DNA of 64,000 bases. Source: Brugia malayi. Lineage: Eukaryota; Nematoda; Chromadorea; Rhabditida; Onchocercidae. The notes beneath the pieces were generated by a model. That model ran no database searches. It was not told where the DNA came from and was given only the letters and a program-made list of their open reading frames with translations. Positions 1 through 64,000 of this stretch are shown piece after piece (the stretch's first letter is position 1; each line of letters begins with the position of its first letter). The DNA lies in assembly GCF_000002995.4 (NCBI RefSeq), contig NW_025062479.1, positions 17,914,721 to 17,978,720 on the forward strand. Direction: 5' to 3'. Position numbers and translations under genes: made by a program.

Positions 1-1292
1 CTTTCTCTCCCTTTGTTGTGTAAGGGCATCGACAACTCAGTGGGCTCTTTAATGCTCTTATGTGGTTTATATGAGCAGAGAATAAGGAAAATGTCTAACA
101 ACCTATTCTACAGGGCTCTCTTCTAATAAAGCAGATGTCTAACAAATACAGTTATTCGTGGGTTATCAGATTGAAACGGTTAGTATAAGTATATGTACTG
201 ATCAGTCAGGACGGAAATGGTATGAAATGAACAGGAAAAATGGAATCGATGTTGATTTTGAATAGCAGTACTGTATGATAAGTCAGACTTGGTGAATATT
301 TGAGATATTTTTTCGTAGTTCATTAAAATAGAAAAGACATACAAAAGACAACAATGGCAAGACTGTTACAGGTTACAGGTTACAGGTTAGATATAATAAT
401 ACAGCAGTAGACTTCGCCGGAATTGTTACTGTCCGAAATTGAGAGAAGCATCTGGTTTACAGAACTGAAGATCATGTCGTCTTCACAGAAATTCTATAAA
501 CTTCCTTAGTGATTGAAGTTCTTGAGAGATTTTTGCAGCTGTGACAATGTCTTGTCAATGATGTGAAGAATACTATGCAACTCCCTTGATAGCTTTGTGA
601 TGAACAACCGTTCCATTGCAATCATTCGAAATCTACTGACCACAGTTCACATTGGTCACGGACAGGTGAAGCACTTCACTAGCAGTGCTTGGGAGGATAC
701 CACTTTTCCATCTTGTCTTTGGTCAGTTAATTTTGGTCCAAAAAGCATTCTCCATAATTATATTAGCAAGCCCAGTACATCACATGCTCTTATTAGCAGA
801 AAGCTCGTAAAACAAAAATTTTTTCCCTTTTCAATTCCACTACTAGCATTAGCATTTCTATTATCAATCACTTCTTCCTCTATTTATACTTCATTTCATT
901 TCTTCTAATTACACTTACCTATAGTTAGATTTATTCTTAAATTTGGTATTTTGATTTCTCCTCTTGAAAGAAATTATGAGATTCTGATGAAAAGTGACAA
1001 CTTTTCGTACTTATGTGCTTTAACAGCTGATAAAAAGAATAGGGAATGTGGGAAAGAGCCAGTCTTGAAGAAGTTGCAAGTGAAAGGTGAATTTCCTTAC
1101 TTATTTTCAGAAAGTTATTTGATATGAAACTATAAAAGTGTATTAGACTTAAGCCTATATTAGTTTATTTTGAATATTAGCATTCGTTAAATCATATAGC
1201 GCTAGTTAATATTAGCGTTAACGTTGGTTAAGTTTTTTTTTTGATTTTGTTATAAACGCATTAATTTGAAGAATGTAATGTGAGTTTAGTTT

Positions 1293-1295
<3 letters not shown>

Positions 1296-1331
<36 letters not shown>
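1296..1331. repeat. (AT)n microsatellite
   Basis: Uninterrupted alternating A/T run of about 36 nt, ending just before a TGACC. It lies in noncoding sequence. Confidence 0.95.
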
Positions 1332-1333
<2 letters not shown>

Positions 1334-1468
1334 CCACTTCTTAATTTTGCCATTTCCTTCGTCGTTCTTTAGCAAAAATTTAATATTTCATTACATGAAT
1401 GATATAACGCTGAAAAATATAGCTGACATAAGTAAAGTAAGGCAGTATGTGTGCTTCTGTATTAGCTC

Positions 1469-1517
1469 TACATTATCTTTACTGCAAAAAATACATGTTT
1501 GCAGTAAAGATAATGTA
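1469..1517. repeat. 20-bp perfect inverted repeat (hairpin)
   Basis: The arms at 1469-1488 and 1498-1517 are exact reverse complements (left arm begins tacattatct). They are separated by 9 nt, so a stable stem-loop is possible on either strand. I see no transposase or terminal duplication around it. It could be a small hairpin RNA or a relic of a foldback element, but nothing in the sequence decides between them. Confidence 0.85.
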
Positions 1518-3803
1518 TGTTTTCTGTGTTTGAATTTATTCGGCAACTTTTTATTGTATTCACAGTTCTCTTTTTACACTTAAATATATAAATATAATTT
1601 CATAGCTATGAGTTAAACACGTAAAATCCATTGTAAGTTGCGTTGTGCTATTTTATCCAATATTCATATTGAATATTTCAAATTAATAGTTTATTTGAAA
1701 TTATTAGGTAGTATTTGTTGTTAGTGTTTGAAATTATTAAATAATATTTGATAAAGTAGGTGCAAATACTTTGCTTTCATGGATCAGTGGAGTTATTTAT
1801 TTGCGACATTTTATTATATCACTTTCTAATAGTGATTTTATAGTTTCAGAAAATAGTGAATTTAATTTTAGCTGCAACGAAAACAAAAATGAATGAGCAC
1901 GGATACGGCAGGATCGATTTCAGCTACAGTACTATTTGTTCCAGCTCTTAAAAACATGATTTTGAAACTGTGGGGAACTATCGACATTTTCAGTAACAGC
2001 CGAAAAAGGATTTTTCATGTCCTAAAATTCTCTATCGACTTTGGTGATGACCTCAACAAGACTGCCCTTTCAGCATATTATTAAGTACGGACCTGACTGA
2101 TAATGAATCTTTTAGATATGATTTGTAATTAAGCAATTCTGTTTAATGTACTTGTCACCGACATCATTGGTACTTCAAATCACATATCTCAACAACATCA
2201 GTTAGCTCATTCATAAGAATATTTGGAAGTGTAACTGTCCTCCCTTTGAAGCACTCAGTTTTTACCACTTTCACATATAATTTAGGTCAAATAATGTGCA
2301 GTGAGAAAAGTGGAATCTTATCCAGCCTTTCGATTTCTATCCACTTTCTAAGCGAATGATGTGATTAGAGATTATTGTGTGCAATAGCTGGAATCAACAA
2401 AATACAGCTATAAGTGGTATTTGAATATAGGCCAGGAAGTTAGAAAATAACTTCTCCAACATCACATTTTCACGGAAGAATGATTTATGACTATGGAAAA
2501 ATAGGAACCACAAAGTTCTGATTTTTGGAGCTGCTATTTTATTTCACTGTATTTTCATTTCATTCAATTTTTTGTTGATATTGTTATGCTTGCATTTCCC
2601 ATCACAATTTGATACTCCCCTGTATCAGTATCAGCTGATGCGTTGTTTGAAACTTTTCACATTTTTCGAGATTTTGCTGAAACTTCTTTGAAAAAAAAAG
2701 AAATTTGAAAGAAACATTACCAGTCTGTCGTTAATTTATAAAAAATCTCTCTTAATGACCAGATTTATTTCACTCCTTCCATCGCAACACCATAAAATAC
2801 TTCCGCGGAATCACAGAATTTTGAAAGCTAAATCGAATTTAAAAAACAGGACATTTCACTACAAGTTATTACATAAAAAACTTGAAATTTTTCATCTTTG
2901 CAAGTTAAAATTTTTAAATAGATTCATAGAAAATTTCACAAATTTAAATGTACAATTATTTTTTTTTTCATCCTTTTTCCTTACATTTTGAAAAGAAACA
3001 CAGCAAGAAAAGTTGATAACTCTTTGTACTTGTTTTCAATAAATTTTTATCATCCCTGTCTAAGGCTCTCATATATTAGTTGCTAAAACTAAAAAACTGA
3101 TAAGGACTCGAAATTGAAATGGAATAATATAATATCATTATATTTACTGTCATGAATTAGCGGCTTTGACATGAAAAGTTTTGAAACACTTTTCTATTAA
3201 TACTAAATAGGTCGATATTATAAATCATTAAAATTATTTTCTAGACTGCTATTTCTCAAGTTTTTCTTCAATCTTAAGTTTTAGCCACTGTACACGGATT
3301 TCATATTCATCAATTGTACTGAACATATATAAAACTTTGACATTTTAAATTGTGAATAGTTAGATTTGGACTCATATGAGAGCTAGAAAAAGTTTTGCTC
3401 CGTAATTTTACTAAACTTCAAATTGCTGTGAACTTGACAATGTTATGTAGAAAAGTACTTTATGAGTGACAGATTTTGAAAAATTTTTTATGTCATTTCC
3501 CATTTTGATTTCAAATAAAAAATTGGCTCAAAATTCATTTTTTATAATGTCTTTTTTCTAGTTTAAAATGAATATAAGAAAAGCAATAAGTAATAAGTCA
3601 TTATTGGAGAACATAAAATCCATTAATATTAATGTTTTCTAATATAAAACAGCAAAATTTCAGTATTGCAGAAAACGTGATTAGCTTCACGCTAAGCCAA
3701 TGTGGATCTATTCTGTAAGTAATTAGCTAATATTAGATACCATTATAATGTTCATTCCTGTTAACCATTTATTATTTGCTGTTAGTTTTGCTTTTCCTAT
3801 TTA

Positions 3804-3930
3804 GGCCTTGTTTTTCAGTATAATGTTCAGCACTATCCAACAGGTGCTTTTTTTCTGTTCAGGCCTTGTTTTTCAGTATAATGTTCAGCACTATCCAACA
3901 GGTGCTTTTTTTCTGTTCAGGCCTTGTTCT
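3804..3930. repeat. 58-bp tandem duplication, about 2.2 copies
   Basis: The unit begins ggccttgtttttcagtataa and recurs exactly at 3804-3861 and 3862-3919. A third, partial copy starts at 3920 and diverges after about 11 nt. The two full copies look identical, which suggests a recent duplication. Each unit carries a tttttcag splice-acceptor-like string. Confidence 0.95.
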
Positions 3931-4139
3931 TCCAATAGGATATCCAAACCATTCAACAAATACTTTCTCTTTTTTCGAGACGGCAGTTTTTCTTATTTTA
4001 CAAATTAGTTAAAAAATATCTCCAAAGAAATTTTACATTTTTCACTGGAAAAATTTACTGACGAGGTTTTTGGTTTTCATTTTTCCAAATTCCAGTAATA
4101 CTGGACGTTTCATGATGCAGTATATTGATTGAAACTTAC

Positions 4140-4401
4140 ACGTGGCATAAGACGTCGTCCATATCTATTTATTGTCCCTAGTTTGATCATGTTATCATTC
4201 ATTAACTTCCTGTTAGGTAGTTTTTTTTTTTGAGTAAAAAACTGAAAGTTATCTATACTCATAAGAGACAGATCTCCTGTAAATGCTTTCTCCCTACTCT
4301 CATCTGCTCTCTCCACGACACTAACTTCACTTCCCGGAACATGGAAGCACGGGAACAGTAGCACGTAAAAATAAACAGTGAAATCAAGGATATTTGGCAA
4401 T
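4140..4401 (-). CDS. candidate luqin/RYamide-like neuropeptide precursor exon
   Basis: This minus-strand open frame has a secretion-signal-like hydrophobic run (LDFTVYFYVLLFPCF), then a polar spacer. It ends in MIKLGTINRYGRRLMPR, followed by a canonical GTAAGT donor at 4139-4134. The Arg-Tyr-Gly-Arg-Arg block is the expected form of an amidated RYamide peptide (Gly as amide donor, dibasic cleavage). A following ...PR at the splice site resembles the tandem arrangement of the nematode luqin precursor LURY-1, in which two RYamides sit back to back. That comparison is from memory. Problems: there is no ATG in the frame (an upstream exon is needed, or the TTG near 4400 is misread as a start), and the exon that should supply the second Tyr-Gly was not found. 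An A-tract encoding KKK could hide an indel. It is a good candidate but not proven. Confidence 0.4.
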
Positions 4402-4430
4402 CTATAAATCGGATATATTTCGCTTCAAAA

Positions 4431-5157
4431 TATCTTATGAAACGTTATAGTGTATTTAGCTATATGATAATTGCTTAAAAAGCTATAAATAATGGCATAA
4501 ATACTTTCTCAACAGGATTTCTCATAGCACAAAATTAAAACTATGAAGTTTTCTGAGTCATTCTTTCCAATAATTATAGTTCACGACCAGCACTTACAAG
4601 CCAGAGAATTGAAATGGTTTTATATATAATTCTTGTAAAGCTATAGTTAGTTTACATTAAAACCGTAAAGCTATCGCTATTCAAAATTTAAGTTACATGT
4701 TAGAAAAGTTTCAAGCTGCAATACTTTTGATTTAAATTGGATATGTTTGGCCTAAAAAAGTTTCAATTACATGCAAAAAACTTTGTATGTAACTGAAGGC
4801 GTACTAGAAATCAAAAGTCAAACAAATTGTGATTGTGATTTACCAGCTCTTTGAGTTGACAATAAGGACGAATGTACTCCAATAAGAAAACGAGAAAAAA
4901 ACAACTTCTTGTTACCAATTTCGAAAAAATAAACATCATTAAAGAAGTAATTATCCAACATTAACATCTTCTTTAATTTGGGTACATGTATAAACATAAT
5001 TTCATAAGTTATCTGCATATGCAGGTAACTCTGGTCTTAATTTTCTCCATTTTTCTTCAAATTATGCGTGATGCTTTCCTTATACGTACCGTATACTGTT
5101 TGATATTGATATGATTATCATTCTGCAATTATGATGTTAAGGTAATTATTGTTTCAG
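4431..5157. other. no gene seen
   Basis: AT-rich sequence without a supportable exon. The first exon of the minus-strand neuropeptide candidate would be expected here. One ATG followed by a GT (near 4550, minus) does not match in phase. Confidence 0.4.
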
Positions 5158-5159
5158 AT

Positions 5160-5342
5160 ATGTTTTTAATATCAAAAATAGTACGCGGCAGAAGATTACT
5201 GCAAGAACTTGAAGCTGAGACTGAAAAAAAAGCAGTACAAGAAGTGACTGGAATAGAACCTTCAGCGACGATTCTTCGGCAAAGTGTACTAGCAACTCGG
5301 GTGGAAAAGGAAAAGTCTGTGGATGAAACGTCACAGGTTTTT
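5160..5342 (+). CDS. orphan exon-like ORF, possible 5' exon of the globin
   Basis: An ATG lies two bases after a good acceptor (ttgtttcag), as expected for a trans-spliced or first coding exon. The frame is open to 5366 and encodes a basic start followed by a charged, helix-prone stretch (RRLLQELEAETEKKAVQEV). Possible donors are the GT at 5343 (phase 0) and a weaker GT at 5318. Only the weaker one leaves phase 2, which is what the first clear globin exon (9257) requires; joined that way the junction reads EKEKKVRQKR. I recognise no domain. It could be the globin N-terminus across a 3.9-kb intron, a separate small gene, or chance. Confidence 0.25.
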
Positions 5343-5343
5343 C

Positions 5344-6459
5344 TAAAATTTGACGAAATAAGTTAAAAAACAGTTCGTTCCGAATCAGTTTTGGAATGTG
5401 CAGTAAACAATATGAGAGAGGATAAGAACAGCTGGAAAGCAAAGAAGAAAAGAGACTTGAGAAATAAGAAATTTGCAGTAGGCTTTAAGTATTTATCCTC
5501 GTGAATGTGTAGGTTTCGTAATACAAATGCATTCATCGTAAAAATTGAGTGGAAATTTGAACTTGAAGAACTTTATGGAATCAGTTTCAATTTAGATCAA
5601 CTATCAGTGTGGAGCAGGACCATCTAATGCGAATATGACATATACAACAGCTCAGCCATCATCCTGCAGGTCTTATTTCCATTTCTACATTTTTCATTTC
5701 AAATATTACTAATTAATCTCTTGAGGTAATAAAATATTCAATCTGTAATACTTATATAAAAATTGGAATGTCAAATTATATTTTAGGAAGAATTAAGTGC
5801 TGAATTAATTGTATTCGTAATTCAACAAGAATTATTACTTTTGTAAAAACTGATAGCAGTCTAAGTCTAATTTCTTTCTAAACAGCTTAATGTTCTGGCT
5901 AGTTCAGGCCAGACAACGCTATTTCTGGAGTTTATTCTTCAATCCTGTTTTCTTGTATTACCTAGGTTTTTTTTTTTCACCTAAGACAAATAATGATACT
6001 ACCCATACAGTCATTGCAAATCAAGTGATGATCAAAGTTTGCGACACATTTTGTATGAAAAGTGCTACTAACTTTCATGCTATTTCATCACAACAGTTCT
6101 CTTTTTTTAGTTATTCCTGAGTAGATTTGAGTCAAATTTCTAATTTCATTGCAGATCATTCGATTGTCATGTTATGATTATAGTTAGGAAAATAAATGAA
6201 GAATTGAAATTCTATTTCACTAAACTTCTAAAAAATCTTCAGTAAGAAACGAAATACATTTACATTGTCGATCAATAACCTGAAGGAAAATTTTTTCAGA
6301 TACACAAGTTTTTTCTTGTATTTTAATTATCAGTGAAAACTAATTATTAGTTTAGAGCAGATATGATTCAAGAAGAAATACACAATTTTAACAGTGACGA
6401 CTAACTTCCTATTATTGACTTTCTACCACGACTTTTTATTCATTCAGTTTCTATTTCTA

Positions 6460-6498
<39 letters not shown>

Positions 6499-9256
6499 AA
6501 ACTTTATTAATTTCGATTGCCTAGAATCTTTGATATCTACCCAGTATAAGGTAATTAAGAATTTTCAGTATGATTTAGAGCAAAATCTGATTTAAATGAA
6601 ATCCTGTTATGAGGGGCAGAGTTGGTGCACGTAATACTCATATGATCTTATTCTTAAGGACAGAGAAGAAAATGTGGTAGTAAGTACTGTCTACACTTAT
6701 TTCATGTCTTGATCTTCTTGGGAATCTATAAGCAGAATTATCTTTTCCTTCACAATTCAACTTTTAGGTTGGATGCAAAAGGATGGTCGCATTTCTCTTT
6801 TACATTTTATTAGTTTATGTTTCAAAAAGAAAATAACAAATGCGAATTAGAATAACAAACATACTCGAAATGAAAGCAAAAAGTCGAAAGCAATAGGAAG
6901 TATTGAAGCTATAATACTACAAATTGACGACTAACAAATAAAAAAAATGACTACCTGATGAAACTTTATACAATACTTAATTGATCATTTGTGAATAACC
7001 ATGCAATTAAATTATGAAAGTGGTATTTGCTTGACATATGATGCATAATTTTGAATTTTGACTATACACGGTACTGGAAATCTTTTTTTTTTTAATCTTT
7101 TTAATTAAAATTAACACTTCAAAAAGCTAGCAGTAACTCACTTTATTGTTAGCTTGCGTTAAGTAGCAACAGAAGTGACATTTCACTACTTCGGCTAAGT
7201 TGTTCTCTTTTTCGATGAAAAAATATGAAATGGTCTGTTAATAAGTGTCCAGTAGATGCTTCTGGAAATTTATCCCATTTGAAACACATACTGACCGAGG
7301 ACCGAGTTTTTTCACTCAGGTTTTCATCAATTAGGACAACAATGTGAACGTTTACAGATATGAACTAACCTGTTTTTTAGGAAAGTAGGAAGTTTATGAA
7401 AAAAAAAAAAGTTTCTTTTTCTTTGTATTAAATGTCATTTGAAGGACACATCCAGTGATTCCGGCGTATGATACGTTTTACAAAATTGAAAACTGCCAGT
7501 TACTGTTGAGATGAGCCTAATTAGAGAAAAAAAAAGTTATTGCAACTGTTAGCTGCTTTCAAGGCCAAGACCAAGTCTAGACTTTTTGAGCTGTAGAGAT
7601 TCGTTTGTTAAAGTAATTCATGATAGCAAGACAGCATTTTAGACTTACTCGATGTTTTCTGCGTGATTGATAATACCATCATTATCTCTTCTTTTTTGTA
7701 TTTTCTCACTTTTCTCATATTTTTATCATTTTTCTTTCTTTAAAGTCAATGAAGACAGCTTGATGGCAAGCCAAAAATAATTTGTCTTGGCTCAGCTGGA
7801 TAGCTGTAGTTTAAATAAACTTTCTTATTTTTTGCCTGCTAAATTAATTAAAAGATAACAAGTGACCGAAATATTCTACTTATATTTGAATTTTCTCCTC
7901 CGTACACAAAATTAATTGCTGAAGATAACGATAAGTGTTAATCAACTGATGATAAACATTGAGGTTTTTGCATCTTCAAAATTTTGAGTATCAGTAAGTG
8001 AATTGTGTTTGTTGCTATTAAATAGCATTGTGCGGATCTTAGACTAGTGAGCTTAAACATGAACTGAAAGTTCAGCTTTAAATCTCTGCACTGATTTAAA
8101 TGTTTGCAAAAATTTTATGATATAGGACTTTTTATTGTTATCGCTAATTTAAAAAAATACTTTCCAGATGAACATATGCTTTCCTGTTAAGATATCACTA
8201 ATTTCAATAAATCAAGCGCTTCTTTGGGATCAGTCCAATTAATAGCAGAATAATACTTCAAACCCATTTAGATTACTATGTTATCTTAAAAGGTATTGTA
8301 ATATCCGACTTTATCGCAAGAAAAATATGAACATCCTTTCCTACAAATGTATGGGTAACAGAGTCTGCTAAAGATTCTCAAGATGCCGAAACGAAACAGA
8401 GGGATGATGATTGATTTGATCAACACTGTTGAGGAAGGTACCTTAACGCTGTAAATATCGTAGAAAATATTTAATGAATTCTCTTATCATTATTCTATGC
8501 TATGCAACTAAGGAACTAGCGATGAATTTTTCTGTAGTTATTATATTAATTATCATAATTATCAGTGCAACAGTTTGCATTGACTTGTGAAGTTCCATCG
8601 ATATCAGTGAAATAAGAAGTGCGGTGTTTTTATTGAAACAAATTATGGCTTCTTTGTGCACATCTATTAATGCTCTTTTTCCTAATAATTAGAAGAATAA
8701 ATTTCAACTGCATAATAGTTTTTCTTGGATATATAAATGATATTCGACGGATTTATGTGAAGCCTGCAAATACGGTTTCATTTGCATTCAAATAGTAATA
8801 TATGTGTGTGGACGAGTCACTTTGATTACCTGTCAATTTTCTAATAAATATGATAATTTTCACTCCTCTTGTTTTTATGTTTTCTATTGAGTGTCGTGTT
8901 GAGTGTCAACTTTTGTTTTCATGCTAAATAAAAAAAAAATTAAGTTTTGCTTAGACTATCTGCCATGAAATCACATAAAATGTCTTCAAGCTATATGTAA
9001 TTGGTCATGAACATTTCGACGATATTATTTCGCTCCAAAATTTTATCGCCGATTTTCTAGATTAACTTACACAACTGCAACTTTGAAATATTGCATAGAA
9101 TTTAGGAGTTGAGCAGGATCATGAAACATTCGAATGGAGGTGTGGTATATGCAGGACTATAAGACAGTCATTATTCTCTTTTCTAACACTAACAAACTAC
9201 AGGAAGGAAAATCTTCTTCAATGAAGCTATTATGTTCATTTAACATTCATTTGCAG
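5344..9256. other. gene-poor stretch or long intron
   Basis: No convincing exon was found. A small ATG-led frame at 8382 (MPKRNRGMMIDLIN) ends in a possible donor but in the wrong phase to join the globin. A 35-nt T tract lies at 6462-6496. If the ORF at 5160 belongs to the globin, this is its first large intron. Confidence 0.4.
6462..6496. repeat. poly(T) tract, 35 nt
   Basis: Uninterrupted run of 35 T. No retroposon body or target-site duplication is evident next to it, so it is treated as a simple homopolymer. Confidence 0.9.
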
Positions 9257-12200
9257 AAAAGTTAGACAAAAGAGAGACACCTCATTACCAGACGGAGTCG
9301 AAACAGATTTAGACTTAAGCGATCTTGCAGTGCCATCTCATATACGCCGGTCATCAAGTATGCCAAGTGTGTCCGATCCTATCATCGGTAAGTTATGACT
9401 TTTAAAACAGGAAATGATTTTTCTCTAAGATTTTGAAGTTTTATTTCATGGTGCTTTTATATCCATAATTTTTCTATAATTATCTTTAGGACCGATTTTA
9501 AAACATTATGATTATAACTCAAGATTGAACCGACTTCAAAAACGATTTCTTCGCTTCACGTGGCATCGTTTGCAAACAAAGAATGGTGGAAAACGAGTTG
9601 GAAATGTTTTCGAAGAGGTTATTCATACTACATATCTTTATCAATAACATTTCTTAATCATTTTAATCGAAGTTTTTAATGAGTCACAAGTGATCGAGAC
9701 AAACTGGGACCTAGGAAAGCAAAATAAGAAGTGATAAATAAGACAAAAACAAATAATCAGCATATAATGCCTTGCGTGCTTTCCATTTGTAGATCCATTT
9801 TACTCTTTAATACTGAAACCATTAGTCATTAAATGATTAGTTATGAAATCATAAACTTGACTGATTGCAATTTTACTACATCCAAGCACAGTCATAATTT
9901 TTGGCGAAAATCAATAGTTTCATAAATTTTTGGAACTCTATTTCACGTCTAAACGTTTGTTTATTTCTCTTTTCCTTACCGTCTCCTCTTCTTATTGGAT
10001 CTTACTTAACTCTAAAGTGTACGTTTCAATAAAGAAACGAGTCAATTGTTCGTTTAGGTCTATGAGCGCCTTTTAAGGCAGTTGCCCGGAACTTGGGAAA
10101 TGTTCACAACACGAACCTTTTTGTCTGCAATGTCACGTAGCGAAACAGCCACACCAAGAGATCATGCGAAGGTATGTTTCAATTTAGGTAAAATAAAGGA
10201 AAATCAATTTTTTTCTGCTAGAATAATCAAGAAGATTAATGGTCATTTTCTTTATTTTCTTGAAAAGGCATTGAGTTAAAAAAGATTTTAGGAGACAGTG
10301 AAATTGATCGATTATGCGATTAAGAATCTGGAAGTAAATGACAAAGAAAGGAACGACACAGGCAGTGACTACGACCCTTTCTTACTCGGTGAATTCAGTC
10401 TTAGTTTGAATACGCATTTTAATATTTTAGTAAATATGCTTTAACATAGGATCGGGTTTGTAAACTTTTTATCTGGATCTATTAGAAAACATAAGTTGAA
10501 ATGACGACTGAAATTAAGAGATGTCGTGGAATTTATTGATTGCTAGATATTTTATTTTGCCGAGCTCAAACTTGGGTAATTAAACCAACAAATCAACATT
10601 AAAAATTAACGTAAAATCAACATCATAACAACGCGCAATAAATATAATATAATTGTAAAACACTGAATATAATATAATTGTAAAACACTGAAATATTATC
10701 AAAGTACTCCAAAAAACATAGAATGAAATAACGGTTAGTAGGGAAGGTTGGTTAGTTTATATACAGAATTAAACTGTACAAAGAATTAAACCGGAAATCA
10801 TTTCCATGAAACAAAGACTGGTAACAAGATTAGGTCTTTGTTGTGTGAGAAAAGAGGAAGTAATTAGCATAATTTAGGATAATGGCATAGATTGATTACA
10901 AATACAAAAACATTTGGTGATAGACTCATCACGCATCTGGCAAAAATATTAGGATTTGAATGTAATTAAATGTGTCGTTTTTACGACAAGAGGAGTAATC
11001 TGTCAAGTTTACTTCGAATCATGAAGAGACAACACAAGTTTTAAAAGACAGTTTAAAATCAGTCATTTGAATTTTTTATAAATTAGCTAGTATAATACTT
11101 TATTAGCAAATTCAAGCTTATCTTGCTTGCAGGTAAAGCACATGGGAGACTTCGACCATATGGTTTCACAGGGAATTACTGGGAGAAACTTGGCGAAATT
11201 ATTGTTGACGTGGTGTTAGTGCAAGAAGCTGTTAGAGATTTACCTGGTGCGGGCCAAGCATGGGTTATATTCATTGCTTGTCTTGTTGATCAGGTGTGTT
11301 TTGCGTAATACACTACTGCAGAAAATTTGTTAACCATCCAAAAGATCAATATGACAGGCTTTGAAACTCATTTTACTTAGTGATTAGCTTTTATCATACC
11401 TCAGTGAAATGAGTTTTCCTTCATTACACACATTCATGGAGCCGTTAAATCGAATTATTGAGCTGCAGTAATTCAGTGCGAAGGGTTAAGGTATTTTGTT
11501 TTTGATAAATTAAAAAGAGCCAAATGTAGTCAGTAGTTACTTAGAACTCGAATGTATAGGTAACGAAAAGTGACCCACTTGTTTCAGAACAAAAATACTT
11601 CTCCTAATGAAATTAATACAATATAACTCCTACAGCTAAGAGCTGGATTTGACGAAAGCAAAAGCGGCTTGACACCAATGACTGCAATGTTCTCCCAGAA
11701 GTATATTTGTAATACTGTCACTTCAGACAGTGCGAACGGTTACCATCAACATATTTTCCCACATATTGATACAACTTGTCACTCATCAGCGGTCACGTTT
11801 ATTTATATATACATAAAAGAAAAAACTGAACTTATGAACAGAATATTTTTCGAGGAGCCATCAACATACTAATAATTATTTTTAGAGCTTATCTTCAACA
11901 CAGTCACTGATATTTTTGAATCAAAGTGTTGAATAGCTTTAACCTACAACACATCAACCACAAAGCACTTTTTAAAAATTCACAATGCTATTTCAGTGCT
12001 ACACCAGTCAACCGATTCTGCCGGAATACGTTTCGACAGTGCCGTCGAGAAGAAACGCGAACCTAACTTTTGATTCAGGAATGCGAGAGATGACTGAACG
12101 ACAAAATTACCCCGTGTCTATGGCAGAACATGGCACTTCAACATTTCGCTCTAGAAGAAGTTCAGCACGTTTCGTGACAAGCAGGAAGCACTCCAAAAGC

Positions 12201-12534
12201 CAGTATACCAGCAGTTACTCACCGCGGAACTTATCATCCGTTTATGAGGTAACATTGTCACATTTTAAATAGTTTAAAGAAATAATCACTTCCTTTACTG
12301 ATTTAACTTGACTGTGCTAAAATATGATTGACGCCATTAATTATAATTAGTAATCTTAAATTTGAAAGAGATTTGGTACAGGTGAGTGTAATTCTGCTAT
12401 TTAGATCAAGCACAGTTATCTTAATTATCTTGGTAACATTTAATTGTTCTAATGAAGGTAATCAATCGTTTCAGAATTCTAGTGATACTCAGGTATTGAA
12501 TCCGGAATCAACAATGGATCAACAGATTTTATAA
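9257..12534 (+). CDS. globin with long N- and C-terminal extensions
   Basis: Phase-compatible exons are 9257-9387, 9490-9617, 10058-10171, 10292-10388, 11133-11293, 11636-11700, 12008-12248 and 12475-12534 (stop). The first needs an upstream exon ending in phase 2, so the start is missing; about 330 residues are visible. The N-terminus is Ser-rich (IRRSSSMPSVSDP). The globin fold follows: helix A with FTWHRLQT, a CD-corner Phe (WEMFTTR), an E-helix His (PRDHAKETV, likely distal), and the proximal F8 His with the FG corner in GKAHGRLRPYGF. A G/H region follows, ending ACLVDQLRAGF. The C-terminal tail of about 110 residues is rich in Ser, Arg and Gln and low in complexity. Nematodes have large families of such extended globins, many neuronal and with sensing or redox roles rather than bulk oxygen transport. 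I infer haem binding from both His residues being present, but cannot name the orthologue. One junction uses an internal acceptor at 12006-12007. Confidence 0.85.
10641..10690. repeat. 25-bp tandem repeat, 2 copies
   Basis: The unit aatataatataattgtaaaa plus cactg is repeated exactly twice (10641-10665, 10666-10690) inside a globin intron. Confidence 0.95.
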
Positions 12535-14375
12535 AAAAACAATTTATTGTAACTGTAGCATTAATACCTTGTGTATAATAATATGTTTTAGATAAATCAT
12601 TTTTTTGTATTGCATAAGAAGGATACTGAAAAAAAATGCTTCCTGTTTATTGCAGTTAGTTACTGATAAAATAGTTATCACATCGATACTTATTATCAAA
12701 ATTATTATTATTATTATTGTTATTGTTATTGCACTCATTTCAACATCATAAGGAAACAGTAACACAGTCGATAAGAATAAAAGTGAAAGCAGACGAATAA
12801 AGGTTAATAAGAATTTCAAAAGCGATAATTAGATCTTGGGATTGTGTCTTTTTCTTTCTCTTCATTCCTCTTCTTATTCAAACTCTTAATTTTCTCCAAT
12901 GTCCTCTTCCCTCTTCAGAATCGGTTTTGAACCAAACTTTTCATAAAGTCATCATATCAGTATCAAAAAATAGGGAGAGAACTTTTGCTTGAAATCTTTG
13001 CTCAGCTACTAATTTATGATCATAAATGAAGAACAGTGACTGACTAATAATTATTAGTGATGAGGATTTTTCTGCACTGTCAAAGTTATGTCAAATAGTC
13101 CCAGCTAAGAAAAAAATTTACAAATATGCAAAACATAAAAAATACATGGGGAAATATGGCGTAGTAAAAAACCATTACAAAAATGAACTTCAAAAGATAC
13201 CAAGCAGCATTTCTCAAGCCATAGGCCTTTATTCACCTCAATAAATCATATTGCTGATATCGAAGTGGTATGATGTTTACCCCTAATATGTCGATATCTT
13301 CCTCTCAGCATTCATTGCGATATTATGCTATAAAGTGATTTTTAATCCTTAATTGCATGAGTTCAAAATTTATGGGAATTTCGAAAACTACTGAATCGAA
13401 ATTGTGTTCAAATTGCAATTTAACATATTGAACAAAATATGCATTATTTTTCAACTAAATTTTTAACAAAAATGAGTTTAATTTCATATTTTATCAACTT
13501 TAAACTTCCCTCATTTTTTCGTGCATACTGGATTTGCAATATCACAAAGCCCAAATAAGAGAACCGATGAAATGCAAAACAAGAAGAAACGTTGACCAAA
13601 AGAAGAAAATAGATCGAAAGATATTACTAAAGCTCGATAAGAAGAATTAGAAGAAATTAGTTCTTGCTTTATTGAATGAGGCAAAATATAGAATGGAATT
13701 ACTAAACTAGAATGATCGGATGTATTTTAAAACAGTTTGGTATTAATTAATGTATTCCTTCAGTTTGATAACAATTTTTAGCAAATGAAATATATTCTTA
13801 TATCATAAACCATAATGAAAACTTCATTTGGCCAAACTAAAAGTGTAGAAAAGGAGTAAAACTAGATTCGAGATGACTAAAGGTTCCATCGTAACCGATC
13901 TTTCAATGAAATCATAGGAATAAACTTGGAAGAAAACGATATGCTGTATGCACAAAATAATCAAGTAATGATCATATGTTTAGAAAAATAATCAGTGAGT
14001 CTATCCATAGGTTTACGCATTTTCTGCACTAAAAAGTTCTTAAAATGCTTGGAGTTTATACACAGCTAGGCGGAATCGTCGCAAATGAGCTTGAGTTCGT
14101 ATTATTCTTCATTCTGTCTTCATTCATTCAGTATCAAAAAGTTAATAGGGATGAACAAGGAATAAGGGTATTTTAAAAACTTAATACATGTGTATGGCTA
14201 GTGTACTGTTTCTTATAATGTTCATTCATAGCATATCCGGATGACCTGAAATGACGAAAGTAATACGCACTAAATTACAAAAATAACATTTTCCTTAAAC
14301 CTTTTTTGCCTAATTACCTAGTCTCGTCGCCAATTTGGGTCACTTGATCACATCTAAGATATGTCCAGCTGCAAA
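12535..14375. other. intergenic, convergent gene ends
   Basis: This lies between the globin stop (+) and the cuticlin stop (-), so it should hold both 3' untranslated regions. Around 12690-12725 there is a run of tta/ttg triplets (imperfect trinucleotide repeat). No exon is supported. Confidence 0.5.
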
Positions 14376-17300
14376 CTACTTCTTGTAATGCTGATTTAGT
14401 AGCACAAAAACTAGCCTGAGCCACTTATGTAGGATCCATATAATACTTGTAGTTAGAGCCAGAAGAGCAACAACCGTAATACATATAAGCAGTGTGAATA
14501 ATGTATTACTCACGCACACTTCCAGTATGTTTTGTCTTATCTGATCACTTTGTTCACCTGAAAGTCTCTAGTTTATAATTAATTAGCTTACATCACATAG
14601 TATGATCATGTAAGAAAGGTTAGAATGATCAAGAATTTTTATAATAGATAGGAAAGGTATATTGAGAAAATAAGACACGAAATTATAATTACTGGAATAG
14701 GAATGCATTCTCCACAAGGTCTAAACTATTTTTTATAAAAGTTAGGCTTAATAAATGTCGAAAAGAAGATTTACGTCTGAAGGGTCGACTTGAAGAGACC
14801 AATTTCTCGCGAAAATTATGAAATTCATCACCTGCATTGTCATCATCGTCATCTAACACATAAACAGACTGTGATATCAAATCTGCATCAACCGTGTGTT
14901 TTGATCTTTCAGATACTGGCGATCGCATTAGACGGCGCTTTTTCGATTGACCCTATAATCTTGTCATTTGTGGTATTTCAAGTATGGAAAAGGATAAACA
15001 AGGATGTCTTTTAACTTTTAATCGAACTTTATTTTCAATGAATTTTAGAATCATCAATCAAGGTAATAGGAATTTCGAAAGATTAACAGCACAAATACGG
15101 GAAAGAATTTGAACTACCATTTACCTACTTATGAACTATTAGTTCCGGATTTTTGTAACTGAAGATGGATACTTTAATCTTACGGAGTAAACAAAGACCT
15201 GTCAACTCACGTCAGTAACATTGCTCACTTTTATTGAGTGAACCGCTGAATCACCTGCTGTTACAAATAGCTCGTTCGTTTTCTCTTTCTCATCGAAACA
15301 CATCGGCGGCTACAATTTCGAATTTTTTTTTTTTTTTTTTGCACACTAAATAAGAAAAGGGAAGTATGGAGATAGTGATGACGAAATACAATATGATATA
15401 ACGTATTCGAAAAATGGATTCCTCTTAAACGTGTCCTTAAACGTATAATGAGATAAACATGGCGTGATTGCTGTTTTGTGAATATAAAAAGCTTCAAAAT
15501 CCGATGCTAAGTTTTATTATCGAAGGTGTCCTGCAAATAAACTAGTAAACGAGTAACTTACAGTAATGCCGATGCAGCCACCAGCATCCTTGATGCACAG
15601 ACGAATTTGGCATTGGAATCGAACGATTATCCGATCAGCAAATTTGAATACCAACGATTCTCGATATGCCATGTTCAGAGACTCAACATATGTGGGATCA
15701 CCCAAAACTGCCCTGTCTGTATGACACCTGAAGTATTACTGCAAAATTTCGAGTTCGGTGCATCTGAGACAAGAATTTCAACTACAAAATATACAAAGAA
15801 ATATTGATACTACATTCTGACTTTTATCAGCTGATTTCACAAAATTTACCCGTTCCCATCAATAATAACTTGCTTTTCTCCTTGTCCATCCTCCACATAA
15901 CAATTATGAACCAACAAACCATAAACATCTGAAATGTATAGCTTGAAAGAATTCCAAAATAATCCGCTTTCTGTATCTCATTAAAAGAATCGTACCAGAT
16001 AGACATTCCCATCGATGAACGATTTGATCACCAACTCTTGCGTATTTCAATATCGGTCCGTCGATTTCATCCTTGCGAATCGTATAAATGCAGTTTGGAA
16101 ATGGATATTCGTATTCTAGTGTTTGTGTTGCTATTGCACTGTAAAGAACTATTATGAAATTTTGCGAAATCACTTTGGAATCACTTTGGTGTTAAGAACC
16201 ACCGCAATTTCAATCAAAAAATCTTTTAATTTGAAAATTTTTGAAATAAACAAGTTTGCATCAGTTTCCAAAAATATCCCCTGGACACGTTACAGCTTGG
16301 TCATCGTCTAACTATCCGGCTTGCGTCTAATTCCATAATGTTTCATCCATGAGCCAGATGACACTCGAAACTCGTGCTATTATGATGAATTAGAAACAGT
16401 TAATATAAATTTCAATGTAAATGTGTAGAAACAGATTCAGATGACAGAAGACTAACCTCACTTCAATTCCAGAAGAAACTGCGTGTACGATCTCTCGATA
16501 CATGCACCTGATGTGAAAAGCTCGATCAAGTTTTGTAATAAATAACTGAAATTTGGAATATGCGTATATACTAGAGATTTTTCCTAATGTTTTACTTATT
16601 GTTTAAGAATGAGTGCTAAGCATCTCAATACAAAATATCCACAAGAATATTCAGGGCAATAATATGTCTCTCACTTGTTTCTCTTTTGCTTTTGCCTTTT
16701 CGGTTGATAATCGTTCATCTAGTCTTAAATAACAAATAGGTGAACGAAGTTAGGTGCTGACAAATTTACAGCTTGAAAAAATGTTGCATTCGACGAGTCA
16801 CACGGCAGTAATAATTTCAAAAAGGCATAAACCTACCGGATGAAAACTAATAACAAGAATTGTCGAAAACTGCATGCCTTCAGGTTGAATCTATAATTGA
16901 ACTAATTAGAATACAATCTAGAATTAATTAAAATTGAGTAAATGAATAAGGACAACTTTTTTTTTTAAGAAGAAACGCTTTTAAGATAAAAAATTGAAAA
17001 TTTATATTAGAACCTCAAAAATGTTATCATACCATTCGTTGTCGATTCATATCACATTGTCCATGACTTAATATAATACCACCTACTGAATTTCTACTAT
17101 CTAAGGTTGTCTTGCCATAATCAACTCGACAATTTGGATTGCTATAGTGACCTTTCACAAATATCTTACCTAAATATCAATTTAAATAATTTCTATTTTG
17201 CTAGTAAATAAGTATTAGCAAACATTCTAATAATATTCTTTATTTAAGCAAACATTCTAATCAAAAAAATTGACTGTAATATCATATGTGAAAAAAAATA

Positions 17301-18214
17301 AAGTAAAAGAGTTTATTGAAAAATCTAGTTTTTATTTAGAATAAATCTACCTCGATTGCTTCCAGAACAGTATAACTGAATAAATATACAGAAAAGGCGA
17401 GGTAAAAATGGATAATGAAGTAAGCAGAATGATAAAATACTCAAATAAGAAATGATATGGATTTACCTCGAAATTCTCGCTTGGTCCTGAATACTAATTC
17501 GATCGTTTCCGGATTGCATTTTATTTCCGGCGATCCAATCAAACCATTATCTGTTCCGATCGTTGCACCCGTCTGCAATACAAAATTCCTCTCATTACTT
17601 AATTAATAAATAAATTTCTGAAATATACATGCAGCTGTTTCATGGATGGACATAATCAGATTAGATCTTTTTGCATCTTTTCCATTGCCGTTTCATGCAA
17701 ACTATTAACCAACTTTGTTGAACTGAAAAAAGTTTTCAAAAACCAAAGATCTAAAGAGAGAGAAATAATTGTTCTGAGCTACAAATTGTACTATCTGAAC
17801 CACTCACAATTTATCATCATTTCTGAGTATTTGAAACGAGCGAAATTAATTCGATTTTCAAAAAGATGATGATGAAAAGAAAGAAGGAAAGATTTCTTGC
17901 CCATATATTTCCTTTAATCATCAGTGAAGCAAGAAGATGTCAAGGTTTGTCCATTTCTCACTTCATCATTCTTAGCCTTCATTTTTGAAAAGTGAGTTGG
18001 CCGAATTAATAAAAGTGATATATATTCAAGCAAAAGTTTCTTGATCTGTTCGGTGTGCTATGCAGTCACAGTGATTTTAATAAAAAAGACGATATCATGT
18101 TATCGATTCGTAGACTAAACAGAAAATAATATGTAAATTACTTACTTTAAATGATTTGCATAAGACAAGCCATAAGAAGTATAAGAGATTGAAGAAGGTG
18201 TACCTCAGAAGCAT
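14376..18214 (-). CDS. cuticlin-like ZP-domain transmembrane protein, complete
   Basis: Eleven exons in 5'-3' order: 18214-18146, 17572-17467, 17169-17033, 16890-16837, 16545-16457, 16138-15996, 15928-15850, 15727-15562, 15309-15211, 14952-14832, 14557-14376. All phases agree: 1245 nt, 414 residues. The signal peptide is MLLRYTFFNLLYFLWLVLCKS. The ZP module spans about residues 42-285, with nematode cuticlin hallmarks: GKIFVKGHYSNPNCRV, SFHPLFITKLDRAF, VYGLLVHNCYVEDG, GNGCHTDRAVL, FKFADRIIVRFQCQI, and a closing PPMC. A basic KKRRLMR site at about 318-324 fits furin-type cleavage. An Asp run (VLDDDDDN) and one membrane helix (LFTLLICITVVALLALTT, about 374-397) follow, with a short cytoplasmic tail. 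Such proteins are secreted, cleaved and polymerised into cuticle or apical matrix. Larger family members have extra N-terminal domains; this one is a plain ZP protein. The exact paralogue is not assignable. Confidence 0.96.
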
Positions 18215-18977
18215 ATCAGATTCTTCCTCTTTTTTCTACAAATGATCTTTTGAATTCTAGTTATAACTTCGTCTTTTGCAAATGTATGGCGCTTTTTTGC
18301 AGTTACTGTCACAGCTAGAGAAATTAAGCGCAAAACATGCTACACATCATCCTATTTATATTTATTATCGAACATTTGTCTCTGAAACGAACCGCATTTA
18401 AAATGTTTAAGCATTCTCAGTTCGGAAATTCCATTTAATATGGTATTTAATATGATGTTTGTAAAGCGCCTACTGATTCATAAATTATATAACTTCCAGT
18501 CTCTATGAAACTTTTGCAGAGCCAAAATAATTAAAGCATGTGTAGCAGAATAAAATCTAATTCGCATGAATTAGAAACTGGTAAGCTAAAGTAATGCGAA
18601 ATGAAGCTAAATTAAACGAGCAATAAGCACATTTTTTACATGCTCAAGCAATAAATGCTTTATAACACAGTACAAATCCTTTCCCGTAATCATATTTCAA
18701 GCAAAGTTTTTTTTTCTTTTTTTTTTGTTTAAACTTAAAAACTTCGTAAATACTTTCATTTATTCCATCAAATGCTGTTGATTAACCAGACTTTTATCAT
18801 TTGAAAGTTTCACGTATCGAAGTTTCGATGAAATAAGTGAATGTCTGGAATATTAATTAGCCGCATTTTGTTGCCAGATTTTTATTCCACTAGGGTTGCC
18901 ACTAACTTCCTGGTATAACTTCTCTCAAAAGAATAAATGGACTTGTATTAGGAGTTAGACTTGTATTAGGAGTTAGA

Positions 18978-19028
18978 CTTTCGTATTCTTTAGCATAAAA
19001 TAATATTTTATGCTAAAGAATACGAAAG
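18978..19028. repeat. 51-nt near-perfect palindrome
   Basis: The arms 18978-19002 (begins ctttcgtattctttagcata) and 19004-19028 are exact reverse complements over 25 bp, with a single A at the centre. Immediately before it, an 18-nt unit (acttgtattaggagttag) is repeated twice in tandem. There is essentially no loop, so this is a cruciform-type palindrome rather than a classic hairpin RNA precursor. Confidence 0.95.
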
Positions 19029-20362
19029 AATTGCTGGACACCAAAAAATTATTTGAATAAAAACTCACATTGCTTTCAGTTCATAAAATCTGATTAAACA
19101 CTAATGTATTTTTCATATATTATTGTACTGTATAAATAGAGAATGATTTAAGTAAAGAACAGAGGGAAGTAAAAGGCTGCGTGATCGGCCTTGTACTTCC
19201 CTTTCAATTGATCAAGATGTATCATTTTCAATTATGAAGGCGAACCTTTGTGAAAGCGAATTTCTTTGGTAATTTATATCGCTTTCAATGAGAACGCAAA
19301 ACGTGAAATATGTTAAAGAATCTAAGAAAATAGTAATAAAGCAGAGAAATTACAATTACAAGTTGCAGTTTCTCTTCAGCAGCTGCAATTCTGCTGCCAA
19401 CGATAAGTGAGATAGAAAAAAAAAAACTAAGTTAATCACATAATGCATTTCTTAGTTCTAAGCGGTGTATTTGAAGAAATTTATTTGCAGTAGTAAAAGG
19501 TAAAGCCAAGTTGATGGGAAAAAAGGAAAAAGCAAAGATTCGTTTGATCATAAGTTTTACAAACTTATGAATGAGTTTGTTGCACATAAATGGAGGGAGA
19601 AGAACAATAACTTCATTAGTTTTTCTGCTAGAGACGGCGAATGGTGTCGCAGAATTGACAATACAGCTTTTTCTTTTCACATATAAGGGAAATGGGAAAA
19701 AGGTCATGAGAGCCTAGCTAAGTAACTGTGAAGAAGGCCTTGACAGGTCAGTAATCGCTCTCCCACACTTTATAAATCATATATCACTTTCGACTGTTTC
19801 GTAACTGATAATGGTATAAAAATATTTGGTGCAAGGCCGCTGAATACATGCCTACATCCACTTGAATTTTTTGGTTACAAGGCCGCCTACACAAATATAT
19901 TTCTCCTTTCAACTTTTTACTAGCCGTCATAACGGTGATAAATTTTTTTCTGGAGGACAAAATTACCCTCATCAACACTAACTGAAGGAATCAAATATAA
20001 TTTTATACGGAAGTTTTTAATTTCAACAGAAGAGATTGTAATAACCACATATTGATACTATGATCCTTACAATGAAATTTGAAGGGAGGCTGTTTTAGAA
20101 TCACGAATCAACCAATAATTGAAAAATTTTTTGTTAACTTATCCTTCACTTTTTTCTTTAAAGAAAACCCATATTTCACAGTTATAAAATGAAAATTAAT
20201 AAAGAAAAGTCGAAATTTACGCAAGAAACTGTTTCAAGTTTTAGAACGAAGAAAATGGAAAGATTGAGATTGCAAGTGTGTACAACTGCTCTGCAGCAAG
20301 TATCATACATATTCGTAAATATTAACGTATCATCAATACTTACTTCCCTTTAATGCCACTTC

Positions 20363-20384
20363 TTTTTTTTTTTTTTTTTTTTTT
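20363..20384. repeat. poly(T) tract, 22 nt
   Basis: Simple homopolymer run of T in noncoding sequence. Confidence 0.9.
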
Positions 20385-21065
20385 ACTTCCTAAACAAACA
20401 GCAAGAATACCCAACATCTCCGAATATTACCATTTAATCGAGAAATTCAAAATCCTCAAATTGATTCAGTCAAAAAACTACTTATATGTTAAAAATTTGA
20501 AAGAACAGTCACTTATTAATATGTTAGCACTAATAACTGAAATCTACTAAGTGTGGAAATAAAGTGATTGATGGAAAGGTTCAGTGAATCAAATAGGAGT
20601 GTAATGTGTAAGTGAAGAACATAGAAGGTTTACAAATAGATAATCTTTTAATAAATTTTCTATAAGCTATAAAAAATTCATTCTATCATCAAACTAACAG
20701 ATAGATAAAATGAAACTTTTTGTCACATCGTATCATCAGCTATTACAAAAGCTTTTGTAACTTTCTGACCTTGCTAATCACTTGAAGTTTGGCTTATTTC
20801 ATTGTAATCATTTGAAGGTTTATTTCATTGTACTTGGTCGATAAACCTTTTATTCCCTGTAATATATAAACTGAGATATGTACTATAACATGCTTGTTCC
20901 AAATCCAATTTCAATTTTGTTCCGTAGGTTTAGTAATTTGTTTCTTTGGTTTAATGCCTCAATTTTTTAAAATATTTCCAAAATAATTTTACACGCAAAT
21001 GCAGGAAAAAAGGTAGGAAATGAAAAGATGGAAACGAATAATATTACTTCGATAACTTTTTCGAA

Positions 21066-21093
21066 TTTTTTTTTTTTTTTTTTTTTTTTTTTT
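21066..21093. repeat. poly(T) tract, 28 nt
   Basis: Simple homopolymer run of T. On the minus strand it gives an artefactual poly-Lys segment inside a chance ORF. Confidence 0.9.
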
Positions 21094-24000
21094 GAAGTAT
21101 CCGGTGTTGCCAGCTTGTACTTAATATTAAAGATGTCTGATATAGTCCTACTGCAATCTTTTAATTGATCTGTGATACTGATCAAGTCAGGATGAAAATA
21201 AGGATTAAAGGAATCTGAATGAACAGTATGAGAATTAGGTTGATAAGCAGGCAACAACTTATGAATTACCAATAAAAAAGAAAAACGAACACGTCCTTGA
21301 AACTGAAAAGGAAAAAACAAGACTAAAAAAATTGGTAAAATGTGATGGCGTCCTTAAAGTTCGCTTACGACATGTGTTACCTTTTTTTATTTGCATTCTG
21401 CCCACTCATTTCTATAAAAATTATCACCACAACAATCCATATATTAAATATATTCATTTACTCCTCTTACTATCTGATCATTACCTAATTATAGGTTAAT
21501 AAAATAGTAATAACCAATAATTTATCTTTATTTTCTTTCATTTTCGGAAATTTGCTGTTTAAAAGTTCTCAAGAAAGATGATCAAATAATATAAATTGAT
21601 AACAAAACATAATCTGATGAAAACAAGCGTTGTTTTCACAAGTCAATAATCTTCTAACTAGAAGTTGAACTAAATTAATGAGCACATATGGAAGCAAAGA
21701 TAAAACAAAAAATCAAAAGCAATAGTCAATCGATTTTATATGAATGAAGGATTTAGTAAGCTTCAGAAAAAAACAATACTTCAAAAACGGATGGTTGGAA
21801 GGTTTGCTAAAATCAATTTCTCTCACATCTCACACTGGGACAAAACTTCACAGTTACTTTCGAGAAACTATTAATAATATTCAATGATTAAGTACAGGCA
21901 TAGAGGCTGGATATGAGGAGGAGATAAATCATAATGGAAGTGACAAAATAGGAAACACCTTAAATGGAGCTATTTTGCATAAAGATGATAGAGGAGAAAG
22001 CATACGACAGGATCGGGTACGACAGAAAAAGCAAATACAATGAGGTATAATTCTGAGAGCCATGAAATCGCAGCGAAGATGGTAAACGTCCAATTATATT
22101 AGAAAGAAGGTACTGTGAAAGAGTAAAAGACGGAAGTTGGAGAGCAGCCCCCTCAATTCAATCTACAATGCAAATGAAGGAGCTACTTTTTCTTTTATTA
22201 TTGTTAGTTGCAGAGTGTCGCAGTGTCATGTCACCGTAAGGTACTTCAAGTCCAAGTACACTTACTGATGCATGTATTATATTGTATTATATTAAAGTAA
22301 TTGATCCAGGGCATCATGCATACATTCCTTGTATATTAAAATTCCAAACATCGACTGATTGGTGCTTCTCTTACAGAACTATTCTCAATAGCTTCTGATC
22401 AATCAAAACATATGAAAATGTCGTAGATTGTTTTTTTCAAAGGCAGTCCCAAGTCTCGAGAACTTTTATTGATTGTAATTTTATGGTTGTAAACTAATTA
22501 GATAAAAATAAACACATAAACATACAGAAAATGATTAATATTTTAAGGAAAAGATTTCAGTAGTATGTTTTACAAATTGAGCTTACTGACAGAACAAATC
22601 ATCAAAATTTTCTAACCTCACTTTTTGTTTACATCAAAACAATCCATGTAGGAAATTAAAAGGCTAGCCTACAACTACAACATTTATAAATTGAGAAGGT
22701 TAAAAAGCTAAACTAATACTTTACTTAATTAGCACGAAAATAGAAATATCCGGAATATGAGCGTAAGAAGTCGAAAGAGGGTCAGATGGTTAAGAGAATA
22801 ATAATCAGCATCCACCAATGTATGGATCATTTAAAATTGTAAATTTGAAGGACACACAAGAGAAAAGTATAATACAGTTTATAATAGTCGCATTACTACG
22901 CGAGTCGGATGAACATTGGAGACAGTATGAGGAAGACTGAATGCAAACACTTATACCTATTTCAATAAAATTAAATGAAATATTCATTTATTGTGACGGG
23001 GCGTTTTTATAGCTATATTATCTTGTATTACTCTTTATGAATAAACGACGAATAATTTTATTCAAAACTGATCAACAATTTCCTTAAAACGTTTATGGTG
23101 GCAGATAACAGATTATTTTCACTTTTTTCATTTTATGAAAGAGGATAGATGTTTTTTTGTGTTGTCTCACTGCATCAGTGTCACATTATAAACGCTTGGC
23201 TATGTCGTATTGCCATCTGTAACCTATCGTTGTTGCTATAATTTGTGAATAAGCATAATATGAATTTACATAACAGTAATTGAGAACTGATAAATGGCTA
23301 TAAAATTCATAACAATGCCGTTAGTATTATTTTTACTCTACAATTAAATTTTAAATAAGTATGAGCTTTGGTTAAACTAATTATATATTTGGTCAACTCT
23401 TTTTAAGCGGCTCTTCCAGAAAATACTTGAAATTGATATAGTAAAATTGCTAGTGTGAAAATTGTAAAAGAATCTTTTGGCTTGGCGGGAATATTTCAAC
23501 TTCATATTCACTGAATAACCTGGTTGCAAAGATTTGTTGGGTTAATTTGAAGTATTTAAATATAGAAAGTTTTTTATTCGTAAATTCTACAGGAATGGTA
23601 TTTACAACATTTCCACCTGAAATACTTTCTTTTCTATGCGAATATATTCGTCTGTCATGACATCTCCAATCCTATAGCCTTAAGCACAACTTAATTTCTA
23701 TAACAGAAAGAATAAAAGAAAAGAAAAGAAAAAGAGAAAATCTGGAAAAACTTTATCACAATTTCAGAAACAAGTGCAGATTTTCAAATGACAAGCCTTT
23801 TAAGAGCTACTTTTGATTAAAGGTTTTACTTCGTTCGTTGAAAAACGACAAAGCAGTCTGCCTTACAGATGCTGAAAGATAATAGAACTTGAGTGAAATA
23901 AGCCGCACACACACAAAAAATCTTTGTTTTACGCTTTATACGCGTCATTTAAAAATATCCTTAAAGTTAAGTCCATCATTGAAAATAACTGAAAATAATG

Positions 24001-24830
24001 GATTACTAATTGGGTAGAAGTTGCAGAAAAGAAACAAGAGGTAGAAATTTAAAGGACTCATTTCACAATTATTTTGCATTTTACAAAATAATGAAAAAAT
24101 TGGTGGCGTGATCGATAGTAAGCGGAGAATTTGTGTTTTATGAAGGAAAACGTTATGATCAAATCTAAAAATTTTAAAAACGTCCAGAAATGCAAATGAA
24201 TTCCTGAAAACATATGTTATTGTCATATGGATATATGTTCTTGACTGGAAATTACTGAATTAAGAGCAAAGAAGTAATGATAGTCTTAAACAAGTAAATA
24301 AGATCTGAGATGGTATTTGTCACTAGGACAGGAGCCTATTAAACTAACAACCATGGATGAATAGTGAAAATATAAACTGAAATTATGATCTTCAGCAAGG
24401 CATATATTTGCATTTCTTGCTGCAGCAATGATTCATTGAATAAGTTATCGTGAAGTAGGGTGCGTTCACTAGAAAAATTGCATCAGTTCTTGCATTTAAG
24501 ACTGATCGACCGGTTGCTTTCTGTTCAAACTATTCTATTTCATTCAATTCTGAGAGAGGAGGTAAGTGATTGAGAATTTTAAATTTGTTTTAAATAAAAG
24601 TCTATATTATAATAGATCCGGTCGTTTTAAGTTTAGTGCTTTTGAGAAAGTGCTCATTAACTGAAATTTTTTCCTTTATCAGATATAGAAGGCCAAACAA
24701 CATGTCCATTTTGAAGTTACATGAAGAGAGAGACAATAAATCACAGTGTATAAGCATATTTCAGAAGTCACTATAAGTGCAGACTCAAACTGAAGATTTC
24801 AAGTAAAAAAAAGACTCGTTCTCGAAAAGA

Positions 24831-27800
24831 ATGATAAAGAAAATTAGAGAGATGGTTTTGAGAAATTCGCAGCAATCTGAGGAATCAACAAAATATGCTG
24901 GAAAAGATAGCCAGGCTACTGTACAACAACTTGTTGCAAAAAAGGTATCGTGAAACTTAGAAAACTTCAATGGCAAATAACTCATACTGAATAAGAAATA
25001 AAAAAACTACAGTAAGTAAAGATTACTGAACAGTAGTTCATTTCTAAGCAGTTATGGCTTTGATTCTACTATCATAGTAGATCTGCACACACTTTAATAA
25101 TATGTTAGCACAGTTTTTCTTTGTTCGATAATTATAAGTTAATACAAAACATAAATTGAAACTTTATGTCCATTATTTCTGCATCTAGCATCTATTAAAC
25201 AAATTAATTGAATGAATTAATGAAATACAAACGGTTATTCAGTTGATTCTCTTCAGCTCATACTTTTCTCTTTTGGCAGCTTCTACTTAGAGCCATATTT
25301 CCCACAAATATTTTTCCAGAATTCGAAACAGTTGGGAAAAGAACTGACAGAAACGGCTGATGTGCTTAGGTTTGCAGGTGATTTGTTTCGCAAAGAAGTC
25401 TGTCTTCCAAAAAAATATTGGAATTTGTGGAGTCAAATTAAACGGGTTTGATCCTCGATCTTTGATTATTTATTAACAGATTGAATCTGATATGGTGCTT
25501 CCCTTTTTGATGTCCATTGTTTCTGTACATGCAATATTTCATCTATCATCTATTCATAAATTAATCGAGTGATTGTGATAAGCTTAGATTATAAAATTTC
25601 TTGCTCTTTCTTTCTTGGATTTGTATGTAAATATTATAATTCTTTTAAAAAGTGAGTTGGAAAATAATGTAAAAAAGATTACATAGTCTAGGGAAATGGA
25701 TTATTTCAATGCCGTGGGTCTGGCTTGGCTAAATTAACATGTAACTAAGCAGTAAGCTTATCTCGGAAAATGAAATTATCTATCTTCTAGTTAAGGAACT
25801 ATCAGGCAGACTTAAGTAAATGTTTTGATAGCACTTTATGAATTTTATTTAAATAATAATACATTTCGCAAACCCTGAAACGTAATAATGAAGTTTATCT
25901 TTTTGTATTTTAATTTATACTTTCGTCCTAAAATAAACTTCACTCGTTTTAAAACATATTTTCTAGAATTGGATGATTACGAATAGCCAAATTTAAAAAT
26001 CAAAACTGAGAGCAATTTCAGGGTTAAGCAAAAATTTTGGTTTTAACTAATTTTTGAGTAGATTGAAAAAAATATAAACTAATAATTAACCCAATTGTCA
26101 GAAGTACCTATGACAAAAATCATAAATGAGATTACCTCTATTTTCATAATTTTCCAGAAATTTATTTCCTAATCTAGCAACCAAAGCTGCAAATCGATCA
26201 GTCGAGGTTTGTTGGAGAATTCCATAACAGAGATGACAAAGGCGACTGGCGTGTTATCGGAATGCGTCCTGTGCGTGGCAATTTAGTCACCATCGAATAT
26301 GACGTTATGCGTTTGTATAAAGAAAACGCATCTTTTCCTGAAGTAAATGTTTTATGTGCCTGTTCGAGAAATGTTTTCGTCATTTCAGAAATTATTTTTT
26401 TTTTAAAAAATGTCGTTACTGATGGATTCCAGATAATGGCGAAGGAAAATAACAACCATGTAATGAAATTATGTAATTCAGACAATTCGAAGAACCACGT
26501 GTTTTTCATGCAACAATACAAATTGCTTCTTCTTCTTAAAAAGCGATACCAAAATTATCGGTACTACTTACTTTAAAAAAAAAAAAAAACCTTATTGTTA
26601 TCTTATTTCTATCGGATTATTAATATCAACAAATGAATTGGATGATTTCTTGCAAGAAATATAATTTACTTACAACCTTACTTTTTTATGTGCAAATCAG
26701 CCCTTCATTTTTCCCTATATTCAAAATTTAATCTTTAGGCAACGAAAACATTTCCCAGGAGTGTTTGGATGTGGTGCATTTGAAGAACTTTGCTACAAGG
26801 AAGTCAGTTTTATAGATTAGTTTCAGTGGGTGACCTTTCTGCGAATTTTCAATTCAATGTTGCAAACGAATTATTATCGAAGAAAGCTTTCCTCTAATAA
26901 TCTACCTTAGTTAAATCTATCAAACAATCTCATCTCCTATTTCAATATCTCTGACATTCGGCATTGAAAAGTCTAAAATAATAATAGATTATCATGTTTC
27001 AACTTTCAGAAGTTATCAACAAGCGATATGTTACCGAAGTTGCTTATTTATTTTCCGTACCCAAATCCAAGACCATATTTCCTACAAGAGAAAATTCAAC
27101 CAACATTAGAAGAAATTTTCCGGATGACTCAATTTGGTGTTTTAAATATTGGGATTACTCGAGATGTAATTATCGGTTGCATTAAGGTTAGTCTTTGTTT
27201 AGTAGATTATGGCAGATTATGTTAATCTTGAGTTCCAGGAATGGCCATCTCTTGCCTTTTAATATATATCATCTTGAAATCTTAAATCTATTTTAAACTG
27301 TATGTGTAGAGAATGCAAAATTCCTAATCACTGCTTGATTGATCCACATAAATTCCTCTTTTTTGACTCTTTCAGGCTTTACGGTTATTACATCAGATAG
27401 GTTATGTGCACCGTTGTGTCGCACCGTATAATTTTGCGATCCGTCTCGAACCCTTTTCAAAAATGATTTTTCAAAATGATCTTTGTGAACAAATATGTCT
27501 TACTGACTTAACATTTGCCCGAAAGTACAAAGATATGAACAAACCACCGCGAAGAGTAACTGCTTTTACTGGCACCTATAAATATTGGTTAATTTTGAAT
27601 ATAATAAACTTTTATACCATTTATTATCCTTCAAAAGCTCTCAGCACTTAAGAATTAATAACAATGCTATTTCCAAATTCGAAGTACATTTCTGTCCTGA
27701 AATTTTAACAAAATATTTAATTCATCCATTCGCTGAATGGACCTAATATGAATTAGCGTAATGTTTGTGATCGAGAGCCAATATTTAGCTTCTGTTCAGT

Positions 27801-29310
27801 TCTCTGTTATTAAATCCCATTAATGAACGACTAATCGAATTGCAGTTCAGTGTCGGTTCACAATCACTTAGAACAGTTTCCAAAAGATGACATAATCTCT
27901 TGCATTTATATGTTTTGTGAATTTTTGCAAGGCTATTTACCATGGAAAGGACTAAAAAATATTAAGGTTATTGTTTTCATAATTTCTTCCCCAAAGAAAT
28001 GCGACTTCATGTCATTCTGTTTATCGGCATATTTAATCCATTTAAATCCAGATGATGTCCATGTTTCAAAAATAATAAAATCTTGTCGTTAAGACAAAAA
28101 AAAAATCAATAAATAAATAAAATCAATCGCTGATATGAACACGAAATGATCAAAATACTACAGGAATTAGTACTTTTATGAAGTGCCTTCTAAAATCAAA
28201 TATTTTGATTTGTTTTGTAGGAAATAGTGATATTGAAACGTGAACTGCAGATGAAACCCCCAGTGTTTATGAATAACACTGGTGCCAACAGGACTGTAAT
28301 CGATCTCGGCCGGCTACGTGGAGTGTTTACATTGCTTGAGGAAATCAAACCTTAGTAAATTTTACTGGTGATAGCAATGTCACCTAAATTTATTTAAATG
28401 TTTAGAATGTTTGCTTCTGGATTTGTAAAATAAATCCAAATATCTTTGGTAAAAAAAACTCTGTCATGTTAGCAAACTGTCTTTACATAAATCTATTATT
28501 GCAGAAGTAAACATTCTAGTGTTACAAATTTTTTTACATATTTTTCTTTTCTCTTACAATGCATTCTTCCTGCCTTCTCTAAAATGTAAACACACTATTA
28601 AAATTGAAATTTCCTGATTTTTTTCATCATAATCTATTGAAATGAGGAAACTTTATGCTATTGCATTTTAGTCGAGGTTTACCATACCTAATAATATATA
28701 AAATGCTGGACGCAATCGCATCCCAGCATCATACTGTTGACGAAGGACCATATGAACTATTCGGTATTTCCAAGTATGTCTTCGCTTTTCAGAAGTTATT
28801 TGTCATTAGTTAATGGTATAATTATATTTAGGAAGAATAATTTGTTTTCAAAGCAATTGAAAAAAATTGCTTAACTTTTATTACATCACTAAGCAGCTCC
28901 TTTCACGCAACTAATTCACTCCGCTATTTATCTCTTTTTCTCTTAGCAGAAAAGACATTTCGGAAACATTTCTTACGTAACAAATATTCGTTCCATCTCG
29001 GTTTCATTTTATCTACTTTTGCAAACTAATTTTTTTTTTTTCAGAAGCTTCGCTTCTGAAAATATTACGAGAAATATGCATCAATTTATTTTAATCAAAT
29101 AAGTAAATTGCTACAGCTGTATGAGAATTAGCTTCATATAATAATATTACAGAATATTTTTAATGGATCGTTTTAACTTACTTGAAATGGCTTCTCAACA
29201 GTATAGGTTATTGGAAATCTTGAAGATTAAACTATCACCTTTTAAAAATTTGCAGAGAAATGCAAAAACGGTTTTCGAGGACTATGGAAAAGTATGATCG
29301 TGAAGTATAA
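24831..29310 (+). CDS. CK1/TTBK-like pseudokinase
   Basis: Ten phase-compatible exons: 24831-24944, 25320-25445, 26178-26314, 26739-26802, 27010-27186, 27376-27587, 27846-27966, 28221-28354, 28672-28773, 29256-29310 (stop). They total 1242 nt, 413 residues. The kinase fold is recognisable by FGCGAFEELCY, LLIYFPYPNPRPYFLQ, ALRLLHQIGYVHRC...NFAIR, the AFTGTYKYCSV activation-segment end, and DDIISCIYMFCEFLQGYLPW, the CK1-type helix E-F/APE-replacement region. Key catalytic residues are changed: HRD is HRC (residue 220), the following Lys is Ala (222) while Asn225 is kept, and DFG is DLT (250-252). The beta-3 strand TIEYDV shows no Lys. I infer a scaffolding or regulatory pseudokinase of the worm-expanded CK1 group. 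The first two exons (an N-terminal 80 residues) are less certain, and the donor at 26315 was chosen on phase. An AATAAA lies at 29449-29454. Confidence 0.85.
29038..29062. repeat. 11-bp stem-loop in an intron
   Basis: The arms 29038-29048 (ttttcagaagc) and 29052-29062 are exact reverse complements with a 3-nt loop (ttc). It lies in the last intron of the pseudokinase gene, and its left arm includes a TTTTCAG acceptor-like string. Confidence 0.8.
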
Positions 29311-32300
29311 TCGTTGGTCTCAAGCAAATATCAAAAAGAATTCTGTTGACTCTTTCAATTTTCTTGAAGGTAGAAAGAAATTAAATATAGGACCTTCCCA
29401 TACACTTATTGCCAAAAATGCTTCCACTGAGGTGTAATCGTCAAACCAAATAAAGGATAATGTGCTTGTTTTTTACAATTATAAAGAATTAATCATGATT
29501 TCGAGATTATAAATTCGGAAACTAAACACATTTAGGATTCATCGCTTGTTTGATCTAAGCGCACTGTTTGTGAGACTCGATGAAGTAAAATTTTGTGTGG
29601 CGTTTATTCATGCTAATAGGACCATTCCCTGAAAATTTTCCTGTACAATATAATAATCTGTCATTCTAGATCTCACCATGTTTTATAAACAAATCTTTTA
29701 TAGACAATAAGAACAGTATCCGTTTCTATCCATGTTTGTGGAATTTCCGTTGAAGAGAGAAAAGCAGTAATTATCCAGTTTGTACGGTCTAGCACTGTGT
29801 TGTTTACTCTTTAAACTATTGACATTACTAACATAATTTCCCCAAGCTTTTCAATCCCTAGAATTAATGTTTCAGGTAGGAGGTGTCATCTCCAAAAATT
29901 CAAATAAACAATATAAAATCCTCTTGCACAATGAGGTCAACCACCAATTAAAGTCCATTTGGATTATAGAGTGAATTGCAGTTAACCATTCTCCAAAGAA
30001 TGTGCGTCTTTTCCATTATTTTGGTCGTTACCTCTCCCACTTTTCGTATTTCATTTTTAAGGTAAACCATTTTTATGGTATAAGAGTATTTGCGGCGCAT
30101 ATATATGAGTGACAACCATAATAGTTTCAGGTAGGGAAAAAGATTATGCGACACTGATACAACACTAATATCTGAAGGATATTTGCAAAACGATCAGTAA
30201 CAATCGCTGCTTTATGCATGATTAATTCATATCTAATCTATATACTAATGAAATTGTGGCAAATGTGGCAAATTAACTGTGTTTGCTATTTTTTACAATA
30301 AGGATGCGAAATTTGTTGATTATGTAGCTAAATAAGCATTCACTTTAAAGCCCATTTGTTTAGCAAGTGAAATGGAAAAGAAGGCTTTTACCAAAAACTG
30401 AATTGTTGTAATAATTAAAATTATAATTACCGTCATTAAATTAATTCAATCTTAAGTATGCAATTGAATTAAAGTGAAAAAAGTTGGTAAATTTGAAAAG
30501 CAACTCAATATCTAAATTATTTTTTTTTTTTGTGAACGTTAACAATGATAATAATTATGTAAGTAAATAAGCATTTCACCTTGTAATGAGAACTATAAGA
30601 AGAAAAAAAAGTCTAAAGTTTAAAAAAAAAACTCTAATGAAGTTCATTTTTAAACTTGGAATTAACACTAAACAGTGTTTTGCGTGTTCATATTTAAATT
30701 TGTAGGTTTTTGGGTTTATATTAATTAATTTGACGTCTAATAATTAATGATAATTCTTGAAAAATCAAAACTGAATTTTATGTTTAATGGAAAATGCTCT
30801 GAAAAGACATTTCATTCAAATTATGATTTGTGAAGAAAAGACTGTTTGTATAGTTAGATATTATGCAGTTATCTGAGATATGAATACAACCATATCAAAT
30901 AACACTATGGCTTATGATAATTTTTAAAAATATTTCTCATCTATTATGACTAATGATCAGGTCACACTAATTTTGTAATATAGCAGCTTACTTCAAACCT
31001 ATACGATAATAGTATTAGAGATTCTTTGAACGATTATTAATTGGTATTTCTGGTTAAGTACGTACTACAACCTCAGATGCTGCCAGTTGATATTATTTCT
31101 TTTTTACGCTAAATGCTTCATGATTTTTAATATTCGATAGGATGCTTTATTATTTTATTAAAATTATGCTAAGTAAGAAATCGAAAAGTCTTCTAATAGT
31201 CCACTAATGTTTTGTCGCCTAAGAATTCTCATATTAGTAACTCCCTTTAATTTTAAACTCAAACTCTGAATCTATATAGACCAGAACTGGTTGTTCAGAT
31301 TGCATTATTATACGAAAGATATTATTTGGATTCATTTTCTCTTCTGAAAAATAAAGTATGAAATGTAGTCATTATTAAGTTACACACGTCTACATATAAT
31401 CTTCCATCCGCAAATATCTGAAAAATTATTTATTAGCATTTTGTACGCATCAAATGTATTTGCACACTTCATAAAAGACAAATCCTAGTTCAGTATTATA
31501 TTGTTTTTGTGTTGCGCGTATGTGTGAGCGTTCTTTGTTAATCGCAATTTAAAATAATCTGTGTGAATATTCGTTTATTTAATCTATCATTTTAGCAATT
31601 TAAGTTATTATTTAATTCTGTTCTAATCAACTTTTTTCAGTCATACGCATAATAAAATAAATAATCTATTCATCAGTCTGGTTGCAGTAAACTTATCACC
31701 TAACAAAGCAGAGAAAGCGAAAGTATTAGTTAGTTGTTGGGTCATTCACAATGTAATGCAAGTATTTTTCAGAAATGTTTAGTCAAAACTTTACTTGAAA
31801 GAAATTTTCGGTACTCCTCAGTTTTTTTTTAATCTTTTAACTTTTTTTCACGGACTTTTCCACCTTGCTTTGTTTGAACTGTTCGCTAATACATTGAAAT
31901 GTTATTAGTACAGAAGACTCATTTTATTTTTTATCACTGACACAGAAAACTTGTTTTTCTATTACATGAAATGAAGCGGATTTACAGACGATTTGTAGTC
32001 AGTTTGTAAGTGGCTTGTAAACGGTTTGTAATTAACTTGTAATTTGCAAAAAATGTATTATAATTGGGGTTTTTTTAAGCCGGTTACTAACCTGTCATTG
32101 TTTTTCGAGGTTGAGTAATTGTTTGAAATGCTGGTAATGTGATGAAATGGTGAGAAAGCGAAATAATTTGTACATTTTCTTTTTTATGCGGAAATGAGTT
32201 GCACTAGTTGATTACACATTGAAAGTGATTGGTATCATTCATTTAATGTTTTCAGTCATTTTGAGCAACATAAATAGTAGGGATCTTATGTCAATCTAAT

Positions 32301-34019
32301 CGTAAATTATGATGAATAAATTTACCACATCGTTATTTTTTATATTTAGTTCAACTTGCTTACTCAGTTTGAAAATTGGTAAAAAATGTTTGTGACATCA
32401 ATGAAGAACGTTGTCTGCTATCACTATGCGATAATAAAAAAGAAATATCCATGAATATCAAAACAGAGTACAGACAGTAAGACTACTATGATGAATAAAT
32501 TTACCATATCGTTATTTTTATTATTGAGTTCAACTTGCTTGCTCATGACTTTGTCAAATTGTTGATCGTTAAGCAGCATTGAGGTAAATGTTATTCAAAT
32601 TATCACTCAGTATTGCTAAGTGGTAACATGCAAAGATTAAATTTATTGATCGGATTTTATGATTTTATCGGTTTTAATATAATAGTTTTTAATATAACAG
32701 CTTGATTTAATATAATTAGCTCTAATAGATTTTAATATAGTACTTCGTTTATAATAATATTCCTGTCATTGTGAATATTATTTCTTCCCTTTTTCCTTTC
32801 TTCCGTATTACCATTACTATTATAATTATACAAATTTTTTGTCATAACCAAATGACGGATATAAACCGAATTAATTGAAGCACTTAAATCCAATATAATA
32901 CTTTTTTAGTTAATATATTTTTCTTTAGCGTCATATTTATTTACGTGAAATAATCGTAAGAGGAGTTCGCAATTTAATTTAAATAGGAAAATTTTCAGTC
33001 ACACTCTTCTGTTATGATATATACACTGTATTTGTATTGTTTTGTCGATTAATCATTGGAGAATTAGAAATAAGCATCAACTTTTAGAGCTCACGTTAAT
33101 CTAACAAAAAACTATATATATATATAATTAGAAATTTTGATTTAGTCACTAGCTGATGTTCAAAAAGCAAAAAAAGAAAAACGAAATTATAAAGAATAAT
33201 TCCGTGAAAAGTATTCCGTTCTTTCATCAACTACAAACTGTAACGATATCTTTTTTGATTTTGAAAAAATATCAAAAAATTCCTTCCCACTGATGCATTT
33301 CCTTCTCTAAATAACAACTGTTCTCTTTCTTTCGCAGAAACAAGGATAAGTGGATGGACCACAGTTTAATTTGTTCACTGAAGATATTTCTGAAAAGGTG
33401 GACGAGAAAAGTTTCCATCATTCAAGAAATATTTGTTGCAGTATAGATCAATTTATCAGATGGAAAGAATTCAGGAAATAAGGAATGTCGACTTTTTGTA
33501 GAAATCTCTTCGTTGTTTATGAGACATACATTATAAAAGAGATATGATTATTCTCTTTTTCATCCCATGCTAGTGCTTTTCATTTTCAGTCAACTTGAAT
33601 CAGATTGTAAGCTATTTCTTAACTACTCCACGCCAAAATTCGAGATTTAATGACGTCAAAATCCCTCCCCTCAGGAATAGTGCTAACAAAAAAGCCGGAC
33701 AAAATTGTTCTCTTTAAAAAAGGATTAGTTAGCTGCACCTATAAATAAAATTTGTGGAGGATTCGTTGAAATTTTAGTAAAAATTTGGAAGTGACAGAAA
33801 ATGCGACCTTGCATGTGCAAACTTCATAAAAGCTGGGACGAAGAGATGATAAAAGTGCTTTAAAAATCATTTCTCTTTCGTAAGTAGCTTTCAATTGATC
33901 TCACAACGAATAAAATCCTTCACACAATAAGTAACTGATTTCATTTTCCGTAAATAAATTGTAAAAATGGGAAACAGAGATTGCACTATACGACCATGAA
34001 TATTGATTGTGCAGTAGCA
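29311..34019. other. gene-poor 4.7-kb stretch
   Basis: Apart from the pseudokinase 3' UTR (AATAAA at 29449), I see no exon with homology. Two near-identical strings containing gatgaataaatttacca occur at about 32310-32350 and 32490-32530, each followed by ttcaacttgctt, so this is a short dispersed direct repeat. The sequence is very AT-rich towards 33 kb. Confidence 0.5.
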
Positions 34020-34025
34020 CAGAGG

Positions 34026-34116
34026 GAGTGGTTGGTTAGTAGTTGTGACTTTTGTGAGGTTGGATGTTCAATGTCAAGGTGGGGTTGCCAGGGGAGTACG
34101 GGGAGAGACATTGGGG
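34026..34116 (+). other. probable noncoding first exon and promoter of the hnRNP K gene
   Basis: A short G-rich island (ggggttgccaggggagtacg and flanks) stands out from the AT-rich surroundings. It ends in an excellent donor, ttgggg|gtaagt, at 34116/34117. The next good acceptor, atttcag at 34677-34683, lies 26 nt before the hnRNP K start codon. The simplest reading is a 5' UTR exon spliced to 34684. The acceptor could equally accept a spliced leader. The transcription start is not visible. Confidence 0.45.
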
Positions 34117-34709
34117 GTAAGTTATTCATCTTTCTGTGCTGCTATTTTTAGTGGAAGGTTCGCCAAGGTGGAGCAAATTTCTTTTTTCTCATCCGATACC
34201 TGGTTTATGCATTTTTTGCCCTCTCTGACAAATTACAAATTGCAATAACAGCAAAGAAGAGAAAGTCCGGTCTGGGTCAAATGTAACATCATTTCCGTAG
34301 TGGAAGAGGTGTTCCAATCGTTCTCATAGTACTTTGTATAAACACAATCCTGTCTTCCAGAACAACTTTTAATTGCGGTTAAGTGCAACGACATTTTTTA
34401 TCTGAATGGTAATTTAGAATGTGGTCCGCTTAAACATAAGGTATAAAGCAAGCCCTTCTGCAGTGTTATCCAGTAGAATACAACCATCAAGAGCTAAATA
34501 AGATGTATTGAACAATATAAGCCACATTATGATTAACAATTGAGAATTAAGGTGGTAACAAGTGGAAGAAATTTTGGTTGTCTGGGTTTATTTAATGGGC
34601 TGACTTCTTACTATGTTAGTTACAAGATAGCTTGAGTTCGCTATTAATTTGTTTGAAAAAATGTGTCGTTAATCGTATTTCAGAATCATTCACAGTTTAA
34701 CAGAAAGGG

Positions 34710-36809
34710 ATGAAACGTTCTGCAGGAGACCGATTTGGAAGTGGAAGTAAACGGACACGAATGGACAGTTATGAAGAAGCTTTAGCGAATGGCAAATATG
34801 AACTACGATTGGTAGTGACGAGTCGAGGCGCTGGTGGTATCATTGGCAGGGGAGGCGAGAATATCAAACGCCTCCGTTCTGAGGTACTGCCATTTGGGTA
34901 ACACCCATGTATTTCATATTTTACAGTTTTGCAATTTATTACTTAGAGCGTCGACCGAAACTCATTTGCCTAACAAATAATATCAGCGCATTCTTTCTAA
35001 ACTGACTTTCTGATGCTTAACGATTTTAGTAATTTACACGTCTCTTAGACAGTGTAGTTTTCTAGCAGTAATTTTGAATGAGTTTTTGATTCCAGGAAGC
35101 AGGCTTTTTAAGTAATCGACTTATTTTACGAAGGGTTTCGGTGTTTGCAGCTGGCTTTAACTTGTTAAGCAAATGCGTTTTCGACCACAACTTGTGCAGG
35201 GTGTTGTCCTTCTTTTCCCTTGATGATTGAGATTTGCTTGTAAATGCAAACTTCTTGATTCCAAGAACTTCAGGAAAGTTCAAAAAGTTGTTAAATCACT
35301 TTTATATGCAACGGCCTTAGACTTTTTGTTGTTTGGCGGACTGAGCACATGAATTACGAAATTGTGAACACAGCCCAAACTAATGCTCATTTGCAGTTCG
35401 ACGCGAACCTGACCGTCCCAGATAGCCAGACGCCCGAACGGTAATTTATCCTGGAAATACTTGTTGCCCTCACTACTGATTACTCGTTGGGCCACGACCG
35501 TTATTGCCACCGGGCTTCCACACGATGGATAAACCTACAGCTCTAACAGGCTGACCTTGAATTACCTTCCACATTTCTTTCATAAATCTACTGCTACAAA
35601 ATAGGTGACATGCCTGCCTGCCTTCGCCTGCTTAATTGTTTGGGAATATGGCGCACATTGGTGCAGTTTAAGATTTTGATAGCTTTTAAGTGATTTCATT
35701 CAACTAAGGGATGTTCCCTGAAATCTGAAGGACAGTTTTTGTGGTGTTGTAAATTTAATTGATTTGTGGTAACCAAAAAACATATTTTGAAGTGGTGTTG
35801 TAAAGAGAGATCATTTAGTTGTAGTTTTCCTTAAAAGCAATGTGAGACTTCATGTGGAAATAATATTGTAGGAACATCATGTTTAATTGGGACAAAGAGC
35901 AGAGGGGCATGTTTCCCAAATTTTTTAGCAGAGGAGGCCATTTTTTTATAAATAAGAAGTTTTCAATAACCTAAAGATTTTAATCAGCCTGGAGCACGTT
36001 ATTTTTCAGTTTGGAGCTTCCTTGCAGTATTGCAAGGTAAACAGTTCGTCCCAACAGTACTTTTTCTTGCAGCTGTTAGGTTTCAGATTGTAATTTGATT
36101 ACTGGGCAGTAGCTTTGAACTTTTATGTTTTTGAAACTACACCTGTGAAATTTGCATGATTTTCCCATGAATTCATACAGGAAAAATGCTTCTTGGAATT
36201 TTTTCTTTTTTTTTTCTCTCATTACAACTGTATTTTACATGCCATTCAGGGTACTGACACTCACAGCTACAACAGAAAACATCGCAAACTGCTTACGTGA
36301 AATTATACCACGTCTGGATGAAGTAAGTTCCAATTTTTATAAATTTTAAAAGCAACCAAAAAAATTTCTGAATTTGTTAGTCGTCATCACTGCGAACAAG
36401 GATTAAAGGGTGCTTGGACAGTGGAATATGATGGTTTTAATGGACTCCAGCTCACTGGTTTTAATGAGGATGAGATTTGAAACTTCGATCTTTCTAAAAG
36501 CAGTGGGAGATAATGATGGAGAAAGTTTTCAGAATCGCGAAGATGATCATGATCGACGAATGAAGAAAGCAGACAGATCGGATAGTGAAATGAAAGTTTT
36601 AGTACATGAATCTCATGCCGGTGCTGTTATTGGCCGTGGTGGGTCACGAATAAAGGAACTTCGCGAAAAAACTGGGGCGCAACTCAAGGTTTGTTACTCG
36701 TTTTCAGTTTATGTTACGTGCGTAACTGGATATATATGGCATGTCTCAAATTTTCGAAATGAAGTAGTTGAGTGAACAATTATAAAAGCATTTAATATAT
36801 TATTTCCGA

Positions 36810-36840
<31 letters not shown>

Positions 36841-38390
36841 ATTTATTCTAATTTAGATTTATTATTTAATGGGTTTTTTTTCTTTTTTTTTACAATATCG
36901 AGTAGAAAGCGTATAGTTGTTTTAGGGAACAGCAGAGTTGTATTGAAGAAAGAGGCAGAAGTTTCAAATATAAAAAAATTAAAAAAACTTAATCGCAAAA
37001 TATCTTATCATTAAAGCACTAACAGGTTTTTTCTCGTTGTGCACCACAATCAACTGAAAGAATCGTACTGTTGAATGGTGAAGTGGAAAAAATAATTGAT
37101 TGTATCAACATCATTATTGATGTGCTGAAAGAGGTAATGTATTAAACTGTTTATCAATGACAAAAAGCTCTTTGATCTTTGAATAAGCATTGAAACAACG
37201 CCTTTATGATGAATGATATGTTTGAATATGCTTGAAAAAGAAATCCGGAATTTTAGTTTGTGACTTTTAGATCCCAATAAAGGGACCTGTTCGGCCATAT
37301 GATCCGATGTATTATGATCCAGATATCATTAGCGATTATGGTGGGTATGTTCCTGATCGGAATTTTATCTCACGTGTAGGTCGAGGAAGAGACTTTGGGT
37401 TTAGCAGTGGTATAATTCCTTCACGATATCCTGGAAGAGATGATCGTTATGGTGGAATGAGGGATATGATGGGCCGCTATTCACCTATTCCAGCTATGCA
37501 GACCACACAGGTGGAAACAACTGACGTAACATGATTTCTTAAGATTATTTTTTAGAAATACAATATCTTAAATTACTAAATCTGCTTTTCACCTCTTTCT
37601 TTGATTTGGCTGTGGAGCAGTACTTCTTAATAAAGAAAGATTATGCGCTAACTATATATATATATGTTTTATCGTAGCATACTGATGTATTTGTTATATA
37701 GGGATATAGTTATATTTGTTAATCTTGTTATTTTAAGAATAGCACTGTTTTTTACTTTGGCAAATAATTGGTTTTTCATGGGTTTCGGAAAAGGTGGGGA
37801 TATTCAGTTTTTAGGTTCCCATAACAATTTAGTATTGAGGGATTTGTATTCGTTATTATATAATATTTAGGTTACAATTCCGGACGAATTAGGAGGTGCG
37901 ATAATAGGTAAAGGTGGTTCACGAATCAACCGAGTGCGTGAAGAATCGGGAGCACAGATCGAAGTTGAGCCTCATCGCGATAATGGTGGTGACCGGATCA
38001 TAACAATATCTGGTACTCGAGAGCAAATTCAGGCAGCACAATATTTGCTGCAACAGTGGTTAATAAAATCTTCGTCTTTCTTTAATATTTTTCAACGAGG
38101 GAATAAGGTGCAGCGTAGTTGAGAGTTTTGTTTTGTCCAGTTCGACTTTTTGTGGGAAATGGGAAGAGGGCTGGTGCAGATATTAGTATAATTGAAAAAT
38201 TTTTAAAAAATAAAAAATTTTTAAATTTTTTAAAAAAAAATTTTTAAATTTTCAAATTGAAAAATCACATTTCGAGTGTTCTTGCATCTTTCGCGGTACC
38301 GATTCGTATATTTTGTATTATTACATGCATCACCATTATTTCAGCGTTCGTACGTCGGAAGCTGGAAGACGTTATTTAAGCGAACATTAA
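34710..38390 (+). CDS. hnRNP K homologue, three KH domains
   Basis: Exons are 34710-34883, 35397-35440, 36250-36322, 36533-36688, 37026-37133, 37271-37510, 37871-38058 and 38345-38390: 1029 nt, 342 residues. The KH1 RNA-binding fold (about 29-97) has the [11 protein letters not shown] loop and, in a 44-nt exon, [17 protein letters not shown]2 (about 116-185) has [21 protein letters not shown] Gly/Arg/Tyr-rich linker (about 186-265, with [10 protein letters not shown]) follows. KH3 (from 266) has [20 protein letters not shown]. This is the order of vertebrate hnRNP K and worm HRPK-1, nuclear/cytoplasmic poly(C)-binding regulators of splicing, mRNA and small-RNA function. Exon 6 has two usable donors, 37511 and 37526. 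The 3' end has two options: splicing at 38059 to an ending [12 protein letters not shown], or read-through to a stop at 38120. An acceptor at 34677-34683 precedes the ATG. Confidence 0.95.
36810..36838. repeat. (AT)n microsatellite
   Basis: Alternating A/T run of about 29 nt in the fourth intron of the hnRNP K gene. Confidence 0.9.
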
Positions 38391-38577
38391 TTGGAGTGGA
38401 CAGTCGAAAGCTTTTATTGAATTGTTTTTAATGAGTATTTTGTCATTTACTTGTTATTTTCATTTATAAACTTATTGATTTTTTGGCTATTTTGAAATAG
38501 ATTGTCACACTTACTATTGTATTGTCTTTTTTATGCATACTTTGTATCATGTGTGTGATCTCCTTACATTCGTGTCC

Positions 38578-38583
38578 AATAAA
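38578..38583 (+). terminator. polyadenylation signal AATAAA of the hnRNP K gene
   Basis: AATAAA occurs within gtccaataaaataaatctc, 188 nt after the spliced stop. It is the first such signal downstream of the last exon. Confidence 0.6.
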
Positions 38584-38599
38584 ATAAATCTCATTCCAA

Positions 38600-39634
38600 C
38601 CTACCTCTTCCACTGAAGTGTTATTGCACCTTTAGAATACATATCTGTGATAAGGGACGACTTTATTATTCAATCCCAACCTATAAAAAATTCTAGGTGC
38701 ATTATCGCAGTATTTGTTCACTACGCTTCTTATTATGGCTTATCCAAGTTTTTCCTATGCTTATGTGACGTAGCAAGTAGTATTTGCTTTCTTCATTCTC
38801 ATTTGTTCAAAACATCGTGAAATTTAAATGTGAAGTCACTCTTCTTTCTCTATTACCGATGCTATCGTCACCTGAGCAAGAGTAGTGTGTAAGTGTGAAT
38901 TATCGTAATTGCCGCCATTTCCGAGCCCCACCAGATGAATTTGAAAATAGCTAAGATCTTGGTTGAGGAATCTGGATAAAGTTTGGTTTCCTATTTAAAG
39001 CAACTAGAGTAGTTTCAATGCTGTGTTTCTGCGAATAACTAAAATTGGATTAGCGACATGTAATATGTTGGTGGGTATTAGTGTATTGAAGTGCTCTAAA
39101 TTCAATTTTTGGGCTGTAAGTGTAGTTTAGGGAAGCTCCAGCTAATGGTTCAGTATGATTAAAGCGAGCATTAAGATTGCAAGTAATGAAGAAGCTTGGA
39201 GCATAGTGGATTTGAGAGGCACTCTAAAACAAAAGGTGTAAAATAATATACATGTTGATATTAGGTAAATCTTTATGCTGACTATGACATGATTATATCA
39301 TAGTTTTTTCTTATTCACGCTACTTGTCATCTCTTTTTTTTTTCCTTGTTGTGAGATACAAAAAGATACAAATTGCAAAAGTGCTCGGCCAAGCCTTTGA
39401 TATTTTCTAGTAGTTGTGCTTTATTGTTAATGACTCTAGAAAGTATGGCTCCTTTGTGTTGGCGTTTTCCTTTGAGATTGGAATTCGTATCTACGAAACG
39501 TGCTGTTAACATTGTTCCAACATCAAACTGTTTCCTGAATCTAAAATCTTAATATAATTAGCTTTCCGACTTCTCGTGAATAGCTCTAGTCATGCAAATG
39601 ACGTGTAAGCAGTTATACCACTTTTTTTGTTCAG
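38600..39634. other. intergenic region upstream of Staufen
   Basis: About 1 kb between the hnRNP K poly(A) signal and a splice-acceptor-like ctttttttgttcag at 39621-39634, 39 nt before the Staufen ATG. No exon is supported. That acceptor, preceded by no obvious donor, would suit spliced-leader addition (inference). Confidence 0.4.
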
Positions 39635-39673
39635 GTTGTCTAAAAGCAATCCTCATCACCAGCAGACAATTGT

Positions 39674-42600
39674 ATGAAGGGAGCAGGTGCGCAGCGTGTA
39701 ATAAATGGCAGTGCCAATGATGTTTCAGTGGTTAATCGAGAAAAGTGGTGGGGACAGCAGTTTACAGGTCTTTATGTTAATTATATATTAAAATTGTGCT
39801 ATTCTCAAATATAACATCCTTTAATTGGGTCTTATTGGGCATCGTTGTAAATCAAGTGGAAATGGAGCCAGGGTGTTTCATGCAAATATTGCTTTTGCTC
39901 ATTTGGAAATAAATCTTCACCTAATTTTGATATTGTTTTAGTGAGTGCCTATGCGGCAAATGTTTTTACTCCATCTGCCGTTTCCTTAGAGTTGTCATGC
40001 TTGCAAATAATTTTTTTTTAGAAGAAGAAATTTCTCCCACAAAATATGTTTATAACTATTCACAAATTGATGCAAACCACCAGAGGACCCCAATGTGTCG
40101 CATTGCGGAGCTCGCTCGCTACAACAAAGTTAGCTTTTTTCCGAATTGTAGCAAGTGTATGTTACAAGTTTGAATTGCGAGAAAAGGTTAAGGGAGGTAT
40201 CGATTAAATTTTTTGATCGCATTCGTATTTCCCAGTATAATTTTAATTAGTGTTATGAATGGATTAATGTATTAATTGAATCAATTTGTCTTTTTTTTTT
40301 TTTTTTAAATTATTGTTAATGAAGAATATAAGCGTTGGTATTGGAAAAATACTTTAGATCAGGCATGAGTACAAACTCATGGATGAAAGTGGACCAGCTC
40401 ACAAAAAACAATTCACCGTTTCACTTGTACTTACCCCTGATCAGGTAAGTGTTTTCTTTCTTTATATAGTGTAGTTGTATTGTATAGAATTGAATTATTC
40501 TTATTTACATCACTTTTTACTTTCTGTATTTTTGCAGAAAATTTTCAGGTATTTTATGGCAAGGGAGCATCCATCAAGAAAGCTCAACAGTCAGCTGCTG
40601 AAACTGCCTTAAATGGAACCATTTTGCCTAAGCCACCAGATAAGGTCTCTTCAAAAAAAGTCAGAAGTGGTAAGATTAGTGCTTATTAAATGTTGTTAGA
40701 TCGTACTTTGTATGAATGCTAGGAATTATTTTGCATTTTTTCTGTTCCTGTATTTATTGTTTAAAATAATCGTAGACTGAATAAGACGTGATTTAGTTAT
40801 TGCTATTTTTGTATGGTAAACTTATAAGAACCAAACTGTTGAATAATTGGCTTCTTATCAGAAAGTATTCCTCTACTATTTTATAAAATATTTCTTTTAA
40901 ATTTTTTTAATGGTTCTAAATAATTGGGTGAAAATGTTCGAAGGGAACTGTAGAAAATTGTATTTCTTTCAGATTTTCAAAATCCAACAGTTCTACTCAG
41001 ATATGTCGCAGGAAGACTTGGAGTTGAGATCAAATTCATTGACGAATCAGTGCCGATATGCCCAACGCCACCACATCCATTAACCCGTTTGCCAGTGCAG
41101 TTGGTTATCCAATTATTTTGCTGTAATGCGTTGTAGTTTCTGGACTTCTACTTCATTTTATAAATTTCTTAAGTTGTGATTTCTAAATTTGCAAATAAAT
41201 TGTAAAGCTTTCCGTGAATATCGAGCACTACTTGCTGTTTTTATCTTATAATCCCCGTTGTAGAAATAACTGTTTTTCTTCCGCGTGTTCTTAACAGTTA
41301 CTCTGAAACCATTGCAGACCACTCATAAGGGCTCCCTTTATCCCAGTAATTAATGATCAATTCTTGGTTCTTCCACCGCCTAGAGTAGTATTTGGACAAC
41401 CACGTGTCCCTACAACATTGCAACCACTACCAGTTATGATACGGCCACCGGCTACAATCATTCCTCCGCGATTTTCATTTTTTCATCGTTACCGACCGCA
41501 TTCACAACTTCACAAGGTAAATGGACGAGTTTCTTTTTTTCTTTTTTTTAGTTGGAGTCTTTATTTTCGAAACAGTATTATTGTTTACTGTTTTGATTTT
41601 GTCCAAAGTTTGATTATGAATAAAATAAAGAATTAGCCGTGAAAAGCGGGAACAAATGTGGGATATTCGCTTATTCAGGATATTCTTTGTTCAAGTTCAA
41701 TTTCTCACTTGAATTTCAGGTTCGTTTGATATTAAGTAAAGATTTCCCAGAGTTTATTGGGAAGGGAATCACGAAGAAGAGGGCAAAAAACAGTGCTGCT
41801 AATGAGGTGTGTTTTTTTTTCTATATTTGGTATTTCAACATATTTATAGCAATACTTTTACTAACTATATATTAACTTTTCATGTTTCTATTTAGAATAT
41901 TTACATGGAGTATTCCTTATTTAAAATTCGGGCTTAAGAATCTGCTACTGCACTTCTAGGCTCTTTCTTATCTTGGACCTTATTTGGCTACGTCGGAGGC
42001 ACAGTCAAAAAACAAAACAATGAGTGGGTCAAAGAACGGTAACAGTTATTCGTTTGATTACCAGCAGAACTTGTAACATGATTCAATTAAATTTTCGGAT
42101 TACTTTTTTAGGTAGATGGCATTATTGAAACGCTTTTTATAAAGAAGCCAACATTGTTAAACTTTGTGGAAATTTGTTATTTCAAACAGCTAGAGTTTTC
42201 TCTGAAAGAAATAGGAGTTTGATTGTTCGTTTAATCATCCGTAATCTTAGTAACCAGCCATAGGATTAACTGAAATGTTAAATAGAACTAGCAGTCAGTA
42301 AACCATTATCTCGAAATAATCAATAACCATTACCGTTTTTTACATTACTTTCTTATCTTTTTTTTATGGACAGTGTCTCTTTGGACTAAAATTTACCTCC
42401 ATTATTTCTATGTTCCTTATCTACATATGATTTTAAGGTTGAACAAAGGCATAAACTAAACTGAAAAAAGAGCAGCTACCGTGAATGTTTTTTCTAGCTA
42501 TAGGATTAACGACGGTTGGATGCGAAAGCATTAGAAAAGATAGTTTAAAATCAGTTATAACAACAGTACGCAATGGAAAGCCAAAGTCTTCTATCTCTCA

Positions 42601-45600
42601 AATACACGAATGTGCTCTTCATATGCGCATGAATGTCGAGTTTTTGGTAACAAATTATGCAGATTTTCATTTTCCGTAGTATCCTTATTTGTATTCACAA
42701 CAGCTTTCCGATTATTTCTCATGACACTGTCACATATTTTGTATCCAGCAACAAATAACTGAAATTTAACAGCTTGCCTTCCGAAGTTAGGTGATTTGTT
42801 GGCAAAAAGTGATTCCTTTTTTGATAGTTTTTTCTTTTCTTTTCGTAATTTTTTTTCATTACTGTCTCATATGAAGTCTTCATTATCTTTCCTACTACCT
42901 CAGATGTTGGAGTTGCTTAATTTTTATAGGTTTTGAAAGAGGAAGGACCAGCTCATGACAGGCACTACTTATTACGCTGTAAACTTATCTCAGCAGAGCG
43001 GGTTATCTCTGCGGATGGTGAAGGAAGCAGTAAGAAAATTGCAAAACAAAATGCTTGCTCACTGATGCTAACTAAATTACAGTCTGTTGGTTAGTAATTA
43101 TGATTTTGCTTTAAGAATTATAATACTTGTTATTTGATAAAAGTAATTGTTGTTTTTCACCCGAAGATTTATTAATTTTTAAACATTGGCTTATTACTTT
43201 GTGTAGAATCTTCTCCAATTTTTATCGCTGCTGCAATGTTGAAATCGCAGAAAAAAATCGGAGCACCAAAGGAACTTAAACGAAGGACGATTAGCAAGGT
43301 ATTTGATAATTATCATTGTAATAATGTTGGAATATGCTTCTCTAGTTTGGAAATTGTCTAATTTTTGTTTTGTAATGCTACGTAAAAGTTAAAACTAAGT
43401 TCCATTTTATGAGTGCTTATCTTTCTAAATTCTATATTTGAGTTCATCAATATTCTTTTCAGTTCTTAGTTTTCGCATCTTGCAGTCCATTACGAGCTTA
43501 ATAATCAAGTATATTTTCATTTTTGTTATTGCAAATTTTAGGATATGAAAATGAATCCGGAGTATGGTCATCAAATTAACCCAGTCAGTCGTTTGATGCA
43601 GATTATGCAAGCCCGTAAGCAAAATGAACCAAAATTCCAACTTGTTGCTGAGCGTGGACAAAGTCGTTATAAAGAATTTGTGATGGAGGTTTGCTTTGGA
43701 TATGATATTATATGGTTAAGTCCTAACAGAATTACATTTTCGTATTGAAGTGTTATATACATTACAGGTGATCTGCGATGATGGCCTTCGTTGTGAAGGT
43801 ATAGGACCCAATAAAAAACTTGCGAAGCGTGCTGCGGCTGAAGCAGTGCTAGCAAGGATTGGATATGTAAAGCCGATGCCGAAACCTGGAAAAAGTCTTT
43901 TAAAGAAAAAAGCTAAGGAATATGTGCAGCGACCGCATATTGGTATAGATTTTATTATACTACATGACCTTAAAATGGACTATGAATTATCTTTTTTTTA
44001 TTCTGATAGAATAAGTTTGAGAAAACAACTGAATTTAGTTTAACCTTCATTAGAAATGGTTTTAAATAGGAGTGGTCGTTCTTGGTGTTATCAAGCTGTG
44101 CTCATTTTCACTGTAATTACGGTTTTAAACCTCTTCCAGAAATAATACAGATTAATCAGAAAGTTGTAGACATGTTCGAGCTTGAAAAAGGGGAAAAATT
44201 AGTGCGACAAATGAGTGAGAAGGAAGATGAAGCAGGAGATATTGAGAAAGTCTCAGAAGTTACTTTATCTGTGACTGCGTCTATGGGATCACAAGTTATG
44301 GCTTTCGCTGACGTTGATAGGACTTTGTATGCCGGTGAACAAAAAGATGTCTGTGGTAGCACTGCTGCTGAAACTAAGAGGTAAGTTTTTGGCTGCACTA
44401 TGTTATTTCTTATATTGAAAGAGAAACACGGTCCTATTGTCATTTTGAGAGATGGTTCAGCATTATAGAATTCAGAAGCTTGATTTTTTTTTATAAATAA
44501 CATTGTGTTGTCAGTAGTAATAGTTGTTTGGAGAGTGAGTGATTTTTAAATTCAATCGTCTATAACGCATGTTCTCTTCATAATTTCAGTTTAACAAAAT
44601 TGTGACACATGGTGTTCTTGTTGTCCTGTCTAGCTCATTGTTTACATATACATCACATTTTCAGTATGTGTTTAATTTATGACATTATATTCAACAAGTA
44701 AAAATTTTATAGTATTAGTGATAAAGAAAATGACGATGCAAGACGACATGCTGCTCCTCAGCCAAAGCGTCGTGTTACTTTCAGTAATGAAGTTAGTGCC
44801 TGTCCACCACCTGGTTAGTTTTATTTTTCCGTTCGCTTACAGAAATTGAGCATTTTTGTTTTACATTAATTGTAGAGCATTTTTACGGAATTTTGAACGT
44901 TTTCTGATGGAGGTAGTGACTTATATATTATCCAAGCTTAACCGACTTTTATGAGGCTTCCAGCCATGTCGAACACAGCGCCATTGCTAGTTAATATTGG
45001 GTTAGGATTAAGTTTATGAAGATATTTGGTGGCAAGCACTGGAAATCTTTAGATGGCTATGAATGGACGTATACATATACAATGTGGAACCGCACACCGT
45101 CATAAAATTTTCTGTGCTTATCAAGCGATCTTGTAATGGTCTTTCGTATGAATGCAATGAAATCATTAGAAGTGAATAAGAGTGAAGCTGAAAAAAGATA
45201 TACAGTAATGAAGAAGGAAAAAAATGTTTTAGCCTTTTGCTCTGTATCCTCTATTTGTTGCTTGCCGTTTTTTTTTTTTTTTTTTTTTGATTCTGAGCTT
45301 TTTATTGATGGATCTGACCACTAGAGTTTTAAATATATGATATACTAGTTCTTTTCTCCTTTTACATTCGTTTTATTGCAGATGACAGCAACTACCCTTC
45401 ATCCTTGATAACACCATTGAAATCGGAAGTAGTTGTCGTCAACAAGATTCGCAAAAGTTTGTTTGTTCTTCTGCAATGCAATTTAGGGATTTTCCTGTAA
45501 ATTTTTAACTTTCTGATTTGTATATTTTAGAAGGCCGTGACTCGAAAAAATGGCTAACCGAAGTTGAGAAGAAAGAAATTGCTGAAATGGCTCAAGATTT

Positions 45601-46545
45601 TTTCAAATACTGTAACATCATCCACTCGCTAAAAATAGGGGAAAAAAGTATTATAATTAATCTGAAAATATGATTTACATTTGTAGAAAGATTATATCAG
45701 TACGAAGATTATTGCTTTTCCGAATGTTTAAATTTTTGAATAGAGTTTTACTTTCCTAATAGCGTTTCTTTTTAATTAACTATTCAGAAACGGGCCTTGT
45801 TGGGATCGAAAAGCTTTTCATGAATGTTTGCATTTTCATGTTTAAATCCTTTGGATATAAATTGTTGATTAAGTTTTATTTATTTTTTGATGTTTGAATA
45901 TTAGAGTAGCCAGAAGGTATTTCTCAATTTTCTTCAGCCGAGAATGACGGGTTTTTATTGATGGATCGTCAGATGGAGCAGTTATCTCTGAATGAGATGT
46001 CGTCATCCACAGCATATTCAGCTGCTAGATATCATCTGGAATCTATAGCGGAACATTACAAATTTTCAGTCAATTATACCGATTTTCCTGTGGTATACGT
46101 TTTGTCCATTAATCAAGATAAGGGAAAGAATTCAGTGTATGCGATGCTTTGGATATACTGTATGACAGTTATAATGAATTAATTGGTGTTGAACTGGTTG
46201 GAGAAATAAGACTAGGTTAAAGGTTGTTCACTGTCGATGTAACAAGTTAAGCGTGATGTGGTTTAGACTTCGAATGGAATTGGTGATCAATATTTTTCAC
46301 TTATTTCGATTGGAATTGATAAGCCTATCGTAAGTTTTAACTTTATACGCGTATTTTCACAACAATATTGCAGTATCAATCTTGTGCCTATTCTTATTTT
46401 TTCATACTTGATGTGTTAATTTGTAAATTCAATAGAAATTGATTTCAAGGTATGTCACGGAAGTGGGAATACCGAAGAGGCTGCTCATGAGGATGCTGCT
46501 CGCAATGCCTTATTGCTTCTTTGTAAAATTTGGATGGTGTACTAG
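39674..46545 (+). CDS. stau-1: Staufen, double-stranded RNA-binding protein
   Basis: Twenty exons: 39674-39767, 40022-40128, 40358-40444, 40549-40669, 40973-41099, 41318-41516, 41720-41806, 41960-42038, 42498-42646, 42930-43089, 43207-43298, 43542-43688, 43768-43942, 44140-44380, 44713-44813, 45382-45456, 45531-45611, 45938-46092, 46267-46329, 46450-46545. All phases agree: 2436 nt, 811 residues. Five dsRBDs are seen. dsRBD1 (about 55-126) has YKLMDESGPAHKKQF and SIKKAQQSAAETAL. dsRBD2 (about 138-290) is split by a Pro-rich insert of about 80 residues. dsRBD3 (about 326-402) has LVLKEEGPAHDRHY and SSKKIAKQNACSLM. dsRBD4 (about 441-513) has GPNKKLAKRAAAEAVL. The C-terminal domain (about 720-806) has VCHGSGNTEEAAHEDAARNA. 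Staufen binds structured mRNA and governs localisation, translation and decay. Exon 9 has a second in-phase acceptor at 42503. AATAAA lies at 46728. Confidence 0.97.
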
Positions 46546-46727
46546 GTATTAAGCGAAATTTGCTTGGTTGCTTGTTCTTAGTTTTTTTTTTTTTTTTCAG
46601 TAAAATAAGAGTACTGCATCATTACGAGAGCGAATATAAATGGTTTTTGTCATAGGTACGTAAACAAATCTAACATCACTCACTTGAATATTAATTATTT
46701 CTAAAAATGTGAAGGATAACAAGGTGT

Positions 46728-46733
46728 AATAAA
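46728..46733 (+). terminator. polyadenylation signal AATAAA of the Staufen gene
   Basis: AATAAA within aaggtgtaataaatg, 183 nt after the stop codon. A T-rich stretch follows. Confidence 0.5.
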
Positions 46734-49700
46734 TGTTTTTTATGCACTTTATTTTGTCTTTATGGTTATAGTAGTGCACAGTAGTTTAGAATAACTTTCA
46801 GTCAAAAACTAACTCCTGCAATTCGTAATAAATTCTATTGCGGTTACGCAGCAGTTATACTCCAGTGCTGCATGTCCTATTAAAGGTCTATTCTCTATTT
46901 CCTGAGAAACTCAGATGAGCACACTGATAATAAATCAATAGAACTTTGTTATTCATTTGCATGCTACAAATGTCATCCTATTTTGGCAAATTTGAAATAG
47001 TAATTCGATCAATATGAGCTCAGTGATACAAAAAGACTTCCAGAAATGTTTCTGTTTTCGCTTTGCAGTTATTTATTGCGACATTTCATATTTCTATTTC
47101 TTCTCTTTGTGAAATTTGCTTTTAACTGAGCTAATTCATTCTAGTTGGTCATACATATGGTGAAATGGAATAGGCTTCTAAGGATATGCCTGCTACTCAG
47201 CAAATATTTTTACGAGTAGAAGTGGAAAAATAGAAAACAGTGGAGAAGGAGTAATGTTTCCTTTCTTCTATTGTTAACAGAGAAATAGATTTTATTTCTC
47301 TGGTAATCTCAATCTTTTTAACTGTTTTTCACTGTTTTTGCTGCTAAAGAATGGCATTTCACTGCTAATTTAAGCTGTTTATCAGTATTATTGTGTGATA
47401 ATGATCTTTATATTATTAACGAAGAGTTCCAAGCAGTTTTTAACTTCTGTCTTCTTAATACCACTTGCTCATGTCATGTTTATGATGTTTAGAAATCTAT
47501 TCGTCTTTTCTTTTCCATCCTGTACTGATTAGGTTATCATTTGTTTAAGGGACGGAGCCCAATAAGAATAAGCAAGCTGTTTTAAAATTACGTTTTTTGT
47601 TTTTGTTCCTTGTCTTATGCATCAAAGCAGCATAGAATAAGTTTTCTTAAATTGACTAATCAGTTTTGTTTAAAGTTTGCAGATGTTAATTTGCTGTTCT
47701 ACAGTAGAAGTTATACATGCATTTTTAGAATTGGAGAGAGATACATGATAGGCACTGCGAATAAATTGTTTAATATCTTAAAGTTACACAATATTCTTAA
47801 TTATCGTTAGTTTCAAGCATTATTTATTATTCTTGGGACGAAAATGGGGCAGATTAGTTTCTACTGTAGATATATGTGCAAGGAGCATGCAAACTTAAGT
47901 ATTCGAATTGTAGTTATGGATAATTTCGTTTCGAAATGATCATCACATATACGTGTACAACTATTTCATGCTTTCAATCAATCAGCGGTGCCCGTTTTGA
48001 CTCCTTGCAACTTAAATTCAATCAGGTCGAAGTACTTACCTCTATTCTTGATTATAATAGATTATGACTAATAAATAGGAAGATAGAAAGAACTTTGTAT
48101 TTCAGAGGAACCTGAAAAACTTCGACTTGTGTTTCTTAGTTATTTTATTTTGTTCATATGTTTGCTTACCAATAGCAACGCTGTCAGTGACATGTTTTCA
48201 GTTATCTGTGATAGCTGCTTCCATACAACTTTTATCCTGATCACAGAGTGTTGCTTTCTAGGTTCGATAGGGTTTTACCTACGGAATCTCATTTTTGACT
48301 CATTTTTAAGTGCAGATAAGTTTCTCCAACGATTTTATGTTTTTGTCTTTTCCTAGTTTTACCGATTATCGTCTGACTACACCTGTCTTCTTTCAATTAT
48401 GTTGACATGCACTTAATGAGAAAGTGTAAAGAATAATCAATTATTTGATTATCTTTGTATCAGTTGCTTTTAGATTGTCCTCAGGTGATTGAGTCATGGT
48501 ACAGGAGGATTAAGATTTGTATTAAGAAAAATTAGAATATATTCCACTACTTTGTTAACACAGCCTTTGGAACTTGAATGGATTTCTTTCGTTGAATGTA
48601 CCCCACTTTGTGTTCAGGATTTAAAACGGTTTCAGTATTTGCGAAGCACAGTGCATTTTCATTTCTTTTGGCTATAACTTACGCAGTCACGTGGAGTATA
48701 TATAATAAATAATCTGGTAGGCTCAAATACTTCGATTGAGACCCTTAAAATATTTTTACATTTTTAGAACAAGCTCAAGCAAATATTTAATAGGTCGTTT
48801 TGAAAAGCAAAAATTGTTTTCTACACCAGCATCCTATTGTTTAATTGGTGCGGGTCGTCTTAACTGTGACGAGTCTCAGTTTGAAGAATCCTTTCAGAAA
48901 CTGGGAGTCATCCGGTGCGGTTATATGCTAACAGGTTCAAACACTTCTTTTGTTCTTCCTCCCCCGTTCCAGTTTTTTCATATTATTCTTTTTCAGATTC
49001 ATATATGTTCAGTCTTCTTTTTTCCCTGTCGAACCATATTCAAATTTCTTTGTGTTATTTCTTCTCAAGACAATATCAGTATGATGATGTGAAATTTCGT
49101 ATTCCATTTTCATATCTGCACTATAGTTTGTATAAAAGTTACTTTGAGCACCCGCATTTAATACATGCATAACATTCATATATGAAGCCGCATGTCAAAC
49201 ACTTATTGGAAAATATTCAGTAATGGAATTTGAGAATATTAGAGTAGTGGGATTAGGGTTGAAACTGTTATCTTTTTGCTTATTGGTGCATCGATTATCG
49301 ATTCCCGATTGGTAGAAATTTTTCGAAAATAGAAAATGCATTTCCTCAAGTTTTTCTTACCTGATTTCAATGTTGAATTTTACTACCCCCGATTTGTGCA
49401 CATTTTATTGATATTTTATTGACTGTGCTCGATCGCTAGTCGAGTATAGTCGGAGAAGTACACTAGTAAAGCCACTTAGTTGCTGCAGTTCTGTTCCAAC
49501 TTCCAGATCGATCTGTAACTAGTAAGACGAATATTATAATAAAAGTTCTAGTTCGTCTGGAAGTATTTTCAAGTATAGTTTTATACACCTATCAAAAATG
49601 TATTTTGCTTCATTGAAGTCACACATCCGATTAAAAGCAGAGAATTAAGTTTCACGGCAATATTATGAAACGAGATGCCCTTCCTGAACTTGCTTTATGA

Positions 49701-52700
49701 GTTATGAACTGTTTAAACGGGTGTTATTTATTCTAACAAAATATGACCGAATAACAAATCATTTTGCAATTTTCTTGACTTATAAGTTAAAACGGACTGT
49801 ACCTGCGTGACGATGTCCTTTTGCTATTCTTTTGGCGTCTGTTTTTCTTGAACCTAATCATTGAATTTTAATATTTTCACTCCCCTAATGATAGGTGTGT
49901 TTTACAATGCTGAAAGAGGATCACCAGTAAATTGAAAATATTGAAAAATTCAACGAATATATATGTCCTGATTGGCTGAAAGCATAATTGGTGTGAAAGT
50001 TTTTATCCAGTCATTGCCACTGTTCCGGACTTCACCGGTGATTGCGCTTCAGGTTCTCGTATTGATGCTAAGTCTGAGACTTCTTCCCTTGTTGTATCAA
50101 GCAGCGCTGCCTTCTTTAGTGACTTCTCTGGTTTTATGTTTTTTGAAGAACTATTTTCAGCTCCGTTTTTCATTACCCTGAAGAGAATGTAACTTGAATG
50201 GAAAAGTGAAGCGAATCGTTATGGTGAGTTGTGACAAACGATAGAGTCTTCCAATGTAATCGGTTGGCACATTTTTGAAGTGATGCACATAGTCGTCTTC
50301 TGATCTGTATCCCTTCGCTTAATTTTTTTTGTAACTTATCTAATATTTGAGATGGATCTTTCTATATCTAAATACTACAATACCAAATTTAAACCACTTT
50401 CAAGCAATAAAACAACGAGAGTAGAGGACCAATTCGCGGTTACTTACAATCCACTTATTTAGCAGTTATTAATTGTAATAATAATAATATTCATATCTTT
50501 ATCAATAGTAGCTATATGAATGAGAAAAAGGGGAAATGATCAAATTTCAATTTCCTCTCTATTACCTGTACTTTGTCAAGTTTATTTGCTTAAGTGAGCT
50601 AGCTGAAGCACGTAGTTCTCTTTTCATCAACAGTTGATCTCTGCAGACCTCATTAATTTCGTCCCAGTTACATCGTACGTTTATCGTTCGCATCCCTTTC
50701 TTTAATTCGAATTTTCTTTCTGAATAAAAGGACAAGCAGCCGTTCTGGGATACGAACTGCAGTGCAATAAATAGTGATGATTTGTTCGGGATGATATAAA
50801 TTAATGGAATTTGGTTGTCTCCAATTATCAAAATAAAAGTTTGACAAACATAGATTTTCTTGCCATCAAGAAATGGAAGAAGTTAGGATATTGGTTGGTG
50901 TCTATCCTTTGTTTAATTACATGCCTATATTTTCACAACATCGGTCAAAAGCATTTCAACTTTCATGTGACTGAATTTTCCCTGAAATCTTCCCAAAACC
51001 CTGGACAGATAAGTTGCTGCCATTTCAATATTGGAAGCATTATTCAACAAAATAATCAATTTCTTGTTTAGGAAAATGACGAACCCACCGCTACTTTCAA
51101 GTTTTTCATGTTAAATCATTGCTGCAGCATTTCCCAAATACAGATACAGTGCTTCTCTGTCTATCTGTCCTTCATCGATTATTCCAAATGGTTGGACCAG
51201 ATTTCAGATCGCTGTTACTTTACTCTCTCTACATTTATTAACCATTTTGTTAGCTTGCGTGATTCGATCCCATTTCTGTCTCTCAGTGTCTCTCCTATTT
51301 CTGAAAAGGTCATATGTTTACAGGTGAGTGGCTTATTCTTTAAAAATATTTTCAGAAGCAGTTATTCGGAAATAGCAATATAAATATTTGTAATCGGAAG
51401 TGAATTGCGACTTGATATTATGCCATATCGTGTCATGTCGATATGTTTGTATCAACTTACTTCTGTTTATATGATGCAATAAATACTGGTTTTGAGGGCA
51501 GTCGGGATTGCATAATCCTTCTAGCAAACATTTCTGAAATTATCAGTTGGAAGAACAATTCACAATTTGCAAAGCTCGGAGTCATTCCCCCTCGCATCTG
51601 TAGCGAGAATGTTTTTGCTCCAATCTGATGTTTGCTTGATGATTTCTCATTTCGTTATATTTTGCCACCTATCATTGTCCACAACTGTGATTTCAACTGC
51701 CTGTGAGTAACAGACCAGAAGTAATAGAAATAATAATTAGCCTGAAACAAACAGCTATTTCAATAATAACAAAAAATGAATATTGCAGAGAGTCGCAAAT
51801 AAGAAATCTCGGTAATATATTATTTTGAAAATATTCTTCCTTTCATTCTCATTGATATTATCAACATCTTCGGTATATTTGTCATTAAAATGTAGACTCA
51901 TGTCTTTAACCTATTTTACTTCGGTTTCAGTCTCAGCTTGGTAGCTATGAATCAGTGAAGTAACTTTCCTTCATCAACTCAGCTTCCATTGATTATGTCA
52001 TTGGAGAACGAACTTCTTTAGGTCTTTAGGGCTTAAGTGTCTCCATTTATGCAGTAGTTGAAATATTTCAGTTTTTGCCATTGTGTTATTTGGCAAGCGC
52101 AGTCGAATAACTACGAAACGCGGTATGCGACCAATTAGTGACTTTAGTAATTGCCATGAGTTTTAATCTCCACTCTTTCCTGTTTTGGATTAATTGCCTA
52201 TGTATCCTATTTAGCTATCCTACTGTTAATTTACAGGCAATTTACCAACTGACTACCTTTGATGCAGAGTAATGTGGAATAAATTTGAAAGAAAATATCT
52301 AATCATGTATTTATAAATCTATACTATTTGTCTAAGAAACTTCATGTCAAAAAACCTTAAAGAAAAATCCGGAAATTTTGAAGAGCAGACTGCAAATTCA
52401 TTTAAAATCTGTTATGGATCATGAATTTTAGTTGCACCCCAAATTCGTGATAAATTCTGGTAATATTTCAAAATATTGTTACTCTTTTTCTATCTTAAGA
52501 AATGTCTTCCTATCCTCGGAATCACATAGTGAGGTTATAAAAATCATTTTATGATTTTGGTTTCGATTTGTCAGCACTAATGTTGAAAGTTTATTTTTAA
52601 TTCTTTTGAAGAAGGGAATTGTTTTTATAACCTCACTGAAACTTCTCATATCCAAAATTATTAGTATTTTATGGAAGTTTACGATAATGAACTTTTACTA

Positions 52701-55700
52701 GTTCTGCTTTTGTATTTCCCAGACTTTCTTTTCATTCTGGTAAAATTTGTTGCTGGACGTTGTAATTATGTGTAATAATTAGTGCGTAACAATAGTAATC
52801 AGAATGATGATTTCTGTTCCTTTTAATTTATAGAATTTCAAAAACTTCAAGCTTCCTCTTTTTTGGTACCGATCGATTCATTATTACTGCCAGATTTTAG
52901 GCTCCATTTTTCTGATTTGATAATTAAATAGTAAAGAACTATACATCTCAGCATAAGACGAATTTTGAGATTCACGAAAATTCATATTCAAATCTCGCTG
53001 AAGTCAATGAAATCCCGTTGGTACTGTAATTATTGTTTAATCATATCTGTGATCATATTATGCTATATCTTTTTATGATCTCCCAGAAAAGGATATAGAG
53101 GAATATATTACGACTAGAGTTCTGAAATAACCTACTGAAATGTAGAGAAAGCAAACAAGAATTATGTCAAATCACCGAAACCACTTTTATTGCATCTCAG
53201 AAAAGGTCACTTTAGATTTCAACAATTTTGCATGCTTTCCTACTCACATTTTTCAAAGTTTTATTAGAATAAATGCTTTGAGTAGTGATTAAATCACCAT
53301 TTGAAACTTTGCTGCATGCTGATAAATCCCTAACTTTTTGAAACTCCTCAGGCCTGTCACACTTGTTTTTGTAAAAACTATCGCATCACCTTATCGGTCA
53401 ATACGCATTTAGAATTGGGCTTTACAAACGTTATATATTCCGAGTAATATATGGCAAAATCAAAAATTAATGGTTCGAGCCTACTGGGAACAGTCTAATA
53501 GTAACATTTCTTTGTTTAAATTAGGAATAGAATGAAATATTTGAAGGTGCATTCCACATTCAATTTGCATTTAGTCGTTGCGGCAACAGTCATTGTGTCC
53601 GTGTGACTCGTTGCTGCTCCAATGTTTCATCTCATTTATGGTTACATCGGCGCATTTTAGATATTTACGGTTGGGCTCCCTTCCATAAATTTTTGCTCAG
53701 ATTTTACTCTTTCCTTTTCATTTAAAGAAGTTTTGAACACAACATATAGTGCTTTCATCTTTTGATTATCGGCATTTGTGGAAATTCTCCTCCAAGGACA
53801 ACACTGTCTCCTCTGCGCATTATCTATTTCACCTGTTTACATGTCTATTTTATTTTCGGCCTCTTCAAGTGTCTATTTTATTGTCTGTTTGTGAACTTGC
53901 TATTCTTACCGTCCATTATGTAGTTCCTTACCACTTGCTTATCGTAACATGACAGATTTTCACTCATTTACTGATTTCTCGCTAGTTTTACAATATTTAG
54001 AATTCTTTATCACTAATATAATAATGTTTATTATATGATTTATACAGCAGTCATCAGCAATAGCAACAACAACAGATTTACTTATTTTAATTTTTTGAGA
54101 AATAGGTTAGATTCTTTCTCAATGTTTAATTGAGCAACAGACTTCGAAATTATTTGTCGAATCTCTTTTACTGTATCTGAAGTCTTTATGTTGCTTATCA
54201 CTGATATTATGCCTTATCAATATGTTTGTACGTAATCATCAACCAAATTAACAGCAAAACAACTTCGATACTGTTGATATTTGGATGATTGAAGAGGTGT
54301 CAGATGGAAAAAGAGATGTCGGTGTTAATTTGTTATTTTGACATTATGTAACAGCTAATGATTCTCCTAATAATAAGCGCGACCAAATAAATGTCAGCCA
54401 TTTTCCTATTTCAAGCTGTTTCTCAGCAATATAAATATTTTAATCGCAATAAGTTGTATTAATTATTTGATTAATTTATTCATTCACTTTATGCTTGTTA
54501 GATAAAGATTTTTCTAAAAAATCTTTGTAGCTGGTTTTATTTTATTTTATTTTAGGAACTTAAATGACAAACATTCCATTCTCATTTTTTCGAATCATTT
54601 CTTTTCGTCTTCCTTTCATTTTGTTTGTGACTCCTTCCATTCCATGAAGTACAGGATATTATAAAATTGCTCTCACAAAACAGTTTGCTACATTACAAAT
54701 ACATAACTCTCAAAATTCTCAGTGCTATCTTCTTCATTTCATTTCACTTAAAATTACAGTGGACTGCGGAAGCTAAAGTAATCACTAAGCAGGAAAAAGG
54801 AATAAATACAAATTTTTTTGGAATTAAACGCTTTTATTATTATTTCTGTGCATTTGAACCCTATTCTCTTCGGTAACGTTACTAGCGGGTAGTAATAGTT
54901 AAATGGTATTTGTTATCACTCTCTTCAATGATTTGGCGCTCAGACTATATTTTGTACAAATGCGCTATCCGGTGGGAAAGCTCACTATTTAGGCGCTAAA
55001 TGTTTAGGCTGCTGATTCTAATATTAAAGTGCCAAATAGCAAGTTACTATTATTGAAGCAAATGAGACAATTACACATTCAGGTTTTAATATCAGTCAAA
55101 TTAATCCATTTATTGTATAGATCACATGCGAAACACTTTGCTAAGTGTAGGAAGAGGTCCGAATGAAACAATAATTTTCCAAGTAATTCTTAAAAATTAG
55201 ATTCTTATGGAATATTGGAAATGATTAACTATTTTACAAGAGATATACACAAAGTCTAGTGTCACTCATTTAAAATGGGAATGTTTTTAATAGATACTAA
55301 AGGAATTATTATTTAGCAAGGAGGACTTGCTTGCTTTGCTAATTAGTTGAAACCGATCTATCTGCATGCTTATCTGCACCCGTCTACATTCAAAAAAGCG
55401 ATTAGTTTTGTTTACTGCATCTTTGACCATCAGTTATCAAGCCCAAAATTTTTCGAAAGGACAGTAGTGAATGGCCAGATTGTCATTTAATCTTGCGACC
55501 TTTTATACGCTCGGATAGTATCATATAATATCACAATAATATCAAAATCTATTGCACAACCTATTACATTTCCACCTCGTTCTTTCCATAACTTTTATAC
55601 GTTAATCAGAAAATTTAAAGCAGAAGTTCAAGAAATTAATCCGTGAGATTTATTTCATAAGAGATTCATTTCTTTAGATTTCTCAAATCCCTTAATGTAC

Positions 55701-57220
55701 GTATTGATGTTGCTATTTGCAGTTTTATCATCTCTCTATTCTCCATTTGAATTGTGAAAAAAAAAAAAAAAAAAAAAAAAACTTTTCCATAAGTTTTTGA
55801 TTAATATGTGTTTTCTGTTTAAAAATTTTTTAAAATTGTTCTGTATAAATTGATTAAGGAAGATCGGATTACGCAAATAATTCAAACTGCTGAAGCGCTT
55901 ACTATAAAAAAAATTGGCCAGGTCACTGGCTTGTTTTCTTTTATTCATTTCTCACATAAAGCGATATTACCTCTAATACTATGCATGTCAGAACGACAGT
56001 AATAATAATCAACAATAGAAATGGTAAAGCCAAATTAATAAAATCATTATACGCTTAATTCCACGATTATCTGCTGCTAATCTTTGATGTCTGGTATTCA
56101 CCAGCAAAGTTTATGCTATGAAAAAACTGGTCAAATGGGGAAATGAAAGAGTAATGAGGTGATGCGATTTCACTTCAGTATCCAGCAGAGCTAAAAGAAG
56201 AAATAAGCAATAACACGAAACCAACAACAAAATAGCACCTTACCAAAATTTTTGATTTTATCACTTATGGATTTTTCAAGATAGAAGTCACAGTTTTTTG
56301 AATAAGAAATTGTCTAGCAGGCAAGTTTGGTATTTGATTTTCTGTTTATACGGTTATACTACTCTTCTAGGGCGCTCTTCATGTTCTATTATAAATTTTA
56401 CCTTACTTTATATCTATAGTTTACATATCTCCAAATAATCAGTTACTTCAGTTTATCATACAACACAAACCCACCATCTTGTTTAATATCTTTTATTATA
56501 ACCCGGAATCAATTGCGAAATAATGAATTAAAATTGATAATTCGAAATATTGTAATATCTCAATGTCAGTTTGTTGTACCTTCACTTGAAGCATTTCTGT
56601 CATTGGCATAATTCCTTGAAGATCTATGCTTTGTAGGTCCGGAAACTCAACTGCTCGTTATTTTTTACTTCAAATCCTCCAGATATTATAATATTTATTG
56701 CTACTTATCACTGATACCACTGTTGCTACCATACATAATACTATTGTGTCTGTTAATGTACTACTACTATCACTATTACTCTGTTTTAACTACTCGCCAC
56801 CGATAAATTTTGCTGTTCTATTTCATTTTATAAATCAGCAAATTTATTTTGCACGTTTACCGCAGTTCTGGAATAATGACGGCGCGCTCAACGTATTTTT
56901 ACCAAATACAGGTCCATACATTTAAATGATTTAATAGTGAGTTGCAAAATACCTTTGTCTTACAGTTAAAGTTTACGTTTTAAAAAATAAGATTTTGGCA
57001 TTCTCAATCTCCATATTTATAAAAAAGCCAAGTAACATCATCAGTCTCCATAATCGGGAAATAAGTTTTAGCTGGAACGAATAGATGAAGATTGCTGTAC
57101 ATGTTATATCGCACCTTTTAATTTCAGTTCGCATTTTTGATTTCTCATTTTTTTCTCTAAGTATATTGTATGACAGTTAGTTGTACATCTTACACCATTC
57201 TAACACACTTCACTTCACAT
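46734..57220. other. unresolved 10.5-kb region with exon-like islands
   Basis: No protein family is recognisable, yet several islands have higher GC than their surroundings and good splice sites: 48768-48934, 50011-50170, 51130-51323, 51461-51624, 52000-52130 and 53560-53900. On the plus strand, 48768-48934 (lead 1, ending phase 1) joins in frame to 50011 onwards, giving ...GYMLT|VIATVPDFTGDC.... On the minus strand several short frames can also be chained in phase. In a genome this AT-rich, chance frames of 30-60 codons are frequent and purine-rich strands look deceptively protein-like. I therefore do not call a gene, although at least one unrecognised gene probably lies here. Confidence 0.4.
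55757..55781. repeat. poly(A) tract, 25 nt
   Basis: Run of 25 A in noncoding sequence. No adjacent retroposon body was recognised. Confidence 0.9.
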
Positions 57221-57232
57221 ATCTAGAATGTA

Positions 57233-60200
57233 ATGGAAAAAGTAGGAACCGATTATTCATTTTCTAATTGTGGAGGCATTTTTCCAGACCTGTAATATAA
57301 TATTGATCATAGTGGGTCTTACCGCTGTAGGTCTTGCTGCGAGTCAATTTTGGAATGTTGCTCTCAACAATTACCGGTAAATAATCCGAGTATTTTATAT
57401 TTTTTATTTCATGACAATATTCATCGAATAATATACAATTGAATGTTGATATTTTATGACACTATGTCATTAAAAGTGTTTCTTTTGTATGGGAAATTAA
57501 ATATTTAAAGAACTGTATAAAGAAATAAATTTTAAAATTTCGACTCTCTGTTTTAACGACCTTGACCCTGTCGTTCTTCAATTACTGGATGTATTTCGCA
57601 AAGCTATGTTTCAGAAGGATTGATCTACGGCTGCTAAACTGGATTTATGTACTTGCTGGCTTAGTAGGCCTCTATACCTTATCTCGGAATCATGGAATTG
57701 TTGTGGCAAAGACAGTGCATTGTGTATCAATTGCTGTTGCTATCTATTCTACAGCATTCTACTGCGTTACGCTTTTCAGGGTAATCGGTGTCATGGAATT
57801 TCTCAAGGGATGTTTAGAAAAAAAGCCTTGAAAAAGGCTTTTGAAAAGGGCTTTAGGATTACAGAAAAGGAGAAAAAAAATTGCCTTTTTACAGTCTTTT
57901 CAAGTCTTGATTTTAGCACTTAAGTCTGTGAAAGAATAAAGTATTTTCCAGATAGTGCATCTGCATAGTGCACTGATGCAGGAGCAGCCCAATCTTCAAA
58001 ATGAAATGCAGAACGGTGAAGTTAGTGAGAACTTCACGACCAAACTGGTCATCTGTTCTCTTATGATCTTTGTACCAATTACCGCTTGTTTAGCAGCGTT
58101 TGTCGCTGCAGCACTTCTGGATCGTCTTATCGTCGTCAGCCAACCCACTTGGCCTCAGTACTCGGTGACTGGTTGCTAGATATCTTTCTTTATACTTGCT
58201 GGATCTTAAAATTATTTCATCGAAGACAGAACTATTACGAATATTGTTTTCATTTCCAGCTGTTCTAGGCTTTTTAAGGGAGCTTTTTATATGAGTCTTA
58301 TACCGTTTCTTGATCTGACTTTTGCTGGAAACATAATCCTAATAATATCTGTGCTTGTTCGGGAAAAAGAGGAATAATTTTTGATGGGTTTATAAGAATT
58401 TGAAACTGCAATGTTGAAATGTCGTATAATTTATAGCGTGACCAGAATAAAAAGTATCGTGCGAACCGCCTGGGCCTTACTGTTTTGGCTGCGATAAAAT
58501 TGTTTTCGGCATTATGTACTCTAGCTCTAGCTGTCTTGGTCGAATACGAACATCAGTTGGTTAGTTTTCGTTAGTATTGTTGTTGATTGTTCCCAGCAAG
58601 CACAACGTAGACTTCTGAAACCAGGATGTTGCAAGTAATCTGAAAAAGGTTTTCATTTACACTTTTAGTTCTGAAGTCAACTGTACTTGCTGTTTCAGGT
58701 ATCAAATAAAGGCCTATTTGTGTTGATCGCTCTTGATCACATTGCTGCACTGTTGACAATTGTCAGCGCAATAGTTGATTTGCATTCGGCTATCATTAGT
58801 AAACAATCGGCGGCTAATTATAAGGTGCTGTTTTTTGTCCCTCAATTTATGATTTATGTATGTGTCTCGGTTTTTCAACCATGTTTCATCATTACCACAT
58901 GGATTTTTTTAATATGTCAGACGCGAGAAATTTATTTTGTAATTAATAAAATGAATAGATTTGCAGGTTGCGATCGGAATGTCAGTGATTGCAGCAGTTT
59001 GGTGCCTGAAATCATTAGATATTGAAATGTACCCATATTACTATGATGATATTCAGATATGGAGAGCAGTAGGCTCAGTTCCTCGAAATGGAACCCAAAG
59101 TTAGTCTCGCTTTTCTCGTTACCGTGAGTTGGAGTGTTTTCGTGTCTTTCTACCTTTCCATCACCTTGTTTTACAATATTTTTTTTTTTTGTTTTTCCCT
59201 GCAAGTAACCAACGGAGAGTAAACAAATTTTGAAGTCTTAATCTGTGATGTCTTATCCTTTCATTCAACAAATATCTTTCTCAAGACGCTACTTCTAATA
59301 AATTCAATACAAAAGCAGACATAATTCTTCTTGCGGAAAGATTTTGATTCTTCACTTTGTTCTATTGTTACTGTTATTCCAAATTACAGCACTATCAGTC
59401 TACGGCACAGTAGATCGAACTTACTTGATTATCATCATGGAAGGATTTTTGGTGGTCTTGTTTGCTCTGCTTTTTGGTTTAAATTTGCTGTCTGCTGTTC
59501 AAGGTAGTAAATGTATCCAATACGAATATTATGACGAAGATTCGATGATCCGAAGAAATGTTTCTTTGCAGAGCAGGTCTACTTGCAGCATTTTTAAAGC
59601 TGTAATTGTCAATTCCCACATGTTCACGTTTTTTAAAACATATTTTCGATTGGAATAATATTCCTAATTAGTTTGGAGCTATAATAAATGAACTATATTA
59701 TAAAAAAATTTTCTCTATTCTGAAAGATGAGCAGAAAGAGTTGAAGTTGACATTAACATTCGGGAAAACTAAAAATTGAAAAGATTTAGGAATAAAAGAT
59801 CATTATTCGAAGTCGTTCAATAACTAAAAACATTAAAGAAGCTAGTTGAATTAGTTTCAAATGGGCTAAGAAGATTCAGTGACTGTTGTAGATATCTGGG
59901 ATTGTTACACTTCATTTGGGGAATGTTATTGTTGGTATTAGTGGTACTTGGGTTGATTGATGTACCCTGGAATGCAAATTATATTGGTGCTGATTTAATG
60001 TGGCTTGCTGTCTTGTTGTTTGCTACAGGCATATTATACATAACGCATTCTGGGTAATTTTTAAAATGATTACTGGTTCAACTCATATGTTTCATAAGAT
60101 TAATTTCGTATGGATCCTTTTCTGCTTGCAATTGTTCATTACTTTAAAGTTCTTCATTGAACAGAAGTGTCATATCGGAGAAATTGTTTCTAGGTCTACT

Positions 60201-63200
60201 TGTATCAGGTCCTTAAAACATCCTGGGAATATTTTTATGATTGTAGGACTGAAAAGATAGTGCGTCTGTTATTGACCATATTGATATTATCATATCAAAT
60301 AATCGGTTCGTTTTTTGTTGTAGTTCGCACTTATCAATTCATTTTCTGCTTGGATTCATCTGTTTCACATGCGCCCTAGAAAAGATGTGCTCAAGTATCA
60401 ATCTCACATATCAGTCCGCAACTTATCCTGCTTTTATCCGTGGTCCTCAAGATGCATTTCTTGGTCGTTTAGTTTTATATAGTGTGCAGCTTATGGTTAG
60501 TCTTTACGACACAATTATTCATCTCAACATCCATAATGATGAAAAATTCTACCATGGTTTTGCAGAGAGTGATAGCAAATTGATGTAAAGAATGATACAA
60601 TATCAAGATAGCCAGAAATTTATCTTTTAAATTAAGTGGAAGTAAAGGATGCTCAGAATTGGAGAGCATATTTCAAGCTAAGGTTTTTGTTTCCAACTTC
60701 ATTCTTTCTATAAAATTGAAGCGCTAAATATAAATTTATTTTTTATTTCAGATCCTATTTTTGGAAACTCTCACGGGATTTTTTTCAGTTATCATATATG
60801 GCCGCGCATTGAAACAGCGATATCGTCAAGCAGTAAAGTATTCCACATGTTGGCATTGACTTCCTTGTTATGTTGATTTTGCAAAAAATTGAAATTCAGT
60901 TATTTAGTTGAGCTTTTAAAATTTAAGTAAATTGGGGGCATGGCACTTTCACAGCGCACAAAACTGCGAAAAACAAGCATAATTTTGGCAGGAAATTTAT
61001 GTAAGGATAGTTGATATGTAGGAGCCACCAGAAGAAAGTAGAGACTGAATAGTACCTTTACAGTTAATAAAAGTAGCAATGTAGATGATATTTGATATAG
61101 AAATGAGTTTGAAATTCATATCGTCTGTCTGTTGTCATTCACTATTACAGCCATCTAATAGGACCAATAATATCAATAAATTAAGGCATGCACCTAATAT
61201 TGTTTCTGGGCAATATGTTCTATGGTGTAGTACTTGTTGGTTGTAACGTTGTATTCACACTCGTTTATTGGCTTTTTTCTGAATCGCTGGTCGAAATTCC
61301 CTTCTTCCACATGGGTAATGGTCTATTGGTGTTCGGCATTTCCATTTTGCAGGTAGCCACTTAGGCCTTTTCCTCTTTTAAAATTACTGAGGCAGTCATG
61401 TTTTTTCCTTTTTAAAATACTTGTCAGCCTTGGAAATCATCTGATATCAAAAATTCACCACTTTTGTAAGAGTTTTCATTTCCATGATCTTAATATACTA
61501 TGAATAAATATTCCATTTAGGTATTATCATTATGCTATCCTGCATTGTTACTTTCGGTGACAACACTAAATGTGATAGCTGCATCAGTAGCTTTGTTTAT
61601 GGTTAGCTACGCCATATCCAATACCTACTTCCTGGTATTTATTCCTCTAATTTCAAATATTTCTAGAAATTCGGTGTAATTTTACGTATCTCAATGTAAC
61701 TTTCAGATAATTGTTACCTAATAAAGACTGGCATCCATTTTATATTGTGTATTTAATTTAGGCGGCGGTATTGTTTACAGTTGAGGGATTTCACTGGGTA
61801 ATTATTGAAGTAGTTTTGATACTAACTGCTTGTGCTTCCACTGCTTGTGTTATATGTACATTTTGTTCTACGTTTGCTATTGTCAGGTTTGATTTTCAAT
61901 CTTCTTTTGATTGATTGGAAAAACTTTTCATATTGTTAGCTATAGAAAAGAACGATATAACATCAAAAGTTTCCTGTTTTTTACCTATATTGCGAGCAGA
62001 TAGCAAATTGTATTGAAATGCCGACATGTCAGGATTAACCGGACATTCAGTGCACCATATCTCTTGTTGATGGCGCAAATGCATCTATATTTCCAAGCAA
62101 AAGTCATAAGCCAGCGATTTTCTAGCTTTTCGTCTTTATTTAAAAGCTGGTTGGATTATTGGATAGAATGATCAGAATTCACCGTTCTGAATAATGCAAG
62201 ATTTTTTGATGCTCAAGAGAGTTCGAAAACTAGCAGTCAATTGATAATCCATGATTTAAATCCGTATTTACCAAAGAGAAACTGCACTTTCCTTAATGTA
62301 TAATTCCTTCTTTCCGTGTAGTTCATTATCAAATCAAAAGAATCCTTTTTCATTTTTAAACTCATAGTAATTGATATTTCCATCTTACTCAGTATTGTTT
62401 AACTTCAGTAAAAATCTTGATTATGATTCAGTTTCTTGTACGCGGCATGTCGTAAGCCCACAAGTAGCACATCAACCATTGTACTGTGCGAAGACAACAA
62501 CTATGGTACTCAACGAACATTGGTCAGTCCACAACTCCAGGTATTTTGTTCTAGAGCAGTGAATAAAGCTTAAATATTTATTCTCGATACTTCGACTAAC
62601 CTTTTGCAATGAAGACAAATGTTTCAAAAATGGAAGTCGTTAGCTGATTGCTTTCTGATGGTTTTTTGTCGTTGAATATCAACTGCAGATGATTTCATTT
62701 CGTTAATCTATTATAGCCATGGCACTTTATAACAGTTAAAAAAATTCAATTATTTAAATGGGAAGAATATTTCGACTAGCTAAGATTGTACACTGTCTTG
62801 CAAATATGATTCTATTCTATTCCTTGAAAGGTAGTTAAATTAGAATTTCAAGTTTCTTATTGAGATTTAGACACCACCAGTCCGACACATGGAGGAACAA
62901 TCAATTTATTGGTCAACAGATGAAAATCCATATTATTATCAGGCCTCAAAGCGTTACTATGATCAACCCTACAGGATTGATTCCGGGTATGTTGTTCCAT
63001 GTTTTCAATTTTTTTTTAGTTCATAGAAATTTCTAGTTTAGTTTCAAAATTGGCTGTCATGTTTACTTCAATTAGTTTGTTTGGAATTTCCGAAGCGTCA
63101 ATTCATCTACTCGAGAATGGACATAATTTACCATTGGTAAATTCATCCTTAGTTTACATGAAACAAGATAATTCATTGTTGATACTTGTTGTTTTTAAGT

Positions 63201-63737
63201 TGATTGTGATAAAACTTGCCATTCTTCCTTTCTTTGCAACAAAAACCTGTTGTGCTTTAAATCCAACTTAATTGGATCGAAAATCGAAAATCTGAAGTTG
63301 GATCCTCAAGTTGAACACAATAAGACTAAAATTTACTGTTCAATTTTAGTCTTTCCATTATCCCATTTTTTTCTTCGGATCTTTTCAGGACGAATTTAAT
63401 ATTTTGCGAAACCTTCGAACTTAATTTGTTTGCTTAAATAAATTCAAAAATTATGAGAGTTGCAAATCTAATTTTGCTGCTTATTTTGATAAGATTTATA
63501 AATTCCGCAATGGACGATATTAAAACAACTTACAGTTCAAACCTGTGCACTTCTTGAAGTATATTAGCAACGATGATTTTTAGGTTTTATGGGTATGCAC
63601 TCGTCAGCCCACAAATGTTTGATTCACCATATGCCGTGATGAGTGCAGATAGCAGTGGTAGAGTTGGTTCCGGACGGTATCTCCGGAGCGTCAATTCATC
63701 CGCTGCACAAACGAGAATTGGACATATTTTCAGCTAA
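57233..63737 (+). CDS. multi-pass membrane protein, about 16 TM helices in four modules
   Basis: Exons: 57233-57241 (tentative start, MEK), 57288-57376, 57615-57780, 57952-58164, 58437-58559, 58699-58824, 58967-59099, 59390-59576, 59892-60053, 60324-60495, 60752-60832, 60955-61000, 61186-61352, 61521-61634, 61762-61886, 62409-62505 (donor uncertain), 62871-62986, 63584-63737 (stop); about 759 residues. Nearly every exon carries a membrane helix, for example LLNWIYVLAGLVGLYTL, LVICSLMIFVPITACLAAFV, GFLVVLFALLFGLNLLSAV, LHFIWGMLLLVLVVLGLI, GVVLVGCNVVFTLVYWLF, VVLILTACASTACVICTF. They group as four sets of four, each later set introduced by a basic cytoplasmic stretch (NKKYRANR; IRRNVSLQSR; ALKQRYRQARTKLRK). 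Loops contain N-glycosylation motifs (NGT, NLT). The cytoplasmic tail is Tyr-rich (DENPYYYQASKRYYDQPY). I do not recognise the family. Tetraspan classes (MARVEL, MS4A, LHFPL-like) are possible relatives by topology only. Function unknown. Confidence 0.82.
63080..63340. repeat. degenerate copy of the last exon's 3' part, in the last intron
   Basis: This block matches 63680-63950 (the end of the last coding exon plus the 3' UTR) at an offset of about 600 nt. It shares strings such as gcgtcaattcatc and gaaaatctgaagttgga. The exon part of the intronic copy differs from the functional copy. The duplication covers the stop region but not the start of the exon. Confidence 0.85.
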
Positions 63738-63950
63738 GGATGAATTTACCACCGGAATCATCAGGTTAAATGAAACAAGGCAATTCACTATTAATATCTG
63801 TTGTTTTTCAATATGATTATGATAAAACTTTCCACTCTTTCTTTTCAACAGAAATCTGTTGTATTTTAGATAACTTCGTGTTGATTGGATTGGAAATCGA
63901 AAATCTGAAGTTGGACCCTTAAGATGAATACAAATAAGACTGAAATTTGT
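63680..63950. repeat. second copy of the terminal-exon duplication
   Basis: Partner of 63080-63340. It includes the coding end (stop at 63735-63737) and about 210 nt of 3' UTR. The two copies differ by scattered substitutions and small indels, plus a short segment that is inverted between them (see findings). Confidence 0.85.
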
Positions 63951-64000
63951 CATCAAATTGTCAGAGAGATACGATAATTTGATAGCAAATTTTTAAGGAA
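63738..64000. other. 3' UTR / window end
   Basis: Downstream of the membrane-protein stop. An aataag near 63931 is the closest thing to a poly(A) signal. No further exon is seen before the window ends. Confidence 0.4.

Follow-up and report, generated by a model that had tools for sequence, protein, structure and literature searches.

The window, which is the whole 64,000-nucleotide stretch of Brugia malayi DNA that was analysed, contains a gene whose product has 16 membrane helices in four groups of four and ends in a conserved, tyrosine-rich cytoplasmic tail. We tentatively propose, at a probability of roughly 0.43, that this protein is a nematode covalent oligomer of four tetraspan units with a CD20/MS4A fold, derived from a repeat, which may serve as a membrane scaffold that docks a partner through its tail. 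The single gene, the 16 helices and the conservation of the tail are established by the comparisons described below. The four-fold pattern in the predicted models, the repeat origin of the units and the fold of unit 1 are each supported.

Organization of the gene

As judged from the sequence, the locus is a single gene encoding a single membrane protein. Seventeen joined exons between positions 56876 and 63737 of the forward strand (Table 1) give 762 residues with no internal stops, and the introns are GT..AG in every case. The exon model is based on the match to relatives, which are mostly gene predictions themselves, with the Brugia pahangi protein P0001 serving as the guide; 753 of the 762 residues are identical to P0001 and nine differ. 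The unusual acceptor of exon 12 was picked because P0001 has STCMHL there. The original prediction placed the start at 57233 and an exon at 62409-62505, both of which proved incorrect: the ATG at 56876 (MTARSTYFYQIQ) fits the N-terminus of P0001, and the exon becomes 62432-62540 by fit to the same protein. That prediction had also called for one protein rather than several, and here it was right, as the full-length relatives in eight nematodes (B. pahangi, Elaeophora, Syphacia, Acrobeloides, Steinernema hermaphroditum, Caenorhabditis elegans, Pristionchus and Plectus) are single proteins of 748-787 residues. A preliminary gene model of 760 residues retrieved full-length relatives too. It is hardly credible that two to four neighbouring tetraspan genes have been joined in error: stop codons and an AATAAA would permit genes to end near 58377, 59603 and 60859, provided that some exons are read on, but many annotations have all four units in one full-length protein.

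Table 1. Units, tail and exons of the locus protein, with positions in the window. Module spans are arithmetic from exon lengths; helices are those of the P0001 model.
Feature	Position	Strand	Content	Basis
Module 1	56876..58140	+	residues 1-160; helices 2-31, 48-66, 70-107, 125-156	predicted CD20/MS4A-like fold
Module 2	58156..59529	+	residues 166-342; helices 169-211, 221-241, 246-288, 299-337	helix pattern, both models
Module 3	59539..60829	+	residues 346-495; helices 347-379, 390-409, 415-445, 454-492	helix pattern; weak in-register profile match to MS4A
Module 4	60836..62459	+	residues 498-646; helices 501-532, 547-562, 564-599, 606-643	helix pattern, both models
Tyr-rich cytoplasmic tail	62460..63737	+	residues 647-762	pLDDT under 50
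Exon 1	56876..56911	+	start codon, MTARSTYFYQIQ	matches P0001 N-terminus; GT..AG intron
Exon 2	57288..57376	+	module 1 TM1	exon joining, AlphaFold model
Exon 3	57615..57780	+	module 1 TM2-TM3	exon joining, AlphaFold model
Exon 4	57952..58164	+	module 1 TM4 and linker to module 2	exon joining, AlphaFold model
Exon 5	58437..58559	+	module 2 TM1	exon joining, AlphaFold model
Exon 6	58699..58824	+	module 2 TM2	exon joining, AlphaFold model
Exon 7	58967..59099	+	module 2 TM3 and outer loop	exon joining, AlphaFold model
Exon 8	59390..59576	+	module 2 TM4 and linker to module 3	exon joining, AlphaFold model
Exon 9	59892..60053	+	module 3 TM1-TM2	exon joining, AlphaFold model
Exon 10	60324..60495	+	module 3 TM3 and outer loop	exon joining, AlphaFold model
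Exon 11	60752..60848	+	module 3 TM4 and linker to module 4	exon joining, AlphaFold model
Exon 12	61186..61352	+	module 4 TM1 and start of TM2	unusual acceptor
Exon 13	61521..61634	+	module 4 TM2 end and TM3	exon joining, AlphaFold model
Exon 14	61762..61886	+	module 4 TM4	exon joining, AlphaFold model
Exon 15	62432..62540	+	start of cytoplasmic tail	exon joining
Exon 16	62871..62986	+	conserved tail core, YWSTDENPYYYQASKRYYDQPYRIDSG	exon joining, conservation
Exon 17	63584..63737	+	tail end and stop codon	exon joining

Two candidate features were discarded. A hydrophobic open stretch in intron 4 (58279-58356, forward strand) that resembles a TM exon is absent from the B. pahangi, Elaeophora and Acanthocheilonema proteins, and a possible gene end near 59603 in early gene models was dropped after the relatives were read. 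Another hydrophobic stretch that is open and bounded by splice-like ends, at 60247-60305 of the forward strand within the intron 60054-60323, lies outside the gene model matching B. pahangi. The gene appears to have one copy in its own genome of 86.8 million bases in 139 contigs: among the best candidates scored, 16 of 17 matches fall here and the remaining one has an E value of 0.01. In the 1,500 bases upstream of 56876, PHA-4-like TRTTKRY sites occur at about the expected frequency (8 found, 7.5 expected), and the high-affinity site TGTTTGC is absent from that interval. Elsewhere in the window, an exon of a KH-domain protein lies at 36407-36775 of the forward strand (Pfam KH_1, E 1.1e-10).

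Relatives in nematodes

Three length-limited protein searches, the first two of which scored about 8,000 candidates each, yielded 19 proteins, then 20 (4 new) and then 11 (7 new ids, two under one name). The resulting 30 ids are all nematode by listed organism name; the taxonomy was checked for Plectus sambesii (Chromadorea, Plectida) and B. pahangi, and the organisms of the remaining relatives we take to be nematodes from their names. Since these 30 nematode ids are relatives and 26 of them have 701-789 residues (the other four are shorter), a chance assembly of the locus is excluded. The C. elegans relative is R07B1.9, a protein of 770 residues that is 39% identical to P0001, and the aligned sequences indicate that the locus protein is its orthologue. 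The two are of the same length class and share the same tail, and the R07B1.9 model has 16 helices. The four 4-TM units and the YWSxxENP..Y tail of the R07B1.9 group are found in the locus protein. The original prediction knew of no named family with this layout; a family name is indeed lacking, but the family itself is present in databases, as C. elegans R07B1.9.

The database names of eight relatives (P0002, P0004, P0010, P0011, P0012, P0017, P0018 and P0023) conflict with one another and include MARVEL, DUF4173, calpain, Pecanex-like, lantibiotic ABC permease, GPCR, solute carrier family 40 and ammonium transporter. These names are most likely automatic misnamings. Parts of the membrane region are absent from P0010, P0022 and P0023 (Thelazia, Dracunculus and Nippostrongylus, respectively), and these gaps are probably exons missed in annotation.

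Helix layout and topology

Averaging the hydropathy of 23 aligned relatives gives a profile with 16 local maxima, none of them below 1.41, although the stretches above 1.2 are fragmented into 22 pieces. AlphaFold models were obtained for P0001 (23 sequences; mean pLDDT 70.9, pTM 0.77) and for R07B1.9 (29 sequences; mean pLDDT 73.3, pTM 0.78), and both have 16 main helices plus three short extra ones, with one helix pattern occurring four times over. Within each unit of both models helix 2 is the shortest and helix 3 follows closely behind it, the gaps between the two measuring 3, 4, 5 and 1 residues in units 1-4 of P0001 and 3, 4, 8 and 4 in those of R07B1.9. The hydropathy maxima and predicted helices agree with the earlier reading of the DNA as roughly 16 hydrophobic helices that form four sets of four, and the four-fold pattern in both models bears out the description of these sets as tetraspan-like units.

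Loop charge and conservation were assessed in 23 of 29 rows, leaving out six that were partial or badly predicted. All eight predicted inside loops with residues between helix cores are net basic, whereas of the eight predicted outside loops one has a charge of +0.5 and the other seven are net acidic or close to neutral. Because the inner loops are net basic and the outer ones near neutral or acidic, both termini of the protein are placed in the cytoplasm. Basic cytoplasmic linkers and longer non-cytoplasmic loops, both part of the original prediction, are seen in the family as well. Each of the three junctions between units carries an intron (near residues 168, 357 and 501, by summed exon lengths), and simple exon shuffling is unsupported because the phases of these introns differ (0, 2 and 1).

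Probable common origin of the four units

Comparison of the quarters with one another by hhalign gave weak matches, and reversed controls had similar or better p values. A helix-pairing test was therefore devised, with a purpose-made score and settings, in which helix pairs of the units are scored and the in-register pairing (TM1 with TM1, TM2 with TM2 and so on) is ranked among 13,824 relabellings. The in-register pairing ranked 5 in the first run, and across 13 of 14 settings its ranks were 1, 3, 4, 5, 6, 8, 10, 12, 13, 14, 32, 115 and 146; in the 14th setting, which used only seven filaria-type sequences, it was 1499. With helix orientation kept, the pairing ranked 3 of 64 in the first run, 1-4 of 64 in 13 settings and 14 of 64 in the filaria-only setting. 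Column shuffles that keep composition were done in two settings; the observed value was attained in none of 300 trials in one and in 1 of 300 in the other. In addition, a global hhalign of modules 1 and 3, the best of the six pairs, runs end to end over 143 columns with a p value of 0.0021 versus 0.5 for the reversed control.

These sequence comparisons make it likely that the four units share a common origin as repeats, as the earlier reading of the DNA had supposed. The signal comes mostly from unit pairs 1-3, 2-3 and 3-4; the pair of units 1 and 4 ranks 7-24 of 24 and gains no sequence support in the helix-pairing test. Alternatively, the four tetraspan units could be unrelated by descent, their layout resulting from topology and helix packing instead of duplication. 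The weak hhalign matches between quarters, the failure of units 1 and 4 ever to pair in register and the filaria-only rank would fit such an origin, but the ranks in the 13 other settings, the column shuffles and the alignment of modules 1 and 3 argue against it, and we consider it unlikely.

Predicted fold of the units

In a structure comparison that reports one alignment per chain, Fc-epsilon-RI beta, sarcospan and CD20 were the best or near-best matches to unit 1 of both AlphaFold models, while claudin chains had Z scores below those of CD20-type chains. Unit 1 is predicted to have the four-helix fold of CD20 and Fc-epsilon-RI beta, and the models support assigning it to the CD20/MS4A type, something the original prediction missed. 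Units 2-4, which have the same helix pattern in both models, may adopt this fold as well. A soluble bundle was also among the structure matches on module 1, and on account of it and of the claudin control described below our confidence in the overall proposal was lowered to the value given above.

Sequence comparisons with MS4A proteins gave mixed results. Module 3 matches the MS4A profile weakly in hhalign (p 0.0027 versus 0.017 reversed), and pairing of the helices with a profile of four MS4A sequences gave a joint rank of 1 of 24 in all six settings. With single sequences the joint rank of 24 was 2-18 for CD20 and 2 for Fc-epsilon-RI beta; for the controls it was 2-4 for claudin-4, 3-8 for CD81 and 15-24 for synaptophysin. 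The helix-pairing test disfavours MARVEL but cannot tell MS4A and claudin apart. Pfam CD20 (PF04103) is listed neither for the 23 relatives nor for the four module consensuses, and the search of the gene's own genome did not turn it up at this locus. Because Pfam CD20 is silent and the claudin control pairs as well as single MS4A sequences do, the protein is called CD20/MS4A-like in predicted fold and not a member of that family.

Other families were also compared. Pfam gave TMEM52 for one of the 23 relatives (E 0.00028) and 17 other families at E 0.023 or worse, cut-offs being given for the first member only, and NCBIfam gave nothing usable for three proteins. Membership in the MARVEL family is very improbable: the UniRef names of Elaeophora P0002 and Panagrellus P0020 suggest it, but MARVEL (PF01284) is not among the 18 Pfam families listed for the 23 relatives, and the low synaptophysin ranks, although from one sequence, also speak against it. 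MARVEL and tetraspanin chains are missing among the structure matches listed, which carries no weight against either. Tetraspanins are recognized by a Pfam match together with a large outer loop bearing a CCG motif; Tetraspanin (PF00335) has no Pfam listing here, and the outer loops measure 7-39 residues between helix cores. Claudins carry a W-GLW-C-C motif, and Claudin (PF00822) likewise has no Pfam listing here. Sarcospan, a single unit where the locus protein has four, gave no hhalign match to any module and mixed results in helix pairing (joint rank 1, 1, 1, 2, 3 and 9 of 24).

The cytoplasmic tail

The tyrosine-rich tail of the original prediction is present and ends at 63737. Conservation within the protein is highest in residues 680-718, with a mean of 79% versus 56-64% in the modules (23 rows), and the core in most rows is YW[ST]xxENPxxYxxx[KR]RYYxxPYxIxSGxYGY. 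A length-limited search with 87 residues of the Acrobeloides tail returned 19 candidates, of which the 11 scored all belong to the same family, and the C. elegans tail compared with the PDB gave six matches at E 0.3 or worse, mostly antibodies. The W-S-x-D-E-N-P of the tail core resembles Pfam Integrin_b_cyt, which matched two of five tails below the cut-off (E 0.022 and 0.033) and four of the 23 relatives at E up to 10; the likeness is absent from the C. elegans, Acrobeloides and Plectus tails. NPx[YF] occurs in 20 of 23 rows (V or I takes the last place in two and NP is missing in one) versus 22 of 23 for NPxxY. The tail thus does not have the invariant NPxY of an integrin-beta-type talin/PTB tail, its tyrosine varying to F, V or I. 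Because the match is below the cut-off and NPxxY is the better conserved motif, the integrin-beta likeness is treated as a lead.

Proposed role

In our model, the protein would be a head-to-tail chain of four tetraspan units, probably from one ancestral unit, with its N- and C-termini in the cytoplasm. By analogy with CD20, covalent linkage would produce the oligomer (a pseudo-oligomer) and fix its four units as one membrane platform, and the conserved tail could dock a cytosolic adaptor or a cytoskeletal partner. The protein might then act as a membrane scaffold or organizer, for example in the pharynx. In the available parts of the papers found, R07B1.9 figures only as a promoter reporter and is described as a late pharyngeal gene whose expression begins late in pharynx development. 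A scaffold with a cytosolic partner is favoured because the inner tail is conserved and expression sets in late in the pharynx.

The chief rival, although rather unlikely, is a transporter or channel built from repeats, in which the 16 helices form one compact pore or carrier that contains conserved charges within the membrane, and the tail does no more than regulate or localize it. It holds this place because several charged helix residues are near invariant: K74, K189, H223, D236, K251, K266, D392, E431, K432 and Q557 are conserved charged or polar residues in helices or at their ends. Internal repeats, moreover, are common in carriers. Set against this, Foldseek with the whole model found no match at E <= 0.001, Pfam shows no convincing transporter family, and module 1 alone best fits tetraspans that are not transporters. 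The best Foldseek rows were pyrophosphatases (E 0.08 and 0.0055), which, with TM-scores near 0.17, were read as large helical proteins only.

The scaffold proposal can be extended to a covalent tetramer of CD20/sarcospan-type units with an integrin-beta-like tail that replaces a multi-subunit adhesion or signalling platform of the pharynx, possibly standing in for sarcospan. We regard this version as improbable. According to a figure legend in the available part of a review, C. elegans has most of the mammalian dystrophin complex, minus sarcospan and nNOS (PMC8125261).

Comparison with known systems

With R07B1.9 as its free-living genetic model, a nematode gene that had no assigned function now has a structural hypothesis. 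In the literature found, which excludes most subscription papers, a four-unit nematode protein with this tail is not described. Should units 2-4 have a CD20-type fold, the protein would bear on CD20-type units beyond vertebrates, and its fixed four-unit arrangement would reveal the geometry required by such tetraspans, a question that is difficult to address with the loosely associating vertebrate MS4A proteins.

As far as the available text of a 2010 survey goes, MS4A-like genes were concluded to be lacking in invertebrates (PMC2826416), while a 2017 survey, likewise available in part, places a CD20-like family among metazoan clusters (PMC5620054). Elsewhere in the genome of this nematode, a single-unit CD20-family exon lies over the Pfam cut-off (C135:2767928-2768143, reverse strand; E 2.9e-8 and 6.4e-9), in contrast to the 2010 conclusion.

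The locus protein differs from the MS4A/CD20 family in having four units in one chain, and inspection by eye showed no conserved cysteine pair in the outer loops of the locus family. According to the same text of the 2010 survey, CD20 forms a tetramer, probably as a dimer of dimers. Fused CD20-type units are known in vertebrates according to that text: in chicken, opossum and platypus, single polypeptides combine at least two MS4A units, and the vertebrate MS4A genes that encode two or six fused units number five, six occurring in one opossum gene (PMC2826416). The tandem vertebrate units are recognized by PSI-BLAST, whereas the nematode protein has four diverged units followed by a conserved tail.
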